Assembly (NCBI RefSeq): GCF_007097395.1
Contig: NZ_VKDC01000001.1
Coordinates: 131,501 to 195,500, forward strand
DNA: 64,000 nucleotides
Direction: 5' to 3'
Source of the DNA: Fulvivirga sp. M361
GTDB taxonomy: Bacteria > Bacteroidota > Bacteroidia > Cytophagales > Cyclobacteriaceae
Shown: positions 1 to 64,000 of the stretch, piece by piece
How positions within the stretch are numbered: the first letter of the stretch is position 1
Layout: the number at the start of each line of letters is the position of its first letter
Notes under the pieces: model-generated
Told to the model about the DNA's origin: nothing
Databases searched by the model: none
What the model saw: the letters and a program-made list of their open reading frames with translations, nothing else
Position numbers and translations under genes: made by a program

Positions 1-1624
1 ACAAGTTATCAATCATCGATTGATAGAGAGGTAATGATCTGGCCTGCAGATTAAGCTTCATGTCATCACTCTTGTACTCTTTTCTGATATGATCGACTAA
101 TGCCACAGATAATTGCCATGCTGAATCTGCGTACAGTTCATGGTCTTTGATGGTGGTGGAAAGTTTAAGCTGATTGGCTTTACCGTTCAATGAAGTAAGA
201 TAGCTGTCGTTGTTAATGGCGGTCATAACCATCTCCGGCGAGGGATTAGCCATTATATCCGTATCATCAAAGCCTTTTACATTGGCCATCAATGCTTTGT
301 GAAAATGTGACAAGGATAGCTGTGTATCGTTTTGCCTTGCATATATCCTGGCTATATTATTATGTATCACTGCCAGGGTAGGATGTTTATTCGTAAATGA
401 TAAATGTACAATCTCAAGTGCACGCATATAGTAAGTCATCGCTTGCTTATAATTGCCACTTTTGTCCAATGCATCACCCATATCTATATTTACCGCTGCC
501 AATTCCAGGTTATCTTTATCGAATACTTCTTCAAGTACCTTCAAAGCGCGCTTATGATAACTTAAGGCTTCATCATGCCTGTTAAGTGCAGATAAGGTGA
601 TGCCCATGTCTTTGTAGCTACTGCCTACCTTATAACTTACTTCAGGATATGCCATTTTCCTCATGGCCAGTGCGTCACTATGATATGTTAATGCCTCCTC
701 ATGATAATTGGACTCACCTGTGTAGTTGCCCTTATGATTCAAAGTTGAACCAATGTTATGCATCACGTTAGCTATTGTCGGGCTTTCAGGTGCTAACACT
801 TTCTTATAGATTGATAGTGCTTTCAGATAATAATCCAGCGATTTATCGTATCTACCAAGTAGATTGTAACTAATGCCTATCGTTTCATAGGCTACTCCAA
901 CCGGCCGGCTGATTTTATCGTTAGTCGCCAGTCGTTGTTGAAAAAACAGCAGATGATATTCCAGCGCTTTTTGCAGATCACCAAGATAATCCTGATACAA
1001 GTGACCAATGTAGATATACGTATTGCCTATCTTGTTATCCGACGGATCCAGGTTTTGTTTATAAAAATCGAGGACCTGGTTGTAGCTGTCCAAGGCTTTG
1101 GCATAATTACCTTCCTGCGCATATACACCGGCAAGTACCTGGATGACATCATATTTCCTGCCATCAGTCTCCGGCAGAAATGTTTTATGGACTTTGAGGC
1201 ATTGTTCCAGGTAATATCTGGCACTGTCCGTCTGCTTGAAACGTAAATATATATTGCCTAAAGAAAAATGGATCTGTGCTCCTATCTGAGCACCTTCAGG
1301 CCAGATAGTATTCATAGCTTTTAATGCCTGATGCCCAATAGATGTGGAATTTTCAAATTTGCCTGAAAAGAACGACATGATCATCAGTTTGTCCATTACC
1401 CTTATGTATTCAACAGATAACAGTGAATCTTTTGCAGATAAAACGATGGGCATCAACGCCTGCTCAACTTTTTCATAGTAAAAAATGGCGCTGTCAAAAT
1501 CGGACTGCTTCTCATGAGCCGATGCTTGCTCTGTCCATGTATTTACCTGGATTGAGTCATACTCCTGACCGACTGCTGTAGAAATACTTAATACTAAGAT
1601 TAGAGGTAACGTTATCGCCTTCAT
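1..1624 (-). CDS. TPR-repeat protein, probable CHAT-domain protein (N-terminal part; runs off left edge)
   Basis: The reading frame opens with ATG at 1624 and stays open to the window edge, about 541 codons. It starts with a cleavable signal peptide (MKAITLPLILVLSISTAVGQ) followed by many tetratricopeptide-like repeats about 40 residues apart (e.g. YAKALDSYNQVLDFYK, HHEEALTYHSDALAMRK-type helices). The last ~90 residues (NPSPEMVMTAINND, then TTIKDHELYADSAWQLSVA) resemble the linker seen before CHAT caspase-like domains in Bacteroidota; the CHAT domain itself would lie outside the window, so that part is inference. It is divergent from an ECF sigma factor, a pairing common for this family. Likely periplasmic or membrane-tethered. 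Confidence 0.85.
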   Translation of the reverse strand, partial: MKAITLPLILVLSISTAVGQEYDSIQVNTWTEQASAHEKQSDFDSAIFYYEKVEQALMPIVLSAKDSLLSVEYIRVMDKLMIMSFFSGKFENSTSIGHQALKAMNTIWPEGAQIGAQIHFSLGNIYLRFKQTDSARYYLEQCLKVHKTFLPETDGRKYDVIQVLAGVYAQEGNYAKALDSYNQVLDFYKQNLDPSDNKIGNTYIYIGHLYQDYLGDLQKALEYHLLFFQQRLATNDKISRPVGVAYETIGISYNLLGRYDKSLDYYLKALSIYKKVLAPESPTIANVMHNIGSTLNHKGNYTGESNYHEEALTYHSDALAMRKMAYPEVSYKVGSSYKDMGITLSALNRHDEALSYHKRALKVLEEVFDKDNLELAAVNIDMGDALDKSGNYKQAMTYYMRALEIVHLSFTNKHPTLAVIHNNIARIYARQNDTQLSLSHFHKALMANVKGFDDTDIMANPSPEMVMTAINNDSYLTSLNGKANQLKLSTTIKDHELYADSAWQLSVALVDHIRKEYKSDDMKLNLQARSLPLYQSMIDNL

Positions 1625-1774
1625 AGGTAGTTAGAGTAGAATTTACTAGCGTTAAAGCTAATAAATTACATTAAGACCTGAGTTGCAGGTTGTAAGTAAT
1701 ATGCTTAAACAACTTGTCGCATAGAAAATGTATTTGTTATTTTAGCAGCTTTATCCGGTATCGTTAATTATGGT

Positions 1775-2395
1775 ATGAGCAGCCCATCACAAAAATTAGG
1801 ATCTTCTGATTCGGAAATTATAGAAGGACTGCTGGCTGGCGGTCCTCCCTTTGAAAAATATGCGCTCGTACTCTATCGTATGTGTGAAAACTATATCCAT
1901 GAAGCGGTCAAAAAACATCCGTTACTTGAAGCGGCAGATATACACGATGCCTATATAGATGCTGTCGATGCCGTTATAAAAAAAGTACTTTCAAATCAAT
2001 TCAAAAAAGAGGTCGCTAAACTATCTACCTTACTTTATCAGATCTTTTCCAACAAATGTATTGATCAACTCAGGCGGGTTACGAACCATAAACACGAGTG
2101 GCAAAGAAACCTGAACACCATCACTGAAGATCTGCCTGTAAAATCACAGGATTTTCTACAGTCTATGATGGAGCAAGATGACATGAATGATATACTGAGT
2201 GTGATGGAAAAGCTCGCACATGGTTGTAAAGAACTCATCATGGATTTCGACTACTGGGGTTTTAAACCGGAAGAGGTAGCTGAACGTAAAGGATACAAGA
2301 CGGGGAAAAGTGCCAGCCAGGCAAAATACAGGTGCATGGAGGAGTTGAGGAAGTTGATAAAAGATGAACAGGTTACTAAAAGTGCTAAAAAATGA
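1775..2395 (+). CDS. ECF-type RNA polymerase sigma factor
   Basis: The 206-residue protein has a sigma-70 region 2-like helical half (about 25-110, ending in the FSNKCIDQLRR-type segment) and a region 4-like helix-turn-helix half (about 130-200, with FKPEEVAERKGYKTGKSASQ as the recognition part). It lacks region 3, as in extracytoplasmic-function sigma factors. Its TGA stop overlaps the ATG of the next gene by 4 bp, so the two are translationally coupled. The next gene looks like an anti-sigma factor. It probably directs transcription of this locus, including the divergent TPR/CHAT-type gene (inference). Confidence 0.85.
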   Translation: MSSPSQKLGSSDSEIIEGLLAGGPPFEKYALVLYRMCENYIHEAVKKHPLLEAADIHDAYIDAVDAVIKKVLSNQFKKEVAKLSTLLYQIFSNKCIDQLRRVTNHKHEWQRNLNTITEDLPVKSQDFLQSMMEQDDMNDILSVMEKLAHGCKELIMDFDYWGFKPEEVAERKGYKTGKSASQAKYRCMEELRKLIKDEQVTKSAKK

Positions 2396-3144
2396 AACCT
2401 GAATACGAAGCAAAAATATCATCTTACCTGGATAATAAGATGAATGACCAGGAAAGACAGGCTTTTGAAGAAGCCTGTCAAAAGGATACTGCTCTGAAAG
2501 AAGCTTTGAAGCTTGAACTAAAAGCTCGCATGGCCATTCAGGTATATGCCCGAAAGGAGCGTCAGACTTTTTATGAAAAGACGGCATTGTTTGATCAGGT
2601 AGAAAAAAAAAGTCAATCCGTATTCTTAGGTAAGCCCTTTAAAATGGCTGCGTCTGTTTTAGTAATATGTGCTATTGGCTATATAGTTTATCAATATGCT
2701 CAACCTGTCAGCCCACAGAAAACTTTTGAAAAACAGTTCCGGCTTTATGTAGTGCCCACTGAAAGAGGGCAACTTTCTGACTCAATAAATCCAGTAGACA
2801 GTTTATGGTATGCAGCAAGCTTATTCTATCAAAAGCAAGAGTGGGAGCGCTCGGAACGACTTTTATTACATCTAAAAGGGCAGGAAGGTTTTATGTTCAA
2901 CGATGTATCACAGCTCATGCTGGCTAACATCGCTTTAGAACAAGATCAGCCCAAAAAGGCGTTGGAAATACTGCTCCAAATGGAAAGAAATAATCTTACA
3001 CTGGGTTTTGACATTAGCTGGTATCTGGGGTTGACCTACTTGAAATTAGAAGACAAAGCATCAGCTATTGAAGTGCTGACGCCTCTTATTAAAAAAAGTA
3101 AGGTATACGGACAAAGGGCCAAAGATATTATAGATCAATTATAA
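2392..3144 (+). CDS. Membrane protein, anti-sigma-like N-terminus with C-terminal TPR region
   Basis: The 250-residue protein has a cytoplasmic helical N-terminus (1-80, starting YEAKISSYLDNKMNDQERQAF), which resembles the short sigma-binding region of anti-sigma factors. A single membrane segment follows at about 84-101 (MAASVLVICAIGYIVYQY). The extracytoplasmic C-terminus (about 135-250) consists of TPR-like helices. It overlaps the sigma gene by 4 bp. The architecture suggests it holds the sigma factor and senses a periplasmic partner through its TPRs, possibly the divergent TPR/CHAT-type protein; this is inference. No zinc-binding HCC motif is present. Confidence 0.7.
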   Translation: MKPEYEAKISSYLDNKMNDQERQAFEEACQKDTALKEALKLELKARMAIQVYARKERQTFYEKTALFDQVEKKSQSVFLGKPFKMAASVLVICAIGYIVYQYAQPVSPQKTFEKQFRLYVVPTERGQLSDSINPVDSLWYAASLFYQKQEWERSERLLLHLKGQEGFMFNDVSQLMLANIALEQDQPKKALEILLQMERNNLTLGFDISWYLGLTYLKLEDKASAIEVLTPLIKKSKVYGQRAKDIIDQL

Positions 3145-3542
3145 ATGACTTTTTTCCAGGCTTTGCATTGCCTTGATCAGACAGTAAGCCTTCCTGCTAA
3201 CCATATAATTGTATTTTCTGAAGGAGATTCAGCTCATGGAATTTCTAAAACATCAGAATACAAAGCTCCACTACCATCCCCTCCTTCAACTGCAACACTT
3301 TTTACAGTGACTGTCCTTTTACATTTTCTTTAGTTCCAATAACCAACCCAAAACAACAGCTTCAGTTGAATGACCGGTAGGTGTCCACATATATCATTTT
3401 ATCCTTTGGACTTTCCAACTTTATCACTGCAGAAAGGGTCTTTATTTATAGGTATAACACAAACCTCTATTGAGGCATTCGCAAAAAGTAACGCTATCAA
3501 AATAGTAATGCTCCTATAGCTTATTTAATAATTTAAACTATT
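3145..3542. other. Intergenic stretch with no supported gene
   Basis: About 400 bp between the anti-sigma-like gene and the FKBP lipoprotein gene. A 62-codon open frame begins directly after the preceding stop, but it has no protein-like pattern. I see no clear hairpin or promoter box. Confidence 0.5.
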
Positions 3543-4517
3543 ATGAAAAAGTCAAAAAAACATTTCACCTTCCCATTTTTCAGAATCATTGGCCTCCTGT
3601 TGAGTATAACACTTTTGCAAAGCTGTTTTGACGATGAATCGGATCTTGAAAAACAAAGAAAAGCGGACGACCAATTAGTCGCTGACCATTTGACAAACAA
3701 CAATATAACGGCTGAAAGGACAAATTCCGGTTTCTACTTTATAAAAACCCGTGCCAATGACTCCGGAAAAGAAGTAGAAAACTCCGACATCGTATCCTTT
3801 TACTACAAAATGTCATTGTTAGATGGGAAAAAAATTGGTGAGGTAAATGAGATAACAGGAAAACCCGTTAAATTCCTTTACAGAACGGATCAACTCAAAC
3901 TGGCGCCAACGGCCATAAACATAGCCGCAGGTTTAATGAGAGAAGGTGAGGTTTTTAGGTTATTTGTACCTGCCTACCTGGGCTTTGAGTCTTACGCTTA
4001 CAAATCATTGCTCCCTGCACATGCAGGCTTGGTAATAGATGTGGAAATTGTAAAAATCGATACCAAAAGCTCACAACAAGCCGATGAAAAAGAAGCCATC
4101 GAAAACTACATAGCAGAAAAAGAAATGGAGGGAGTAGAAAGTTTCGCAACAGGGCTGCGGTATAAGAAGTTAAGTGAAGGCAGTGGTGATAAACCCAAAA
4201 GCGGCAATCAAGTTACTGTCAGTTACAAAGGTACATACCTGGACGGCACAGTGTTTGATGAATCTGAATCAAATAAACCTCTCATTTTCAGGATTGGAAA
4301 TAAAGAAACAATTGCAGGGTTTGAAAGTGGGATAAGACTTATGCAAAAGGGTGAGGAAGCTATTTTGATCATCCCTTCTGACCGGGCATATGGCTCGAGC
4401 GTTGAAGTAATACCTAATGAGTTAAGAGAAGACTATCTTATCAGAAGACAGATCCAAGGACGGATACCACCCTATTCTACTTTAGTTTTTCAATTAACTC
4501 TTGAGGATATAAAATGA
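3543..4517 (+). CDS. FKBP-type peptidyl-prolyl cis-trans isomerase, lipoprotein
   Basis: The 324-residue protein starts with a lipoprotein signal (lipobox LLQSC, Cys28), so it should be anchored in a membrane facing the periplasm. It has two FKBP-like domains. The first (about 70-155) is divergent. The second (about 205-323) is canonical: QVTVSYKGTYLDGTVFDES, then IAGFESGIRLMQKGEEAILI and AYGS, ending in STLVFQLTLEDI. Such proteins catalyse proline isomerisation during folding of exported proteins. It is monocistronic as far as can be seen. Confidence 0.92.
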   Translation: MKKSKKHFTFPFFRIIGLLLSITLLQSCFDDESDLEKQRKADDQLVADHLTNNNITAERTNSGFYFIKTRANDSGKEVENSDIVSFYYKMSLLDGKKIGEVNEITGKPVKFLYRTDQLKLAPTAINIAAGLMREGEVFRLFVPAYLGFESYAYKSLLPAHAGLVIDVEIVKIDTKSSQQADEKEAIENYIAEKEMEGVESFATGLRYKKLSEGSGDKPKSGNQVTVSYKGTYLDGTVFDESESNKPLIFRIGNKETIAGFESGIRLMQKGEEAILIIPSDRAYGSSVEVIPNELREDYLIRRQIQGRIPPYSTLVFQLTLEDIK

Positions 4518-4857
4518 TTTGATAGCGAAAATCAGGACCCACAAAAGTTAATTTGCTTCAAATCATGCATTTATCAGAATCCTGTCAACTTTTCTTGGCG
4601 AGACACACAGGCAGTCACAGAAGTTTTTTGGACTGCCTTAATCTTACCTTTAAAACCTTTGGTAGATGAGTCTGACTGCGCAGCATTATTTTAATGCTTT
4701 AGGACCATGTTATAAGAAAAGGTTACACCTATAGTTTAATCTTTGGAAGTGACTTATCGGCATACCACTGTTGAGCATAAATGTAAGGGTGATCAATAAC
4801 CTTTAATACGGTACCTATTCGTTGAGCGAAAGACCGTTTTTAAAATATTGACCTGTA
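4518..4857. other. Intergenic, with one weak hairpin
   Basis: No gene is supported here. The arms GGCAGTC (4610-4616) and GACTGCC (4631-4637) can form a 7-bp stem with a 14-nt T-rich loop. It lies between two convergent genes and could help termination, but it has no clear T-tract. Confidence 0.4.
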
Positions 4858-5277
4858 TTAAATATACAAGCACTGTTCTCCGTAGCGGTTTGAATTGCTA
4901 AAATCGATCCTTCTTGGGCGCCTGTTCTCATCCAATGAGGCAAACCAAAAAATCCCACTTATTGCTTTCTCACGCCTGTTGCCATACATTTCTTCTACGA
5001 AGATCTCAACGCCCACTTTCACTTTTATGACTTCTACCTTTTCAACCCTTCCGATTATTTCCACGATAGAATCCGGTGTAATGGCTTTAATAAATTTTAT
5101 ATTTTCCGTTTGTACAGTAAACATTTTCTGTCTTGTAAATCGGGTAGCGGTGATATATGCCACTTCATCCATCCATTGCATCGCCTGACCTCCGAAAAGA
5201 GTATCATTAGCGTTAAGTGTCTTAGGGAAAACCGCCTTAAACTGGCGTGTTTCACTTGATCTGATTCGTTCTTCCAT
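4858..5277 (-). CDS. Acyl-CoA thioesterase, hotdog fold (YciA/BACH type)
   Basis: The 139-residue protein matches single-hotdog acyl-CoA thioesterases. The family segment FPKTLNANDTLFGGQAMQWM followed by DE (about 18-39) holds the conserved Asn/Asp and the GG before the central helix. The later strand VQTENIKFIKAI and the acidic VGVEIFVEE strand also fit. It hydrolyses acyl-CoA to free acid and CoA in the cytoplasm. It is divergent from the DUF134 regulator gene, and its start lies 21 bp from a perfect 50-bp palindrome, so it may be a target of that regulator (inference). Confidence 0.88.
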   Translation of the reverse strand: MEERIRSSETRQFKAVFPKTLNANDTLFGGQAMQWMDEVAYITATRFTRQKMFTVQTENIKFIKAITPDSIVEIIGRVEKVEVIKVKVGVEIFVEEMYGNRREKAISGIFWFASLDENRRPRRIDFSNSNRYGEQCLYI

Positions 5278-5298
5278 AAATGATAAAAATAACTTGTG

Positions 5299-5348
5299 CT
5301 AAAATACCTATTATTATGAACATATGTTCATAATAATAGGTATTTTAG
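5299..5348. promoter_or_regulatory. Perfect 50-bp palindrome in a divergent intergenic region (operator candidate)
   Basis: Bases 5299-5323 are the exact reverse complement of 5324-5348, 25 bp per arm, with no spacer and no mismatch. The centre is ATGAACATATGTTCAT. It lies between the 5' ends of the thioesterase (starts 5277) and the DUF134 gene (starts 5464). Its position between divergent starts argues for an operator rather than a terminator. Direct sequence observation; function inferred. Confidence 0.7.
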
Positions 5349-5463
5349 TATCGAAACATACAGGCCTTTTTAATAAAATATGGGGCAGTGAAGCAGACGT
5401 TTGGATGGGTTCGCACTCACTAAACCTTTCATAAAAAGATGATTTATTTTAGTGTTACAAGAG

Positions 5464-5886
5464 ATGCCAAGACCTAAAAGGAAAAGACTAATTGAAACTC
5501 CTCCAACAATGGAAGGGTTTAAACCTTTTGGAATTCCAATGTCTGATCTGGAACCTGTCATGCTATTATATGAAGAATATGAATCTATAAGATTATCTGA
5601 TTATGAAGGCTTAACACAAGCACAATCGGCAGAACGCATGAAAGTTTCACGTCCTACATTCACCCGGATCTACGAAAAAGCACGACGGACCATTGCACAG
5701 GCTTTTGTAGAGGGTAAAGCAATATTCATTGAAGGAGGCAATTACCATACGGATGATTGCTGGTACAAATGCGAGCGTTGTCTTAAGCTGAATATATCCA
5801 AGACAGCATCAAAGACGTGCAGTTATTGCCACTCGGATACACTACGCAGATTAAATAAGACCATTATCACAAATGAAAACGACTGA
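5464..5886 (+). CDS. DUF134-family DNA-binding protein with C-terminal zinc ribbon
   Basis: With the ATG at 5464 the protein is 140 residues and begins MPRPKRKRL, as DUF134 proteins usually do; a GTG at 5452 would add four residues and is less likely. DUF134 signatures are visible: PFGIPMSDLEPVMLLYEEYE, then IRLSDYEGLTQAQSAERMKV (helix-turn-helix, about 42-75) and EGKAIFIEGGNY. The C-terminus carries Cys99, Cys103, Cys106, Cys119 and Cys122, a likely metal-binding ribbon. It overlaps the next gene by 14 bp. The 50-bp palindrome upstream may be its own operator (inference). Confidence 0.88.
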   Translation: MPRPKRKRLIETPPTMEGFKPFGIPMSDLEPVMLLYEEYESIRLSDYEGLTQAQSAERMKVSRPTFTRIYEKARRTIAQAFVEGKAIFIEGGNYHTDDCWYKCERCLKLNISKTASKTCSYCHSDTLRRLNKTIITNEND

Positions 5887-6064
5887 TTTTAAAGGACATT
5901 GTATTTGTGTTCATTGCAACACACGGAGCCTCCATGTCAAAGGGGAACCTTGCAGGGAAAATACCTGCCCAAAATGCGGCAAAAAATTGATGCGGGAAGG
6001 TAGTTATCATCACCAGTTGTATTTAACAAAGACAGAGAAAAGTGAAAGCCCTGACATTTGGTAA
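5873..6064 (+). CDS. Small six-cysteine metal-binding protein
   Basis: The 63-residue protein has Cys10, Cys12, Cys15, Cys27, Cys32 and Cys35 (CICVHC ... CRENTCPKCGKKLMREG). This resembles small zinc-ribbon or iron-sulphur-like proteins found next to DUF134 genes. The gene begins inside the last codons of the DUF134 gene (14-bp overlap), so it is co-transcribed and probably translationally coupled. The function is unknown; a metal or cluster-handling partner of the DUF134 protein is an inference. Confidence 0.75.
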   Translation: MKTTDFKGHCICVHCNTRSLHVKGEPCRENTCPKCGKKLMREGSYHHQLYLTKTEKSESPDIW

Positions 6065-6099
6065 TAACAGAGTATTTCCCGTTAATTATTTCTTACGAT

Positions 6100-6852
6100 C
6101 TAAACCGTATTCACCACAATTCCCATTTCTTCAAGCCCCTTAACTACTGAAGAAGAAATGTCCCTATCGGTTATAATTTCGTCTATTTGATCCAGCCCAC
6201 AAATTCTGGCGAAACTTTTCTTACCAAACTTCGAGGAATCTGCCAAGATGATCGTTTTTTGGGTAGCTGAGATCATCTTTTTGTTGAGCTGAGCTTCTTC
6301 GAGACTGGATGTTGTCAGGCCGTAGTTCAAATCTATGCCATCCACTCCCATGAAGAGTTTACTACACGAAACATTCTCCAGAATATGAGTAGCATAATTA
6401 CCTACCACGGAAGAAGAACTATGCCGTACATAACCACCTAATTGTAGTACATCAATATTCTGATGTTTTATCAATTCCAGAACAACATTTAATGAAGATG
6501 TGACCACCATTAATTTCATTTCCGGTGCAATAGCACGCGCCAAAGCCTGAACAGTGGTTCCGGAAGCGATTATTATAGAATCATTCTCCACGATCATATC
6601 TGCCGCAGTTCTGCCGATACCACTTTTTTCCTCCACATATATTTTCTCCTTTTCAATGACAGACCGGTCATTTACATAAGGATTTTTCAAAGAAGCGCCC
6701 CCGTGAGTTCTGAATAACAGCCCTTTGTCTTCCAGTAGTTTTAGATCTTTTCTAATAGTAACAGTGGAAACATTGAGTAACCTACCCAGATCCAATACCT
6801 CGACGTATTTGTCCTTGTTTAATTTATCCAGTATGATCTGATGTCTTTTCAT
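6100..6852 (-). CDS. glpR: DeoR/GlpR-family transcriptional repressor of glycerol genes
   Basis: The frame is open from 6951, but the family start MKRHQIILDKLNKDKYVEVL lies at the ATG at 6852, giving 250 residues, the usual DeoR length. The winged helix is at about 18-53 (LGRLLNVSTVTIRKDLKLLE, FRTHGGA). The sugar-phosphate-binding DeoRC domain follows (about 75-235: IIIASGTTVQALARAI, LQLGGYVRHSSSSVVG, MGVDGIDLNYGLTTSS). It is divergent from glpD, which makes sn-glycerol-3-phosphate the likely inducer (inference from context). It probably represses glpD-glpK-glpF and itself. Confidence 0.85.
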   Translation of the reverse strand: MKRHQIILDKLNKDKYVEVLDLGRLLNVSTVTIRKDLKLLEDKGLLFRTHGGASLKNPYVNDRSVIEKEKIYVEEKSGIGRTAADMIVENDSIIIASGTTVQALARAIAPEMKLMVVTSSLNVVLELIKHQNIDVLQLGGYVRHSSSSVVGNYATHILENVSCSKLFMGVDGIDLNYGLTTSSLEEAQLNKKMISATQKTIILADSSKFGKKSFARICGLDQIDEIITDRDISSSVVKGLEEMGIVVNTV

Positions 6853-6960
6853 AGTAGCGACAGGCCTAAAAATAACAAAATGAAACAAAATAAAATAGGA
6901 TTTATAGCGCATACTGTTTCTTTTCATAATCACAAGTCGGTCCCACTGCATTAAATCATC

Positions 6961-7000
6961 TTCATTTTATTATTTTTAATTTCATTTACTTTCATTTAAG
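6961..7000. promoter_or_regulatory. Helically phased TTCATTT repeats upstream of glpD (operator candidate)
   Basis: TTCATTT occurs at 6961, 6981 and 6991, with a degenerate copy at 6971, giving a 10-bp period. An inverted copy (AAATGAA) lies at 6878-6884, just upstream of the repressor start. The array sits between the divergent glpR-like gene and glpD. DeoR-family regulators often bind repeated short sites, so this may be the GlpR operator; the AT-richness of the region calls for caution. Confidence 0.4.
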
Positions 7001-7053
7001 TTCTTCTATTCGTAACTTAAAGCTATAATTATAATCATACGAAATGATAAGAC

Positions 7054-8649
7054 ATGAATTTGTTCAAAAGAGCAGTGATAACGAAACAATTAGAAACAAA
7101 AACTAATTGGGATGTAATTATAATTGGCGGTGGTGCAACCGGATTGGGTGTTGCATTAGATAGTGTGACCAGGGGTTTTAAAACACTATTATTAGAACAA
7201 GATGATTTTGCTAAAGGCACGTCCAGCAGAAGTACTAAACTGGTGCATGGAGGAGTCCGATATTTAGCCCAGGGAAATATAGATCTGGTGAAAGAGGCAT
7301 TATACGAAAGAGGGTTGTTGCTAAAAAATGCTCCCCACCTGGTAAAAAACCAGTCTTTCATTATCCCGGGATATAGTTGGTGGAGCATCTTTTTTTATAC
7401 CACAGGACTGAAGATCTATGAATTTCTATCGGGAAAACTAAGTTTTGGAAAATCTGTACACATTGCCAAAAAAGAAACCAAAGCAAGGCTACAAACTATT
7501 AAAACCGACAAGTTGAAAGGCGGTGTTGTATATCACGATGGACAATTTGATGACTCAAGGTTAGCAATAAACATCGCCCAGACATGTCTGGAACATGGGG
7601 CCACTGTGCTCAATCATTTCAAAGTAAAAGAATTGATAAAAGATGATAACGGAACTATCAATGGCGTTGTAGGTTATGACACGGAAGCCAATGTATCTTA
7701 CGAACTACATGGCAAGGTAGTGGTTAACGCTACCGGAGTGTTTACTGATGATATTCTTAAATTGGATACACCGGGTTCAAAAAATATGGTCCGTCCGAGC
7801 CAGGGTGTTCACCTGGTGCTGGACAAATCATTCCTGCCGGGTAACGATGCTATTATGATCCCCAAAACCGAAGACAACAGAGTGTTGTTTTTAGTACCAT
7901 GGCACGATAAAGTAGTGGTTGGAACAACGGATACACTATTGGATGAACATAACCCGGAGCCTGTCGCACTGGAACAAGAAGTAGATTTTATACTGGCCAC
8001 AGCCAATTCATATCTCACTAAAATAGTGACCAGAAAAGATGTACTTAGCGTTTATGCCGGGTTAAGACCTCTGGCCGCACCAAAAGATAAATCAGAAAAA
8101 ACCAAAGAGATCTCAAGAAGTCATAAAATAGTGGTTTCTCCATCAGGAATGTTATCTGTTATAGGAGGCAAATGGACCACTTACAGAAAAATGGGAGAGG
8201 ACACCATAGATAAGGCCATCGCCATTGGAAAATTACCTCCTAAGGCATGCACTACTCAGCATCTCGCTATTCATGGCGCCATGCCTACTTCAGACAGAAG
8301 CAATCATCTCTATATTTATGGAAGTGACTGGAAGGAAATTACAGCATTAATAGAGGAATCCCCAGACCTGGGAGAAAAATTACATCCACGTCTGGATTAT
8401 TTGAAAGCAGAAGTCGTTTGGGCTATCCGGCATGAAATGGCCAGGACCATTGAAGATATTTTAGCCAGAAGGGTTAGGGTATTATTTGTAGATGCGCGGG
8501 CGGCGATAGAAGTTGCACCTATGGTGGCAGGCCTACTGGCAGAAGAATTACACAAAGATTATGAGTGGCAACAACAGCAAACAGAAGCGTTTACTGCCAT
8601 CGCTACTAATTATGTGTTACAAAATGAAACCGTTACACAGCCATCATGA
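7054..8649 (+). CDS. glpD: FAD-dependent glycerol-3-phosphate dehydrogenase
   Basis: The 531-residue enzyme oxidises sn-glycerol-3-phosphate to dihydroxyacetone phosphate and passes electrons to the quinone pool at the inner membrane. The N-terminal dinucleotide-binding motif is VIIIGGGATGLGVALD (about 21-36), followed by the family signatures LLLEQDDFAKGTSSRSTKLV and HGGVRY (65-70). The catalytic and substrate region continues with GLRPLAAPK and the SVIGGKWTTYRKMGEDTIDK segment; the C-terminal cap domain carries AEVVWAIRHEMARTIEDILA and RVRVLF. Length fits the family. It is divergent from the glpR-like gene; glpK and glpF follow. Confidence 0.96.
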   Translation: MNLFKRAVITKQLETKTNWDVIIIGGGATGLGVALDSVTRGFKTLLLEQDDFAKGTSSRSTKLVHGGVRYLAQGNIDLVKEALYERGLLLKNAPHLVKNQSFIIPGYSWWSIFFYTTGLKIYEFLSGKLSFGKSVHIAKKETKARLQTIKTDKLKGGVVYHDGQFDDSRLAINIAQTCLEHGATVLNHFKVKELIKDDNGTINGVVGYDTEANVSYELHGKVVVNATGVFTDDILKLDTPGSKNMVRPSQGVHLVLDKSFLPGNDAIMIPKTEDNRVLFLVPWHDKVVVGTTDTLLDEHNPEPVALEQEVDFILATANSYLTKIVTRKDVLSVYAGLRPLAAPKDKSEKTKEISRSHKIVVSPSGMLSVIGGKWTTYRKMGEDTIDKAIAIGKLPPKACTTQHLAIHGAMPTSDRSNHLYIYGSDWKEITALIEESPDLGEKLHPRLDYLKAEVVWAIRHEMARTIEDILARRVRVLFVDARAAIEVAPMVAGLLAEELHKDYEWQQQQTEAFTAIATNYVLQNETVTQPS

Positions 8650-8946
8650 CCTTTGTTTACTGAAAGTACTGATTGACACTATCAACGTGTATTATTGGTG
8701 AGTATGGTGTCAGTGTAAATTATAATTTAACCCAATGTCAAGAAACTTGATGATCTTGCTGTAAGGAGGTCATAAGAGAAGTATAGGAATAAAAACAGAG
8801 CTTGAAGCATTTGACGTGGAATAGTTAAACATTAACAGTTAAGCCTGCTGGTTAGCGGAAGCTTCACAGTTAATCCATTTATATAAACCATTAAAACAAT
8901 TACTCCATGAGGAGTTTTAGACTTTCACTTATCCAATCTTCAAGCT
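8650..8946. other. Intergenic between glpD and glpK
   Basis: This is a 297-bp gap without a supported gene. It holds a small dyad GTTAA-ACA-TTAAC (8824-8836) with further GTTAA copies nearby, and a short hairpin ACTCC-ATGA-GGAGT (about 8903-8916) followed by TTT. The gap suggests glpK may have its own promoter. Confidence 0.4.
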
Positions 8947-10443
8947 ATGGAAAAATACATACTTGCCCTTGACCAGGGCACTACCAGCTCAAGAGCTATT
9001 ATTTTTGACAAAAAGGGGAACATCGTTTCCGTTGCTCAAAAAGAATTTACCCAACTCTTCCCCCAACCAGGGTGGGTAGAGCACGACCCACTGGAAATAT
9101 GGTCTACCCAGGCCGGGACAGCAGCTGAAGCCACCGTTAAGAAAGGGCTCAACGGAAAAAGCATTGCAGCCATCGGAATAACCAACCAGCGTGAAACTGT
9201 TGTGGTGTGGAACCGCCATACGGGGGAGCCCGTTTACAACGCCATTGTATGGCAGGATAAAAGAACGGCTGCTTATTGTGACGAACTCACCGCTTCAGGC
9301 AAAACGGATATAATCCGATCTAAAACCGGATTGGTCATTGATGCCTATTTTTCTGCCACCAAAGTTAAATGGATCCTTGATAATGTGGCCGGGGCCAGGA
9401 AACGGGCAGAAGCAGGAGACCTGTTACTAGGGACGATCGATACCTGGTTAATATGGAACTTCACAAAAGGAGAAAAGCATATCACTGATGTCACCAATGC
9501 CTCCAGAACGTTGATTTTCAATATTAACACCATGGATTGGGATGACGAATTACTGGAGTTATTCACTATTCCAAAGAGCATGTTACCCGAAGTAAAACAA
9601 TCCAGTGAAGTCTACGGCCATACCAAAACGACTGTTTTTGCTTCAGCCATTCCCATTGCAGGAATTGCCGGAGACCAACAAGCTGCTCTTTTTGGCAGTA
9701 TGTGTACAAAACAAGGTATGGTTAAAAACACCTATGGTACGGGCTGCTTCATGTTAATGAATATCGGAGAAAAACCTTTGCTTTCTAAAAACAACCTGCT
9801 TACTACTGTTGCATGGCGTATCAATGGAATAACACAATATGCCCTGGAGGGAAGCATATTTGTAGGCGGTGCAGTAGTACAATGGCTTCGTGACAGTCTT
9901 AAATTCATAAAGACCTCAACCGAAGTAGAAGAACTGGCCAATGGTGTAGAAAGTTCTGAAGGTGTTTGCTTTGTACCTGCCTTCGCCGGGTTGGGGGCTC
10001 CGCATTGGAATCAGTATGCCCAGGGAACAATATTCGGACTTACCCGGGGAAGCACAGATGCCCATATCGCACGTGCCGCTTTAGAATCCATTGCCTACCA
10101 AACCATGGACATTCTAAAAGCCATGGAAGCAGACACTGGCATCAGTATCAAAGAACTGCGTGTAGATGGAGGGGCTACTGTGAACAACATGCTTATGCAG
10201 TTTCAATCCGATGTTTTGAATACGATCACTGTCAGACCCAAAGTAGTGGAAACCACGGCTATGGGAGCAGCTTATCTGGCCGGTCTTGCCGTAGGGTACT
10301 GGGATGATCTGGAAGAAATTCAGAAAATATGGCAGGCAGATGTTCATTTTAACCCTGCGACAGAGCGGGAAACCATCGACGCAGGAATAAAAAGATGGTA
10401 CAAGGCTATTGACGCCCTGGAACACTGGTCTCAACAAGATTAA
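8947..10443 (+). CDS. glpK: Glycerol kinase
   Basis: The 498-residue protein has the FGGY-kinase layout. The N-terminal ATP/glycerol motif is [19 protein letters not shown] (from residue 7), then [24 protein letters not shown] (substrate-contacting RE) and [10 protein letters not shown]. The middle carries [15 protein letters not shown] with the catalytic Asp, and [11 protein letters not shown]. The C-terminal half has [16 protein letters not shown] and the ATP-binding [16 protein letters not shown]. It phosphorylates glycerol to sn-glycerol-3-phosphate, the substrate of GlpD and the likely GlpR inducer. glpF starts 14 bp after its stop, so both are in one operon. Confidence 0.97.
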
Positions 10444-10457
10444 CCAAAGCACAAAAG

Positions 10458-11192
10458 ATGAATCCCTTTATAGCAGAAATCCTTGGAAGTATGTTCCTGA
10501 TCACCCTGGGCGGCGGAGTTGTCGCTAATGTTGTCCTGAAAGGAACCAAGGGCAACAACAGCGGGTGGATCGTTATCACCACCGGTTGGGCATTAGGCGT
10601 TTACATCGGAGTTGTAATCGCCGGTCCGTATAGTGGAGCGCACCTGAATCCGGCCGTGACCGTTTCATTGGCCATTGCCGGAAAATTTCCCTGGGAATCC
10701 GTACCCTCCTACATCCTGGCAGAACTTATTGGCGCCATGTCCGGCGCTTTATTGGTTTGGTTAACTTACAAAGATCATTTTGACGAAACCGAAGACGCAG
10801 GATTAAAAAGAGCGGTATTCTGTACCGATCCGGCCATCAGAAATCCTATTGCTAACCTTATCAGTGAGATTATTGGAACATTCGTACTGGTATTTGCCAT
10901 TTTCTATTTCACTGATGCCAGCGCCACCATTGACAATGCTCCAACAGTCATAGGTTTAGGCTCCATAGGAGCCATTCCCGTTGCTTTTTTGGTGTGGGCC
11001 ATAGGCTTGTCATTAGGAGGAACAACAGGATATGCCATTAATCCGGCAAGAGATCTAGGGCCTCGCATTATGCATGCCCTACTGCCTATCAAAGGCAAAG
11101 CCAGCAACGACTGGGGATATGCCTGGATACCGGTGATCGGGCCAATTACTGGTGGCGCTATAGCCGCCTTTCTCATGCTATACCTTTCATAG
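10458..11192 (+). CDS. glpF: Aquaglyceroporin, MIP family glycerol facilitator
   Basis: The 244-residue inner-membrane channel has both NPA motifs, AHLNPAVTVSLA (64-66) and GYAINPARDLGPRI (195-197). The Asp after the second NPA (NPARD) is typical of glycerol-conducting rather than strict water channels. Six membrane segments and two half-helices fit the family length. It imports glycerol by facilitated diffusion, and GlpK traps it by phosphorylation. It lies 14 bp after glpK and about 30 bp before the outer-membrane protein gene. Confidence 0.95.
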   Translation: MNPFIAEILGSMFLITLGGGVVANVVLKGTKGNNSGWIVITTGWALGVYIGVVIAGPYSGAHLNPAVTVSLAIAGKFPWESVPSYILAELIGAMSGALLVWLTYKDHFDETEDAGLKRAVFCTDPAIRNPIANLISEIIGTFVLVFAIFYFTDASATIDNAPTVIGLGSIGAIPVAFLVWAIGLSLGGTTGYAINPARDLGPRIMHALLPIKGKASNDWGYAWIPVIGPITGGAIAAFLMLYLS

Positions 11193-11222
11193 AAGATGAT
11201 CACTTGGATTAAACATACGATT

Positions 11223-11996
11223 ATGAAATATTCTAATCCTATATTTATTGGCTTACTATTGGTTTTTTCCTTCAATATTCTAAATGCACAGGAAAACACT
11301 GAAACGTCAGAAGCAGAAACATCTGAACAAGACACCTACCACCCTTTTGATTTTAACCTCCAGGTAAAAAACATGCACCTGTGGAGAGGCTTTCGGGTTA
11401 CAGATGCGCCTATGACCGGCGCGCGTGTCCATTACACTTCAAGAAATGGGAAATTTGATGCCGGATTTTGGGGTGGAGCAGGTTTTAACGGAGATTATAC
11501 AGAGATTGATTATTATGTCAGTTATGCCACAAATGGGTTTTCAATAGCCTTATGGGACATTAACAATTACAGTAACTTTCCCGATGCGGAAATTTTTGAT
11601 TATGATAAATCCACTACCTCTCACTTTGTGGACCTTACCATTGCCTATACATTCCAACAATTTCCCTTAAAAGCATCCTGGAGTACTATTCTCTTAGGAA
11701 GGGACACTTATGTCACAGAAAGCGGGGGACTGGAAAATGCTTATTCCAATTACATTGAACTGAGCTACAATTTGCTGGAAAAAGAACATTCCACGTTAAA
11801 TGTATCTATCGCAGGGACGTTTTCGCCCCGCCATGATGCACATTTTTACGGTAGCAGAACCATAAATAATTTTGCCATTACCTACAGCAAGGAAGTAAAG
11901 CTCTTAAAAGAGCTTTCCCTGCCTGTATCTGCTATGGCTTTATGGAATGCTGATCAAAAATTTGCCAGCATACAGATAGCGATAGACTTTTTCTGA
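11223..11996 (+). CDS. Outer-membrane beta-barrel-like protein at the end of the glp operon
   Basis: The ATG at 11223 gives a 257-residue protein with a clear signal peptide (MKYSNPIFIGLLLVFSFNIL ending NAQ) and is preferred over the ATG at 11196, which adds a non-signal tail. The mature part is rich in alternating aromatic strands (FDFNLQVKNMHLWRGFRVTD, FDAGFWGGAGFNGDY, YIELSYNLLEKEHSTLNVSI) and ends in a strand with terminal Phe (IQIAIDFF), as in outer-membrane barrels. It follows glpF closely, so it may be an outer-membrane route or a glycerol-induced surface protein (inference). No named family recognised. Confidence 0.8.
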   Translation: MKYSNPIFIGLLLVFSFNILNAQENTETSEAETSEQDTYHPFDFNLQVKNMHLWRGFRVTDAPMTGARVHYTSRNGKFDAGFWGGAGFNGDYTEIDYYVSYATNGFSIALWDINNYSNFPDAEIFDYDKSTTSHFVDLTIAYTFQQFPLKASWSTILLGRDTYVTESGGLENAYSNYIELSYNLLEKEHSTLNVSIAGTFSPRHDAHFYGSRTINNFAITYSKEVKLLKELSLPVSAMALWNADQKFASIQIAIDFF

Positions 11997-12009
11997 GTGT
12001 AGAACAGTC

Positions 12010-12060
12010 ATTATAACTTAAAAAAACCGACTTATAAAGTCGGTTTTTTTAAGTTATAAT
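12010..12060. terminator. Strong bidirectional-type hairpin terminator
   Basis: Bases 12010-12033 are perfectly complementary to 12037-12060 (24-bp stem, 3-nt ATA loop). The core CCGACTT/AAGTCGG is flanked by A and T runs, so it works as a stem plus T-tract on the + strand. It lies 14 bp after the stop of the last glp-operon gene. Confidence 0.9.
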
Positions 12061-12441
12061 CTCGAATCAAATCCTGTCAGGAACCAAAAGAGAAGAACGA
12101 CCAATAAGTGAAAGTAATGCATCATTGAGTACCATACGGCTTGATCATCTTAACCTCCGGTTACCTTTCCTATTCCACCTTTACATAGTTACAGTATCCA
12201 TTTCAGTGGGATTTTTCTTTTAGTGTTGAAAGTTCCAGACCGGTAACTGTCTTCTTCAAAACTATTTTCAATTTACTCCCATATAATGCATCGCCTGCAA
12301 ATAGCTCACTCATTGAATCCTTCCAAAATAGAATTTATAAGCAGCTGTTAAAGAAAATGTTATGGATTTCCCCTTATTTGCTGGCTACTTTAAGGCCACA
12401 ATAGCTCTGACATAATTATCCACCATTTAAAACGATCCACC
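12061..12441. other. Intergenic with possible gene debris
   Basis: No intact gene is supported. On the minus strand a 36-codon ORF (12313 to 12203) encodes MSELFAGDALYGSKLKIVLK plus 16 residues, which reads like protein, and the frame upstream contains a further protein-like stretch (GKSITFSLTAAYKFYFG) with stops. This may be the remnant of a decayed gene; it is weak evidence. Confidence 0.3.
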
Positions 12442-13773
12442 TTGAAACCAAACCTTCTCTTTCTTAAGTTACTCGTTACAGTAAGCTGCTTTAATATTGG
12501 GTTTACCCAGGGAAATGTCACCATCACTTTCCCACAGTCCAGTTATTACACGGGAGATATTATTGAAGTACAATACCGCACCCAAACACCTTTAGAAGAA
12601 AGCGCCTGGTTGGGACTGTTCAAAGCATCGATACCTCGTGGCAGTAGAAGTGGCTATGAAAAATATCACTATGTACGAAATAATACCTCGGGTACTTATG
12701 CATTTGAGGCTCCGGCGATAAGTGGCAAATATGAGTTTCGTGTCTTTGATAGTGAGTACGGTAAGGAAGTACATGTAGTACCTGTAACTGTGAGAACCAT
12801 TAACCCCGGCGATTTGGCTATGGCCATTGTTACTACTGACATCAAACCAGCCCAACCTTTTGAAGTAAAAGTGGAAAGTCGCTTTAATATGAATGAAAAA
12901 GCATGGGTGGGTATATTTAGTGCCAAAGCCAATAAAGATGATTATCGCGGGTATACTTCCTACGAATATGTTGGCCATAAAAAAGAGGCCATATTTAAAA
13001 TGCAGGCTCCGGCCCAAACGGGAGATTATGAACTACGATTTTATGCTTCAGACCCCGGGGCCTTAGTTAAAAGAGTGAGTTTCCGACTAGGGGCCTTGAA
13101 CTTAGACGGCATCAGTTTTGAAGCTAACAAGCAGGCCTATGATCCGGAAGAGGAAGTGATCGTCCAATATAAAGGGCATCCGGATCTGACGGATCGTGCC
13201 TGGATAGGGATATTTGACCCAAAAAAAGCAACAGGCACACATGGTTACATGGATTACCAATACCTGACCCCTAAAACCGGGGGTTCGGTAACTTTCAAAG
13301 CCCCGGCAAGCAAAGGCAAATACGATCTAAGAGTGTTCTATACTGACCAGGGGCCACAACTATTAGAACCCTTACCTTTTGAAGTAACTTCTTCCATCGA
13401 TTCGGACTATCTTAAAAAGAATCTCGAGACTAATGGGAGGGTGGTATTGTATGGTATTTACTTTGACACGGATAAGAGTACCATCCAGGCAAATTCATAT
13501 CCTCTTATTGAACAAATTGCAATGATGCTTAAAGCAGACGCTGCTATGAAGGTCCGGATAGAAGGCCACTCTGACTCCCAAGGGGAAGAAAGCTACAACC
13601 AGGCACTCTCAGAAGAAAGGGCAGCAGCGGTAAGTTCGGTATTAACATCGAAATACGGAGTGTCCACCAGTCAGTTAAGATCAAAAGGTTATGGTGAATC
13701 CAAACCTGTTGGAGATAACCGAACCTCTACTGGAAGGGCTAAAAACCGCAGGGTAGAATTGGTGAAATTTTAG
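12442..13773 (+). CDS. OmpA-family protein with three Ig-like repeats
   Basis: The 443-residue protein has a signal peptide (ends about residue 23, GFTQG). Three repeats of about 100 residues follow (about 24-118, 123-218, 224-318). Each carries an AW(L/V/I)G(L/I)F core, then a YxxYxY strand and a G(K/D)Y(E/D)LR(V/F)F strand with an acidic-Gly turn. The C-terminal 110 residues form an OmpA-like peptidoglycan-binding domain: YGIYFDTDKSTIQANSYPLI, RIEGHSDSQG, LSEERAAAV and the final GRAKNRRVELVKF. It should sit in the periplasm or outer membrane and bind peptidoglycan; the repeats may bind another ligand (unknown). Confidence 0.9.
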   Translation: MKPNLLFLKLLVTVSCFNIGFTQGNVTITFPQSSYYTGDIIEVQYRTQTPLEESAWLGLFKASIPRGSRSGYEKYHYVRNNTSGTYAFEAPAISGKYEFRVFDSEYGKEVHVVPVTVRTINPGDLAMAIVTTDIKPAQPFEVKVESRFNMNEKAWVGIFSAKANKDDYRGYTSYEYVGHKKEAIFKMQAPAQTGDYELRFYASDPGALVKRVSFRLGALNLDGISFEANKQAYDPEEEVIVQYKGHPDLTDRAWIGIFDPKKATGTHGYMDYQYLTPKTGGSVTFKAPASKGKYDLRVFYTDQGPQLLEPLPFEVTSSIDSDYLKKNLETNGRVVLYGIYFDTDKSTIQANSYPLIEQIAMMLKADAAMKVRIEGHSDSQGEESYNQALSEERAAAVSSVLTSKYGVSTSQLRSKGYGESKPVGDNRTSTGRAKNRRVELVKF

Positions 13774-13867
13774 GTTTTGACTTTATCTGTGATGCTCACA
13801 TACAGTGGGCAATGGTTATTATATGCCTGATTATCAAATAGTAAAAGCATACCGCGCCTTACTAAAA

Positions 13868-14434
13868 CTAACTTATAACCTCACCTTCTGTGGTAAGTGT
13901 TAACCGATACACCCAATCATTCAACCTGAAGCACTCGCCTTTAAGCTGCCCCTTGATACTACAGATGTACTCCACAGCCTTTTGAAGCGCCGGGTCTTCG
14001 GCTATTTTGGTGACATCGAATAAAGCGATGTTTGTATCGAGGGTTATGGTCACGCGATTTTTTTCGCAACATAGTACCAGCTCAGCATAGTGCGCCTTTT
14101 TAGCCAGTGCGCTGACAAAGAGGCAATATACAATAAGACACCACGCGTTACACTGCTGGGCTGACGGCCGGTAGCAGCCGCCAGAATGAGAAAAAGCAAT
14201 ACGTGTATAGTGTTGGGAGCCGTTTAGCCATCCACAGAAGTGACGCAACCGGCCAGCCAGCTCGTATTTACGATCTGTATACGCCAGCAACCACATTAAA
14301 CTTTCAGAAATAGAGACCATTTTCCTTATGCTGGCAAGGATTACACTCAAAGATGCCCTGCCTTTTTGTTTGTGCAAGCGTGTCTGGTGATGATCAGTGA
14401 ATGTTTTATGGCTTTTCAAAGAGGTATTACTCAT
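13868..14434 (-). CDS. Unrecognised 188-residue protein
   Basis: The ORF is open for 188 codons and appears richer in G+C than its neighbours. It has a basic N-terminus, a Cys-rich middle (GCYRPSAQQCNAWCLIVYCL) and a C-terminus (VTITLDTNIALFDVTKIAED onwards) that reads as ordinary globular protein. I recognise no family. The last 70 residues alternate strand and helix, but no catalytic motif is visible. It stands alone on the minus strand in a stretch with decayed genes and could itself be a degraded or horizontally acquired gene. The Met at 14434 is the only reasonable start seen. Confidence 0.45.
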   Translation of the reverse strand: MSNTSLKSHKTFTDHHQTRLHKQKGRASLSVILASIRKMVSISESLMWLLAYTDRKYELAGRLRHFCGWLNGSQHYTRIAFSHSGGCYRPSAQQCNAWCLIVYCLFVSALAKKAHYAELVLCCEKNRVTITLDTNIALFDVTKIAEDPALQKAVEYICSIKGQLKGECFRLNDWVYRLTLTTEGEVIS

Positions 14435-14791
14435 GATTTCAAACGTTAAAAAAATAATGCAAACGGTCCTTCATAAAAGAAATTAGCAAAGGTAAAAAAG
14501 TAAAAAAGAATGATAGGTATATAAGGCCTATAAAAGGCAATACACTTAACCGATCTTCTTTCGCAAAGCGGATCAAACAGCAATTCAGCAATGAGCCAGA
14601 CTGCATACCAATGGGGTTTTTGATTACGTTATCTTTAAATAGAAATCTTTATCCTCTTCCACTTACAGCACTCTTCTGTAATGAGTGCATTAAACGCACT
14701 CCAAATAGGATCAGTCCAGCTTTACACTGAAGATCATCTGACACAAACACTTGTTTTCATACGGTTAAATTCAAAAGCAGACTCATAGACT
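14435..14791. other. Intergenic, nothing recognised
   Basis: About 357 bp upstream of the unrecognised minus-strand ORF and downstream of the crystallin-like gene. I see no gene, hairpin or repeat that I can support. Confidence 0.4.
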
Positions 14792-15212
14792 TTAATGATA
14801 CACTTTTATAGAACTGATTTGATCATCAAATCCGTAGTCTCTTAAATCTCTAGCTGTAAACTGCTTTCCCTGACCTACCCTGTCTTGCCCGGCAACACGG
14901 AATCGCAACCTTCTTCCTCTATAATCTTTATCTTCGTAAACTTCAACTATGACTCTTCTATGTGCATTTTCATTGTTGATTTGAATGGATGAAATATGAT
15001 TATTAAATCCCGCTCCGAATCGCAACCAATGATACTTACTATTAAATAAACTAAGCCTTGTAACAAAAACCTCCTCCTTCATTAAGTTCAATAAAAGGAA
15101 TGTTAACATCAATGGATATTTCTTCCTTAGACGCACTTACTTCATCCATTTCTTCCTGGCCGCAAGAAAAAAATAAGGCCAACACTGTGCTGAATAAAAA
15201 TAAATGTTTCAT
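14792..15212 (-). pseudogene. Beta/gamma-crystallin-like lipoprotein with a frameshift
   Basis: Two overlapping minus-strand frames make one gene. The first starts with ATG at 15212 and encodes a lipoprotein signal (MKHLFLFSTVLALFFSCGQE, Cys17) but stops at 15053-15051. The second, open from upstream of 15136 to 14792, encodes two crystallin-type motifs with canonical calcium-binding NNHISS and DDQISS sequences and the VEVYEDKDYRGRRLRF strand typical of the fold. The frames switch around 15060-15085, near GGAGGAGG and a T5 run. Either the gene is broken, or a sequencing indel hides an intact lipoprotein of about 140 residues. The intact form would be a calcium-binding envelope protein. Confidence 0.7.
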
Positions 15213-15541
15213 CTGTTTACTATGGTTTTAGTGACAGCTACAATGTAGAAACGGACATAGTCATATATAGAACAACAACTATGGACAATCGTATGGACAA
15301 TGCTCTAACCTGTTCAGAATTAATGGTCTGACAAATCCTGATTTTACCAAAACTCAGGAAATTGGCTCGCTTATAAGACCGTTCAGAAGTACCTCAAGTA
15401 CTCAAAAACGGATTAAGATCAGACCAAACAGCCGACCAGTAATGCCTGATCAGTTGCAACAAACGTGCAATAATCTGTGGAAAAGATGAATAGCACCTCC
15501 ACTCCTAAAACCCTGTAAAAGAAGAGAAAGGAGATGGGTTT
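15213..15541. other. Intergenic, nothing recognised
   Basis: This is a 330-bp gap between parE and the crystallin-like gene. It holds a short tandem repeat of TATGGACAAT (about 15288-15305) and no gene. Confidence 0.4.
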
Positions 15542-15838
15542 TTAATCTGCTAATCTGGTTTTGTAATCCATTCGTTGATGCAGTATTCTGATAATTTCAA
15601 TAGAATTCTGAGGGGATATTCTATAAAAGATTATGTGTGATTTCACAATAATTCCTCGATAGCCAGTTCTTAGGTCATCATAGTTCTTCCCCAAATCGGG
15701 ATGTGAACTAATTTCAATGAATTTATCAACAATGATTTGATAATATCTGTCTGCTTGTTGAGTAGACCAATTTTCTTTCGTGAATTCCCAAATACTGATT
15801 AAATCTAATCTGGCTTTAGATGAAATCTTGTAACTCAT
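15542..15838 (-). CDS. parE: ParE-family toxin of a type II toxin-antitoxin pair
   Basis: The 98-residue protein matches RelE/ParE toxins: YKISSKARLDLISIWEFTKE near the N-terminus, WSTQQADRYYQIIVDKFIEI helix, the HPDLGKNYDDLRTGYRGI core and the RILHQRMDYKTRL C-terminus. ParE toxins poison DNA gyrase. Its start overlaps the stop of the antitoxin gene by 4 bp, antitoxin first, the usual order for parDE. It sits in a decaying accessory stretch next to a broken transposase. Confidence 0.93.
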   Translation of the reverse strand: MSYKISSKARLDLISIWEFTKENWSTQQADRYYQIIVDKFIEISSHPDLGKNYDDLRTGYRGIIVKSHIIFYRISPQNSIEIIRILHQRMDYKTRLAD

Positions 15839-16083
15839 TCGAGATTATGCTTGGAATGAAGTTTATCCAATAAAATTTGAGGGTCGAAATTTTCTACTAG
15901 CCCACTTTCTTCTCCTTCAATTAAAGCTTTGGTTAAGAAACTCTTTTTTTCTTCTTGTTCTTCCAGTAATCGCAAAGCTGCTCTAATTACTTCACTGGCA
16001 GAATTGTATCTTCCGGTTCCTATTGTTGTTGAAATAAAATTTTCAAAATGATCTCCCAGCACTATTGATGTATTCTTTCCCAT
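15835..16083 (-). CDS. parD: ParD-family antitoxin
   Basis: The 82-residue protein has the ribbon-helix-helix of ParD antitoxins: TSIVLGDHFENFISTTIGTG then RYNSASEVIRAALRLLEEQE (about residues 5-45). The C-terminal acidic tail (GEESGLVENFDPQILLDKLH) is the toxin-wrapping part. It overlaps parE by 4 bp and should autorepress the operon from a site just upstream of 16083. Confidence 0.93.
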   Translation of the reverse strand: MGKNTSIVLGDHFENFISTTIGTGRYNSASEVIRAALRLLEEQEEKKSFLTKALIEGEESGLVENFDPQILLDKLHSKHNLE

Positions 16084-16209
16084 TTTCTTCTTGTCATACT
16101 TTTACAAAAGTACCAAATATTGGTAGTTCCGACAACTATCAGATCAGAAAGACTAATTACATGCAACACCTCTTAATAAAAAATATGGGGACAACACGCC
16201 TCCATCCCA

Positions 16210-16237
16210 CTCAGAGTCTCTCGTAGAGGACTCTGAG
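16210..16237. repeat. 28-nt REP-like palindrome, left copy
   Basis: The 28 nt have arms CTCAGAGTC and GACTCTGAG around CTC-GTA-GAG, forming an imperfect hairpin. It is an exact reverse complement of the copy at 16890-16917. The two flank the broken RAYT transposase gene. Confidence 0.85.
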
Positions 16238-16280
16238 GACAGTTACAGTTGTTTTTAGCAACGTCACTCTTCTACCCAAA

Positions 16281-16878
16281 TTAAGGAACGAAAATTTCTT
16301 TATAGTGAACTGCATTGTAAACACCTTGCTTTCCTTTTTCATAGAAGCCTGCACTGGAATGTTCGTAGTCGGCATAGTCCTTTACCAACTGCCACTTACC
16401 TTGCACAGGATTATGGTGGATGTAGTCAAGTTTCTGTTCGGTCATACGCTCATCAAAACATAGCCGGGCATCAAATGAGGCACGAAAGACCTGGTGTTTT
16501 TTACCTTTTTCCCGCTCATGTGAAGGTACACCTTGCCCAAGCTCTTCCAGCAGGTCATACTTTTGGAGCTGTTGTAATCTTTTCACCATTTCATACGCCA
16601 TGAAACGTTTCCCGTTTGCAGCGAGCTTGTTCAAAGATCCGCGTGTCGGGTAGAATAATGTATGCATATGGTTAGGCATTATGACCTAGGCCAAAATGTA
16701 ACAGCCCTTTACTTTTAAATGATCAAACCAATTGTACACGGCATCATAAAAATCGGTGACCTGGAAAAGAGGTAGCCACTGATAGCATGTAAGAGTGCAG
16801 AAATAAGCTTCAAAGTTCTTGGTGTGTCGGGTGTGAGTGGACAATTTATTCGGTTTAGGAGGTTGTTTTAAGGTTTAG
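16281..16878 (-). pseudogene. REP-associated tyrosine transposase (RAYT, Y1/HUH type), broken by an in-frame stop
   Basis: The 132-codon frame from ATG 16679 begins at the HUH core MPNHMHTLFYP, which in intact RAYTs lies about 60 residues in. The same frame upstream encodes the missing N-terminus (YFCTLTCYQWLPLFQVTDFY ... VKGCYILA) and is interrupted by TAG at 16686-16688, where the family usually has Tyr (GYVIMPNH). The C-terminal part has the family segment KLDYIHHNPVQGKW. A further TGA at 16879-16881 precedes it. The gene therefore lost function. It is bracketed by inverted 28-nt palindromes, the REP elements such enzymes mobilise. Confidence 0.85.
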
Positions 16879-16889
16879 TCATCTTTATG

Positions 16890-16917
16890 CTCAGAGTCCT
16901 CTACGAGAGACTCTGAG
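16890..16917. repeat. 28-nt REP-like palindrome, right copy
   Basis: Exact inverted copy of 16210-16237, placed just upstream of the RAYT reading frame. Together the two copies bound a 708-bp unit. Confidence 0.85.
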
Positions 16918-17013
16918 AAGGGAGAAATTATATATTCAATCGGAGCTTAAATTATATAAACAAAAAGAATAAAAATTTCAGTTTTAATCTTTTGCAAAAC
17001 TCGTATCAAAATA

Positions 17014-19395
17014 CTAACCCCTCAAAATCGTCACAGGATTTGCTGTCGAAGACTTTATAGTGTGATACAAAACCGTGAACAGAAATATAAGTGTTAAACT
17101 GAGTACAGCAAGAGATATGGACAAGAATCCAATTTCTACCTTGTAGGCATAGTTTTTCAACCATATCGTCATAAGTGAATAGGCGATTGGAATACCAATA
17201 ATAGTAGCTACACTAAGCGACCCTAGATACCCCTTAGTGAACATAACCAAAATGTTGAACGATGATGCCCCAAAAATTTTTCTCACCCCTATTTCCCTTA
17301 GCCTTTTTGTAGAAACTAAAAGTGAAAAACCGAACAAGCCCAAACACGAAATAACAATGGAAAGAGCTGTGAAGATTTTAAAGAGCTTAGCAAAATAAAT
17401 ATCCTCCTTATCTTGAGATTTAAATCTCTCAGCTAACAAAAAGTAGTCAAAAGGATTATCCGGATAAACCTGGGCCCAAACATTTTCTATTCCACTTACC
17501 TTTTTTTGCAAATCATTATAATCATTGCTAAGGCTATGGACTTTTAAGGAAAAATGACCCCGGTTGTCATTGAATTGAAAAGCCATGGGTCTGATCTCAT
17601 ATCTTAATGAAGTTTTATGGTAATTTTCGACAATTCCCATAAGTTCAAGCTCCTTATCTCCGTCTAACAGCAACTTCGTGGGCATCATTTTATCAAAATC
17701 GATAATCCCCAGGGCTCGTGCAGCTGATTCATTTAATATGATACCTTTTCGGTTTCTCCAGCGGGCATTTGGGATGAAATTACCTCCGGCAACAAACCTT
17801 ATTTCATACAAATCTAAAAACCGATCATCGACGCCATTTAAGTAAACAAGTTTCTTTTCATTCGGATCATCAAGGCTAAGAAAAGATTCACGTCTATATT
17901 CTTCTCCTGGTATTGTTGATGATGATGTAATTCCAGCCAAAAAAGATAGTTCCTTACATTTTTCCTTGAAGAGTCTCAGCTTTTTAGTTTTACTTTCCCA
18001 TGTACCCTTTTCCATAGGTGACTTGACAATAATGGTATTTTCAATATTGATCCCTTTGTTCTTACTACTCATAAAATCCAATTGATTCATAATTACAAAA
18101 ATGCAGATCATCAAAATTGTTGAGATAGAGAACTGGAAGATCAAGAGCAATTTTCTTAATCTCAAACTTCCAATTTTACCCCCAAAACCTTTTTGTAAAG
18201 CAGAGCTTAGATTATGTGAGAAGAGAACCATTGACGGAATAGCTGCTACCAGCACCGTCCCAATTATGAAGATTGACAAGAAAGCGAGGTTGATAAAACC
18301 AGGATCACCAATCAATGGTAATAAATGGCCATTTGTAAACGATTGCAAATATGGTTCGAGACCTAAATAGACAACAACACTTATGATTAACGAGGTCAAA
18401 CAAATGAGGCCGGACTCGAAATAAAATTGCGATTTCAAATTTGCTACAGTAGCTCCCATCACTCTGAGTATTCCGATTTCCTTAAACCTACCGTAGGATT
18501 GCCCAATGCTCTGGTTTATAAAGTTCACCCAGGAGATAAGGAGAATAAACAAACCAACAACAGCCAGCATATATTCAATACTTGATAATTGTTTCTTTGC
18601 AAATGGCTCCAACGATATCACAACTTTTTTATTTGTCTTTTCAAGTGGAGCAATCTCATTTATATCACTTGTCAATTTTGTTTCCAATTTGGGTGATTCT
18701 ATCTTTTCACTCAATAACACATAAGTCTTATGGGCAGGAACATCCCAATAATATTCTGTGCTCAGTGGGGATGAATGGACTAAAAAATCAAATCTGAATT
18801 TTGAATTTTTTGGAATATCTTCTACGACTCCAGTCACTTCATACATAGTCTCTTTCCCCCATGAAACTCGTATGGTAAGCACCTTTCCCAAGGCGTTAGT
18901 CGTTCCAAAATACTTCTGGGAAGTTGATTTTGTGATGACAATGGAGTTAACCCGGGATAAGGCTGTTTCCGGATTCCCAAAGATTAGTGGAAATGAAAAT
19001 ATTTTTAGAAAATTAGAGTCCGTAGAAAATATTTTGTTTTCAATAAATGATATTCTGCTATCTGCGTCCTCTTCACTTATAACCAGAGATTCTACATGGT
19101 AGTTGTATCTTGATACGCTAAGAACCTCAGGATATTGATTTACGATTTCTCCTAAACCCCAATAGGTAGTTTCACCCTTTATTGAAGCGTTATTTTCTGA
19201 GGATTCTTCCTGGGCAATGGTATAAATCCTATCCTTCTTAACATGAAAGTTATCCACATACAGTGAACCACCGATATATTTTGCAATTATTAAGACCGAT
19301 AACATTCCACAGACCAGTCCAAACACATTTATGACTGTATAGTATTTGTTTTTGATCAGGACTTTTTTGGCCAATTTGAAATAGTGGCGGATCAT
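17014..19395 (-). CDS. ABC transporter permease, MacB/FtsX type, 8 membrane segments
   Basis: The 793-residue protein has a membrane segment at about 20-42, a periplasmic MacB_PCD-like domain (about 45-260), an FtsX block (about 275-405), then a second copy of this arrangement with the final FtsX block at about 670-790. It ends in ANPVTILRG, the NPVxxL signature shared by the other permeases of the window. MacB-type permeases couple ATP hydrolysis to movements in the periplasm; no ATPase or adaptor gene is adjacent. It stands alone on the minus strand. Confidence 0.92.
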   Translation of the reverse strand: MIRHYFKLAKKVLIKNKYYTVINVFGLVCGMLSVLIIAKYIGGSLYVDNFHVKKDRIYTIAQEESSENNASIKGETTYWGLGEIVNQYPEVLSVSRYNYHVESLVISEEDADSRISFIENKIFSTDSNFLKIFSFPLIFGNPETALSRVNSIVITKSTSQKYFGTTNALGKVLTIRVSWGKETMYEVTGVVEDIPKNSKFRFDFLVHSSPLSTEYYWDVPAHKTYVLLSEKIESPKLETKLTSDINEIAPLEKTNKKVVISLEPFAKKQLSSIEYMLAVVGLFILLISWVNFINQSIGQSYGRFKEIGILRVMGATVANLKSQFYFESGLICLTSLIISVVVYLGLEPYLQSFTNGHLLPLIGDPGFINLAFLSIFIIGTVLVAAIPSMVLFSHNLSSALQKGFGGKIGSLRLRKLLLIFQFSISTILMICIFVIMNQLDFMSSKNKGINIENTIIVKSPMEKGTWESKTKKLRLFKEKCKELSFLAGITSSSTIPGEEYRRESFLSLDDPNEKKLVYLNGVDDRFLDLYEIRFVAGGNFIPNARWRNRKGIILNESAARALGIIDFDKMMPTKLLLDGDKELELMGIVENYHKTSLRYEIRPMAFQFNDNRGHFSLKVHSLSNDYNDLQKKVSGIENVWAQVYPDNPFDYFLLAERFKSQDKEDIYFAKLFKIFTALSIVISCLGLFGFSLLVSTKRLREIGVRKIFGASSFNILVMFTKGYLGSLSVATIIGIPIAYSLMTIWLKNYAYKVEIGFLSISLAVLSLTLIFLFTVLYHTIKSSTANPVTILRG

Positions 19396-19521
19396 ATATT
19401 TCCAGAATCTTTAATTTGAGTTATGTTTTAGCTAAAATATGAATTTGTTATGGTAGTTTCAGAAAACGTCAATTAATGTACCACAACGCCAAGCTATAGG
19501 TTGTAGCTCGTTAGTTGAAGT

Positions 19522-20046
19522 TTATTGTTTTAAGTTCTCAAGAAGTCGGTAGTTCGAGAAGGTTATCAGAGTGATTAGAGGGAATAGAGCTGCTACTACA
19601 TTAACTAGCAGTTCAGATCCCGTCCATTTTTCAATAGAGAAAAGTAGGAATTGATAGGTAATTAACAAGGACACGATCAGTCCAACCGTTCCACGAATTA
19701 CGACCCCCCTGGTCGTAGGAACGCTACGCTTAACCGACGACCAGGGGGGTGCTTTTATTTCAATGCAGACTGCAACGAAGAACGACAATGTTGCCAAAAC
19801 CAGAAGTCCAAAAATCCATCGACTTAGAGAGCATATGATTTTCATTTCTTTATCAAATTTATGTTCAGCGATTCCGTCCTTAAGAAACACTGGAGTCAAA
19901 ATAACAAGGTAACGGAACTGTGCGGCGAAAAACCCCATGCTCTCATTTCTACCCATTAATCTGTCTGCTCTACTTAGGTAGATAAAATGAACTACCATTT
20001 TAGTCGCATAGAGAGTTACAACCATAATAAAGATATAAGGGCTCAT
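19522..20046 (-). CDS. Four-segment membrane protein of unknown function
   Basis: The 174-residue protein has hydrophobic segments at about 3-22, 45-57, 75-95, 118-135 and 145-165. I recognise no family. Residues around 97-113 (APPWSSVKRSVPTTRGVV) are unusual: they are encoded by a 48-bp GC-rich palindrome at 19703-19750 that looks like an in-frame insert in a loop between membrane segments. The gene lies alone between the FtsX permease and the SdpI gene. Confidence 0.65.
   Translation of the reverse strand: MSPYIFIMVVTLYATKMVVHFIYLSRADRLMGRNESMGFFAAQFRYLVILTPVFLKDGIAEHKFDKEMKIICSLSRWIFGLLVLATLSFFVAVCIEIKAPPWSSVKRSVPTTRGVVIRGTVGLIVSLLITYQFLLFSIEKWTGSELLVNVVAALFPLITLITFSNYRLLENLKQ
19703..19750. 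repeat. 48-bp GC-rich palindromic element inside a coding region
   Basis: Left arm 19703-19716 (ACCCCCCTGGTCGT) is the exact reverse complement of 19737-19750, with a 20-nt loop. The element is 16 codons long and keeps the reading frame of the surrounding membrane protein gene. Its G+C is far above the flanks. Confidence 0.75.
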
Positions 20047-20167
20047 TCAGTTGGGAAGTTTTCCAAGTGCTAATGAATAACAACAATACCGTTATTCGAT
20101 CGCTAAAATAATTATAAATGTGTACATGAGGGGCAAATCATTGACTGGTACCAACTATATCTAACGT

Positions 20168-20497
20168 TCACCCAAATTTCATCCTTAAATGACGTTCCGT
20201 AAAATACATCACAGCAAAAACACAAACTATGAGTCCGACACAGGAAGCAAGCACTGCAATACTTAAATCAAATAGTAAAAACAGTGGTAATTCAACCAAA
20301 CTATTGATGATAAAACTCCATAACATCAAATCATTGGCATAACGTTGGGCCTCATTCCAGGAAGCCTGGTCTTTGGTAGACCTTTTGGTACGGTATCCAT
20401 AAAAGTTATTGATATGTGCAGGAGGAAAAGCTTTGAAAATGGTAGCCAAAAGGACCATAGCCGGGCCGGCTAAAAAATATACAATCCAGGTAATCAT
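20168..20497 (-). CDS. SdpI-family membrane protein
   Basis: From the ATG at 20497 the protein has 109 residues (an ATG at 20536 would overlap the kinase gene and prepend MAQFSHLSFKLIN). The SdpI signature INNFYGYRTKRSTKDQASWN, followed by EAQRYAND, lies between membrane segments 1 and 2; three segments in total are visible. SdpI proteins confer immunity to or sense the SDP toxin in Bacillus; in Bacteroidota the role is not established. It begins 10 bp after the histidine kinase stop and is probably the last gene of that operon. Confidence 0.85.
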   Translation of the reverse strand: MITWIVYFLAGPAMVLLATIFKAFPPAHINNFYGYRTKRSTKDQASWNEAQRYANDLMLWSFIINSLVELPLFLLFDLSIAVLASCVGLIVCVFAVMYFTERHLRMKFG

Positions 20498-20507
20498 ATT
20501 TATTAAT

Positions 20508-21857
20508 TTAAAAGATAAGTGTGAAAACTGTGCCACTATCCGCGGGTTTCTTCACAATTACATCACCATTATGTAGTTTCATTATTTGCCGCGCGAAGCT
20601 CAGCCCGATGCCGGTACCTTGTTTTTTTGTGGTGTAAAAAGGAATAAAGATCTTTTCCAGAATGTCATCCGGTATGCCAGGCCCATTATCAGCGATGGTT
20701 ATCACTGTCCGCCCTCCGGGATTTCTTTCCGTGGTAACACTAATGGCACCGCCTGACTGGCTCTTCATAGCTTCAATCGCATTTTTTATAATATTGATCA
20801 GCACCTGCTCTATTAGATCACGGTCTACAAGAATGGTCAGCGGCCCCTTAACCAATAAAAGGATAAGCTCCAACCCGGATTTTTTTATATCAGGGCGCAG
20901 TAAATCAGCAATACGTTGTATCAGTAAGTGAAGATCTACTGAGGCAAGCTTAAGTTCCGGGACCCGGGAGAAGTGCTTATAAGCATCTACAAAGCGTACC
21001 AGCCCTCTACTCCTGTTTTCAATGGTTTTCAGACTGCTGATCACATCTTCTTTGTCCTCTCCTGTAAGGTCATTAAAGCTATCTTGGGCAGACAGCATTC
21101 CATTGATCGCGTTGCTCAGCGAGGCGATAGGGGTGACAGAGTTCATTATTTCATGGGTCAACACACTGATCAGTTTTTGCCAGGCCTCTATTTCTTTCTG
21201 GTCCAGCTCTGAATTGATGTTTTGCAATAGCACCAACCGAAAGTTTTTTTGTTGTAATACAAAGTCCTTCACTTGTACAGAGAGCTGCTGCATTTCATCC
21301 TGTATAAAAGTTTTTACCACACGTTTTTCCCCGGATAGTAATGAAGTTATCACCTGAAGCAATTTGACATCAATATTTTCCATCTCATGGATCGTTCTCA
21401 AATAGGGTTTTTTCAGCAGGACCTTTGCTGCCGGGTTCATAAACTCTACACGGCCATCTTCCTCATAACTGATAATGGATACACCAATATTTTCGTTGAG
21501 TGTCTGGAGGTAGAGGTACTGTGTTTCTTTTTCAATACTTATTTTCTGGAACTCCCGGATCACATCGTTAAAAGCGCTGCTCAGTCCGGCTTCCAAAGGA
21601 TCATTACGCTGCCCGGTGAATGTATTGGTGAAAGCCCCCTGTCGAATAGAAATTAAAAACTGTGTTAGCTTTTTAGTAGTCCGCTCCGTGTAATAGACCA
21701 GATTAATAACAACAGAAAGCAGTAATATTCCCAGTACCAGAGGGGTAAAAAACCATTGCGTAGTCGTAAGTACCCATGCCAACATCATACAGAGTAACAA
21801 AATGAGCGTCACCCTGATCACCACATTTACACGGAAATTATACAGGTTCATTGCCAT
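20508..21857 (-). CDS. Membrane sensor histidine kinase, NtrY/NtrB type
   Basis: The 449-residue protein has two N-terminal membrane segments (about 10-30 and 36-56), a PAS-like domain (about 112-215), a HisKA domain with phosphoacceptor His235 (KLISVLTHEIMNSVTPIASL) and a HATPase domain (INIIKNAIEAM, ITIADNGPGIP, GTGIGLSFARQIM). It follows the sigma-54 regulator gene by 50 bp in the same direction and is its likely partner. The signal is unknown; it may be membrane-embedded because no large periplasmic domain is present. Confidence 0.93.
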   Translation of the reverse strand: MAMNLYNFRVNVVIRVTLILLLCMMLAWVLTTTQWFFTPLVLGILLLSVVINLVYYTERTTKKLTQFLISIRQGAFTNTFTGQRNDPLEAGLSSAFNDVIREFQKISIEKETQYLYLQTLNENIGVSIISYEEDGRVEFMNPAAKVLLKKPYLRTIHEMENIDVKLLQVITSLLSGEKRVVKTFIQDEMQQLSVQVKDFVLQQKNFRLVLLQNINSELDQKEIEAWQKLISVLTHEIMNSVTPIASLSNAINGMLSAQDSFNDLTGEDKEDVISSLKTIENRSRGLVRFVDAYKHFSRVPELKLASVDLHLLIQRIADLLRPDIKKSGLELILLLVKGPLTILVDRDLIEQVLINIIKNAIEAMKSQSGGAISVTTERNPGGRTVITIADNGPGIPDDILEKIFIPFYTTKKQGTGIGLSFARQIMKLHNGDVIVKKPADSGTVFTLIF

Positions 21858-21907
21858 GACAGCGACATTTTTTGGTTATAATGATTTTGCGTGTTGGCCT
21901 TTTCCAG

Positions 21908-23278
21908 TCAATACTTAATGCCATATTTGTCCAGTTTTCTATAAATGGTAGTACGCCCGAGTCCTAACTCTTTAGCTGCCTTACTGATATTACCCTGATT
22001 TTTTTGGATTGCTCTTTCGATTGCTGCTTTTTCCATATCATCCAGGTTTAATGAATGGACAGGAGTAACTGCTTTGGGGTTAAGGAGAAAATCATCGGCA
22101 TCCAGCTGATCACCTTCTGCCATAATCACAGCCCGCTCAACGGCATGTTGTAATTCCCTTACGTTCCCGGGCCAGGTGTATCCCGATAAATGCTCCAGGG
22201 CTTGATCCGTAAGTTCAATAGTAGATTTGCGATATCTCTGGGTATAGTTATTCAAAAAATGTTGAGTAAGTAAAGGAATGTCATCCATACGTTCCCGTAG
22301 TGCGGGTAGGACCAACTCCACTGTATTCAGTCGATACAAGAGGTCCTCACGAAATTCTTTGGTGCTCACCATTTCATGTAAGTTCCCATTGGTAGCTGCA
22401 ATGACGCGACAATTGATTGGAATGGGCACATTTTCACCTACACGTACCACTTCCCGGCTTTGTAATACCGTTAGTAATTTGGCTTGCATGGGCAATGACA
22501 GGTTACCTATTTCATCCAGGAAGAGCGTACCGTTATTCGCTAATTCAAACCGTCCCTGACGATTTTCCCTGGCATCTGTAAATGCCCCTTTTTTATGACC
22601 GAAAAGCTCACTTTCAAACAGGCTTTCAGGAATAGCCCCTAAATCAACTTTAATGAAGGCTTCTTCCGAACGGCCGGACCTCTGATGTATCGCCTGGGCC
22701 ACCAGCTCCTTCCCGGTACCGTTTTCCCCCAAAACCAACACATTAGCGTCTGTAGAAGCCACTTTACGGATCACCCTAAAGGTCTCTCGCATGGCAATGG
22801 AATTTCCAATCAGTTCATTTTCCGAAGATGAGATAAATTTCTTCAGCGACCGCTGCTCTGTTTTAAGGTTTTCGAGCTCCTTTTTAGAACTACTATGTTT
22901 AAAGGCCGACATCACCGTAGCTTGTAACTTCTCATTTTCCCAGGGTTTAACTACAAAATCAGTGGCCCCGGCTTTCATGGCCGCTACAGCCAGCTTGATG
23001 TCTCCATACGCGGTGATCATGACCACCTGCTGATCAGGCTTCTTTTGTTTGATATGCTTTAACCAGAAAAGTCCCTCCTTACCACTGGTAGCGCCAATGG
23101 TATAATTCATGTCCAGTACCACGACATCAAAGGGCTGATGTCCGATAAGATAATTAAGTTGTTGCGGATTACTCTCCGTGGTGATAGAGGAAAACAAAGG
23201 TTTCAATACAATACGAGCCGTATGTAACAGATCAGGATCATCATCCACGATCAAAATATGTGCGTTAACTTTATCCAT
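21908..23278 (-). CDS. Sigma-54-dependent response regulator, NtrC type
   Basis: The 456-residue protein has a receiver domain (acceptor Asp56 in VVVLDMNY), an AAA+ domain with Walker A GENGTGKE (184-191), the sigma-54-contact loop as GAFTDA (231-236) and FLDEIGNL, and a Fis-type helix-turn-helix at the C-terminus (NISKAAKELGLGRTTIYRKL). The receiver has a short insertion after Asp56 (NYTIGATSGKEG). Phosphorylated by the adjacent kinase, it should activate sigma-54 promoters. Two dyads immediately upstream of its start (23311-23350) are likely binding sites and face the divergent permease operon. Confidence 0.94.
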   Translation of the reverse strand: MDKVNAHILIVDDDPDLLHTARIVLKPLFSSITTESNPQQLNYLIGHQPFDVVVLDMNYTIGATSGKEGLFWLKHIKQKKPDQQVVMITAYGDIKLAVAAMKAGATDFVVKPWENEKLQATVMSAFKHSSSKKELENLKTEQRSLKKFISSSENELIGNSIAMRETFRVIRKVASTDANVLVLGENGTGKELVAQAIHQRSGRSEEAFIKVDLGAIPESLFESELFGHKKGAFTDARENRQGRFELANNGTLFLDEIGNLSLPMQAKLLTVLQSREVVRVGENVPIPINCRVIAATNGNLHEMVSTKEFREDLLYRLNTVELVLPALRERMDDIPLLTQHFLNNYTQRYRKSTIELTDQALEHLSGYTWPGNVRELQHAVERAVIMAEGDQLDADDFLLNPKAVTPVHSLNLDDMEKAAIERAIQKNQGNISKAAKELGLGRTTIYRKLDKYGIKY

Positions 23279-23310
23279 ACCATTTTAATGTTGTATTCAA
23301 GTTAGTGATT

Positions 23311-23350
23311 TGTTCCACATCGGAACAATCTTGTGTTCCTTTTTGGAACA
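23311..23350. promoter_or_regulatory. Pair of TGTTCC-N5-GGAACA dyads (enhancer sites for the sigma-54 regulator)
   Basis: Two perfect dyads, 23311-23327 and 23334-23350, share identical 6-bp arms and are 23 bp apart centre to centre, about two helical turns. They lie between the response-regulator start (23278, minus) and the permease operon (23542, plus), about 190 bp upstream of the latter, the distance expected for an enhancer-binding protein. Confidence 0.75.
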
Positions 23351-23413
23351 GTTATCCAAAAAAGTTTTATGGATACATCCTCCTAAGGCTTTCAAAGGCA
23401 CTTTCCAATACAT

Positions 23414-23428
23414 TGGTACAGATTTCGT
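23414..23428 (+). promoter_or_regulatory. Weak sigma-54 promoter candidate
   Basis: TGGTACAGATTTCGT partly fits TGGCAC-N5-TTGC: the -24 half matches at five of six positions and the -12 half at two of four. It lies between the dyads and the first permease start. The -12 element is poor. Confidence 0.25.
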
Positions 23429-23541
23429 CTGGTAGGATATTGAATTTATATCTGCTTAACTTACTTCATTGTTTAATGCTAAATGACGAAGTTCTGTAGA
23501 TGAAAAGACACCAGTATGATCAATGATTACCTGATATTGCT

Positions 23542-25965
23542 ATGATACGTAACTACTTTAAAATTGCTTTTCGTAACCTGGTAAAACAGAAGCTGTATTC
23601 GGCTATCAATATCCTGGGCCTGGGGTTTGGAATGGCCTGTGTGCTGTTGATCTGTTTTTATGTTCAGGATGAGTTGAGCTATGACCAATTTCATGATGAC
23701 GCCAAAGACATTTATCGTATCGCCTGGTGGGGGGATAACCCCCAAACCCGCACACCACACCCTATGGCACAGGCATTGGTCAAAGACTTTCCACAGGTAA
23801 GTTCGGCAACTTCACTGTCTCCACTATGGGGGCCAGGACTTACGAAACAGACTTTTTCCATAAGAAACCTGGAAAAAGACCTCACATTCGACGAAAGTGA
23901 TATCTTAAGTGTAGACAGCACCTTTTTCGAGGTATTTTCCTTTGAACTATTGAAAGGGAACAGGCAAAAAGTATTGAGAGGGCCAGGAGGGCTACTTCTT
24001 TCAGAATCTTCCGCCTTCAAATATTTTGGGGGTGAAGACCCCATCGGCAAACAACTGGCGATCAATAATGATGAAACGTTACTCACAGTAGAAGGTATTT
24101 TCAAAGATGTGCCTGCCAATTCACACTTTCATTTTGATATGCTGATCTCTTATGTTACACTCAAATACGTTAACCCCGATGATGCCTATTACACCTGGGC
24201 AGATTTTGGGCACTTTAACTACATACGACTCCTGCCTGGCGCTGACCCTATGCAGCTTCAGGAGCAACTCATGGACTGGGTGCAAGGGTATATACAGCTT
24301 TCAAAAGAAGAAATACAGCAAGTGATAGAGACTAATCTACATTTCAGGCTACAGCGTATCACTGACATCCATCTCAAATCAGCGATACGATGGGAGTTAG
24401 CGCCGAATGGCAACAGGAACTATGTATACATTATGACCGCAGCCGCATTATTGATACTGATCACAGCGTGTGTCAATTTTATGAACCTCACCACCTCTCG
24501 TTCTACAGAGCGGTCTAAAGAAATAGGTGTTAGAAAAAGTCTTGGAGCGTTAAAAGGTCAACTGCAGGGACAGTTCCTGGGAGAATCTGTTCTTACTGCC
24601 TTACTGGGTATGCTCCTGGCAGGCTTCCTGGCAGAAGTTTCCCTTCCTTTTTTCAACCACGTGACCGGAAAGGGTATAACTATTGAATATTGGCAAAACC
24701 CTATGATCACCCTAAGTATATTCGGCATAGGCATTTTAACAGGTGTAGTATCAGGGCTGTATCCTGCGTTCTTTTTATCTTCCATCCACCCTGTAATAAG
24801 CCTGAAGGGTTTGAGCAAAGTAAAGCCCTCCGGGGCATGGTTCAGAAAAGGCCTGATGGTATTTCAATTCACCATCTCCATGGCCCTGATAACAGGTAGC
24901 TTTGTTATTTACGATCAGTTGCAATTCATCCAAAACAAAGACCTGGGATTTAATAAAGAACAGCTGATGCTAGTCCCCGTGAAAGACAGACGACTGCAAA
25001 AAAGTATGAACGAACTACGTACCGAATTGCTGAAAATAGAAGGGGTAGCCGCCGTTTCAGGCACTTCTAACGTACCGGGTAAACAATTCAATCAAAATTC
25101 AATATATAAAACCGATCGTCCTGATACACGTATTAGCGCTTCAGAGGTCTTTGTAGACCACGCCATTTTTACTACGCTGGACCTTTCCATTGTTCAAGGC
25201 CATGGGTTTGACAAAGACCGCCAGGCAGACTCATCCGCTTTTATTATCAATGAGACCGCAGCCAGAAATCTGGGACTGACAGACCCCATAGGTGAAGAGA
25301 TCACATGGGAATGGGATAATAACGGACAACCTCCTGTCCGTGGCACAGTCATCGGTATCGTAAAAGATTTTAACTATAATTCATTGCATCAGCCTGTCAG
25401 ACCGTTGTTATTCTGCCTACGCAATGCCTATAATCATACACTGATAAGAATGAACACCAGTGCTAATGCATCTACTATCAAGGCTATTGAATCCGTATGG
25501 CAAAAATTTGATCATCGCTTCGAATTTGAATACAGCTTCTTATCCGATGACCTGGAAGCACAATACATCGGAGAGCAAAAAACGGCACAGGTATTCAGTG
25601 GGTTTTCCATCATTGCTGTAGCCATAGCATGTTTTGGGTTATTCGGTATTGCCTCTCTGAATTATGCTCAGCGTGCCAAAGAAGTAAGTATCCGCAAAGT
25701 AATGGGCGCATCTACCGCACGACTGCTCCATCTGCTGGTATATGATTTCCTAAGGTTGATCTCATTGGCAATCATCATCTCCATTCCCCTGGCATGGGGG
25801 GCAATGGAAAGCTGGCTTCAAAACTTCACTTACAGAATAACACTCAATCCACTGGATTTTATCATAGCAGCCATTGCATTGCTTACCGTAGCCTTGCTTA
25901 CCGTGTCCTATCTGACATGGCACACTTCTGTTCAAAACCCTATCAAATCACTTAAAGAAGAGTAA
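23542..25965 (+). CDS. ABC transporter permease, MacB/FtsX type (first of three)
   Basis: The 807-residue protein begins with MIRNYFKIAFRNLVKQKLYS, then a membrane segment (about 20-40), a periplasmic domain (to about 280), FtsX block (about 285-415, with RSTERSKEIGVRKSLGA), a second segment near 435, another periplasmic domain and a final FtsX block (about 680-800, with AQRAKEVSIRKVMGAS). It ends VQNPIKSLKEE. It leads an operon of three similar permeases with 3-bp gaps, downstream of the paired dyads. No ATPase is encoded nearby, so a shared one elsewhere would be needed, or the proteins serve a non-transport role. Confidence 0.94.
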   Translation: MIRNYFKIAFRNLVKQKLYSAINILGLGFGMACVLLICFYVQDELSYDQFHDDAKDIYRIAWWGDNPQTRTPHPMAQALVKDFPQVSSATSLSPLWGPGLTKQTFSIRNLEKDLTFDESDILSVDSTFFEVFSFELLKGNRQKVLRGPGGLLLSESSAFKYFGGEDPIGKQLAINNDETLLTVEGIFKDVPANSHFHFDMLISYVTLKYVNPDDAYYTWADFGHFNYIRLLPGADPMQLQEQLMDWVQGYIQLSKEEIQQVIETNLHFRLQRITDIHLKSAIRWELAPNGNRNYVYIMTAAALLILITACVNFMNLTTSRSTERSKEIGVRKSLGALKGQLQGQFLGESVLTALLGMLLAGFLAEVSLPFFNHVTGKGITIEYWQNPMITLSIFGIGILTGVVSGLYPAFFLSSIHPVISLKGLSKVKPSGAWFRKGLMVFQFTISMALITGSFVIYDQLQFIQNKDLGFNKEQLMLVPVKDRRLQKSMNELRTELLKIEGVAAVSGTSNVPGKQFNQNSIYKTDRPDTRISASEVFVDHAIFTTLDLSIVQGHGFDKDRQADSSAFIINETAARNLGLTDPIGEEITWEWDNNGQPPVRGTVIGIVKDFNYNSLHQPVRPLLFCLRNAYNHTLIRMNTSANASTIKAIESVWQKFDHRFEFEYSFLSDDLEAQYIGEQKTAQVFSGFSIIAVAIACFGLFGIASLNYAQRAKEVSIRKVMGASTARLLHLLVYDFLRLISLAIIISIPLAWGAMESWLQNFTYRITLNPLDFIIAAIALLTVALLTVSYLTWHTSVQNPIKSLKEE

Positions 25966-25968
25966 AAA

Positions 25969-28350
25969 ATGATTACGAACTATCTGAAAATAGCCATAAG
26001 AAATTTGTGGAGGCAACGCTTCTTCACGTTGATCAATGTATTTGGGTTAATGCTGGCCGTTACCGTAGGGCTGGTAATCTACCTGTATGTAACAGCAGAA
26101 CTTAATCACGACGAGGATATTGTTAAAAAGGAGAATGTATATCGACTGCTCCGCGATGCCACCCTAAATGGGGAAGATTATTTGATAGGCATTACTTCAG
26201 CTCCATTTTCCGAGGCGCTAAAAAATGATTTTCCACAGGAAGTCAAAGAAACGCTAAGAGTATATAATGATGAACTATCAGTGACTTATGAAGACAAAGT
26301 ATTTCTGGAGGACAACTTCCTGATGGCTGATAGTAACTTCTTTGATTTTTTTAATTACCATTTCATAACGGGTGATCCGTCACAGGCATTATTACTACCT
26401 AATTCGATGGTAGTTACAGAACGGATCGGCAGAAAATATTTTGGTAACGAAGACCCTGTTGGAAAGACGATCCGGGTAGACGACCAGTTCGATTTAATCA
26501 TCACCGGCGTGATCCGGCGGCCTGTTGGAAAGGCCCATCTGACATTTGATATGGTGGCTAACATTGCTCCCCTCAAAAACCGACCCTGGTTTAATGAATG
26601 GTGGAGTAACTCCATGCTTACCTACGTAGCATTAACTCCGGCTGCGAACAGTAAAGAGCTGGAAAAACGTTTTCCCGCCTTTATGGATAAGTACTTTGGC
26701 GAGGACTTTGTAAAACTCAAAACACGCATTGACCTTGTACTTCAGCCAATCGATGAGATCTACTTTCAAGGCAATTTGAAATATGACCGGGTCACCACCG
26801 GAAACCTTACTACAGTACGCATACTTTCTGCCATAGGTATTTTTATCATGGTAATAGCCTGTATCAATTTCATTAACCTTGCGACAGCTAAGTCCATGTC
26901 CAGGGCGCGTGAAGTGGGTATACGAAAGACGCTAGGCTCCAGTGGCCAACGAATTTTGTTACAGTTTCTGGCAGAATCCTATCTCATTAGTATTATAGCT
27001 ATTATTCTCGGCTTCATGACTGTGGAGTTATCACTGCCTTTTTTAAATAATCTTTTTGGCACTGATATTCAGCTGTCCTGGTTAGATACTAAAATATGGG
27101 CCCTGGCGGGACTGACTACACTCCTGTTGGGTTTCACAACAGGAGCCTATCCCGCTTTTATTATGTCAAATTTTTCTCCGGTAAGAGCACTAACCACACG
27201 AGGTGAGAAAGAACGTGGCAAAGGTTCGCTTAGAAAAACACTTGTAATAATACAATTCGCTATTTCCATTTTTATGATCATCGTTACGTTGATCATTAGT
27301 CACCAACTTGATTTTTTAAAAACAAAAGACCTTGGCTTCCAAAAAGACAATGTACTAATGATAGAATTGAACAATGCGGATGTGATGGAAAAAGCAAATA
27401 CTTTGAAAAAAAGACTGTTACAAAATAGTCTGATCGCCAAAGTATCCTGTGCAACAGGAGAACCCGGTGGCTTCCATGACACCATGCCTTATGAGATTGA
27501 AGGGCTGGAGGATAACCTGCGACTACGAACGGTTTTTAGTGATACGGACTATTTGAAATCGTTACAGTTGGAAATCATAGCAGGACGTGACTTTTCTGAA
27601 GACCATGTGACGGATGAAAGTAATGCTGTCATACTCAACGAAAGGGCAGTGCGCGATATCGGATGGACACCGGAAGATGCCATTGGCAAACGTATGATGA
27701 ATAGCTTTTTAGATACTTTGGAAAGGCAGGTAGTAGGAGTCGTAAAAGACTATCATTTTGTGTCTCTAAAAAGCGCCATAGAGCCACTTGTTATTACTGC
27801 AATGCCTCCAAGCAGCGCCGACCTAATGATTGTAAGGATGACCGGGGGCTCACCCGGCACAGCCATTAAAGAGCTGGAAAAACAGTGGGCCGCATTTACC
27901 CCCTTTCCTATGGACTATCACTTTATGGATAGCAGCCTGGACCAGCTCTATGAAGAGGAGCAGTTGCAAGCAAAACTTTTTACAGTGTTTTCTTCTATTT
28001 CAGTATTGGTAGCTTGTCTCGGCATTCTCGGTATGGCATCATTCGTAGTGGCGCAACGGGCCAAAGAAATGGGGATAAGGAAAGCGTTAGGAGCCACTGC
28101 CTCCCACATCACCTCGCTGCTAACGGGAGGGTTTTTAGCGCCTGTTCTCATTGCCAATCTACTGGCCGTACCAGCCGGATGGTATTTCTCAAATAGCTGG
28201 TTGAGTTCATTCGCGTACCGAATTGATATTACCGTTGGTGTTTTTATAATGGCTGCACTTATTACCCTGGGCGTTGCATTCCTTTCAGTAGCCTTTCAAT
28301 CTGTAAAAGCCATTAGAACTAACCCTGTAGACGTCCTTAAAGACGAATAG
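25969..28350 (+). CDS. ABC transporter permease, MacB/FtsX type (second of three)
   Basis: The 793-residue protein has the same two-block layout. The junction of periplasmic and FtsX segments reads SMSRAREVGIRKTLGSSGQR in the first block and AQRAKEMGIRKALGATASH in the second. It ends IRTNPVDVLKDE. It starts 3 bp after the previous stop, so translation is probably coupled. The periplasmic domains differ strongly from those of its neighbours, which suggests different ligands within one array (inference). Confidence 0.94.
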   Translation: MITNYLKIAIRNLWRQRFFTLINVFGLMLAVTVGLVIYLYVTAELNHDEDIVKKENVYRLLRDATLNGEDYLIGITSAPFSEALKNDFPQEVKETLRVYNDELSVTYEDKVFLEDNFLMADSNFFDFFNYHFITGDPSQALLLPNSMVVTERIGRKYFGNEDPVGKTIRVDDQFDLIITGVIRRPVGKAHLTFDMVANIAPLKNRPWFNEWWSNSMLTYVALTPAANSKELEKRFPAFMDKYFGEDFVKLKTRIDLVLQPIDEIYFQGNLKYDRVTTGNLTTVRILSAIGIFIMVIACINFINLATAKSMSRAREVGIRKTLGSSGQRILLQFLAESYLISIIAIILGFMTVELSLPFLNNLFGTDIQLSWLDTKIWALAGLTTLLLGFTTGAYPAFIMSNFSPVRALTTRGEKERGKGSLRKTLVIIQFAISIFMIIVTLIISHQLDFLKTKDLGFQKDNVLMIELNNADVMEKANTLKKRLLQNSLIAKVSCATGEPGGFHDTMPYEIEGLEDNLRLRTVFSDTDYLKSLQLEIIAGRDFSEDHVTDESNAVILNERAVRDIGWTPEDAIGKRMMNSFLDTLERQVVGVVKDYHFVSLKSAIEPLVITAMPPSSADLMIVRMTGGSPGTAIKELEKQWAAFTPFPMDYHFMDSSLDQLYEEEQLQAKLFTVFSSISVLVACLGILGMASFVVAQRAKEMGIRKALGATASHITSLLTGGFLAPVLIANLLAVPAGWYFSNSWLSSFAYRIDITVGVFIMAALITLGVAFLSVAFQSVKAIRTNPVDVLKDE

Positions 28351-28353
28351 ATC

Positions 28354-30744
28354 ATGATATCAAATTACCTGAAGATCACTTACAGAAACCTTAAAAAAAG
28401 ACTGGGTTTCGTTATTACGAATGTCATTGGTCTTTCTATCGGTATCACATGCTGCCTGTTATTACTCTTTTATGTAAGCGATGAATTAAGTTATGATACT
28501 TTTCATGAAAACGGGGACCGCATTTACAGGATCGCCGGTAGTTACGATCAGGGAGGTGATGAGCGCAATCGTACGGTCAATACTACATTTCTTTTAGGCC
28601 CTGAACTGGAGTCCATCCAGGCCATAGAAAAATGGTTAAGGATACAGCCGGCCAGCGCCTACATGGAGTTTGGTGACAAAGCTTTTCAGGAAGATCGTGT
28701 TCTTTTCGCTGACAGCACTTTTTTTGAGGTATTCAGCTTTCCGTTGATAAAAGGAGACCCCAGCCAGGTATTGTCGCAAGTCAATTCCATAGTGATCAGT
28801 AGTTCCATGGCCAAAAAATACTTTGGTAATAATAATCCGATGGGGCAGCTTCTGAATGTGGATGGTTTAACCATTGAAATTACAGGCGTCATGGATGATA
28901 TTCCGGCAAACAGTCATTTCACTGCTGATTTTGTAGTATCGATGCGCACTGTTGTGCCCAGTTATCCTGATTGGATATTAACGAATAACAGTGGTGTCAG
29001 TCATGTGACCTATATTCTAGCTAGAAATGGTGCTGGTCAGGAAAATATTGAACTGCAGCTTGATCAGCTTGTGGAGCGTTTTTTTGATTGGGAAGGGCCT
29101 CCTGACTACTTTCTCCAACCGTTAATGTCGATTCATCTCACCTCTGACCTCTCTGGTGAAATCGGAGTCAACGGGGATATAACCTATGTTTATATTTTTA
29201 TCACAGCAGCCATTTTAATATTGGTAATTGCCTGTATCAATTATACTAACCTTTCCATAGCCCAGTCAACGGCAAGGTCAAAAGAAGTGGGGTTAAGAAA
29301 AGTGATCGGCGCCGGCAGGTCTCAACTCATCCTGCAGCACCTGACTGAGTCAGTAGCTTTATCTCTTATGGCCATGATCTTCGGTGGCTTAATGACAGAG
29401 TTATTACTTCCTTACTTCAACCAACTCTCCGGCAAGTCTATAGAACAAAGTATTATCATAGACCTTCAATTCGTGTCCTTATTGCTGGCCATAGGTATTA
29501 TCATCGGTTTGATAGCCGGAAGTTATCCTGCTTTCTACCTATCAGGGTTTAACACGTTAAAGGTTATCCAGGGAGAGAAAATAAAGTTAAAGGGAGGTAT
29601 TTTATCCTTTAGAAGGATACTGATAGCTTTTCAGTTTATGACCACCACGGTCCTTATTATAACCACCATTTTCATCTATCAGCAGCTTAGCTTTATCCAT
29701 ACAAAAAAACTAGGTATCAATCCCAGGCAAATCGTGTATTTACCACTACCTACGAATGAAATACGGGACAACTACGAAGCGATGAAAACGGAACTACTGA
29801 TGTTACCGGAATTTACAGGTGTAACAGCTTCCAATAACAACCCTACCTCACGCATCGGTCACTGGCGTGATTATGAGTTAAATGGAGAAAACCAATCTTT
29901 ATCTACCATAGTAGTAAGTCACAATTATTTCGAGACGCTGGAGACGGAATTAAAAGACGGCCGTTCATTCAGTAAAACTTTCAAATCGGACGAAACACAA
30001 GCATATATACTGAATGAAGCAGCTGTCGAATTCCTGGAGTTGGAAGCGGCAATAGGCACCAGACTTAAAGGTTGGGCTTATACGGGAAATCAATGGTCGC
30101 AGAAAGATGCTACAATCGTTGGAGTGGTAAAAGATTTCCATTTCACCTCTTTCCACACTAAGATCCAGCCCGTAATATTTTCACTTCACAGCCCGGCCAC
30201 CACACCTCTTAACTACATGATCGTACGGTACAATTCATCTGATACCCAACAAACCCTTCAAAAAATGACGACTGTCTGGAATAAATACGCCAATGGCAGA
30301 CCGGTTGATTTCACGTTTATGGAAGAACAAATCGAAAATCTTTATCAAAGCGAAAAACGATTTCTAAAAGTCTTTCTCATTTTCTCGATCGTCGCTATTG
30401 TTATCGCTTGTCTCGGGGCACTTGGCCTGATCTCTTATACAGTAAGCCAGGTCACTCGTCAGATAGGAATAAGAAAAGTATTAGGTGCACCTTTATGGAC
30501 AATCGTCAGGCTTGTTAATCAGCACTTTTTCAGCATACTGGCTGTGGCCTTTGTAATAGCTATACCTATCAGTTATTACCTTGTAGATCAATGGCTGGAA
30601 ACATTCATCTACAAAATAGAAATAGGTTGGCTGCCTTTCTTCCAGGCTGCTATGCTCATTATTTTGCTGGCAGTGATCACCACTAGTTTTCAATCTGCCA
30701 AAGCCGCTCTTACCAATCCCGTGAATGTTTTGAAAGAACAGTAA
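28354..30744 (+). CDS. ABC transporter permease, MacB/FtsX type (third of three)
   Basis: The 796-residue protein again has two MacB_PCD/FtsX units, with STARSKEVGLRKVIGAGRSQ in the first and TRQIGIRKVLGAPLWTIVRL in the second. It ends LTNPVNVLKEQ. It begins 3 bp after the second permease gene and closes the operon; a 22-bp perfect palindrome lies 17 bp after its stop. Confidence 0.94.
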   Translation: MISNYLKITYRNLKKRLGFVITNVIGLSIGITCCLLLLFYVSDELSYDTFHENGDRIYRIAGSYDQGGDERNRTVNTTFLLGPELESIQAIEKWLRIQPASAYMEFGDKAFQEDRVLFADSTFFEVFSFPLIKGDPSQVLSQVNSIVISSSMAKKYFGNNNPMGQLLNVDGLTIEITGVMDDIPANSHFTADFVVSMRTVVPSYPDWILTNNSGVSHVTYILARNGAGQENIELQLDQLVERFFDWEGPPDYFLQPLMSIHLTSDLSGEIGVNGDITYVYIFITAAILILVIACINYTNLSIAQSTARSKEVGLRKVIGAGRSQLILQHLTESVALSLMAMIFGGLMTELLLPYFNQLSGKSIEQSIIIDLQFVSLLLAIGIIIGLIAGSYPAFYLSGFNTLKVIQGEKIKLKGGILSFRRILIAFQFMTTTVLIITTIFIYQQLSFIHTKKLGINPRQIVYLPLPTNEIRDNYEAMKTELLMLPEFTGVTASNNNPTSRIGHWRDYELNGENQSLSTIVVSHNYFETLETELKDGRSFSKTFKSDETQAYILNEAAVEFLELEAAIGTRLKGWAYTGNQWSQKDATIVGVVKDFHFTSFHTKIQPVIFSLHSPATTPLNYMIVRYNSSDTQQTLQKMTTVWNKYANGRPVDFTFMEEQIENLYQSEKRFLKVFLIFSIVAIVIACLGALGLISYTVSQVTRQIGIRKVLGAPLWTIVRLVNQHFFSILAVAFVIAIPISYYLVDQWLETFIYKIEIGWLPFFQAAMLIILLAVITTSFQSAKAALTNPVNVLKEQ

Positions 30745-30761
30745 AACAAAAGCTTTTTATT

Positions 30762-30783
30762 CAGGCCGGAAGCTTCCGGCCTG
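30762..30783. terminator. GC-rich hairpin between convergent genes
   Basis: Perfect 22-bp palindrome with half-site CAGGCCGGAAG. It lies between the end of the permease operon and the end of the convergent hydrolase gene. An A-rich stretch before it (T-rich on the minus strand) makes it more convincing as a terminator for the hydrolase. Confidence 0.7.
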
Positions 30784-30814
30784 CTTGTCCGGTTAGTCAT
30801 CATTTATTGAAGAA

Positions 30815-32128
30815 CTATTTTAAGATAAGCTCCCAGGCTGCGTCAATCACGGTTTGACTGATCTTGTCATCCCACGTTCCGGTTTTTCCCTGGTAAGAGT
30901 CAAGGGCCTTTTCGTGCACCATATTCCAATGGTCCACACCTTCCAGGATAATCAGTTTATGGTCCTTATGGCCTGTATTTTCCAGGATATCCATGATCAT
31001 GTCATTGTCATTCGCCGTCATGATCCAGTCATTACTTCCATAAATGATCCGGGCAGGGACCTTAAGTTCTTCCCAATTTTTTGAGAAGTTAAAATCCTGC
31101 ACTTGATGATAATACGATACCGGCCTCCCATACATATGTTCCGGACTATGATAATTATATGCTTTTAATGAAGGTTGCTGTTGGATCACTTCTTCATAAG
31201 ACATTTTTTTTATCAGCATACCGTGATATAGCGGAATATACCCTTCGTTCATCTTTCGCATCACTTCGGTAGGGCTGTCTCCTTCAAAGGCCCTGATCCT
31301 TCTCTCTATTTCAAGCATATGCTCAAACCATGTTTTTACAAAAGTTCCATCGGAAATGACTGCCGCAGCGCCCAGTTTATTGGCAAAATATGGAGCAAGT
31401 GCGCTACCCATACTGGAGCCATAAATAACCATTTTAGTAGTGTCAGTGAGCTTAAAGTTTCTAAGGCTTTTAAAGGCTGCTTCAAAAGCGGCCAGGTCTC
31501 TTTGTAAATCGCTCTCTCCACAGTGACCATTACTATCACCAACTCCCGGTTTTTCCACTCGCATTACTACCATCCCTGATTTAGTGGAGAGATCTCTTAA
31601 CACACGTGTCCATCCCGACTCCCTACGGCCAGGATATACCTCTATAGAACTACAGCTGAGACCTCCAATTACAAAAACCGCGGGCAACGGGCCGTCCGCC
31701 TTTTTCGGGTGAGTAACAATGGTTCTAATAAGGTCTCCCTGGTCTGACATTACCTCTTGGTAGTGTACTTCCGTGTCCGGGTATGTCTCTCTGGGTAAAG
31801 GCTCAAGTTTTACGGACATTTTTATTAATTCTCCATTTCTTACCACTTCCAGTGCCACTTGTTGACCTCCTCTAAGATCATAAATAACATCGCTCCAGCG
31901 GTCAGGGTCCTTGATCAACTCACCATTCAAACGTATCAGTTTATCATCCACCCGCAAACCTGCCTTCCTCCATGCGGAAGATGATTCTACACTTCGCACC
32001 AAGGTTCCGGCCTCTATTCCATTTGGCCCTGAGAAACGGACCCCGATATGCGCCCTTCTTTCCAATGGCTGTGCTAAAGCTGTACCCAACAAACAGCACA
32101 GTATAATGCTCAATTTTATTTTTTTCAT
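30815..32128 (-). CDS. Secreted PDZ-domain alpha/beta hydrolase
   Basis: The 437-residue protein has a signal peptide (ends about residue 19, GTALAQ), a PDZ domain (about 25-110, ending in VALEVVRNGELIKMSVKLEP) and an alpha/beta hydrolase domain (about 125-435). The nucleophile elbow is GSSMGSALAP; the acid is probably Asp in GSNDWIM and the base His in GVDHWNM. It is periplasmic and probably a peptidase or esterase of unknown substrate. It is divergent from the LytTR gene (120 bp between starts), which may regulate it (inference). Confidence 0.9.
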   Translation of the reverse strand: MKKIKLSIILCCLLGTALAQPLERRAHIGVRFSGPNGIEAGTLVRSVESSSAWRKAGLRVDDKLIRLNGELIKDPDRWSDVIYDLRGGQQVALEVVRNGELIKMSVKLEPLPRETYPDTEVHYQEVMSDQGDLIRTIVTHPKKADGPLPAVFVIGGLSCSSIEVYPGRRESGWTRVLRDLSTKSGMVVMRVEKPGVGDSNGHCGESDLQRDLAAFEAAFKSLRNFKLTDTTKMVIYGSSMGSALAPYFANKLGAAAVISDGTFVKTWFEHMLEIERRIRAFEGDSPTEVMRKMNEGYIPLYHGMLIKKMSYEEVIQQQPSLKAYNYHSPEHMYGRPVSYYHQVQDFNFSKNWEELKVPARIIYGSNDWIMTANDNDMIMDILENTGHKDHKLIILEGVDHWNMVHEKALDSYQGKTGTWDDKISQTVIDAAWELILK

Positions 32129-32248
32129 CGTTTTTTAAGTAAATAGACCACAGAAAACAGACATACGGGGATTTATTATGTCAACTACAGTTGTACCCAT
32201 GTAAAAAACAGTATATCCGCAAAAAGCTATTTTCGTATTTTAGTAATT

Positions 32249-33004
32249 ATGAAGGACTACTATCTATTTGGGTCTCGAATTACAACGCATATCTCTTTCT
32301 GGTTAGTTTACTACCTGCTCTTTGGATTCATATGGGCAAAGGAAGGGGCTTACCTGCCATCGTACTTCCTGGAATTTGTACTTCTTCCTGTAAGGATACT
32401 TGCCGTGTATTTTTCCATCTATGTGTTGATCCCAAAATACCTGGAAAACAAAGAGTTCAGGCTATTTTTAATCGGTTATGTCATTATGCTGATGGCCTGC
32501 GGCATATTACAGCGGCTTTTTACTTACTTTTTTTATGAAGGTTTTTTTACCCTGGATACCAGGACACTTTTTGATCTGCCTATGATCCTCAGATCTGTTA
32601 TACTCATTAATTCCACTACACTCTTTGTCTCCGCAGTGAAGGTGGGCCTGTTATGGCTACAAGAAAAAGATAAGAATAAAACCCTATTACATGAATTAAA
32701 GGCTTCCAGGCACGAAATGGTTGAAATAAAAGCTGAAAAAAGAACTTACAGGGTGAGTGCTAAAGATATAATGTATATCGAAGGGTTGGGAAACTATGTG
32801 ACATTCGTTCTGGAAGACCGTAAGATAATAAGCTATATCAGCCTTAAGGAAGCCGTAAGCTTTTTGCCTGAAAGCTTTATAAGAATACATAAGTCATTCA
32901 TAGTGAATAAAGATCATATCCTCTCTTATAATTATGAAGATGTTCAGTTAGGAGATCGTTTTTTCCCTATAGGACGATCATTCAAAACAGCTTTCAAAAT
33001 GTGA
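32249..33004 (+). CDS. Membrane-bound LytTR transcriptional regulator
   Basis: The 251-residue protein has four predicted membrane segments in its first 135 residues (SFWLVYYLLFGFIW, LLPVRILAVYFSIYVLI, LFLIGYVIMLMACGIL, SVILINSTTLFVSAVKVGLL), resembling the N-terminal region of LytS-type kinases. A short coiled coil follows and then a LytTR DNA-binding domain (about 160-251: YRVSAKDIMYIEGLGNYVTF, FIRIHKSFIVN, IGRSFK). The kinase part is absent, so the sensor is fused directly to the DNA-binding domain. It is divergent from the PDZ hydrolase gene. Confidence 0.9.
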   Translation: MKDYYLFGSRITTHISFWLVYYLLFGFIWAKEGAYLPSYFLEFVLLPVRILAVYFSIYVLIPKYLENKEFRLFLIGYVIMLMACGILQRLFTYFFYEGFFTLDTRTLFDLPMILRSVILINSTTLFVSAVKVGLLWLQEKDKNKTLLHELKASRHEMVEIKAEKRTYRVSAKDIMYIEGLGNYVTFVLEDRKIISYISLKEAVSFLPESFIRIHKSFIVNKDHILSYNYEDVQLGDRFFPIGRSFKTAFKM

Positions 33005-33038
33005 TCACACCTATAGCGCAGAGGTAACAGCGCATTTA

Positions 33039-33743
33039 TCACTCAACAATCTCGAGCGCAATTTTTACCATATCAGTAAAATATCTTTCCCGCTCTTCCG
33101 TGCTGCTGAATACCCTGGAAATGATATGGTCACTTACGGTTAAAATGCTCATAGCCTTTACTCCTGCACCAGCTGCCATGGTGTATAATGTGGATGTTTC
33201 CATGTCTGTACAAAGTATCTGATGATCAATCCATGGTTTCCATCTTACAGGATCGTTCTTAAAATAGAAAAGATCTGTGCTGAATACATCCCCTACTGTC
33301 ACTGGAACATCCAGTTCCTTTGCTTTTTGACATGCCTTTTGTAAAAGCCCGAAGTCAGCAGTAGGAGCGTAATCCAGGCCATTGAAAAGTATGCGATTCA
33401 TATTACTGTCCGTAGAAGCCCCCATAGCCATGATAATATCTCCCAAACCTATGCTTTCATTCATTGCACCACAGGTACCTATGCGAATGACGGTTTTCAC
33501 TCCGTAGTCATGTATTAATTCATGAAGGTAAATAGCCAGTGAAGGCTGGCCCATACCACTGCCCTGAACGGACACTTTCCTCCCATTATAGTAACCTGTA
33601 AAACCCAGCATGTTACGAATAGTAGAATATGTCTGACTATCCATAAGCATGTTTTCCGCCACATGTTGCGCGCGCAACGGATCACCACTCAGTAAAACGG
33701 TTTTTGCTATCTCTCCCTTTTTCGCTCCGATATGTAAACTCAT
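33039..33743 (-). CDS. deoD: Purine-nucleoside phosphorylase, hexameric type
   Basis: The 234-residue enzyme cleaves purine (deoxy)nucleosides with phosphate to base and (deoxy)ribose-1-phosphate. It carries the phosphate loop LLSGDPLRA, the family segments GSGMGQPSLAIYLHEL and VIRIGTCGAMN, the sugar-binding TDMETSTLY (Met-Glu) and the catalytic Asp in VSDHI. Length matches Escherichia coli DeoD (239). It converges with the LytTR gene and is divergent from the phosphofructokinase gene. Confidence 0.95.
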   Translation of the reverse strand: MSLHIGAKKGEIAKTVLLSGDPLRAQHVAENMLMDSQTYSTIRNMLGFTGYYNGRKVSVQGSGMGQPSLAIYLHELIHDYGVKTVIRIGTCGAMNESIGLGDIIMAMGASTDSNMNRILFNGLDYAPTADFGLLQKACQKAKELDVPVTVGDVFSTDLFYFKNDPVRWKPWIDHQILCTDMETSTLYTMAAGAGVKAMSILTVSDHIISRVFSSTEERERYFTDMVKIALEIVE

Positions 33744-33869
33744 AGGACGTTTTTAATGGCAAGCTACTCGTTTACAATCAGGTGCGACCTGAAAGGCGGT
33801 CAAGTAAAAAACTGATTTTTATCCTTTTTAAAGGCTGACAAATATCCTTTATTTATAGTATTCAGATAT

Positions 33870-33887
33870 GCATGTAATCTTACATGC
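33870..33887. promoter_or_regulatory. 18-bp dyad upstream of the phosphofructokinase gene
   Basis: GCATGTAA-TC-TTACATGC is a perfect 8-bp inverted repeat with a 2-bp spacer. It lies between the divergent deoD (start 33743) and pfkA (start 33957) genes, 70 bp upstream of the latter. Possible operator; the regulator is unknown. Confidence 0.5.
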
Positions 33888-33956
33888 CTACAGAGCGTAG
33901 TAATGGACAACATAAAATATCTTTGAACAAAACTTGATAACGTAACCTCACAAATA

Positions 33957-35054
33957 ATGAAAAAAAAGGTATTGGTACTCACCGGAGGCGGGGATTGTCC
34001 TGGACTGAATGCTGTCATTCGTGGTATAGTAAAAAGAGCGAAGCAGGAAAAAGACTGGCAGGTGGTAGGCAGCATGGAGGCATTCAATGGGATATTGCGT
34101 GACCCTATGGAAATCAAGAAACTGAGTAACCGGTCTACAGCAGGTATACATGTAAAAGGCGGGACCATCTTAAAGACCACCAACAAGGGCAATCCTTTTG
34201 ACTTCCCGATGAAAAATGAAGACGGATCTGTAACTATCATTGACCGGTCTGATGAGCTCATCGAGAAAATCCAGGATCTTGGAATAGAAGCGGTAATCAG
34301 CATAGGCGGAGACGGCTCACAACGGATCTCTCAAAAATTATTTGATCAGGGATTAAATATTGTGGGTGTTCCCAAAACAATTGACAACGACCTTTCCGCT
34401 ACGAATTACACGTTTGGCTTCAGGACTGCGGTACAAATAGCTACGGATAGCTTTGATAAATTAGTCACTACCGGTGAAAGCCATCATCGTGTAATGATCA
34501 TGGAAGTAATGGGCCGTGACGCCGGCTGGATAGCACTGCACACGGCAATAGCCGGTGGAGCAGAGGTTTGTCTTATCCCTGAAATACCGTACGACATCAA
34601 TAAAGTGGTAAAACATATAAACCAACGATATGAAAAAGGTAAGGGTTTTGCCAATATCGTCATAGCCGAGGGGGCTAAATCTTTGAACACCAAGATAGTA
34701 AGCAAAGAAAGTGATGAGACCGGTTATGAACACGTAAGACTGGGGGGTGTGGCTTACCAACTGTCCGAACAGCTTAAGGCAGCGGGCTGTAAAGCGGATA
34801 TCAGAGAGACTGTACTAGGCCATACACAGCGCGGAGGAACACCGGTAGCTTCTGACAGGGTACTTGCCACGCTTTTTGGTGTCAAGGCTTTTGAAATGAT
34901 ACTCAATAAAGAGTATGGTAAAATGGTTTCTTATCTTAATAATGAAATAACGACCGTTTCCCTCGAGGCAGCAACGTCCAGCTACAATTATGTGGCTACA
35001 GATTCTTTCCTGGTGCACGCGGCAAAAAACATAGGGATAGCTTTTGGGGACTAA
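33957..35054 (+). CDS. pfkA: 6-phosphofructokinase
   Basis: The 365-residue enzyme phosphorylates fructose-6-phosphate in glycolysis. The N-terminal motif is LTGGGDCPGLNAVIRG (8-23). Donor-site residues are SIGGDGS (115-121) and PKTIDND (139-145): Gly in GGDGS favours ATP while Lys140 (GTID in standard bacterial ATP enzymes) is the form seen in PPi enzymes and in the mixed, long group. MEVMGRDAGWIA and LGHTQRGGTPVASDR complete the active site. Donor specificity should be tested. The histidine kinase gene begins 8 bp after the stop. Confidence 0.94.
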   Translation: MKKKVLVLTGGGDCPGLNAVIRGIVKRAKQEKDWQVVGSMEAFNGILRDPMEIKKLSNRSTAGIHVKGGTILKTTNKGNPFDFPMKNEDGSVTIIDRSDELIEKIQDLGIEAVISIGGDGSQRISQKLFDQGLNIVGVPKTIDNDLSATNYTFGFRTAVQIATDSFDKLVTTGESHHRVMIMEVMGRDAGWIALHTAIAGGAEVCLIPEIPYDINKVVKHINQRYEKGKGFANIVIAEGAKSLNTKIVSKESDETGYEHVRLGGVAYQLSEQLKAAGCKADIRETVLGHTQRGGTPVASDRVLATLFGVKAFEMILNKEYGKMVSYLNNEITTVSLEAATSSYNYVATDSFLVHAAKNIGIAFGD

Positions 35055-35062
35055 ATGAAGTT

Positions 35063-37405
35063 ATGAGGTCATACTTTTTGTTTGTAGTTGCGTTTATACC
35101 GGCCATACTTTTTGGTCAAGGTAAAACACTGTCTATAAGGTCATTACATAAAGGTCAAAATATTAACTCGTATTTGAGTTACCTGATTGATGAAGATAGG
35201 TCTTTGACTCACTCAGATGTTCTGTCTCTTAGCGATAGTGCTTTTAAAAAAATAAGTGAAGAAGGGCTACGGCTTCCACTCACTAAAGCCCATGTCTGGC
35301 TAAGGCTGCGTTATCAAAGCCATCTGCCTCGTCCCGAAAGTGTTTTAATTGATTTCTACGACCCCTCTATTCACACTATTGAACTATTCCAGCGTTGGCC
35401 TAACGGAGGTCATAAAAGGTCTATCACCGGGGCAGGCATCCATCCTTATGAAAAAGACATCCGGGGCAATAGGAATAACCTCTTACTTCACCTGAAGCCA
35501 GGAGTACGCTCCGTATGTATTTTTAAAATATCTTCGCCCAACTACATGACCGTTTCGGCACAACTTATTGATGACAACATTGCACTGGAACGGAATACGA
35601 CTGAACGTACGGCTTTAGGTTTATATTATGGCGCCTTACTAATGATCTTTATTTATAACCTTCTCTTGTTCATTTCGAGTCGTCTTCGAATCTTCTTGCT
35701 AAGCGCCATCTATGTATCGTTAATCGCTGTTTTTACGGGAGCAGCAGACGGCTTCACCCCACAGTATCTTTATTTTTTGGTGGATTGGACCAACGGTTAC
35801 CAGGATGCATTTACCGCAGCGCTTGTGAATATACTCGGCCTACTGTTTATGCTAGATTTTTTGCAAGTTTCCACCTGGTCAATGCGTTACCATAAGTTCC
35901 TTCATTGGAGCGTATATACCATTATAGCCATTATGGTTATATTGTTGATAGCAGATCTTCAACAGGCTTATTTTGTACTAAGTTTAATTGGTATGGCTGT
36001 GCTCTTGATCACCATCCATTGTAGTTTAATCGCACTAAAAAGAAAAGTACCCCAGGCTCAATATTTTGTAGCTGCTTATGCAGTATACGCAATATTTATT
36101 ACCATTTTCATTTTGAGCATACAACGTGTAATACCCTATGGACCTATTCCTAAATATTCCATTCATTTTGGGTTCATAGGGTGCATAATCGTACTGTCTT
36201 ATGGTTTAGGAATGAGAGTGTATAAATCATTTCTGACTTACATGGACAGGGAAAAAGAGAAGCACGAAACTATTGAAAAAAAGAACCAGGAACTGGAGTT
36301 AAAAGTAACAGAACGTACACGTGATATTGAAAAGAAAGAGATCAACCTGCGATCTATCCTTGATAACTCTGACAACTCCATTTGGCTACTGGACAAGAAC
36401 TATTTTTTAATTGATTTTAATCTCATCTTCAAAGAAGAATGGAAACTCGCCTATGGGATAGAATTAGAAGTTGGAATGAACCTCCCGGAACATATACCTG
36501 ATGAAGCTACGCGTGTGCTCTGGGAATGCCGGTATTCAAATGCCCTAAAAGGGGAAAAAGCAGTCTATCAAGACTCTTACCAGGTAGGCCATGAAAATAA
36601 TTATTATGAAATACATGTATATCCTATTAAGGACGGTGGCGAAATAACGGGCATCTCCTTTTTTGCTAAAGATATTACCAAACGTACCCAGGCCCAGAAA
36701 AAGCTGGTAGAGCAAAACAAGGTCTTAAAAAAGGTAAATCGTGAATTGGATAGTTTTGTTTACAGCGCATCGCATGACTTGAAAGCGCCGTTGGCATCTG
36801 TTCTGGGATTGATAGACCTGGTGAAGAAAGAAAACGAACAAGAGGTCCGATATCAATATTACGGCATGATGCAGCGGTCTATCGCCAGGCTGGACCAGTT
36901 TATTAACGATATCATTGATTACTCACGCAATGCACGGATGGACATAAAACCTGAAGAAATTGATCTGAGGGAGGTGGTGTGTGAAATATTCGAAGACCTG
37001 AAATATATGCAAGGTGTAGAGGACCTGGAAAGAGAAATAGAAATTGTAAAGGGCCTAAGGATTAAAACTGACCCTATACGGCTAAAGATAATCGCGAGAA
37101 ACCTGCTCAGCAATGCGATCCGGTATGGGCGTTTAGGTAAGGGAATAAAGAAGATACATGTTAAGGCGGCTGTAGAAAATGACGTGCTAAAAATTGTGGT
37201 AAAAGATCATGGACAGGGAATCCCTAAAGATCGTCAGGAAAAGATCTTCGAGATGTTTTACAGGGCTGATGAAAACATATCAGGGTCCGGATTAGGTTTA
37301 TACATTGTTAAAGAAACCCTGAACAGGTTAAACGGGAAAATAGAAGTGGCCTCTGATTACGGAATGGGAGCAGAATTTAAAGTCGAAATACCTGTTAGCA
37401 AATAG
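35063..37405 (+). CDS. 7TMR-DISM sensor histidine kinase with PAS domain
   Basis: The 780-residue protein has a signal peptide (to about 19), a 7TMR-DISMED2 extracellular domain (about 22-180), seven membrane segments (about 188-385), a coiled coil (395-425), a PAS domain (about 430-545) and a kinase core. The phosphoacceptor is in SFVYSASHDLKAPLASVLGL; ATP-binding boxes are NLLSNAIRYG, VVKDHGQGIP and SGSGLGLYIVKETL. 7TMR-DISM receptors are thought to sense small carbohydrate-like ligands. It lies 8 bp after pfkA, so the two are probably co-transcribed. No response regulator is adjacent. Confidence 0.93.
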   Translation: MRSYFLFVVAFIPAILFGQGKTLSIRSLHKGQNINSYLSYLIDEDRSLTHSDVLSLSDSAFKKISEEGLRLPLTKAHVWLRLRYQSHLPRPESVLIDFYDPSIHTIELFQRWPNGGHKRSITGAGIHPYEKDIRGNRNNLLLHLKPGVRSVCIFKISSPNYMTVSAQLIDDNIALERNTTERTALGLYYGALLMIFIYNLLLFISSRLRIFLLSAIYVSLIAVFTGAADGFTPQYLYFLVDWTNGYQDAFTAALVNILGLLFMLDFLQVSTWSMRYHKFLHWSVYTIIAIMVILLIADLQQAYFVLSLIGMAVLLITIHCSLIALKRKVPQAQYFVAAYAVYAIFITIFILSIQRVIPYGPIPKYSIHFGFIGCIIVLSYGLGMRVYKSFLTYMDREKEKHETIEKKNQELELKVTERTRDIEKKEINLRSILDNSDNSIWLLDKNYFLIDFNLIFKEEWKLAYGIELEVGMNLPEHIPDEATRVLWECRYSNALKGEKAVYQDSYQVGHENNYYEIHVYPIKDGGEITGISFFAKDITKRTQAQKKLVEQNKVLKKVNRELDSFVYSASHDLKAPLASVLGLIDLVKKENEQEVRYQYYGMMQRSIARLDQFINDIIDYSRNARMDIKPEEIDLREVVCEIFEDLKYMQGVEDLEREIEIVKGLRIKTDPIRLKIIARNLLSNAIRYGRLGKGIKKIHVKAAVENDVLKIVVKDHGQGIPKDRQEKIFEMFYRADENISGSGLGLYIVKETLNRLNGKIEVASDYGMGAEFKVEIPVSK

Positions 37406-37494
37406 ATTCAACTTATTTTACCAATGAGCATATGCTTGCCATCATCCGGTGAACTAAATGAGCGCTGCAGGGTTTTTAAATTAAAAAGAAAGAG

Positions 37495-38040
37495 ATGACA
37501 GAATTAGCAACGTTTGGGGCAGGTTGTTTTTGGTGTGTAGAAGCTGTTTTTCAGCAGATCAGTGGAGTATCAAAAGTAGTTTCGGGTTATACCGGTGGTA
37601 AAGTGAAAGATCCGACCTACCGTGAAGTGTGCGGAGGTCGTACCGGACATGCAGAAGTGGCCCAGATAAGCTTTGACCCCGAAAAGGTAAACTATACAGA
37701 GTTGTTGGAAATTTTCTGGTCCAGTCATGACCCTACCACATTAAATCGTCAGGGTGCAGATGTGGGCACACAATATCGTTCAGCGATCTTCTATCATAAT
37801 GAGGAGCAAAAAAAACTGACGGAAAGCTTCAAACAAGAACTGGATGTATCCGGCACCTTTGATTCTCCTATTGTTACGGAGATATCACCTTTGGAAGTCT
37901 TTTACAAGGCTGAAGAACACCATCAGAATTATTTTAACTTAAATGGTGGTCAGCCTTACTGTCAATTTGTGGTAAAACCGAAGGTGGATAAAGTGAAACG
38001 TGTGTTCGCTAATAAATTGAAAACAATAGGTGACTCCTGA
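37495..38040 (+). CDS. msrA: Peptide methionine-S-sulfoxide reductase
   Basis: The 181-residue protein has the MsrA catalytic motif GCFWCVEAVF (residues 10-19; Cys11 is the nucleophile), then GVSKVVSGYTGG and the CGGRTGHAEVAQISFDPEKV segment. It reduces methionine-S-sulfoxide in proteins. It has no signal peptide and should be cytoplasmic. It stands alone after the histidine kinase gene (90-bp gap). Confidence 0.96.
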   Translation: MTELATFGAGCFWCVEAVFQQISGVSKVVSGYTGGKVKDPTYREVCGGRTGHAEVAQISFDPEKVNYTELLEIFWSSHDPTTLNRQGADVGTQYRSAIFYHNEEQKKLTESFKQELDVSGTFDSPIVTEISPLEVFYKAEEHHQNYFNLNGGQPYCQFVVKPKVDKVKRVFANKLKTIGDS

Positions 38041-38247
38041 TAAATAAGATCATACAGGGCCTATATAAGCCATTACCGAGATCAGTCTTGCACTCACAGG
38101 CAGTCAAATGCCGTCGTTTTTGCCGTTTTCGGATAAGGTTGATAAGTTTAAGGAGGTGTCATGAGATGATGTGCCTGTTTAAAAGGTTGACATTGGAATA
38201 CTAAAGAAGCGGTTTTTGCGTGTTGCCGGAAGAAAGGACTTTATCCA

Positions 38248-41200
38248 CTAATATTCGTCGTAAGGAATACTTACTGTAAATTCAGTATAAACCCCTTTTT
38301 CTGATTCAAATTCAATCTGAACACCCAGTTTTTCGCTGGCTAATTTTACAAGATACAACCCAAGTCCATTTCCTTTTGACAGATCTGAAGCCCGGAAAAA
38401 CATTTCGTATACACGCTTTGAATACCTGGGATCAATTCCTATTCCGTTATCAAATATCTTGACCTCAATGCTGTTCTTTTTATACTTTGTAGAGACCTTG
38501 ATCTCATGTTTCTCGTTGCTTAATTTCTTACGAAAAGTTAGTGCGTTGTCCAGTAAGTTCTTAATTATGATAGTAAGCAGATAAGTATCTGAGATCAGTA
38601 AACTATTCTTATCCAAATCAAAAGAATAAATCGTTTCTCCCTCTCTATCCAAAAACTTTAATGACTCACAGGTATTGTGAATAAGTGCTATAAGATCTAC
38701 CTCTTCCCGGTTAGCATGTGTATTAATAATATCATGGACCTGCATAAGTTTAGAAAGCAGGGTCTCCATTTCAAGTGTCGTTTCCTCTATCAGACTAAAG
38801 TATTTTTCATTATTCCCATCCAACGATTCAAGTTTAGCCAGGGCAGTCAATCCATGTATCCGGTTGATAGGTCCTTTAAGGTCATGAGAAGCGCGGTAAA
38901 TGAACATATCAAGTTCGCTGTTGATCTGCTTCAACTTTTCCATGGTAGATTTGATGCGAGAAGTCCTGTTCTCTACCTCTTTCTCCAATGAGTAGTTGAG
39001 CTCTGTGAGTTTTTTGTTAATGCTCAGAATTTTTTCCTGGGATTTATTGAGTAGATTATTTTTAGACTCAATGTCCTCTTTTTGACTGGTGATCTCTTCA
39101 TGACGTATCTTAAGCAGATCATTTTGCTTTTCTATTTCCTTCTTTTGTGACATTACCTCAAATGTTCTGTCCGCCACAATAAGCTTTAATTTCTGTTTCT
39201 GCATTCGTATGCGGTAAGAATACCCTAGTGCTATGAACCAAATAAATAAGCCTACTAAAACACTTATAACGGAATATGCCCAACTGGTCTGATACCATGG
39301 TGGTAAAATAGTAAAGGCATAAAAGGCTTGCTTCCCCTCCCGGTTATATATATTCCTCGACTTGACATAAAAAGTATAATCACCAGCAGGCAGATTACTG
39401 TATTCCTTCTTATACTCTTTTGACCAGGTAGACCAGTCACCATCATTATTGTCAAGATAGTAGCTAAATTCGTTTTTTTCCTGTGTTATATAGCTGGTAG
39501 CCGAATACTCGAAACTAATATCGTTCAACTCATAATCTAACTTTAGTCTAAAGCCGTGAGGCTGTCGGGCAGCAATAGAAGGTATTTGATTCTTGTCAGA
39601 TGACACTGCCGTAGCACCGTTAAAAAGAACCGAATCAACCGTGCTGACCCGCCTTATCAATGTATTGAAAGGCTGATGATAATCCCTTTTTATGCGCTGA
39701 TCAAAGCGGAATAAGCCTTCTGTTCCTGCTATCCATACAAGGCTATCCCCTTCAGCATAGACAGTCATCACTTCCATATCCGGTAAACGATTGAAAGGAG
39801 TGCTTTCCCGCACATATTTACCTTCCTCACCATAGTAATACTTCTCAACCCGCTCATTTCTTTCATTATCAAGATAAGAAAGAAAATAATCTCCTTTTGA
39901 ATCACCGGTAATGGACATAATTTTATGTTCTGACGCAATGAAAGTTCCGTTTTTTTCAAAAGTCAAAGTATCATTTACATCTTTAATTAAACTGTAGATG
40001 CCTGAACCTGTGGTAAATAGTAATTGGTCATGGTATTCAAAGATATTGATCTCACTTAGGTCAGGAAGACCGGCTTTCTCGTCATAGAGTTTTACAGGTA
40101 CTTTTGATGAGGGGTCCGGTTCAACCCGGTAAACGCCCAAAAATTTAGATGCCGCCCAGATCGTTTCATTTTTATCTTGATAAATACTGCGAAACGTATT
40201 GTTCGGGCTTTTTAGCAAATCATGTCGGTCAAAGCCATCACTGCTTAAATTGATGATGCTCAAACCATCCAGATGACCCACAATAATTTCATCATTATTA
40301 TTTGATATGGCCAGTTTAGACACATTTGGGAAATTCGATATTTTGACCAACTTACTTTCCGAGATATAAAAAAGACCTTCATTACCTCCTGCAAGAAGGA
40401 TATTATTATGTCCTTTGGAATCAACCGTAATAAGTGTCCATACTTTGCCATTAATCCCCTCTATTTTCTGAAAAATCCCATCCTTTTTATAAAAAAGGCC
40501 CTCGGTAGTTGCAATATATACCGTATTATCAAACCTCACCACATCCCAGACGGTACCTTCAACGCCTTGATCCTGACCCCAAAAAAGCCAGGGGGAGTAA
40601 AGATCAATGGTGGCTATACCTTCCTGCATGGCTACCCACAGCTGCTCCTGATGGTCGAACATTAAATCTCTTACATGGTTACTCTGCAGTCCCCGCGATC
40701 TATCGATCACAAATTCTACATTGAGGTCAGACCCTGTCAGAATAATACCACTGCCCAGGGAGCCAAAAACATACTTATTAGCTTCAGTTTTATACCCTGC
40801 AAATAATAGGCTCTTAGACAGATATTCATTTATCGAGCCGGGCATAGGGTACACACTATCTTCATCAAATTCATAAAACCCTTCTTTTAATGTACCTATG
40901 ATGGTCTGATTTTCATCTACCGGATCAACAAATGTCACAGCGGACAGATCTTTTACATTCAGGTGATTTACTTTTTCGAGGAGTCCGTTTTCTGCGAGTT
41001 TTACAAGGTCATTACCTTTTAAAAAGCAATATATGTCACCTCCCACTTCGAAAGGTGCATAATTAAAATTGTTATTTTCAGGTCGCCATACCTCAAATAC
41101 TTCATGCTCCTCATCCAGCTTGAAAATAGCTTCCTTTGAAAAAAAATAGACCCCGCTCGAAGCACATAAAATGAACCTGATGACATTAAAATTAACCTCT

Positions 41201-41562
41201 ACAGGAATTTTATTTTTTAGGGAAACGTAATGAAGATCACCGCTAAGATCCGGGGTCAAGTGGCCAAAATCCCTTTTACCACCTACATAGATCTTATTAC
41301 TTTCTGAAATAGCAAGTGATAAAACATTTGAATTAGACGCGATAGGAATATGCCTCCAATTAAGTCCGTCATATTCTAATACCCCACTGTAATTCGCAAT
41401 GTAGATTAAGCCATCCTGGCTTTGTGCCAAACTGAAGTTTGAGAGAGAAGCGGTATAATCAGATCGCTTGAAATTGTTAATAAAATATCGACCGGATTTC
41501 TGCGCCAAAAGCGGCGTGAAAGAAGAAAATACTATGATAACTAAAGATAGTCTTGGAAACAT
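38248..41562 (-). CDS. Two-component beta-propeller sensor histidine kinase
   Basis: The 1104-residue protein has a signal peptide (to about 20), a periplasmic propeller (about 25-640; Reg_prop-like blades such as LWVAMQEGIATIDLYSP), a Y_Y_Y domain (about 660-745: YYLDNNDGDWSTWSKE, LPAGDYTFYVKSRN), one membrane segment (about 755-780), a long coiled coil (about 790-870) and a kinase core (FIYRASHDLKGPINRIHGLT; NLLDNALTFR; IFDNGIGIDP; GNGLGLYLVK). Unlike SusR-type hybrids it lacks a receiver and AraC domain, so it needs a separate regulator. It is the last gene of the minus-strand group containing the small peptide. Confidence 0.93.
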   Translation of the reverse strand: MFPRLSLVIIVFSSFTPLLAQKSGRYFINNFKRSDYTASLSNFSLAQSQDGLIYIANYSGVLEYDGLNWRHIPIASNSNVLSLAISESNKIYVGGKRDFGHLTPDLSGDLHYVSLKNKIPVEVNFNVIRFILCASSGVYFFSKEAIFKLDEEHEVFEVWRPENNNFNYAPFEVGGDIYCFLKGNDLVKLAENGLLEKVNHLNVKDLSAVTFVDPVDENQTIIGTLKEGFYEFDEDSVYPMPGSINEYLSKSLLFAGYKTEANKYVFGSLGSGIILTGSDLNVEFVIDRSRGLQSNHVRDLMFDHQEQLWVAMQEGIATIDLYSPWLFWGQDQGVEGTVWDVVRFDNTVYIATTEGLFYKKDGIFQKIEGINGKVWTLITVDSKGHNNILLAGGNEGLFYISESKLVKISNFPNVSKLAISNNNDEIIVGHLDGLSIINLSSDGFDRHDLLKSPNNTFRSIYQDKNETIWAASKFLGVYRVEPDPSSKVPVKLYDEKAGLPDLSEINIFEYHDQLLFTTGSGIYSLIKDVNDTLTFEKNGTFIASEHKIMSITGDSKGDYFLSYLDNERNERVEKYYYGEEGKYVRESTPFNRLPDMEVMTVYAEGDSLVWIAGTEGLFRFDQRIKRDYHQPFNTLIRRVSTVDSVLFNGATAVSSDKNQIPSIAARQPHGFRLKLDYELNDISFEYSATSYITQEKNEFSYYLDNNDGDWSTWSKEYKKEYSNLPAGDYTFYVKSRNIYNREGKQAFYAFTILPPWYQTSWAYSVISVLVGLFIWFIALGYSYRIRMQKQKLKLIVADRTFEVMSQKKEIEKQNDLLKIRHEEITSQKEDIESKNNLLNKSQEKILSINKKLTELNYSLEKEVENRTSRIKSTMEKLKQINSELDMFIYRASHDLKGPINRIHGLTALAKLESLDGNNEKYFSLIEETTLEMETLLSKLMQVHDIINTHANREEVDLIALIHNTCESLKFLDREGETIYSFDLDKNSLLISDTYLLTIIIKNLLDNALTFRKKLSNEKHEIKVSTKYKKNSIEVKIFDNGIGIDPRYSKRVYEMFFRASDLSKGNGLGLYLVKLASEKLGVQIEFESEKGVYTEFTVSIPYDEY

Positions 41563-41667
41563 TCAATTCAAAACACAGCAAGCAGTCCAATTGCATTGGT
41601 AAGGTCTAAAATAAGATTAGCTGTGAAATAAAAAAACTAAATATTGTTGGCCGGTAGTTACTGTAAC

Positions 41668-42162
41668 CTAGTATTTTTTTATTGAATTGATATAATCAGG
41701 ATTGTATTTAGAAGCAAAAGTGTCGTACCATTTTACAAGAGTTTCAGCACCCAGATGGTCATAAATAGCACTATACTGACTTTTTAATTTAGCTTCATGT
41801 TCTTTCATCACTTTTACCGGTTCGGTAAGCATGCGTTGGTGTTGTGATTTTTTTACTTTAGGCGCCGTAGGTTGATGATGGATCAGTCTTTTGAAATGAT
41901 CTGAACAGAATTTATAATACTGCCTTGTATGAAGTATAAAAGTATGCCACATTTCATCGATAATGATGAGTGGCCGATCTATGAACAGAGGGTTTTCAAG
42001 TTCTTCCGCTTTAGAAGCCAGCCATAGCCACTTTTTTGTTTCATTAAAAAGATCTACGGCCTCATCATGGGAAACGTCATAACGTTCCATAAACCCTTCA
42101 ATGATCAGTGCCTCATCTTCGCAATCAAGTGCGTTTATAAGACGCTTTTCGCTAATCGTCAT
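41668..42162 (-). CDS. DUF1399/glycine-rich-domain-like protein
   Basis: The 164-residue cytoplasmic protein has the pattern KKWLWLASKAEELENPLFID then IIDEMWHTFILHTRQYYKFC and HHQPTAP, which resembles the core of DUF1399/GRDP proteins (xxxDxxWHTHILxTxxYxxFC, then HHxP). The C-terminal part (MKEHEAKLKSQYSAIYDHLG) is helical. Its function is unknown. It lies about 150 bp downstream of the 46-residue peptide gene on the same strand, with a hairpin between them, so the two may form one transcriptional unit. Confidence 0.7.
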   Translation of the reverse strand: MTISEKRLINALDCEDEALIIEGFMERYDVSHDEAVDLFNETKKWLWLASKAEELENPLFIDRPLIIIDEMWHTFILHTRQYYKFCSDHFKRLIHHQPTAPKVKKSQHQRMLTEPVKVMKEHEAKLKSQYSAIYDHLGAETLVKWYDTFASKYNPDYINSIKKY

Positions 42163-42182
42163 GATTTTAATACGTTAAATGA

Positions 42183-42213
42183 AAGAGCCATCCCTGGAGT
42201 CGAGATGACTCTT
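42183..42213. terminator. Hairpin between the peptide gene and its downstream partner
   Basis: AAGAG-C-CATC (42183-42192) pairs with GATG-A-CTCTT (42204-42213), one mismatch, 11-nt loop. Read on the minus strand it precedes a weak T-rich stretch (CTTTCATTT). It could be an attenuator that makes the peptide transcript more abundant than the downstream gene. Confidence 0.4.
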
Positions 42214-42312
42214 ATTTATTTCTTATAGCCCTGAGCTTTGGAAATATGAACCCTCAAAGATCAGGTCTTACTGATATAATATCTTATTCACTTATTAGGC
42301 AAGAAACTCACC

Positions 42313-42453
42313 TTAAGGAAATACTACGGAGACACAACCTTCGCAATGAACCGCTGCTTTTTCATTCAAAACTTGATTTTTACTGATCAGATTTTCAATA
42401 AGATCTTTCTTGATTTTGCTTTCAGAAGGTTTTTGTTGTGAGTTGTTTAACAT
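42313..42453 (-). CDS. 46-residue peptide with C-terminal Cys pair (candidate RiPP precursor or signal peptide)
   Basis: The ATG at 42453 and the TAA at 42315-42313 bound a 46-codon frame in an AT-rich gap. The N-terminal part is Lys/Asn/Gln-rich and helical (SKIKKDLIENLISKNQVLNE), as in leader regions. The C-terminus is short and different: AAVHCEGCVSVVFP, with a CxxC pair and hydrophobic end. No signal peptide or GG-type leader is seen. A promoter-like TTTTG-N20-TAAGTTAG lies upstream. The DUF1399-like gene follows. It reads as a real gene by composition, but no family is recognised; a modified peptide is inference. Confidence 0.6.
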   Translation of the reverse strand: MLNNSQQKPSESKIKKDLIENLISKNQVLNEKAAVHCEGCVSVVFP

Positions 42454-42487
42454 AACTTGTAAGATTTATTTATGATTAATTACACAA

Positions 42488-42520
42488 CTAACTTAGGAAT
42501 CTGATTGCTTAAATTCAAAA
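42488..42520 (-). promoter_or_regulatory. Bacteroidota-type promoter candidate for the peptide gene
   Basis: On the minus strand TTTTG (42520-42516) and TAAGTTAG (42495-42488) are 20 nt apart, close to the Bacteroidota TTTG-N19-21-TAnnTTTG consensus. It would give a 5' leader of about 30 nt before the peptide start at 42453. Confidence 0.35.
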
Positions 42521-42784
42521 CTTTTTTGATAAAAATTTGCATTATTTAATGATTTCAATATAAAATTCAACAAATTCATAATTTTCATAGGATTATATGA
42601 TTTTAAGTTGGAGACCAGTAAAATAGAGTGGTGGCAGCAGAATAACTTGCTGTATATTAGGTAATTAACAATGAGTTTTCGCCAGGCAACGAAATCTATT
42701 ACAGTATTTTACTAAAAGGCTTGTGAAGCTAGTAATATATGTTAATTACCTCTGTACTAGTGAAAAGGTGAAAAAAAGGGCTAC

Positions 42785-43327
42785 TTACTCAAGCACTTCT
42801 TCTATCTCATCCATTTTTTTTTCACTGTAAGCGCCAGATGTGGCAAAGACGATTTTACCTTGATCATCTAATACAAAAAAATATGGGACGTCTTTCTTTG
42901 AAAATGCCAAAGCGTCCTTATAAGGCTTTAGCTTACCCTTATAAAAAAGTATATATGGCAGCAAACGTGCATCAATGTTCTTAGCAGCTTTTCTTTTTGC
43001 CGTACCGGTAGCCGCAGAATTCACTCCGGTGAACATAGGAATGAAATAGACATTAACATCGTACCCAAAGCCACCAAAAATCCCGTCGCTGGACTGAATG
43101 AACTTATTAAATACAGGACTAAACCAGGTATTCAGGTCTCCTTCGGACTTTTTAGAATACGCCAGACCTAGTAATGTAAACTTACCTTTGGTATCACCCG
43201 GAAGAGAAATAGCAGCGTCCTCAACATTTTCCACTTCCATATCCGGAAATAACTTTCCCACCACCTGGGCGTGTGATTGATTGATCCATAAGCCGATAGA
43301 CAATAAAACAAGGATGTTTTTGAGCAT
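42785..43327 (-). CDS. Secreted thioredoxin-fold protein without catalytic cysteines
   Basis: The 180-residue protein has a signal peptide (to about 20, QSHAQ). The order of strands (KFTLLGLAYSKK, VNVYFIPMFTG, LPYILFYKGKL, VPYFFVLDDQGKIVFATSG) fits a thioredoxin-like fold of the TlpA/ATP10 kind, but no CxxC is present; no Cys remains in the mature part. So it is probably not a redox enzyme. It is divergent from the DoxX gene across a region with two dyads, and upstream of the 46-residue peptide gene on the same strand. Confidence 0.7.
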   Translation of the reverse strand: MLKNILVLLSIGLWINQSHAQVVGKLFPDMEVENVEDAAISLPGDTKGKFTLLGLAYSKKSEGDLNTWFSPVFNKFIQSSDGIFGGFGYDVNVYFIPMFTGVNSAATGTAKRKAAKNIDARLLPYILFYKGKLKPYKDALAFSKKDVPYFFVLDDQGKIVFATSGAYSEKKMDEIEEVLE

Positions 43328-43407
43328 AGGACAATTCTTACGGAACGAAAGTACAAAAAAGACTTTGATTTCCCTTTCATTCCCTGGTTATGTTTTAGAG
43401 AATAAAT

Positions 43408-43446
43408 GGTATCAATAATGATACCACACATTACATGTTTAAACAT
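43408..43446. promoter_or_regulatory. Two dyads in a divergent intergenic region
   Basis: GGTATCA-ATAA-TGATACC (43408-43425) and the perfect 12-bp palindrome ATGTTTAAACAT (43435-43446) lie between the thioredoxin-fold gene (start 43327) and doxX (start 43486). They are candidate operators for either gene; the regulator is unknown. Confidence 0.45.
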
Positions 43447-43485
43447 TTATTTATACCTTAGATATCCAACTAAAGACACATTGTT

Positions 43486-43878
43486 ATGACAGAAAAAACC
43501 AAAAAGATCATCGGCTGGGTACTTTCGGGTCTGCTCGGCGCTTTGCTACTTTTCAGTGCAATGGGCAAATTTATGGGTCAGGCAAGCCCCATGATGGAAC
43601 ATTTTGGCTTTACAGCATCAGAAACTACTCTGATAGCAATAGGTGAAGTGATCTCCGCAGTACTTTTTCTTATCCCTCGAACTCAGTCATTAGGTACTTT
43701 GTTAGTCACAGCCTATATGGGTGGCGCCATAGCCTCGCATATGTCAGCCGCTGCCGGAACGGAAGAATTAGGCGGGGAAGGCATCCAGAATTACCTGATG
43801 CCATCCATTATCCTAGTGCTGGTTTGGGTAGCCAGTTTGCTACGAAACCCCAAAACCCTTTCAAGTTTTTCAGGCTAA
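43486..43878 (+). CDS. DoxX-family membrane protein
   Basis: The 130-residue protein has four membrane segments (about 8-27, 47-64, 70-88, 104-121). The first segment region, GALLLFSAMGKFMGQ followed by MEHFGF, fits DoxX-like family members. The role is not settled; relatives act in thiol or oxidative stress. It is divergent from the thioredoxin-fold gene, and a hairpin terminator follows. Confidence 0.85.
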   Translation: MTEKTKKIIGWVLSGLLGALLLFSAMGKFMGQASPMMEHFGFTASETTLIAIGEVISAVLFLIPRTQSLGTLLVTAYMGGAIASHMSAAAGTEELGGEGIQNYLMPSIILVLVWVASLLRNPKTLSSFSG

Positions 43879-43881
43879 ATA

Positions 43882-43912
43882 AATATTCCGGCTCAGGTCG
43901 GAATATTATTTT
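43882..43912. terminator. Hairpin terminator after the DoxX gene
   Basis: AATATTCCG (43882-43890) pairs with CGGAATATT (43899-43907), 9-bp stem and 8-nt loop, followed by ATTTT. Confidence 0.75.
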
Positions 43913-43943
43913 CAGGGCATCTGATTATTCTTAATTTTACTAG

Positions 43944-45335
43944 ATGTCCACACCATCCTCACATACGCTGCAAGCCATACCGGAACTGAACACTGTTCCA
44001 TTGAATCAGTTACAGTGGCTGGTAGATCAATGTGAAGTTGTCACGTTAGCGCCTGGGGATTATCTTTTCAAGCCAGGGGACCCCATCGATAAGATGTACA
44101 TACTTCTGGAAGGTAGTTTTGCCTTAAAAAGCAAGCAAAACGATCAGTTCCGGTTAATAGATACTATAAAGAAAAATACGATTACGGGATACCTGCCTTA
44201 TTCCAGGGCGAAAGAAGCCTCAGGGTATGCTGAAGCCAATGAAACATCGTGTATCATGGTATTACATCGTCCGCATTTCAAAACTATGATCCATGAGCAT
44301 GAGGAACTGACCACCGCCCTGGTGCATATAATGAGTTCCAGGATCAGACATTTTACCAAGCGACAGCAACAGAACGATAAAATGATGGCCCTGGGAAAGC
44401 TCTCAGCGGGATTAGCACATGAATTGAACAATCCTTCAGCCGCCGTAGTACGAAGTGCACAATCGTTAAAAAAACATCTTTCTTTCCTTCCTGAAAATTT
44501 CAAAAGCGTGATCAAAATACGCACGGAAGATGAAACCATTGACGCTGTAAATAAAATAGTGTTTGACAAGGCCAAAAATGGGATGGTCCTGCTTCCTTTA
44601 ATGGAAAGGTCGGCGAAAGAAGATGAGTTGGCGGAATGGCTGGAAGAAAATGGATTTGACGATGGATATGAGATCGTCGACAATTTTGTGGACTTTGGTT
44701 TTAATGTAGAAGATTTCGAGTACGTAAAAGAAAGCCTTCGAGATGAAGACCTGGTACCCGTTATCAACTGGCTGTACCAGGTACTTACCACAGAGAAACT
44801 GGTGAACGAAATAGAAGATGCTTCACAAAGGATCAACGACCTGGTACGTTCGGTAAAAAGCTACACACATATGGACCAGGCCCCGGAAAAAAAGCCTACC
44901 GACATTCACACGGGCATCAACAATACACTCACCATGTTAAAACATAAAATCAATAAAGGAAACATTGAAGTTATCCCGGAATTTGGCCAGGTGCCTGAGG
45001 TGGCCGTTTTTGTGAGTGAAATAAACCAGGTCTGGACTAACCTGATCGATAATGCCATAGATGCTATGGAATCATCAAAAGATAAAAAACTGACCCTTCA
45101 AACCTTAAGAGATGGAAAATTCGTCCTTGTCAATATTATCGACAGCGGAAAAGGGATCTCTGCAGAAGAAATAGATAAGATCTTTGACCCTTTCTTTACT
45201 ACCAAACCCATCGGTAAAGGCACCGGACTGGGACTTGATGTGGTCCATCAGATCGTTGGACAACACAATGGTTCCGTGAAAGTAATTTCTGAGCCGGGCC
45301 GTACAGAGTTTCAGGTTTGTTTACCTATTCAATAG
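43944..45335 (+). CDS. Cyclic-nucleotide-binding-domain sensor histidine kinase
   Basis: The 463-residue cytoplasmic protein has a cNMP-binding-like domain (about 15-130: LAPGDYLFKPGDPIDKMYIL), a HisKA domain (GKLSAGLAHELNNPSAAVVR, His in about 155) and a HATPase domain (NLIDNAIDAM, IIDSGKGIS, GKGTGLGLDVVHQI). A helical insert of about 130 residues lies between HisKA and HATPase. It is the first gene of a three-gene operon (18-bp gap to the receiver-flavoprotein fusion). The nucleotide, if any, is unknown. Confidence 0.93.
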   Translation: MSTPSSHTLQAIPELNTVPLNQLQWLVDQCEVVTLAPGDYLFKPGDPIDKMYILLEGSFALKSKQNDQFRLIDTIKKNTITGYLPYSRAKEASGYAEANETSCIMVLHRPHFKTMIHEHEELTTALVHIMSSRIRHFTKRQQQNDKMMALGKLSAGLAHELNNPSAAVVRSAQSLKKHLSFLPENFKSVIKIRTEDETIDAVNKIVFDKAKNGMVLLPLMERSAKEDELAEWLEENGFDDGYEIVDNFVDFGFNVEDFEYVKESLRDEDLVPVINWLYQVLTTEKLVNEIEDASQRINDLVRSVKSYTHMDQAPEKKPTDIHTGINNTLTMLKHKINKGNIEVIPEFGQVPEVAVFVSEINQVWTNLIDNAIDAMESSKDKKLTLQTLRDGKFVLVNIIDSGKGISAEEIDKIFDPFFTTKPIGKGTGLGLDVVHQIVGQHNGSVKVISEPGRTEFQVCLPIQ

Positions 45336-45353
45336 TTTAATGAAAGAAAATCA

Positions 45354-47015
45354 ATGAAAAAACCAATCATATTTGCCGTAGATGACGACCCTGCCGTGTT
45401 ACGTGCTGTAGTACGTGATCTACGTGACGCTTATAAAAAAGAATATCGTATCCTGGCTACTGAATCTGCTAATGAAGCGCTGGAATCACTTAAAGAGCTG
45501 AAAAATAAAGGGGAGGCGGTGGCTTTATTTTTAAGCGATCAACGCATGCCTGAAATGTTAGGGGTGGAATTCCTGGAAAAGGCCAGGGCAATTTATCCGG
45601 GAGCCAAACGTGTGCTGTTAACAGCCTATTCAGACACTGACGCTGCTATCCGGGCCATTAATGAGGTACAACTGGATTATTACCTCATGAAACCTTGGGA
45701 CCCGCCTGAAGAACGATTATATCCGGCGCTGAATGATCAACTGGAAGAGTGGCAAAGCTCTTTCCGTCCGGAATTTGATGGGATCAGGATCGTAGGCTAT
45801 CAGTGGTCGCCAAAATCACACACTATTAAAGACTTTCTTTCCGGTAATTTGATCCCCTATCAATGGATGGATGTGGAAACTAATGGTAATGGTAATGAAC
45901 TACTGGAATTGAACGGTATCGATCATAAAGACCTTCCTGCTGTTTTTTTCAATGACGGTAGTAAGCTTATAAACCCGGAACTACCGGAAGTAGCGCAAAA
46001 TGTGGGCATGATAGCGATCGCTCAGCAAAAGATGTATGACGTTGCTATCATCGGAGCAGGCCCGGCAGGATTAGCAGGGGGCGTTTATGGGGGATCAGAA
46101 GGGCTGAATACACTTTTAATTGAGAAACGCGCGCCGGGAGGACAAGCAGGGACAAGCTCACGCATAGAAAACTACCTGGGCTTTCCAAAAGGCCTTAGTG
46201 GTGCTGAACTTTCAAGAAGGGCCATCACACAAGCCACACGTTTCGGAATAGAATTTCTGTCGCCACAGGAGGTAGTGAATATAAAACTCCAGGATAACTA
46301 CAAAATACTTCAGTTAGTAGATGGCAATGAGGTAAATGCCAAAAGCGTTGTGATCACCACAGGTGTGGATTACAGGAAGCTGGAGGCCGAGGGTGTAGAC
46401 GATTTTACAGGCGCCGGAGTTTACTACGGCGCTGCCAATACAGAGGCAAATGCATGCCGTAATGAAGAGGTATATATCGTAGGAGGGGGTAACTCTGCGG
46501 GGCAAGCTGCCATGTACCTTTCTAACTTCGCACGTAATGTATATATCCTCATCAGGAAGCCTGACCTGAGCTCCAGTATGTCACAATACCTCATAGACCA
46601 AATCAACGGGACTGAGAACATTCATGTACTTGGCTATACCGAGGTGGCTAAGGCCATAGGAAAAGACAGGTTGCAACAGCTGGTACTCAAAGACATTCAG
46701 AAGAAGGAAGATCGTACTGTGGAAGCAGGCGCTTTACTTATTTTCATTGGAGCCAAACCCTATACAGATTGGCTGCAACTCAATATTATAAAAGATAAGA
46801 AGGGATTTATAGAAACAGGTAACGGATTAAATAAATACCATGATTTTAAAAAAATATGGAAGCTGGAGCGAGAACCCTTTTTATTGGAAACCTGCAGTCC
46901 CGGTATCTTCGCCGCAGGTGATGTACGTGCCGGTGCTATGAACCGTGTGGCCTCTGCCGTAGGTGAAGGTGCCATGGCCATTAAACTGGTTCATGAATAC
47001 CTGGCAGAAAACTGA
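45354..47015 (+). CDS. Receiver domain fused to glutaredoxin-like and TrxR-like FAD reductase domains
   Basis: The 553-residue protein starts with a receiver (1-130: VDDDPAVLRAVVRDLR, phosphoacceptor Asp in LFLSDQRMP). Residues about 140-225 look like a thioredoxin/glutaredoxin fold lacking cysteines (GYQWSPKSHTIKDFL). The rest is a two-dinucleotide-domain flavoprotein: VAIIGAGPAGLAGGVYGGSE (FAD), VYIVGGGNSAGQAAMYL (NAD(P)H) and the TCSPGIFAAGDVR end. Where thioredoxin reductases have CxxC, it has NACRNE with a single Cys, so it is probably not a thioredoxin reductase. It sits between the histidine kinase and the UBP zinc finger. Confidence 0.93.
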   Translation: MKKPIIFAVDDDPAVLRAVVRDLRDAYKKEYRILATESANEALESLKELKNKGEAVALFLSDQRMPEMLGVEFLEKARAIYPGAKRVLLTAYSDTDAAIRAINEVQLDYYLMKPWDPPEERLYPALNDQLEEWQSSFRPEFDGIRIVGYQWSPKSHTIKDFLSGNLIPYQWMDVETNGNGNELLELNGIDHKDLPAVFFNDGSKLINPELPEVAQNVGMIAIAQQKMYDVAIIGAGPAGLAGGVYGGSEGLNTLLIEKRAPGGQAGTSSRIENYLGFPKGLSGAELSRRAITQATRFGIEFLSPQEVVNIKLQDNYKILQLVDGNEVNAKSVVITTGVDYRKLEAEGVDDFTGAGVYYGAANTEANACRNEEVYIVGGGNSAGQAAMYLSNFARNVYILIRKPDLSSSMSQYLIDQINGTENIHVLGYTEVAKAIGKDRLQQLVLKDIQKKEDRTVEAGALLIFIGAKPYTDWLQLNIIKDKKGFIETGNGLNKYHDFKKIWKLEREPFLLETCSPGIFAAGDVRAGAMNRVASAVGEGAMAIKLVHEYLAEN

Positions 47016-47051
47016 TGACATTTTAAAACCTCCAATAATCATTGATCTATC

Positions 47052-47327
47052 ATGCTCAAACAAAAAAACTGTGAACACCTGGAAAGCCTGGAATTCAAAG
47101 CCCCGGCTAAGTACCAATGCGATGAATGTGTAAAAACGGGCGACCGCTGGGTACACCTTAGAACTTGTCAGGCTTGTGGCACTACATTGTGCTGTGATTC
47201 GTCACCCAATAAGCACGCTTCAAAACATGCTGCAAATCACGACCATCCGGTAGTTATTTCCGCTGAACCCGGAGAAAGTTGGGCTTACTGTTATGTACAT
47301 CAGGAGTTGAAAATGCTAAGCCGGTAA
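47052..47327 (+). CDS. UBP-type zinc-finger protein
   Basis: The 91-residue protein has the Cys/His pattern of the UBP (ubiquitin-hydrolase) zinc finger: CEHLESLEF, YQCDECVKTGDRWVHLRTCQ, ACGTTLCCDSS, HASKHAANHDHP. In eukaryotes this finger binds the ubiquitin C-terminus. Bacterial copies are often next to FAD oxidoreductases with receiver domains, as here (36-bp gap). Its partner in bacteria is not known. Its stop lies inside a hairpin shared with the convergent transporter gene. Confidence 0.88.
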   Translation: MLKQKNCEHLESLEFKAPAKYQCDECVKTGDRWVHLRTCQACGTTLCCDSSPNKHASKHAANHDHPVVISAEPGESWAYCYVHQELKMLSR

Positions 47328-47340
47328 GCAAAACCCGGCT
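47319..47340. terminator. Compact hairpin spanning both stop codons of convergent genes
   Basis: AGCCGG (47319-47324) pairs with CCGGCT (47335-47340), 10-nt loop. The TAA of the zinc-finger gene (47325-47327) is in the loop and the end of the transporter gene (47339-47341) overlaps the right arm. Confidence 0.55.
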
Positions 47341-48220
47341 ATTTCCGGAGCGCCATTCCGTTACCCAATACAATGAGTAACATTCCTGTTAACGTATACA
47401 ACGTGACGTTGAAGTCTTCAAAAATAGCAGAAATAACAATAGCAATTACAGGTAGTGACACGATCACATATGCGGCCTTATCAGCACCTATTCTTCCTAC
47501 CAGTGTCAGGTAAGTGCTAAAAGCAATTATTGATCCGAAAATTGTCAAATAAGCAAGAGAAGCAAGGTAAGGCAATGACGTATCAATAACCAGTGGTTTA
47601 TTGGATACAAGGGCTATCAGGAACATTAAAGTGCCTCCATAAAGCATCCCGTAGGCATTGGTCTGGATGACCGGAAGGTTTTGCTTCTGATTAAAAGCAG
47701 ATGTGATATTGCCAAGGGATGCCAGAACCACTCCAATGGTACAAAAAACCAACCCTTTAAATACATCATCTTCGAAACTGAGGGTGGACAACTCCTGGTG
47801 AAATATAATAATTGTACCGGAAACTCCCAATAAAGCCCCCAAAATCAGTTTTCTATTGACCGGGTTTCCAAGAAAAAGAAAGTTAAAAAGGATATTCATG
47901 AATATCAGCGTAGAGAAAGCAATGGCCACTAACCCACTGGTAATATAAGACTCTGAGATATACACCAACCAGTAGTTACCTCCAAACAATAAAGCTCCCT
48001 GCATAGCCATAAACACATGCTGGCCTGGCGTAAAGCTCAGTTTTAACCCTCTTACCTTGCTATAAATCAGTAGTATCACACCTGCAAACGCAAAGCGATA
48101 GCAAACCGAAAGTAATGGATCCACTTCACCGAGCTGAAAAGTGATCACATACCATGTGGAACCCCAAATGACTGCAGGTATAGCAAACAATACCAGGTTA
48201 CCCGTCTTCATAGTTTTCAA
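47339..48220 (-). CDS. EamA-family drug/metabolite transporter
   Basis: The 293-residue protein has ten predicted membrane segments as two EamA repeats (about 10-140 and 150-290). The N-terminal PAVIWGSTWYVITFQLG and the LVGRIGADKAAYVIVSLPVI segment of the second repeat fit the family. Substrates of this class are amines, amino acids or nucleotide-sugar-like compounds; not predictable here. A second Met at residue 4 could be the start. Confidence 0.9.
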   Translation of the reverse strand: MKTMKTGNLVLFAIPAVIWGSTWYVITFQLGEVDPLLSVCYRFAFAGVILLIYSKVRGLKLSFTPGQHVFMAMQGALLFGGNYWLVYISESYITSGLVAIAFSTLIFMNILFNFLFLGNPVNRKLILGALLGVSGTIIIFHQELSTLSFEDDVFKGLVFCTIGVVLASLGNITSAFNQKQNLPVIQTNAYGMLYGGTLMFLIALVSNKPLVIDTSLPYLASLAYLTIFGSIIAFSTYLTLVGRIGADKAAYVIVSLPVIAIVISAIFEDFNVTLYTLTGMLLIVLGNGMALRK

Positions 48221-48330
48221 ACTGAAAAGAGTGCATGCTAACTTACTTAAACCTTATGATAACCACCTAAGATTATTGGTTATTGCTAAGCATGTAACCT
48301 GAGTTACTCTTAAAATCAGAGAAAACTGAT

Positions 48331-49902
48331 CTAGTCGATAAAGTTGAGTCGAACCTGGTCCTTTTTCACAGAAATCGACTTTCCTAACGATTCCTCATCG
48401 GAAGGCTCGCGATTGGTATTGACATAATACCAATCAGCCCGTGCATCATCAGCCGTAAGGGTTAGTACGAGGTAACCATGGTCCCGTAGGTTAGCATATT
48501 TCAAATGTGGGTTAATCGGACTATTGACAATTTTACCTTCATGTACACGTACCGAATCTGTGTGAAAACGTTCATTACTGTTAGCAGAATTAACGCTGGT
48601 AGTTCCAAATTCAACTGCAAAGGCCCCTTCACCTGTAGAAGGATTGTATTCCTTAAATGGGTCGATAGCTACTTCAAATGCCCAGGATGAATGCGTATCA
48701 CCCGTTACAAAAACGACATTATTAATCTCATTTTTCTGAATAATATCGGCAATCTTCCGCTGCTCTACAGGGTATCCGTCCCACGAATCAAGGTTGATGT
48801 TAAAGCTGCGGTGCCCCCAGTTTAAATAAGAATAGATTACCTGGTTACCAATTATTTTCCACGTAGCCCGGGAGTTCTTCAGTTTATCTTCAAACCATTC
48901 CAACTGTGTTACCCCCAACATACTGCGTGTACTATCCTTCAGGGAGGGGTCATTGAGACTATCGGCAGGCATGGTCCTTCCCGCTAAACGTTCATCCAGC
49001 ATGATCAGGTCTGCCAGCGATCCATAAGAAAACTGACGGTACAGGTTTTGCGGTTTTGTTTCACGTACCGGCAGCCATTCATAATATGCCTTCCTGGCAG
49101 CCTCTTTCCGGGTCATATAGTCACCTTCATCCGGTTGGTGGTTTTGAGCGCCCTCAGTATATGAGTTATTGGCAATTTCGTGATCATCCCAAATAGTGAT
49201 AAAAGGGTGTCGCTCATGTACTGTTCTCAAGTCTTTATCCAGGCGGTATTGAGAATAACGCAAGCGATAATCCTGCAACGTGATGATCTCATGTGCAGGA
49301 TAGTTGATACGTTGTATGGTAGTATCCCCATATTTTCCCGGTCCGTATTCATAAATATAATCACCTAAGTGCAACACGGCATGAAGGTCCTCACGTTCAG
49401 CAATTCGCCCATAAGCATTAAAGTAACCCCATTCGTAATTGCTACAGCTTACAATCCCAAACTTCAAATTATCGATAGTGTCATCAGGCGCTGTACGTGT
49501 ACGGCCGGTGGAAGAAGTATTATCAAGCCCTTTAAACCTGTAGTAATAATTAGTATTCGCCTTTAAATCTTTGACATCTACTTTTACAGTATAATCCCGC
49601 GACGCATCTGTCGTGAAAATTCCGGACTGTAATACTGTTTGAAAATCATCCGATTCAGCAATCTCCCAGGTCACATCAATACTTTTCAGTGAATCTTTAG
49701 GCGTTATCCTTGTCCAGATGATCACTGCATCCGCCAACGGGTCACCGGATGCCACCCCATGATAGAATGGCATTAACGAAGCATCATAGAAATCGGCAAT
49801 GCCGTCCTCCGGAAGTGAGGGTAATTCGGTTTTATCCGTTGGGGCACATTTCCAAAGGAAAATGGCCATGATAAGGAAAGAAAGAGATCTCATATAATTC
49901 AC
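48331..49902 (-). CDS. phoD: Alkaline phosphatase D-type phosphodiesterase, lipoprotein
   Basis: The 523-residue protein has a lipoprotein signal (AIFLWKC). The N-terminal Fn3-like region (DASLMPFYHGVASGDPLADA ... TRITPK) and the phosphatase domain follow, with VSCSNYEWGYFNAY, LHLGDYIYEYGPG, ITIWDDHEIANNSY and VTGDTHSSWAFEV, all metal-ligand motifs of PhoD enzymes. It hydrolyses phosphomono- or diesters at the cell surface; expression under phosphate limitation is typical of the family. It is exported as a lipoprotein instead of via a Tat signal. The Met at residue 4 is an alternative start. Confidence 0.93.
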   Translation of the reverse strand: MNYMRSLSFLIMAIFLWKCAPTDKTELPSLPEDGIADFYDASLMPFYHGVASGDPLADAVIIWTRITPKDSLKSIDVTWEIAESDDFQTVLQSGIFTTDASRDYTVKVDVKDLKANTNYYYRFKGLDNTSSTGRTRTAPDDTIDNLKFGIVSCSNYEWGYFNAYGRIAEREDLHAVLHLGDYIYEYGPGKYGDTTIQRINYPAHEIITLQDYRLRYSQYRLDKDLRTVHERHPFITIWDDHEIANNSYTEGAQNHQPDEGDYMTRKEAARKAYYEWLPVRETKPQNLYRQFSYGSLADLIMLDERLAGRTMPADSLNDPSLKDSTRSMLGVTQLEWFEDKLKNSRATWKIIGNQVIYSYLNWGHRSFNINLDSWDGYPVEQRKIADIIQKNEINNVVFVTGDTHSSWAFEVAIDPFKEYNPSTGEGAFAVEFGTTSVNSANSNERFHTDSVRVHEGKIVNSPINPHLKYANLRDHGYLVLTLTADDARADWYYVNTNREPSDEESLGKSISVKKDQVRLNFID

Positions 49903-50426
49903 GTTGATAGTTGAAATGATATAGTTTGAAATATGGGTAATGGATCAGTCATGTCAAAATTGAAAAGACAAACGCTAAATAGAACCGCAAATAAAAGGTG
50001 ATGGGATTATTATATCATTAATTTAAAATAAAGGCTTTGTGAAGAATTTGTGTGATTTCAAACCGGCAGATAATTCCATTGCCTTTACAAATGATCTGTT
50101 CGACCGGAATGCGGGGCTTGATGGAGAGGGTCAGGTAGTTCGTACAAAGGAAAACCCATTTGCCTTACCTTTCGGGCCGGCTTTGTTTATACATCTTTCA
50201 GTGGAATAAGGTTTTTTGGCGACACTTGACATACTATGCCTTAATAAACATGTTTACATTGTCTTTTTTTCAATCATTTACAATGAGCATAACGGTTAAC
50301 CAGGTAATAAGATAAGCAGTAAGTATCAAGCGGTGGCCAATACTGTGTCATAACCATCACTAAAAGTCAACAGGCTCAAACGTCATATATCAAAGCAAAC
50401 CACTATATTGCTTAAAAGCCGGGTCT
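49903..50426. other. Intergenic region, 523 bp, with one possible gene fragment
   Basis: Apart from the fragment at 50039-50209, I see no gene, hairpin or repeat. Confidence 0.4.
50039..50209 (+). pseudogene. Possible C-terminal gene remnant or small ORF
   Basis: A 56-codon frame (GTG at 50039, TAA at 50207) encodes a protein-like sequence (CDFKPADNSIAFTNDLFDRN, then VVRTKENPFALPFGPALF and IHLSVE). The frame continues a few codons upstream to a TAA at 50024 without a better start. It could be the end of a lost gene. No family recognised. Confidence 0.3.
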
Positions 50427-52073
50427 ATGAAAAAAATTTCCTTGATTGCTCTGTCCATGGTTATACTCTCCTGTGCAGAATCCGTAAAGTATGATCTTAT
50501 TCTTCGAAACGGGACCATCTATGATGGTTCCGGAAATACTCCTGTAACAGGCGACATTGGAGTGAACGCAGATACCATTTCTGCTATTGGTGATCTATCC
50601 GCAGAACGGGCAAAAGCAGAGATAGATGCAAGAGGCCTGGCCGTGGCTCCTGGTTTTATAAACATGTTAAGCTGGGCCAATGTCTCACTGATTGAAGATG
50701 GCTGTTCTCAAAGTGATATCCGTCAGGGAGTAACCCTGGAGGTAATGGGCGAGGGACGTTCTATGGGACCATGGAATAACCGGATGAAACAGGAAGCCAG
50801 GGAAAACCAGGGAGACATTAAATATGACATAGAATGGACCACCCTGGGGGAGTATTTAAGTTATTTAGAAAATCGTGGAGTATCCACTAACGTTACTTCT
50901 TTTGTAGGAAATGGCACACTCAGACAACATGTCATAGGATATGAAGATAGAGTAGCTACGGACGCAGAAATAGAACAAATGAAGGAATTGCTGGCAGCAA
51001 GCATGAAAGAAGGCGCAGTAGGTATCTCCTCTTCGTTACTCTATGCGCCCAGCAGTTCGGCCAGTACAACGGAACTGATCGAGTTGGCAAAAGTGGCCTC
51101 TGACTATGATGGCATGTACATCTCTCACATTAGAAGCGAAGGAGATGAACTATTCGAATCCATCAGGGAGCTCATAACCATAAGCCGCAAAGCCAATCTT
51201 CCTGCTGAAATTTATCACTTGAAGGCATCCGGAGAGAATAACTGGTGGAAAATGGATTCGGTTCTTTCCATGATCAAAAATGCCCGCTCAGAAGGATTGT
51301 CCATTACAGCAGATATGTACACTTATCCGGCCAGCTCTACCGGGCTACACGTTCAACTTCCGGCCTGGGTACGGGAAGGAGGTGTAGAAGCAACCATCGA
51401 GCGACTTGCCAATGTCGGCTTACGCGAGAGGATCTTAAGTGACATTGAATTTCAGCATAGTCCCGATAAGATCTTATTAGTCGGTTTTAAAAACCCTGAT
51501 CTAAGGGTCCATGCAGGGAAAAGATTATCTGAAATAGCACAGAAATTGGGCAAGTCGGCAGAAGAAACGATGATTGATCTTATTGTAGAAGATGACAGCA
51601 GGATACAGGTGGTCTACTTTTCTATGTCTGATGAAAACATTGCAAAAAAAATTGTCCGGCCCTGGATGAGTTTTTGCTCAGATGCGGGAAGCATGACAGC
51701 AGATGGTATCTTCCTGAAGCAAAGTACACACCCAAGGGCCTATGGATCATTTGTACGGGTATTGGGGAAATATTCGAGAGACATGAAGCTCTTTCCCCTC
51801 GAAGAAGGCATAAGACGACTGACCTCGCTCCCTGCTGAAAATCTCAAAATCAAAAAAAGAGGACGCCTGCAAACAGGTTATTTCGCAGATATAGTCATTT
51901 TCGATCCTGAAAGAGTGAATGACGTGGCCACCTTTGAAGCTCCTCATCAGTATGCTGAAGGGGTTTTACATGTATTTGTCAATGGCGTTCAGGTCCTTAA
52001 GAACGGACAGCATACAAATGCCAAACCCGGAAGATTTGTAAAAGGTCCGGGATTTAGGAAAGCTATTAATTGA
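50427..52073 (+). CDS. N-acyl-D-amino-acid deacylase-family amidohydrolase, lipoprotein
   Basis: The 548-residue protein has a lipobox (VILSC, Cys16). It follows the D-aminoacylase layout: LILRNGTIYDGSGNTPVTGD, ARGLAVAPGFINM, YISHIRSEGD and EIYHLKASGE with the two later metal-binding His, and the C-terminal GYFADIVIFDPERVND. The usual HxH/HxD after PGFI is replaced by LSW (INMLSWANVSL), and the position often occupied by Cys reads GVTLEVMGEG with Glu. The metal site is therefore different from Alcaligenes D-aminoacylase, and the substrate is uncertain. Its stop abuts the stop of the next gene with no gap. Confidence 0.9.
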   Translation: MKKISLIALSMVILSCAESVKYDLILRNGTIYDGSGNTPVTGDIGVNADTISAIGDLSAERAKAEIDARGLAVAPGFINMLSWANVSLIEDGCSQSDIRQGVTLEVMGEGRSMGPWNNRMKQEARENQGDIKYDIEWTTLGEYLSYLENRGVSTNVTSFVGNGTLRQHVIGYEDRVATDAEIEQMKELLAASMKEGAVGISSSLLYAPSSSASTTELIELAKVASDYDGMYISHIRSEGDELFESIRELITISRKANLPAEIYHLKASGENNWWKMDSVLSMIKNARSEGLSITADMYTYPASSTGLHVQLPAWVREGGVEATIERLANVGLRERILSDIEFQHSPDKILLVGFKNPDLRVHAGKRLSEIAQKLGKSAEETMIDLIVEDDSRIQVVYFSMSDENIAKKIVRPWMSFCSDAGSMTADGIFLKQSTHPRAYGSFVRVLGKYSRDMKLFPLEEGIRRLTSLPAENLKIKKRGRLQTGYFADIVIFDPERVNDVATFEAPHQYAEGVLHVFVNGVQVLKNGQHTNAKPGRFVKGPGFRKAIN

Positions 52074-52676
52074 TTATTCTGAACATGTTGTATTGTAGTA
52101 ATCAACCACAGGTCCTGGATATTTGAAGGCTTTGGTTTGAATTTTGGATTGTAGCGAGGGGCAATCATTGAAATATTCTATTAACTTCTTTCTTTTCAGG
52201 CCTAACAACCCTTGTGTGGCACGCACCATGTAGTCGTCATCCTTTCTTTTGAAAAAATCGATATCATCCACATCTTCCGTTCCCTGTTCCTGAAATTCCA
52301 ATTGATAATGCGTCAGCGTTCCTTTCGTGACTACTTTTAAAAAAATTTTCTCACCAACACCGGGGCGTATTTGATAAAAACTGGAAAACCCTCGGGTAGT
52401 TTGTTCCACCCATACACTTTCAAAAAACCTGTCCTCTACCCTATACGCTGCTATTTGTGTGGGTTTATACTTTTTTCGTTTCCCCCGGGCATCGACAAAT
52501 TTTATCTTTTCGTAGATCCTGCTGAAAGGAGGTGATTTTCGATCCATCACCTGACCGGATAGTGTGTCTCCTTCAAGCGTAACAATATGTCCGGGAAAAT
52601 AGCCCTCCTGACCGTATACATCTTGGGTGACCAGGAAAAAGAAAAGGTTAAGTACTGCGAGTTTGAAAAGCTTCAT
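52074..52676 (-). CDS. Secreted protein of unknown function
   Basis: The 200-residue protein has a signal peptide (to about 22, VYGQE). The mature part is basic in the middle and has VTLEGDTLSGQVMDRKSPPF, repeated strands and two Cys near the C-terminus (DCPSLQSKIQTKAFKYPG, TTCSE). It resembles the uncharacterised Bacteroidota family with a GDTLSG(Q/T)V motif near the N-terminus. Its TAA (52074-52076) is directly next to the TGA of the convergent deacylase gene. Confidence 0.75.
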   Translation of the reverse strand: MKLFKLAVLNLFFFLVTQDVYGQEGYFPGHIVTLEGDTLSGQVMDRKSPPFSRIYEKIKFVDARGKRKKYKPTQIAAYRVEDRFFESVWVEQTTRGFSSFYQIRPGVGEKIFLKVVTKGTLTHYQLEFQEQGTEDVDDIDFFKRKDDDYMVRATQGLLGLKRKKLIEYFNDCPSLQSKIQTKAFKYPGPVVDYYNTTCSE

Positions 52677-52769
52677 GGTACAGGTAAAACAAAATTAATG
52701 CCTAAAAGTATTCACCAGGTAAATTTTTAAGGAGGTAGAAGGCCGTCCAACCGTCTGTTTCTGTTGAAT

Positions 52770-53129
52770 TTACATATCAGCAAGCTGTAACCGAACTTTT
52801 TTCGGAAGATTAGCCACCACCAAATTATAGGATGTGTCCAGACAGTCGTAAAGCATACTATCAGGAATGGTTCCATCCATCACCACCCGGCTCCAATGCT
52901 TTTTGCTGAAGTAGGAAGGCTCCTGCAAAGCAGGATATTCAGACCTGAGCTCCTCAATCGTATCCGGGTAACATTTGATACTGAAGCTATCAAAAGTAGT
53001 AAGATCTGTTGCCGTGAACATTTTTCCTTTCACCTTAAAAACCAAAATATCCGGAAGCTTGGAAAAAGGGATGGATTCTGTAACACCTTTCTTGGAAAGG
53101 CAGTATGATCTATACTCCTCGATGTTCAT
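52770..53129 (-). CDS. MmcQ/YjbR-family protein
   Basis: The 119-residue protein matches YjbR-like folds: MNIEEYRSYCLSKKGVTESI, PFSKLPDILVFKVKGKMFTA, SIKCYPDTIEELRSEYP and the SKKHWSRVVMDGTIPD segment. These small proteins have a DNA-binding-like fold, but the function is unclear. It ends 56 bp downstream-side of the tricorn gene stretch on the same strand and could be its follower. Confidence 0.92.
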   Translation of the reverse strand: MNIEEYRSYCLSKKGVTESIPFSKLPDILVFKVKGKMFTATDLTTFDSFSIKCYPDTIEELRSEYPALQEPSYFSKKHWSRVVMDGTIPDSMLYDCLDTSYNLVVANLPKKVRLQLADM

Positions 53130-53184
53130 GGTACTTATCTTGTAGAATGGATAGTTTTGTCCTTCATTTCATTCAAAGATAACA

Positions 53185-56100
53185 CTAGTTGGATTTCCTG
53201 ACCCTCACTGGGTAATCCGGCCTTTCAGGTTCTGTCGGAGGGTTATTTTTTAATTCCTCCAACACCACTTCTATGGCCTTTTCCAGCTGAGGGTCACGAC
53301 CGTCAATAACTTCTTCAGGCCATTGTTCTACCTCAATATCCGGCGCTATACCTTCATTCTCGATCCTGAAACCGTCCTCATTCCAAAAAGCCACGTTAGG
53401 CGCCGTTACCGATCCTCCATCAATGAACTCAGGATAACCCAAGACACCTACCAGCCCCCCCCAGGTTCTTTTGCCAATTAACTTGCCCACCTTAAATTTT
53501 CTAAACATCCAGGGTAGGTAATCACCTCCCGATCCGGCCGTTTCATCTATCAGCATAACTTTGGGTCCCTGGATCGAACCACTCGGTGCTTTTAAGTCAT
53601 TTCCATATCTGAAATTCCAATGTGACTGGTAGGGCTTTTTTAGCAGGTCTATATAGTAATCTGCGAGTTGCCCTCCTCCGTTATAACGTTCATCGATGAT
53701 CACCGCTTTTTTGTTCACCTGGGGGAAGAAGTATCGCTTAAAATATTCATGCCCTGCCACAGTGGTGTTAGGAACGTATACATAGGCCACTTGTCCATCC
53801 GTAGCCTCATCCACCTTCCTAATATTTCCTTCTATCCAATCCCTGTTACGGAGAGCACGCTCATTGGAAACCGGCACTACCCGCACAGTGCGTGAACCTG
53901 AGCCATTGGCATTTGGGCCCACCGTCAGCTCTATTATTTTACCTGCCGTATTTTCGAAAAAGCTGTAGAGATTTTGATCCGCCGTTACGTAACCTCCATT
54001 CACTGCCAGAAGGTATTCTCCCGCTTTCACATTCACGCCAGGCTCCGTTAAAGGAGAACGTAGCTCGGGCGTCCAGTTCAGTCCTCCGTAGATCTTTTTA
54101 AGGCGATACCGGTTATTGACTATTTCATAGTCTGCTCCCAATAATCCGCCACTCACACGAGCAGGATTATTCATTTTATCACCTCTGCTACTAAAACGGT
54201 GATGGCCTACCGCCAATTCACTGAACATCCACTGCATTACCCGATAAAGATCACTCCGGCAGGTCACGTCCGGCAGGAACACCCTATATTTTTCTTTCAT
54301 AGCATCCCAGTCCAGCCCATGCATGCCGGGGTCATAAAAATAGTCTCTATTGACACGCCAGGCTTCATGAAAAATATTCTTCCATTCTCTTACGGGTTCA
54401 ATTTTTACCTGAATGGCATTGAGGTTCATATCTCCGTTCTCAGGTTTTTTCCCTACTTCTGTTATGCCCCAGGACCTGCCTTTTCGAAACAACATTTTCT
54501 TACCACCTGCAGCGATCTCAAACCAGTCCGCTTGCATGATCTCCTTATCTTCCCTTTCCTTAAAATCGTACATTCTTAATGACCGGGGATGACTAAAGTC
54601 ATTGTGAGGCGTCCTGGATAAGTAAAACAGTTTTCCTTCTTCAGCGCAGCTTAGGTTTGAATATATGCCCGGAGAAATAGGCAGGTCGATGATACGCTGC
54701 TCAATATTTTCCCAATCAATGCTGACTGCTTCCGGATCACTGTTTTTCTCAGGATCTGTATCCTCCTGTGTGCCCTTTTCTTCATCATTCTCTTTTGCCA
54801 GTGGAGAAACCAACTCCTTTTGTAGTGTAACCAGATAAATAGAATGGCTTAGTTCCATATCCAGGTTAGACTGATCAAACCAGTTAATGACCGGGCCGGC
54901 ATCCGTTGAAGCCAGCATATAGATATACTTGCCACCCGGATCGAAAATGGGCGATGACACATTGGATAATCCGTCAGAAAGTGCATATGACTTACCTTGA
55001 TCCACCGAATAAACGTAGGCTTTTTCGAAATGCGTACTTGTAATAACGGTGTAAGTCACCCACTTCGAATCATGAGACCATGAACCGAAAAGCTCCCGGA
55101 ATGCACCGGGGATATAAAGTTCATCCGATCCGATTTTAGTGATCTTGCCAGAAGAAACATCTGCCAGGTATAAGTTCCTTCCATTGTCCACAAAACATAA
55201 CCTTTTACTATCCGGCGACCAGTGCAGAAAAGCGTAAAATCCTGCGCCATCCACCGGAATTGTTTTAATGTTGGTCCCTTTCAAAGACTTTATGTGTAAT
55301 TGGTATTCTCCCGATTGGTCAGAAAAATAGGCAATATGCTTACCGTCCGGCGACCACTGCGGGTATTTCTCATGTGTCCCCGGTGATTGGGTAATGTTAA
55401 CCACATCACCTTTTTTAGCAGGTACAGTCACTATTTCACCGCGGTAGTCAAATACGGCCCTTGCTCCTGACGGCGAGATAGCTGCACTTCTGATATAAGA
55501 GTTTCCTGACACATACCTGGGTCTCATTTCCAACAGGTCCGTAGCAATGCCTATGGTGAGCTTTTTACTACTTTTTAGCGCTGTATCAAAGAAATACAGG
55601 TATCCTGCTCGTTCATAGATCAGGTCATTCCCATTAGCAGACAGGCTAAGAACGGGGAAATCATCATAATCCGTAAGCTGGGTCACCGTTTGTTCCTTCA
55701 GATCATAAGCAAACAAGTTAAACTCACCATTCCGGTCACTTCGAAAATATACGGTGTTTCCCATCCATTGCGGATTAGCATCATTACTTCCCGAAGGGGG
55801 TTTAGGTATTTCGCTCACTTCATGACTTGATGTATTGTATATCCATATCCTGGAATGTGTACCCCCTCTGTAATTCTTCCACTGATTAAAAACCTCATAT
55901 AATGGACTGTAAGCTATATATTGGCCATCAGAAGAATAAGACCCTTTAAACGCCGTAGGGATGGGTAATTCTTCAGGACGCCCACCCGAAACAGGAATAG
56001 TGTATAGTTTGGCGTGCCTGTTCGTGTAAGTAGTCCGGCTTGAAGTGAACAGCACATCCTTCCCATCCGGTGTAAAACCCTGCGCTATGTCCCAGGTAGG

Positions 56101-56433
56101 ATGCCAGGTCAGCCTTTGTGGTACTCCTCCGGTAGCCGGCACCACATAAACATCTGTATTACCATCGTACTCTGCACTAAATGCTACGATAGACCCATCA
56201 GGAGAAAACACAGGGTTTGACTCTACCCCTTCGTCGATGGTAAGGCGGCGAGGGTTGGAGCCATCTTTATTGGCCACCCAAAGGTCTTCAGAATAAATGA
56301 ATGCGATATGAGCAGAACTTACCGCAGGGCTACTCATCAATCGAGTATCTATTGTATTTTGTGCTGAGGTACGATCATGCGTAAACTGGAGGACAGCGAA
56401 TAAAATCGAACTTATAATTGAGGTATATTTCAT
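53185..56433 (-). CDS. Tricorn-type protease (S41 family)
   Basis: The 1082-residue protein has a signal peptide (to about 24), a six- and seven-bladed propeller region (about 30-560; repeated SPDG and WSPDGKH motifs), a tricorn C1-like domain, a PDZ domain (about 770-860) and the S41 core. The catalytic residues fit tricorn: His in AVGHHRFSSRGD, Ser in DETAGSGGDYLP, and DERYNGGG. The C-terminal proline-rich tail (NNPPTEPERPDYPVRVRK) is seen in homologs. It is a periplasmic or secreted carboxyl-end peptidase. An acidic, low-complexity insert (NDEEKGTQEDTDPEKNSDPE) lies near residue 550. Confidence 0.94.
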   Translation of the reverse strand: MKYTSIISSILFAVLQFTHDRTSAQNTIDTRLMSSPAVSSAHIAFIYSEDLWVANKDGSNPRRLTIDEGVESNPVFSPDGSIVAFSAEYDGNTDVYVVPATGGVPQRLTWHPTWDIAQGFTPDGKDVLFTSSRTTYTNRHAKLYTIPVSGGRPEELPIPTAFKGSYSSDGQYIAYSPLYEVFNQWKNYRGGTHSRIWIYNTSSHEVSEIPKPPSGSNDANPQWMGNTVYFRSDRNGEFNLFAYDLKEQTVTQLTDYDDFPVLSLSANGNDLIYERAGYLYFFDTALKSSKKLTIGIATDLLEMRPRYVSGNSYIRSAAISPSGARAVFDYRGEIVTVPAKKGDVVNITQSPGTHEKYPQWSPDGKHIAYFSDQSGEYQLHIKSLKGTNIKTIPVDGAGFYAFLHWSPDSKRLCFVDNGRNLYLADVSSGKITKIGSDELYIPGAFRELFGSWSHDSKWVTYTVITSTHFEKAYVYSVDQGKSYALSDGLSNVSSPIFDPGGKYIYMLASTDAGPVINWFDQSNLDMELSHSIYLVTLQKELVSPLAKENDEEKGTQEDTDPEKNSDPEAVSIDWENIEQRIIDLPISPGIYSNLSCAEEGKLFYLSRTPHNDFSHPRSLRMYDFKEREDKEIMQADWFEIAAGGKKMLFRKGRSWGITEVGKKPENGDMNLNAIQVKIEPVREWKNIFHEAWRVNRDYFYDPGMHGLDWDAMKEKYRVFLPDVTCRSDLYRVMQWMFSELAVGHHRFSSRGDKMNNPARVSGGLLGADYEIVNNRYRLKKIYGGLNWTPELRSPLTEPGVNVKAGEYLLAVNGGYVTADQNLYSFFENTAGKIIELTVGPNANGSGSRTVRVVPVSNERALRNRDWIEGNIRKVDEATDGQVAYVYVPNTTVAGHEYFKRYFFPQVNKKAVIIDERYNGGGQLADYYIDLLKKPYQSHWNFRYGNDLKAPSGSIQGPKVMLIDETAGSGGDYLPWMFRKFKVGKLIGKRTWGGLVGVLGYPEFIDGGSVTAPNVAFWNEDGFRIENEGIAPDIEVEQWPEEVIDGRDPQLEKAIEVVLEELKNNPPTEPERPDYPVRVRKSN

Positions 56434-56919
56434 TTCATCATTGAGTTAGTCAAAGGTTATTTCTGCTTTTCAATGAGTTAGCCTCAATAGTTGGCACAGG
56501 CAAGAGTAAAATCAGATCGTTTTGATCTGCAAATTTACCTCTGGCTCAAATCATTGTTTCCCAGACACAGTAAATATGCCAAAATCTCTGATCAAGTATA
56601 TACTCTCTGCGACATGTTTAATTACATAGTTAGAATATTATTCAAAACAAATTGAAAGTTATATAAATAACCTTATAGGCTAAGTGAAAAAAGTGATTAC
56701 CGGACTATGCATATAGCTTAAGTGGATCCGATAACGTCTCATACCACCTGAAAAGTACAGCTAATCAAAAGTAACTTCCTGTTAATATGTGACAAACAGG
56801 ACTTACTATGTATAAAAGCAACAATCAGGACAATGGTTTTTTTTTAATATCTCCATGAGTATCGTTAAAAACATGCACGTCTTTCTCTTATCCCAGGTAT
56901 AATCGAGAGAGATTTCCTT
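56434..56919. other. Intergenic, nothing recognised
   Basis: This 486-bp AT-rich stretch between the tricorn gene start and the next minus-strand gene end has no ORF over 60 codons and no hairpin that I can support. It should contain the tricorn promoter. Confidence 0.4.
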
Positions 56920-57501
56920 CTACCAGCTAATCAAAAAAGTACAGCTTTCTCCTCCGGTTTTTCGGCTTTCTTTCGAGAGGTCAAGTTCAATTTTTTCTCT
57001 GGCACCTGTTGGCTTGAATCTCCTCACTACTTCTGTAAGAATGCCTTCATCAAATTTACTTGGATAGGGATTAGTACAAATCATGACAGCCTGTTTGCTT
57101 TGAGCATCAAACTTAGCCAGTTTGTAGTGCCCGATTCCCTCTATCATTTTCCCGTTAGAGGGGTTAAACATAATCTCCCCGTTTAATCGATGATTCATGT
57201 GATAGGCAATATCCATTGAATTCAGGGCTTCTTCCAAATCTTTCATGGGCGGAAATTCTGCATTATTCATAACCGCTTTCCCGATTATAAAGAGATTCAT
57301 CTCACCTATTTTTTGAGCAATATCTTTGAAAGCATTCAGGTATTTTTGTAACTCGTGCCACTCTCCATTCTCGGGGTCGATACCATTGTCCAATAAAATT
57401 TTCAATCGTGTATCTCTGCCTCTTTCCATAGAATTTGCCAAAGACCCAATACCATGTTTGCTTACCTCTACACTCTTGTTTTCTGCAATGAATTCCGCCA
57501 T
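56920..57501 (-). CDS. Unrecognised cytoplasmic protein, 193 residues
   Basis: The protein has an N-terminal helical half (MERGRDTRLKILLDNGIDPE, LQKYLNAFKDIAQKIGEMNL) and a C-terminal alpha/beta half with AVMICTNPYPSKFDEGILTE and the end GGESCTFLISW. The last motif (Cys in GGxSCxFxIxW) is reminiscent of V4R/heme-NO-binding-like folds, which end in a C(T/Y)(F/Y)xIxW strand; this is a guess. It stands alone. The start at 57501 is the only sensible one. Confidence 0.7.
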   Translation of the reverse strand: MAEFIAENKSVEVSKHGIGSLANSMERGRDTRLKILLDNGIDPENGEWHELQKYLNAFKDIAQKIGEMNLFIIGKAVMNNAEFPPMKDLEEALNSMDIAYHMNHRLNGEIMFNPSNGKMIEGIGHYKLAKFDAQSKQAVMICTNPYPSKFDEGILTEVVRRFKPTGAREKIELDLSKESRKTGGESCTFLISW

Positions 57502-57890
57502 AATATTAAGTTATCAAATTGAACAACAGTTAAAACCAAAGGCCAACACCTTTATTATTAATGGTTTACTGACAAAATATTTTTAATTAATATAAACCGT
57601 GAATAAGGAATTTGTTCACGTAAAAAGAAAAATAAACTACAGAGCGATCAAATTGCCACACCAGGATATGAACCGGTGATCTCCATGAATACAATGAAAA
57701 AGTGTCTTTGACCCGACTTCCCGGAATGGGCTATAGGTACCTTTCAAGTTTATATGACTTCATCAAAAAGGTTTATGCCCCATAACGAGGGAGATTTTTT
57801 TCTGTTTAAGTATATTTACGATTCCCCTCCAAGAAAATCCCGTTTAGGTCGATTACAACGACCAGCGATTATTGCCAAAAATTAACTATT
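57502..57890. other. Intergenic, nothing recognised
   Basis: This 389-bp divergent region between 57501 (minus start) and 57891 (plus start) has no ORF and no strong dyad. Confidence 0.4.
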
Positions 57891-58094
57891 ATGACGTCTT
57901 TAAAAATTCCGGAAGAATTCAAAGACACACACGTTCAAGCCCGGGATATCTACAAGGATTGGTACCTTATACCACTGGAAATGATCCTTAACACAGGATC
58001 AATGATCCGATACGAATGTTGGTTGTATAAAAAAGATGGTACCATTTACAGAAACAAAGCCTATTTGCTAACCAGAGATCAATTTGAATTGTAA
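57891..58094 (+). CDS. Small protein of unknown function, 67 residues
   Basis: The protein MTSLKIPEEFKDTHVQARDI... (67 residues) has a helical start and a strand-rich end (IRYECWLYKKDGTIYRNKAY, LLTRDQFEL). No signal peptide, no Cys pair, one Cys. I recognise no family. The gap to the next gene, with two operator dyads, suggests it is monocistronic. Confidence 0.55.
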   Translation: MTSLKIPEEFKDTHVQARDIYKDWYLIPLEMILNTGSMIRYECWLYKKDGTIYRNKAYLLTRDQFEL

Positions 58095-58160
58095 AAGTGT
58101 ATACGTAGCCACCTTTTTCATTTATTCCAGGCACTACTGACAGCTTATCATAAAAATAAT

Positions 58161-58214
58161 GCAACCATTTTGTTGCTCATTACGTTTTGTTTAAATTAGC
58201 AACCTATTAGTTGC
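58161..58214. promoter_or_regulatory. Two GCAAC-N6-GTTGC dyads (operator of the ArsR-type regulator)
   Basis: Dyad 58161-58176 (GCAAC-CATTTT-GTTGC) and dyad 58199-58214 (GCAAC-CTATTA-GTTGC) share identical arms, 38 bp apart centre to centre. They lie 30-80 bp upstream of the SRPBCC start (58244), where the operon promoter should be. ArsR-family repressors bind such inverted repeats; autoregulation by the second gene of the operon is the simplest reading. Confidence 0.7.
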
Positions 58215-58243
58215 GTATTATTTACTCAAACCCTATTACAACT

Positions 58244-58666
58244 ATGAAAGATCTCATTAAAAAAGACCACACTTACGCTCACAGTATTGACCGTGTCTGG
58301 GCAGCCATAACAGATCCTGCTCAAATCACAGCTTGGTTTATCAAGGCCAACTTTAAGGCTGAAGTAGGTTATGACTACACCTTTCAACATGAACAAACTA
58401 TTATCAAAGGGAAAGTGCTGGAGGTGTCACCTGTCACTAAACTGGTATATACCTGGAATGTGAGCGGAACAGGAGATGTGGAAACCACCGTAAGCTGGCA
58501 GTTGTCTCCGATACCTGAAGGCACACACCTGACCTTAGAACATTCCGGCATCAGTAACTACCCTGAAGAGGGACTGGCTACTACTATGTTCGATAACTTC
58601 TCAAAAGGTTGGATCAATTGTATCTCAGAACTTGAAAAATACCTCAAGGAAGTAGCACATGCCTGA
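58244..58666 (+). CDS. SRPBCC (AHSA1-type) domain protein
   Basis: From the ATG at 58244 the protein has 140 residues (a TTG at 58211 would add 11 residues and would overlap the operator dyad, so it is less likely). It has the AHSA1/START-like pattern: IDRVWAAITDPAQITAWFIK, the VLEVSPVTKLVYTWNVSG strand, then LTLEHSGISNYPE and the C-terminal FDNFSKGWINCISELEKYLK helix. It probably binds a small hydrophobic ligand. Its end overlaps the ArsR gene by 8 bp; the pairing of SRPBCC and ArsR genes is frequent in bacteria. Confidence 0.92.
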   Translation: MKDLIKKDHTYAHSIDRVWAAITDPAQITAWFIKANFKAEVGYDYTFQHEQTIIKGKVLEVSPVTKLVYTWNVSGTGDVETTVSWQLSPIPEGTHLTLEHSGISNYPEEGLATTMFDNFSKGWINCISELEKYLKEVAHA

Positions 58667-58991
58667 GCAGGTTGACAGAATATTTAAAGCCATTGCTGAC
58701 CCTACTCGCAGGGAGATTATCAACCTGCTGGTGGTTGCAGCTACTTCTCTGTCCATAACACAGATCACCGAAAAGTTTGACATCAGTCGTCAGGGCATAA
58801 CCAAGCATATCAAATCGCTGGAGGATGCCGGGCTGATCAGTATCTCCAGCGAAGGTCGTGAAAAATATTGTTCAGCTACACCGATACAACTTAAAGTAGT
58901 TTATGACTGGCTCACCAGCTACGAACAGTTCTGGACAGATAAGCTCAACGACCTGGATGACTTCCTGAATAAAAAATATACTACGAATTAA
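58659..58991 (+). CDS. ArsR-family transcriptional regulator
   Basis: The 110-residue protein has the winged-helix pattern of ArsR regulators: IFKAIADPTRREIINLLVVA, ITQITEKFDISRQGITKHIK (recognition helix) and LEDAGLISISSEGREKYCSA. There is only one Cys (YCSA), so the classic metal-site motif ELCVCDL is absent; the signal is not a metal by this criterion. It overlaps the SRPBCC gene by 8 bp and precedes the DinB gene by 12 bp, so all three form an operon behind the paired dyads. Confidence 0.92.
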   Translation: MPEQVDRIFKAIADPTRREIINLLVVAATSLSITQITEKFDISRQGITKHIKSLEDAGLISISSEGREKYCSATPIQLKVVYDWLTSYEQFWTDKLNDLDDFLNKKYTTN

Positions 58992-59003
58992 AACACAACA
59001 TAA

Positions 59004-59606
59004 ATGAAAACTATAGCAACATTTCTTTTTACCGTATTGATCTCTTCCAGCGCTTTCAACACCCAAAATGGCAGCTTATCAGACGATGAACGCACCAAAG
59101 CCATTGACTATTTGAAAAATACTGAATCAGAACTTTATGAGGCAATAAAAGGGCTCACCTCCGAACAGCTTAACTACAAATCAAGTGAAGAAAACTGGTC
59201 GATCGCTGAATGTGTTGAACACATTGCCATATCTGAAAAGCTTATCTTCGGAATAGTAGAGAGCGCACTTCAGGCTACCCCTGCTAAAAAGGAAAACCCG
59301 GCCATGACCGATGAGCAGATCATGGGTTTTATAGTAGACCGAACGAACAAAGTAAAAACACGGCCAGAGTTTGAACCTAAAAAAAGCTTTGGATCCTATC
59401 AAGCCACGTTGAAAGAATATAAAAAACTGCGTAAGGAGCATATCAGCTTCATAAAAAGAACAAAAGAAGATCTGCGTGGTCATTATTATGAATTTCCCTT
59501 TGGCATGACGGATACCTACCAGGTGGTTTTATTCATGTCAGGGCATAGTATGCGACATGTGAACCAGATCAAAGAGATCAAGGCACAAGCTGATTTTCCA
59601 TCCTAA
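59004..59606 (+). CDS. DinB-family protein with signal peptide
   Basis: The 200-residue protein starts with a hydrophobic signal (MKTIATFLFTVLISSSAFN), then a four-helix DinB fold: ELYEAIKGLTSEQLNYKSSE, NWSIAECVEHIAISEKLIFG (family His), and C-terminal VVLFMSGHSMRHVNQIKEIK with the last metal-binding His. DinB proteins include thiol-dependent S-transferases; an exported version suggests an envelope function. It is the third gene of the SRPBCC-ArsR operon and ends before a hairpin. Confidence 0.85.
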   Translation: MKTIATFLFTVLISSSAFNTQNGSLSDDERTKAIDYLKNTESELYEAIKGLTSEQLNYKSSEENWSIAECVEHIAISEKLIFGIVESALQATPAKKENPAMTDEQIMGFIVDRTNKVKTRPEFEPKKSFGSYQATLKEYKKLRKEHISFIKRTKEDLRGHYYEFPFGMTDTYQVVLFMSGHSMRHVNQIKEIKAQADFPS

Positions 59607-59613
59607 ACAAATG

Positions 59614-59648
59614 AGACGGTATCACAGGGACCAGTCTGTGTGCCGTCT
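59614..59648. terminator. Hairpin terminator between convergent genes
   Basis: AGACGG (59614-59619) pairs with CCGTCT (59643-59648), with an inner CACAG/CTGTG stem, followed on the + strand by TTACTTTATT. It ends one base before the stop of the MBL gene at 59649. Confidence 0.7.
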
Positions 59649-60740
59649 TTACTTTATTGTTCGCCCTTCCCCTTCTGTCATTGTCCAAAATGCATCTTCA
59701 GGAACTTGTTGTGCACTGAGCGCTTTTTTTAAATCATCAATGGGCTGTTCTTCACCCTCATCTGCCAGCGCAAATGTGCCATAATGGATGCCGATGCTCT
59801 GCTGGGACTGCACATCTTTATGGATCATAACAGCCTCACGCGGTGACGTATGGATCGGCGACATAAACCACCTCGGCAGGTAAGCACCGATAGGGATCAG
59901 GGCCAGCCGAAAGGGCCCGGACCTTTGACCAATTTCAACAAACATTTTTGGGTTGTAACCTGTATCACCAGCAAAATAGACATTGCCCTGAGATCGCTTA
60001 ATCACGTATCCGCACCATAATGTAGCATCCCGGTCTAACATTCCCCTGCCGGAAAAATGCTGCGCCGGCACGGATTGAATCTGAACATACTCGTTGACTT
60101 CATATTCTTGCCACCAATCCAGGTCATGCGTTTTTTCCAGGCCCAGCCTTTGCATATATTGCCCTACTCCCAGCGGAGAGATAAAAGTCGGCTTGTGGGC
60201 TTCTTGCAATCTTTTTACTGTAGCCACATCCAAATGATCATAGTGATTATGACTAATGATGACATAGTGAATAGGGGGTAGGTCTTCAAAGCGGATACCC
60301 GGCGGCCGCATACGTTTGGGACCTGCCCACTGAAATGGGCTTGTTCTCTTACTGTATACCGGGTCAGTAAGTATATTTATTCCATCCATCTGTAACAAAA
60401 AAGTCGAATGATTTATGAACGTCACCCGCAGTGAGTCTGACTCTTGAGGTGGTGGGTCACCATAGTTGTAAGCACTCCGGGTTTTCCACGAACCCCGGTT
60501 CCGGTTAAACGACCATTTAAGTACATCCCAAAAACCTTTGGCCTTAACTCCACCGGGAGTTTTAAACTGCCTTCCATTAAAGTGATAGGAAAGAACACCA
60601 GTATATTTTGGCGCCGATATATATACACCTACACCCAGACTGCAGAGAAGGAATGTAAAAACGATCATAATGGTCCAGAGCATAATTCTTTTAACGAGTT
60701 GCATGACTTTAATAATACCCGGAAGAAAGAAAATGTTCAT
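59649..60740 (-). CDS. MBL-fold metallohydrolase, NAPE-PLD-like, membrane-anchored
   Basis: The 363-residue protein has an N-terminal membrane segment (about 19-42; a second Met at 13 is a possible start) and a metallo-beta-lactamase core. Motifs: FINHSTFLLQMDGINILTDP, the HNHYDHLD zinc motif (about 165), VPAQHFSGRG, VYFAGDTGY and the IHYGTF end. This order matches the NAPE-PLD/RomA/UlaG group. Likely periplasmic-side lipid phosphodiesterase or lactonase; substrate not predictable. It converges with the DinB gene and is divergent from the SpoU gene with a 66-bp gap. Confidence 0.9.
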   Translation of the reverse strand: MNIFFLPGIIKVMQLVKRIMLWTIMIVFTFLLCSLGVGVYISAPKYTGVLSYHFNGRQFKTPGGVKAKGFWDVLKWSFNRNRGSWKTRSAYNYGDPPPQESDSLRVTFINHSTFLLQMDGINILTDPVYSKRTSPFQWAGPKRMRPPGIRFEDLPPIHYVIISHNHYDHLDVATVKRLQEAHKPTFISPLGVGQYMQRLGLEKTHDLDWWQEYEVNEYVQIQSVPAQHFSGRGMLDRDATLWCGYVIKRSQGNVYFAGDTGYNPKMFVEIGQRSGPFRLALIPIGAYLPRWFMSPIHTSPREAVMIHKDVQSQQSIGIHYGTFALADEGEEQPIDDLKKALSAQQVPEDAFWTMTEGEGRTIK

Positions 60741-60806
60741 TATCTTTCCCTCAAAGACAGCACGTACAAGCCAATCTTTTTTTTACAATTATAGTACTTT
60801 TGCCAG

Positions 60807-61352
60807 ATGAGAAAACTGGCTAACGAAGAGCTGGACCGTAAATCCATTGACGAGTTCAAAGCAGCAGACAAAATCCCTGTAGTAGTGATACTGGATGATG
60901 TCAGAAGCCTTCATAATGTCGGGTCTACTTTTCGTACATGTGATGCCTTTCTTATCGAAAAGCTCTACCTGGCCGGAATCACCGGTTCACCTCCCCACAG
61001 GGAAATAAATAAAACGGCATTAGGATCCACCGAATCTGTCATTTGGGAACATGTCAGTCACATAACCGACCTGATCGTACAATTAAAAAAGGAAGGATAT
61101 ATCATCATCAGTGTAGAGCAGGTAGACAAAAGTACCCCCTTGAATGAGTTCCAGGTCGATAAATCCGTGAAGTATTGCCTCGTATTCGGGAATGAGGTAT
61201 TCGGAGTCAATGAACAAGTTATAGCTGCTTCTGACCATAGCATTGAAATACCACAGGAAGGCACTAAACATTCGCTGAACATATCAGTGAGTCTTGGGAT
61301 CGTTGTGTGGGAATTCTGGAATAAACTGGCCCCCTCCGTAGAAACAGGCTGA
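60807..61352 (+). CDS. SpoU/TrmH-family RNA 2'-O-methyltransferase
   Basis: The 181-residue protein has the three SPOUT motifs: DDVRSLHNVGSTFRTCDAF (motif 1), LVFGNEVFGV (motif 2) and EIPQEGTKHSLNISVSLGIV (motif 3), which build the trefoil knot for S-adenosylmethionine. It modifies a ribose in tRNA or rRNA; target not decidable. There is no N-terminal RNA-binding extension, as in TrmL/TrmH-like short forms. Confidence 0.92.
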   Translation: MRKLANEELDRKSIDEFKAADKIPVVVILDDVRSLHNVGSTFRTCDAFLIEKLYLAGITGSPPHREINKTALGSTESVIWEHVSHITDLIVQLKKEGYIIISVEQVDKSTPLNEFQVDKSVKYCLVFGNEVFGVNEQVIAASDHSIEIPQEGTKHSLNISVSLGIVVWEFWNKLAPSVETG

Positions 61353-61721
61353 TCATAACTGCCGCGATGTTTTATCCTTGCAACAGTTAAAATAAATAAC
61401 CCATAACCTACCGAATAAAATATGAGGCTGGACAGGCTGCTTGCCTCTTTTGTCCCATCAACATCATCGTTTTGATCATTGCCAATATAATATCATCCTG
61501 CTTATCCGTCATTCATCGGGCCAATTTGGTATTGGTCGATACAGGCTTCATCATATTAAGTTGGCGGCCTACATTTACAGTCATAAAGCCAACTATAGAC
61601 AACGAATTATCCTCCGGAGCCAGGTCTTCGGGGGATTTTTTGCTTTTAGGGGTTTCCAGGACATTATTATCATCCGATCATGATCAGACCAAAATTCAGG
61701 TTTGTATTGAAGCCCCTCAAA
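61353..61721. other. Intergenic, no supported gene
   Basis: A 369-bp region between convergent genes. Open frames of 80-100 codons exist on the + strand, but they have poor protein character and one runs into the HAD gene on the other strand. A minus-strand frame includes a short protein-like piece (DNSLSIVGFMTVNVGRQLNM) interrupted by stops, possibly gene debris. Confidence 0.35.
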
Positions 61722-62324
61722 TCACAAAACTCCGATCCTCTCAAGTTCGTGCTCCAGGTTCAGATCCCCGTTAAAATGAACGGTATGAAACCCTATTTTT
61801 TGGGCAGCGAGGATGTTTTCCAGATTGTCATCAATAAAAATGGAGTTCTCAGCTTTTAGCTTATAGCGATCAAGCAGAAGAAGATAAATTTCCTTATTTG
61901 GCTTAATCATTTTCTCTTCGCCTGAAACAACAATACCTTCAAGTTCTGAGAAAAAAGGAAATCTCTTGAGGGCTATGGGAAATGTTTCAGCCGACCAATT
62001 GGTGAGCCCGAAAAGTCTGTAACTTCTCTTCAATACAGGGATGAGCTTTGTATTTTCAACAATCTCATCTTTCAACATGACTTCCCAATCGTCATAAAAG
62101 CGTTGGATCATGGTTGCATGTTCTGGATGTATTTCCTGAAGTAATCTTGTCCCCTCGGCCAGTGAACGGCCGGCATCTTGCTGTATATTCCAATCATGTG
62201 TACAAACTTCCGAAAGAAAATATTCCAATGCTTCTTTATCTTCAAACAAACTATCGAATAAATACCTGGGATTCCAATCCACCAGCACTCCTCCAAAATC
62301 AAAAATGATGTTATCTATCTTCAT
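61722..62324 (-). CDS. HAD-superfamily hydrolase, HAD-IA type (YihX-like)
   Basis: The ATG at 62324 gives 200 residues starting MKIDNIIFDFGGVLVDWNPR, as in relatives; the ATG at 62345 adds seven residues. Motif 1 is FDFGGVLVD with nucleophile Asp9. Motif 2 is LFGLTNWSAE, motif 3 has Lys in GEEKMIKPNKEIY, and motif 4 is FIDDNLENI. The cap is the small helical C1 type. Relatives such as YihX act on sugar phosphates; the substrate here is not known. Confidence 0.92.
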   Translation of the reverse strand: MKIDNIIFDFGGVLVDWNPRYLFDSLFEDKEALEYFLSEVCTHDWNIQQDAGRSLAEGTRLLQEIHPEHATMIQRFYDDWEVMLKDEIVENTKLIPVLKRSYRLFGLTNWSAETFPIALKRFPFFSELEGIVVSGEEKMIKPNKEIYLLLLDRYKLKAENSIFIDDNLENILAAQKIGFHTVHFNGDLNLEHELERIGVL

Positions 62325-62555
62325 CTTAGTACGGTTTTTCTGCACTTCCCATTAAATCTGCGGTATAATAAAAGCTGTGTATTCATACTATATAAAGCAA
62401 GTAAAATGTGGCTGTAAATTTATTTTATTTCTCACTACATTTTATCACAATAAATTGAATTTGTACTGTACTCATCTAACATGATAAAACTCACTTTTTT
62501 ATTCTATTTTACTCGCTAATTTCGATATATAAAACTTATTGTCAATCAGCGTATT
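62325..62555. other. AT-rich upstream region
   Basis: Very AT-rich stretch between the HAD gene start and a low-confidence small ORF. No clear feature. Confidence 0.4.
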
Positions 62556-62877
62556 ATGTATTTAAGAACAAAAAAAAGTGCTTATAAATGCCCTGTTAAC
62601 GGCGGCGGTGTCGGCAGTTTTTCCCCGGGAACTTCTATAGCTACGCCTTATGGTACAGTAACTACCCCGGGTACATATTCATATTCACCTACTTATGGAT
62701 CGTATAAATCATCTTCATGGGACAAATCCACCTGTTTTAGCACAATTTTAGACGCTAGAACCTGTTGAACATAAGAAAGATGAAGCGGTTCGGTTAGGTC
62801 CCTTTGAACGCATTAGAGTTTTCGAAAATGCCCTTGATCCTTCACCAGTAATTTCTACGGTTTTCAAATTCAAATAA
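62556..62877 (+). pseudogene. Possible small gene with a frameshift, unrecognised
   Basis: The first frame (62556-62768, 70 codons) encodes a Gly/Ser/Thr/Tyr-rich peptide (GVGSFSPGTSIATPYGTVTT) with three Cys. Directly after, a +1 frame following TAG near 62737 to TAA at 62875-62877 encodes protein-like VEHKKDEAVRLGPFERIRVF and ENALDPSPVISTVFKFK. The two may be one gene disrupted by an indel around 62735-62768, or unrelated pieces. Composition suggests gene debris near the RHS locus. Confidence 0.3.
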
Positions 62878-63006
62878 GCCTTCTATTATTGCTACTATCA
62901 TAAACGCAATGATCTGCTTCAATTCATAGAGTTTCCATTACAGTAAACTTAGAGTTGTGCATTTAGCTGCGAGCAGAGTAATCAACAAAGACAATCTTTA
63001 GATTAT

Positions 63007-63261
63007 TTAGCACTTACAATGTAATTGGCCATACGGCCAGTCCTTGTTAAACGGTGTGTCCTTGATAGAAAAGGTTGAATTGTTCAAGTCGTGTTTAGGA
63101 TTTTCTAGTGATAAGGCACAATCTTCTTTAAAAACACGATACATCTCATCAAAGATCCTGTTATCGGTCTTATAGTGAAATGGCGATCCACGTCGTAGTC
63201 TTAATATCATTGAGGGTCTTGTTGCCAACTTTTTCAATTCTAGACCTGATGTTTTAAACAT
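63007..63261 (-). CDS. Unrecognised small ORF, 84 residues
   Basis: The ORF reads plausibly (FHYKTDNRIFDEMYRVFKED, then NNSTFSIKDTPFNKDWPYGQ) but has no recognised domain, and nothing around it supports it. It lies between the gene fragments and the RHS-type gene on the opposite strand. Low confidence that it is translated. Confidence 0.3.
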   Translation of the reverse strand: MFKTSGLELKKLATRPSMILRLRRGSPFHYKTDNRIFDEMYRVFKEDCALSLENPKHDLNNSTFSIKDTPFNKDWPYGQLHCKC

Positions 63262-63658
63262 ATTCGCAGTATCTGATCCTGCTATCTATAGGGTTTGGTA
63301 AGCTGACACTAAGACCAGATAATTCCCCACCTGATTTTAATCATATTTTTTCAATACCGTGATTGCATTACATTTACCTTTAAATAGATCTATAAACTAC
63401 TAAAACTATCATAGTTCAATTCGATTTTACACATTTTATCATTTCTCAAGATTTAAAAGTAAAATTAGACCAATCTCTACGACATGAGAGATTAGACAAT
63501 TGAGGCGAAGATAAGATTGACTGTAAGTGGTTTAGGTTAACTATCGCCATATAGGAATTAATAACGGTAGGGTTAAATGTAATAACGGAAGAGAATCGAG
63601 GGATTAATGTTTTATTGAATTAGCTAAATCAGCACCTTAAAAACCAAACGTTCTTAAC
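63262..63658. other. AT-rich region upstream of the RHS-type gene
   Basis: About 397 bp, no gene seen. It should contain the promoter of the gene starting at 63659. Confidence 0.4.
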
Positions 63659-64000
63659 ATGAAGCACTTTACATTTCTAATATTTTTAACGTTTCTTCTG
63701 ATAAATGTATATGGCTTCCAGGAACAGCCAACATTCAATCTTCCATATCAAAATGTGACCCCACCTTCTCCTAGTGTGGTGTCTTTAGGAAAGTTTGTAG
63801 ATCAACCTGTATCCCCATATACCGGAACACCTGAAATCAATATTCCCATATATGAGCTAAAGGCTGGCAGTATTTCTGTTCCTATTTCATTAAGCTATCA
63901 TGCTTCAGGCATTAAAGTAGAAGATATCGCTTCCTGGGTAGGTGCCGGATGGGCACTAAATGCCGGGGGCATGATCACCCGAACCATTCGTGGGTTAGAT
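63659..64000 (+). CDS. RHS/SpvB-like secreted protein, N-terminal part (runs off right edge)
   Basis: The frame from ATG 63659 is open to the end (114 codons). It starts with a signal peptide (MKHFTFLIFLTFLLINVYGF), then SLGKFVDQPVSPYTGTPEIN and IPIYELKAGSISVPISLSYH, then the marker segment IKVEDIASWVGAGWALNAGG and MITRTIRGLD. This is the usual N-terminus of Bacteroidota proteins that go on to RHS/YD repeats and a variable C-terminal toxin. The toxin and immunity parts would lie beyond 64000. Confidence 0.85.
   Translation, partial: MKHFTFLIFLTFLLINVYGFQEQPTFNLPYQNVTPPSPSVVSLGKFVDQPVSPYTGTPEINIPIYELKAGSISVPISLSYHASGIKVEDIASWVGAGWALNAGGMITRTIRGLD

Follow-up and report, generated by a model that had tools for sequence, protein, structure and literature searches.

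What does a 46-codon open reading frame with a cysteine-containing tail encode, and do the genes behind it act with it? The frame lies on the minus strand of a 64,000-nucleotide stretch of the Fulvivirga sp. M361 genome (the window), where a sequence-only reading had proposed a small leader-core peptide followed by a hairpin, an uncharacterised protein and a sensor, in the manner of a RiPP or peptide-signal system. The reading frames of 180, 46, 164 and 1104 residues on which that proposal was built are present where it had placed them (open reading frame list), in this order along the minus strand between 43.3 and 38.2 kb:

42785..43327, minus strand: thioredoxin-like open reading frame, 180 aa (Pfam matches below cut-off only)
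42313..42453, minus strand: precursor peptide gene, 46 codons, product MLNNSQQKPSESKIKKDLIENLISKNQVLNEKAAVHCEGCVSVVFP (open reading frame list; homologues adjoin partner homologues; chance control)
42349..42453, minus strand: leader of the 46-aa peptide, residues 1-35, presumed boundary, motif K-K-D-L-I-x-x-L-x-x-K-N
42316..42348, minus strand: putative core HCEGCVSVVFP of the 46-aa peptide, two cysteines, presumed boundary
42183..42213, minus strand: hairpin with a 12-pair stem, between the peptide and partner genes
41668..42162, minus strand: partner, 164 aa, predicted all-helical, D69-E-M-W-H73...Y82...C86...H95-H96
38248..41562, minus strand: sensor histidine kinase, 1104 aa, third gene of the cassette (Pfam)

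The 180-residue frame has weak matches to ATP10 and Thioredoxin_2, both below the Pfam cut-off, and its proposed place in the unit did not survive comparison: of 21 loci, only three (the window, L046 and L047) have a same-strand homologue upstream. The promoter-like pair described upstream of the peptide gene was likewise dropped, as the number of E. coli-type pairs there (5) does not exceed the 5.9 expected by chance. Downstream of the kinase, on the opposite strand, lies a peptide-methionine sulfoxide reductase (PMSR; Pfam), and none of the genes adjoining the cassette in the window encodes an exporter, a protease, a known maturase or a response regulator (open reading frame list, flanks and Pfam). 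The same genome holds a C39-ABC and HlyD pair at L194 (Pfam). As a separate observation, a cNMP_binding-HATPase_c kinase at window positions 43944-45335 (plus strand; Pfam) is followed at 45354-47015 (plus strand) by a receiver fused to a pyridine-nucleotide-disulphide oxidoreductase (Pfam), an unusual redox signalling pair; the receiver-containing frame is divergent from the cassette.

Listing all open reading frames of at least 30 residues within about 1 kb 5′ of the partner gene, for the window together with the 16 homologous loci nearest to it, revealed at 17 of 17 a frame of 41-69 residues with a related leader close upstream of the partner homologue. The small leader-core peptide gene is thereby borne out, and homologous small frames, whose absence beside partner homologues the sequence-only reading had named as evidence against itself, were found at each of these 17 loci. 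Under a single rule, applied within 400 bp upstream at 79 of 80 named loci, a peptide-like frame was found ahead of 52 of the 79 partner homologues, as against 26 of 455 other genes of the same loci; the rule was written after the peptides had been seen and the control genes were judged by the identical rule, and many loci are close relatives, so that locus counts are not independent. Among 41 genes of the window, two have such a frame, the 46-codon gene being one. Related small frames occur at 24 loci of what we call type A, the branch of Fulvivirga and Marivirga that includes the window and combines variable cores with a sensor.

The leaders usually end in K-K-(D/E)-L-I-x-x-L-x-x-K-N, more loosely in L009, L012 and L029, and columns K15, L18 and I19 of the peptide alignment (A2) are nearly invariant. 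The expected pair of cysteines is general but not universal: at least two occur in 22 of 23 listed tails, with a single one in L028 and in L029 (the latter outside the list), a tally biased towards cysteine-bearing cores because the lists retained only frames with a cysteine near the end. Within the asnS-linked trio L003, L004 and L005, leaders are identical at 23-25 of 26 residues (dN 0.016-0.057, dS 0.07-0.20), and despite this near-identity the tails differ in length and sequence; L013 and L014 share all 26 leader residues, with two synonymous changes, and again have different tails. These comparisons support a constrained leader and a variable core wherever close pairs allow measurement. 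The window leader matches those of L007 and L008 at 13 and 11 of 26 residues, with dS saturated, and therefore no dN/dS ratio is available for the 46-codon gene of the window. The peptide belongs to no Pfam or NCBIfam family; a search with it found one match in its own genome and, in 14 other genomes of the genus, just four of the places beside a partner gene (E 9e-5 to 0.9). A GG motif is absent from the type A leaders, which therefore have no visible C39 cleavage site. Judged by these comparisons, the 46-codon frame is a real gene, with the conserved leader and variable core of a ribosomally made RiPP precursor.

The 164-residue partner has no Pfam or NCBIfam family either. Searches with it recovered homologues in 26 of 98 related genomes and, in the genome of the window, one full-length copy and one distant paralogue; the partners of the 16 closest loci are 49-65% identical to it. 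Across 32 diverse homologues D69, E70, M71, W72, H73, Y82, H96, G138 and W145 are invariant, with C86 retained in 30 and H95 in 29; the invariance of DEMWH is partly by construction, because homologous loci were chosen through the patterns IIDEMWH and KW[YF]..., and D, W, H, F-C and H-H come back in paralogues from a whole-genome search. AlphaFold2 confidently models the protein as all-helical (pLDDT 94.1, pTM 0.88), without a clear match in the PDB, and no signal peptide or hydrophobic start is visible by eye. D69, H73, Y82, C86, H95 and H96, invariant or nearly so, look like a metal or catalytic site.

The DUF1399 label attached to the partner does not hold at the level of profiles. PF07173 (GRDP-like), which we take to be the former DUF1399, has no match in the genome of the window at E up to 10, exceeds its cut-off in 0 of 6 genomes and is not among the families listed (25 of 32) for 32 partner homologues. 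Only distant GRDP-like paralogues from Fulvivirga score, weakly and below cut-off (L068:1579-2079, minus strand; L069:2962-3462, plus strand); they carry VDQVWH...HHGPT and share D-x-x-W-H...Y...F-C...H-H with the partner. What remains is a distant resemblance at best, from which shared ancestry with the PF07173 family is possible. Each of these paralogues is followed by an uncharacterised gene of about 260 residues.

The third gene encodes a kinase with HATPase_c, Reg_prop and Y_Y_Y matches and a HisKA match 0.2 bits under the Pfam cut-off. As the sequence-only reading had it, the sensor is part of the layout: a Reg_prop-type histidine kinase of about 1,100 residues follows the partner on the same strand at 15 of the 17 closest loci and is the next large gene in 21 of 23, with a gap from the partner match of 57-184 bp in 20. 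At L087 the kinase begins 859 bp past the match; L043 is cut by a contig end with the kinase start visible; L029/L054 has no kinase and one tail cysteine. Further upstream the gene content varies by group: among the window and the 20 loci whose flanks were compared there are asnS, lipoamide-dehydrogenase-like and TlpA/DoxX-like types (named by eye, except DoxX_2 by Pfam). When other genomes were searched with the sensor part of the window kinase, the cassette kinase ranked first in 6 of 7. Where two cassettes are present (G002, G009 and G014), both cassette kinases scored 482-597 bits and all other kinases at most 312, and in the genome of the window the next kinase reached 232 bits at 28% identity; in Marivirga atlantica (G495), a non-cassette kinase scored 250.6 bits against 243.4 for the cassette kinase. 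Partner distances correlate with those of the sensor part at a Spearman coefficient of 0.56 and with those of the catalytic part at 0.67, so that co-evolution of sensor and partner is not borne out, the sensor part doing no better than the catalytic part. Of two marks of a peptide-pheromone system, the sensor kinase is inherited with the peptide gene, and an adjacent response regulator is absent from the window. Collectively, the comparisons support that peptide, partner and kinase are kept together as a unit, and the layout of peptide, hairpin, uncharacterised partner and sensor is retained across loci.

The hairpin of the window is real, with its 12-pair stem, and lies near the partner start, not right after the peptide; in many other loci it directly follows the peptide stop codon. 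Hairpins of at least 10 pairs, differing in sequence among loci, occupy this gap at 13 of the 17 closest loci and at 13 of 24 type A loci, compared with 18 of 80 control gaps, at 0 of 7 further type A loci (five from Marivirga, two from MAGs) and at 20 of 20 loci of the type B branch described below. Around the window hairpin, a terminator scan listed sites on the plus strand and none on the minus strand. The element fits an attenuator or RNA-processing site that would yield more precursor than enzyme, as such elements do in bacteriocin operons.

Our reading of the locus, to which we give a probability of roughly 60%, is that precursor, partner and sensor kinase form a RiPP-like signal-peptide cassette. 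The 46-residue product would be a precursor composed of a conserved, probably helical leader and a short, variable core with two cysteines. The partner would bind the leader and process the core, most likely by chemistry on or around the cysteines at its conserved Asp/His/Cys site; the finished peptide would leave the cell through an exporter encoded in trans, for example the C39-ABC and HlyD pair at L194, and would be read by the co-inherited Reg_prop histidine kinase, while the hairpin would let the precursor mRNA exceed that of partner and kinase. We infer both the maturase role of the partner and the sensing of the peptide by the kinase from sequence. Three sensor builds follow the partner in different loci (Reg_prop kinase, TPR kinase and SpoIIE-type protein), which argues for a signal. 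The RiPP or peptide-signal idea is well supported by the conserved unit, the leader and core pattern and the homologues in RiPP clusters.

The surroundings of partner homologues in other genomes bear on the chemistry. In the named-genome scan (best 80 of 84 loci, selected with the patterns IIDEMWH and KW[YF]...), neighbours were tallied by comparison with representative neighbouring genes, up to about 6 kb from the partner. Reg_prop- or TPR-type kinases were matched by 19 loci and a SpoIIE-type protein by 1; an MSIFPKR protein and a TonB receptor by the same 27; HlyD by 9 and an ABC transporter by 16, of which 9 reach the C39 part; an S9-type hydrolase by 6; P450 plus methyltransferase by 5; SPASM by 3; and ATP-grasp, LanB and a JmjC-type cupin by 2 each, with no match at 10. 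Pfam identified Peptidase_C39 with an ABC transporter at L103, L104, L108, L109, L117 and L132, with HlyD in L104, as well as LanB in L112, JmjC_2 in L145, methyltransferase and P450 in L096, Peptidase_S9 in L091 and a TonB receptor in L118; L103 also has ATP-grasp families and SPASM, all below or just below cut-off. Sensors after the partner include TPR-HisKA kinases in L144 and L148 and, behind two peptide copies in L100, a SpoIIE-type protein that matches 7TMR-DISM below threshold.

A clear GG-leader cysteine precursor was present at 9 of 24 chosen loci (L099, L103, L104, L108, L109, L110, L117, L126 and L130), in Aquimarina agarilytica, a Flavobacteriaceae genome, Paraglaciecola, Tolypothrix, Pleurocapsa, two Pseudoalteromonas, a Shewanella and a gammaproteobacterium. 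Three of the 24 have other peptides (L100, L148 and L152) and 12 no clear precursor, including the LanB locus L112; for L132, without a clear one among the 24, a precursor appears in a separate list of reading frames. Leaders akin to that of the window occur in L117 (SKENLISELMQDTVKGG-CC) and, downstream of the partner, in L096 (MNKSKIINSLVNKN). These gene neighbourhoods support the occurrence of partner homologues within recognisable RiPP clusters; linkage to modification or export genes is seen at part of the homologous loci and is absent at the window locus.

Several of these loci have features of their own. At L152, a stretch about 310-870 bp 5′ of the partner contains the same 41-codon peptide gene three times in tandem, all copies identical; a pair of similar copies is present in L147 and another pair in L100. 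L093 (Epilithonimonas hominis) combines LanB-like and SPASM-like tblastn matches less than 6 kb from the partner with a GG-type cysteine peptide, and is possibly an uncatalogued RiPP cluster. In Pseudomonas morbosilactucae, the partner homologue (L145:5977-6615, plus strand) bears its own C-terminal, Cys-rich, precursor-like extension and is followed by ABC and JmjC_2 cupin genes.

The company that the partner keeps also suits a variant of our reading that does not exclude it, in which the partner is not itself an enzyme but a leader-binding chaperone or a leader-peptidase subunit that serves many RiPP systems, and the peptide undergoes no more than clipping and disulfide formation before it signals. 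The partner accompanies very different enzymes (LanB, ATP-grasp/SPASM, P450 and JmjC) and is the sole candidate in type A loci. Against this stand the metal-like or catalytic appearance and near invariance of D69, H73, Y82, C86, H95 and H96, DEMWH being partly a search pattern; we hold the variant to be a serious, though minority, possibility.

GG-leader precursors with C39-ABC and HlyD genes beside partner homologues, together with variable cores compatible with arms races, would suit a secreted antimicrobial, a bacteriocin-like RiPP for which the kinase has only a regulatory or damage-sensing role and the partner serves as maturase or immunity factor. However, loci of the window type have no adjacent exporter, their constant third gene is a sensor, and the partners of the 16 closest loci keep 49-65% identity to that of the window while cores vary, which is not expected of an immunity protein. 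We consider an antimicrobial unlikely.

A second branch, type B, is found in Aquimarina, Tenacibaculum, Mucilaginibacter, Reichenbachiella and also Fulvivirga, and has a TonB receptor and a core that hardly varies: 27 of 31 peptides read HCSNCGHC, but these were collected with the pattern HC.., and part of the sameness is by choice. Its cassettes, at L118, L114, L138 and 24 further loci, comprise an HCSNCGHC-like peptide, the partner, the MSIFPKR protein and the TonB receptor. Of 27 type B loci examined, 20 have the palindrome TTGCAACA-N-TGTTGCAA (at most two mismatches) some 240-270 bp ahead of the partner match; L135, L136, L147, L121, L137 and Tenacibaculum lack it. It occurs in 0 of 24 type A loci, where the best candidate has five mismatches; on this evidence the window cassette is outside the control of the Zur-like box. 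With at most one mismatch, 15 genomes of the genus contain 24 copies compared with 2 of a reversed control; with at most two, nine genomes contain 49 compared with 12, the Tenacibaculum genome G491 showing the opposite with 1 compared with 5. Of 12 palindrome stretches, four lie near cobW-type GTPase, MerC, ZIP or Fur-family genes (L196, L200, L201 and L202; Pfam), four have TonB-type receptors by eye (L192, L193, L197 and L066), and at four neither metal-type genes nor a TonB receptor is clear. We infer a Zur-type box, and the type B box sequence TTGCAACANTGTTGCAA is a candidate site for a Fur-family protein. Upstream of the peptide genes, Rfam places a DUF805b RNA (RF02914) in two of three type B loci tested (L114:5771-5805 and L118:5765-5802). 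Because of the Zur-like palindrome and the TonB receptor, type B is a candidate zinc-controlled peptide metallophore.

Type B would represent the original job of the system if the peptide of the window bound metal, as a metallophore or as a metal or thiol sensor, with the kinase answering metal status. The 27 loci with MSIFPKR protein and TonB receptor (best 80 of 84) and the palindrome, which 20 of the 27 type B loci have upstream and which also lies near metal-type genes, point in that direction. Type A loci point away from it: they lack the palindrome, a TonB receptor is not among their constant neighbours (by eye) and their cores vary freely. A metal-binding role for the window peptide therefore seems improbable. 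That the 46 codons are a chance by-product of conserved upstream DNA is hardly credible, since such frames do precede some control genes (26 of 455) but far more partners, recur as relatives in 24 type A loci and have, in pairs close enough to measure, a lower dN than dS in the leader.

The signal-peptide cassette may thus represent an unrecognised bacterial peptide-signal system, because relatives of the helper adjoin peptide natural-product genes in several phyla. A broader synthesis, which we offer tentatively and would not bet on at even odds, is that the partner founds an unrecognised RiPP-processing superfamily acting on cysteine cores and reaching from Bacteroidota to proteobacteria and cyanobacteria: in Fulvivirga and Marivirga its product would be a strain-specific signal read by a Reg_prop kinase, an analogue of Agr-type quorum sensing, and in Aquimarina, Mucilaginibacter, Marinoscillum and others a Zur-controlled zincophore taken up through the TonB receptor. 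The processing family within a RiPP-like peptide system is potentially new; partner and peptide are undescribed in the literature that we found, which included few subscription papers. Annotation often misses very short genes, and such precursors therefore stay invisible; a family-less partner that marks cysteine precursors across phyla offers a handle for finding them and points to possibly new peptide chemistry. To our knowledge, few peptide-signal systems are known in Bacteroidota, where the cassette provides a testable one, and type B hints at a ribosomally made zinc metallophore, which is equally open to test.

Among known systems, the methanobactin-like MNIO RiPPs, in the available part of PMC12538549, resemble the cassette in pairing a Cys-containing peptide with a small partner, and type B, with its TonB receptor, is reminiscent of metallophores. 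MNIO (PF05114) is absent from 5 of 5 Fulvivirga-group genomes searched and from the genome of the window; in the Aquimarina genome of L118, PF05114 lies on contig C3 and the cassette palindrome on C34. Cluster 23 proteins, in the accessible portion of PMC8939145, are uncharacterised, linked to ATP-grasp RiPP loci and often endowed with a signal peptide, a lipobox and conserved His/Arg. Compared by that description only, the partner differs in having no hydrophobic start by eye and in conserving D/W/H/Y/C/H. The same portion of PMC8939145 also treats an ATP-grasp locus of Aquimarina agarilytica that is probably our L103. RiPP clusters with C39-ABC export (lanthipeptides, graspetides and GRASP-with-SPASM) share with the window a small precursor, a conserved leader and a variable core, and partner homologues adjoin C39-ABC, LanB (L112) and sub-cut-off ATP-grasp/SPASM-like genes (L103); the window differs in its family-less partner and in having neither an adjacent known maturase or exporter nor a GG site. 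The Agr type is a peptide-pheromone two-component system. Unlike it, the window has no membrane peptidase or adjacent response regulator, its sensor is of the Reg_prop type and its host belongs to the Bacteroidota; like it, the window brings together in one unit a precursor with a variable cysteine core, a possible processing partner and a histidine kinase.
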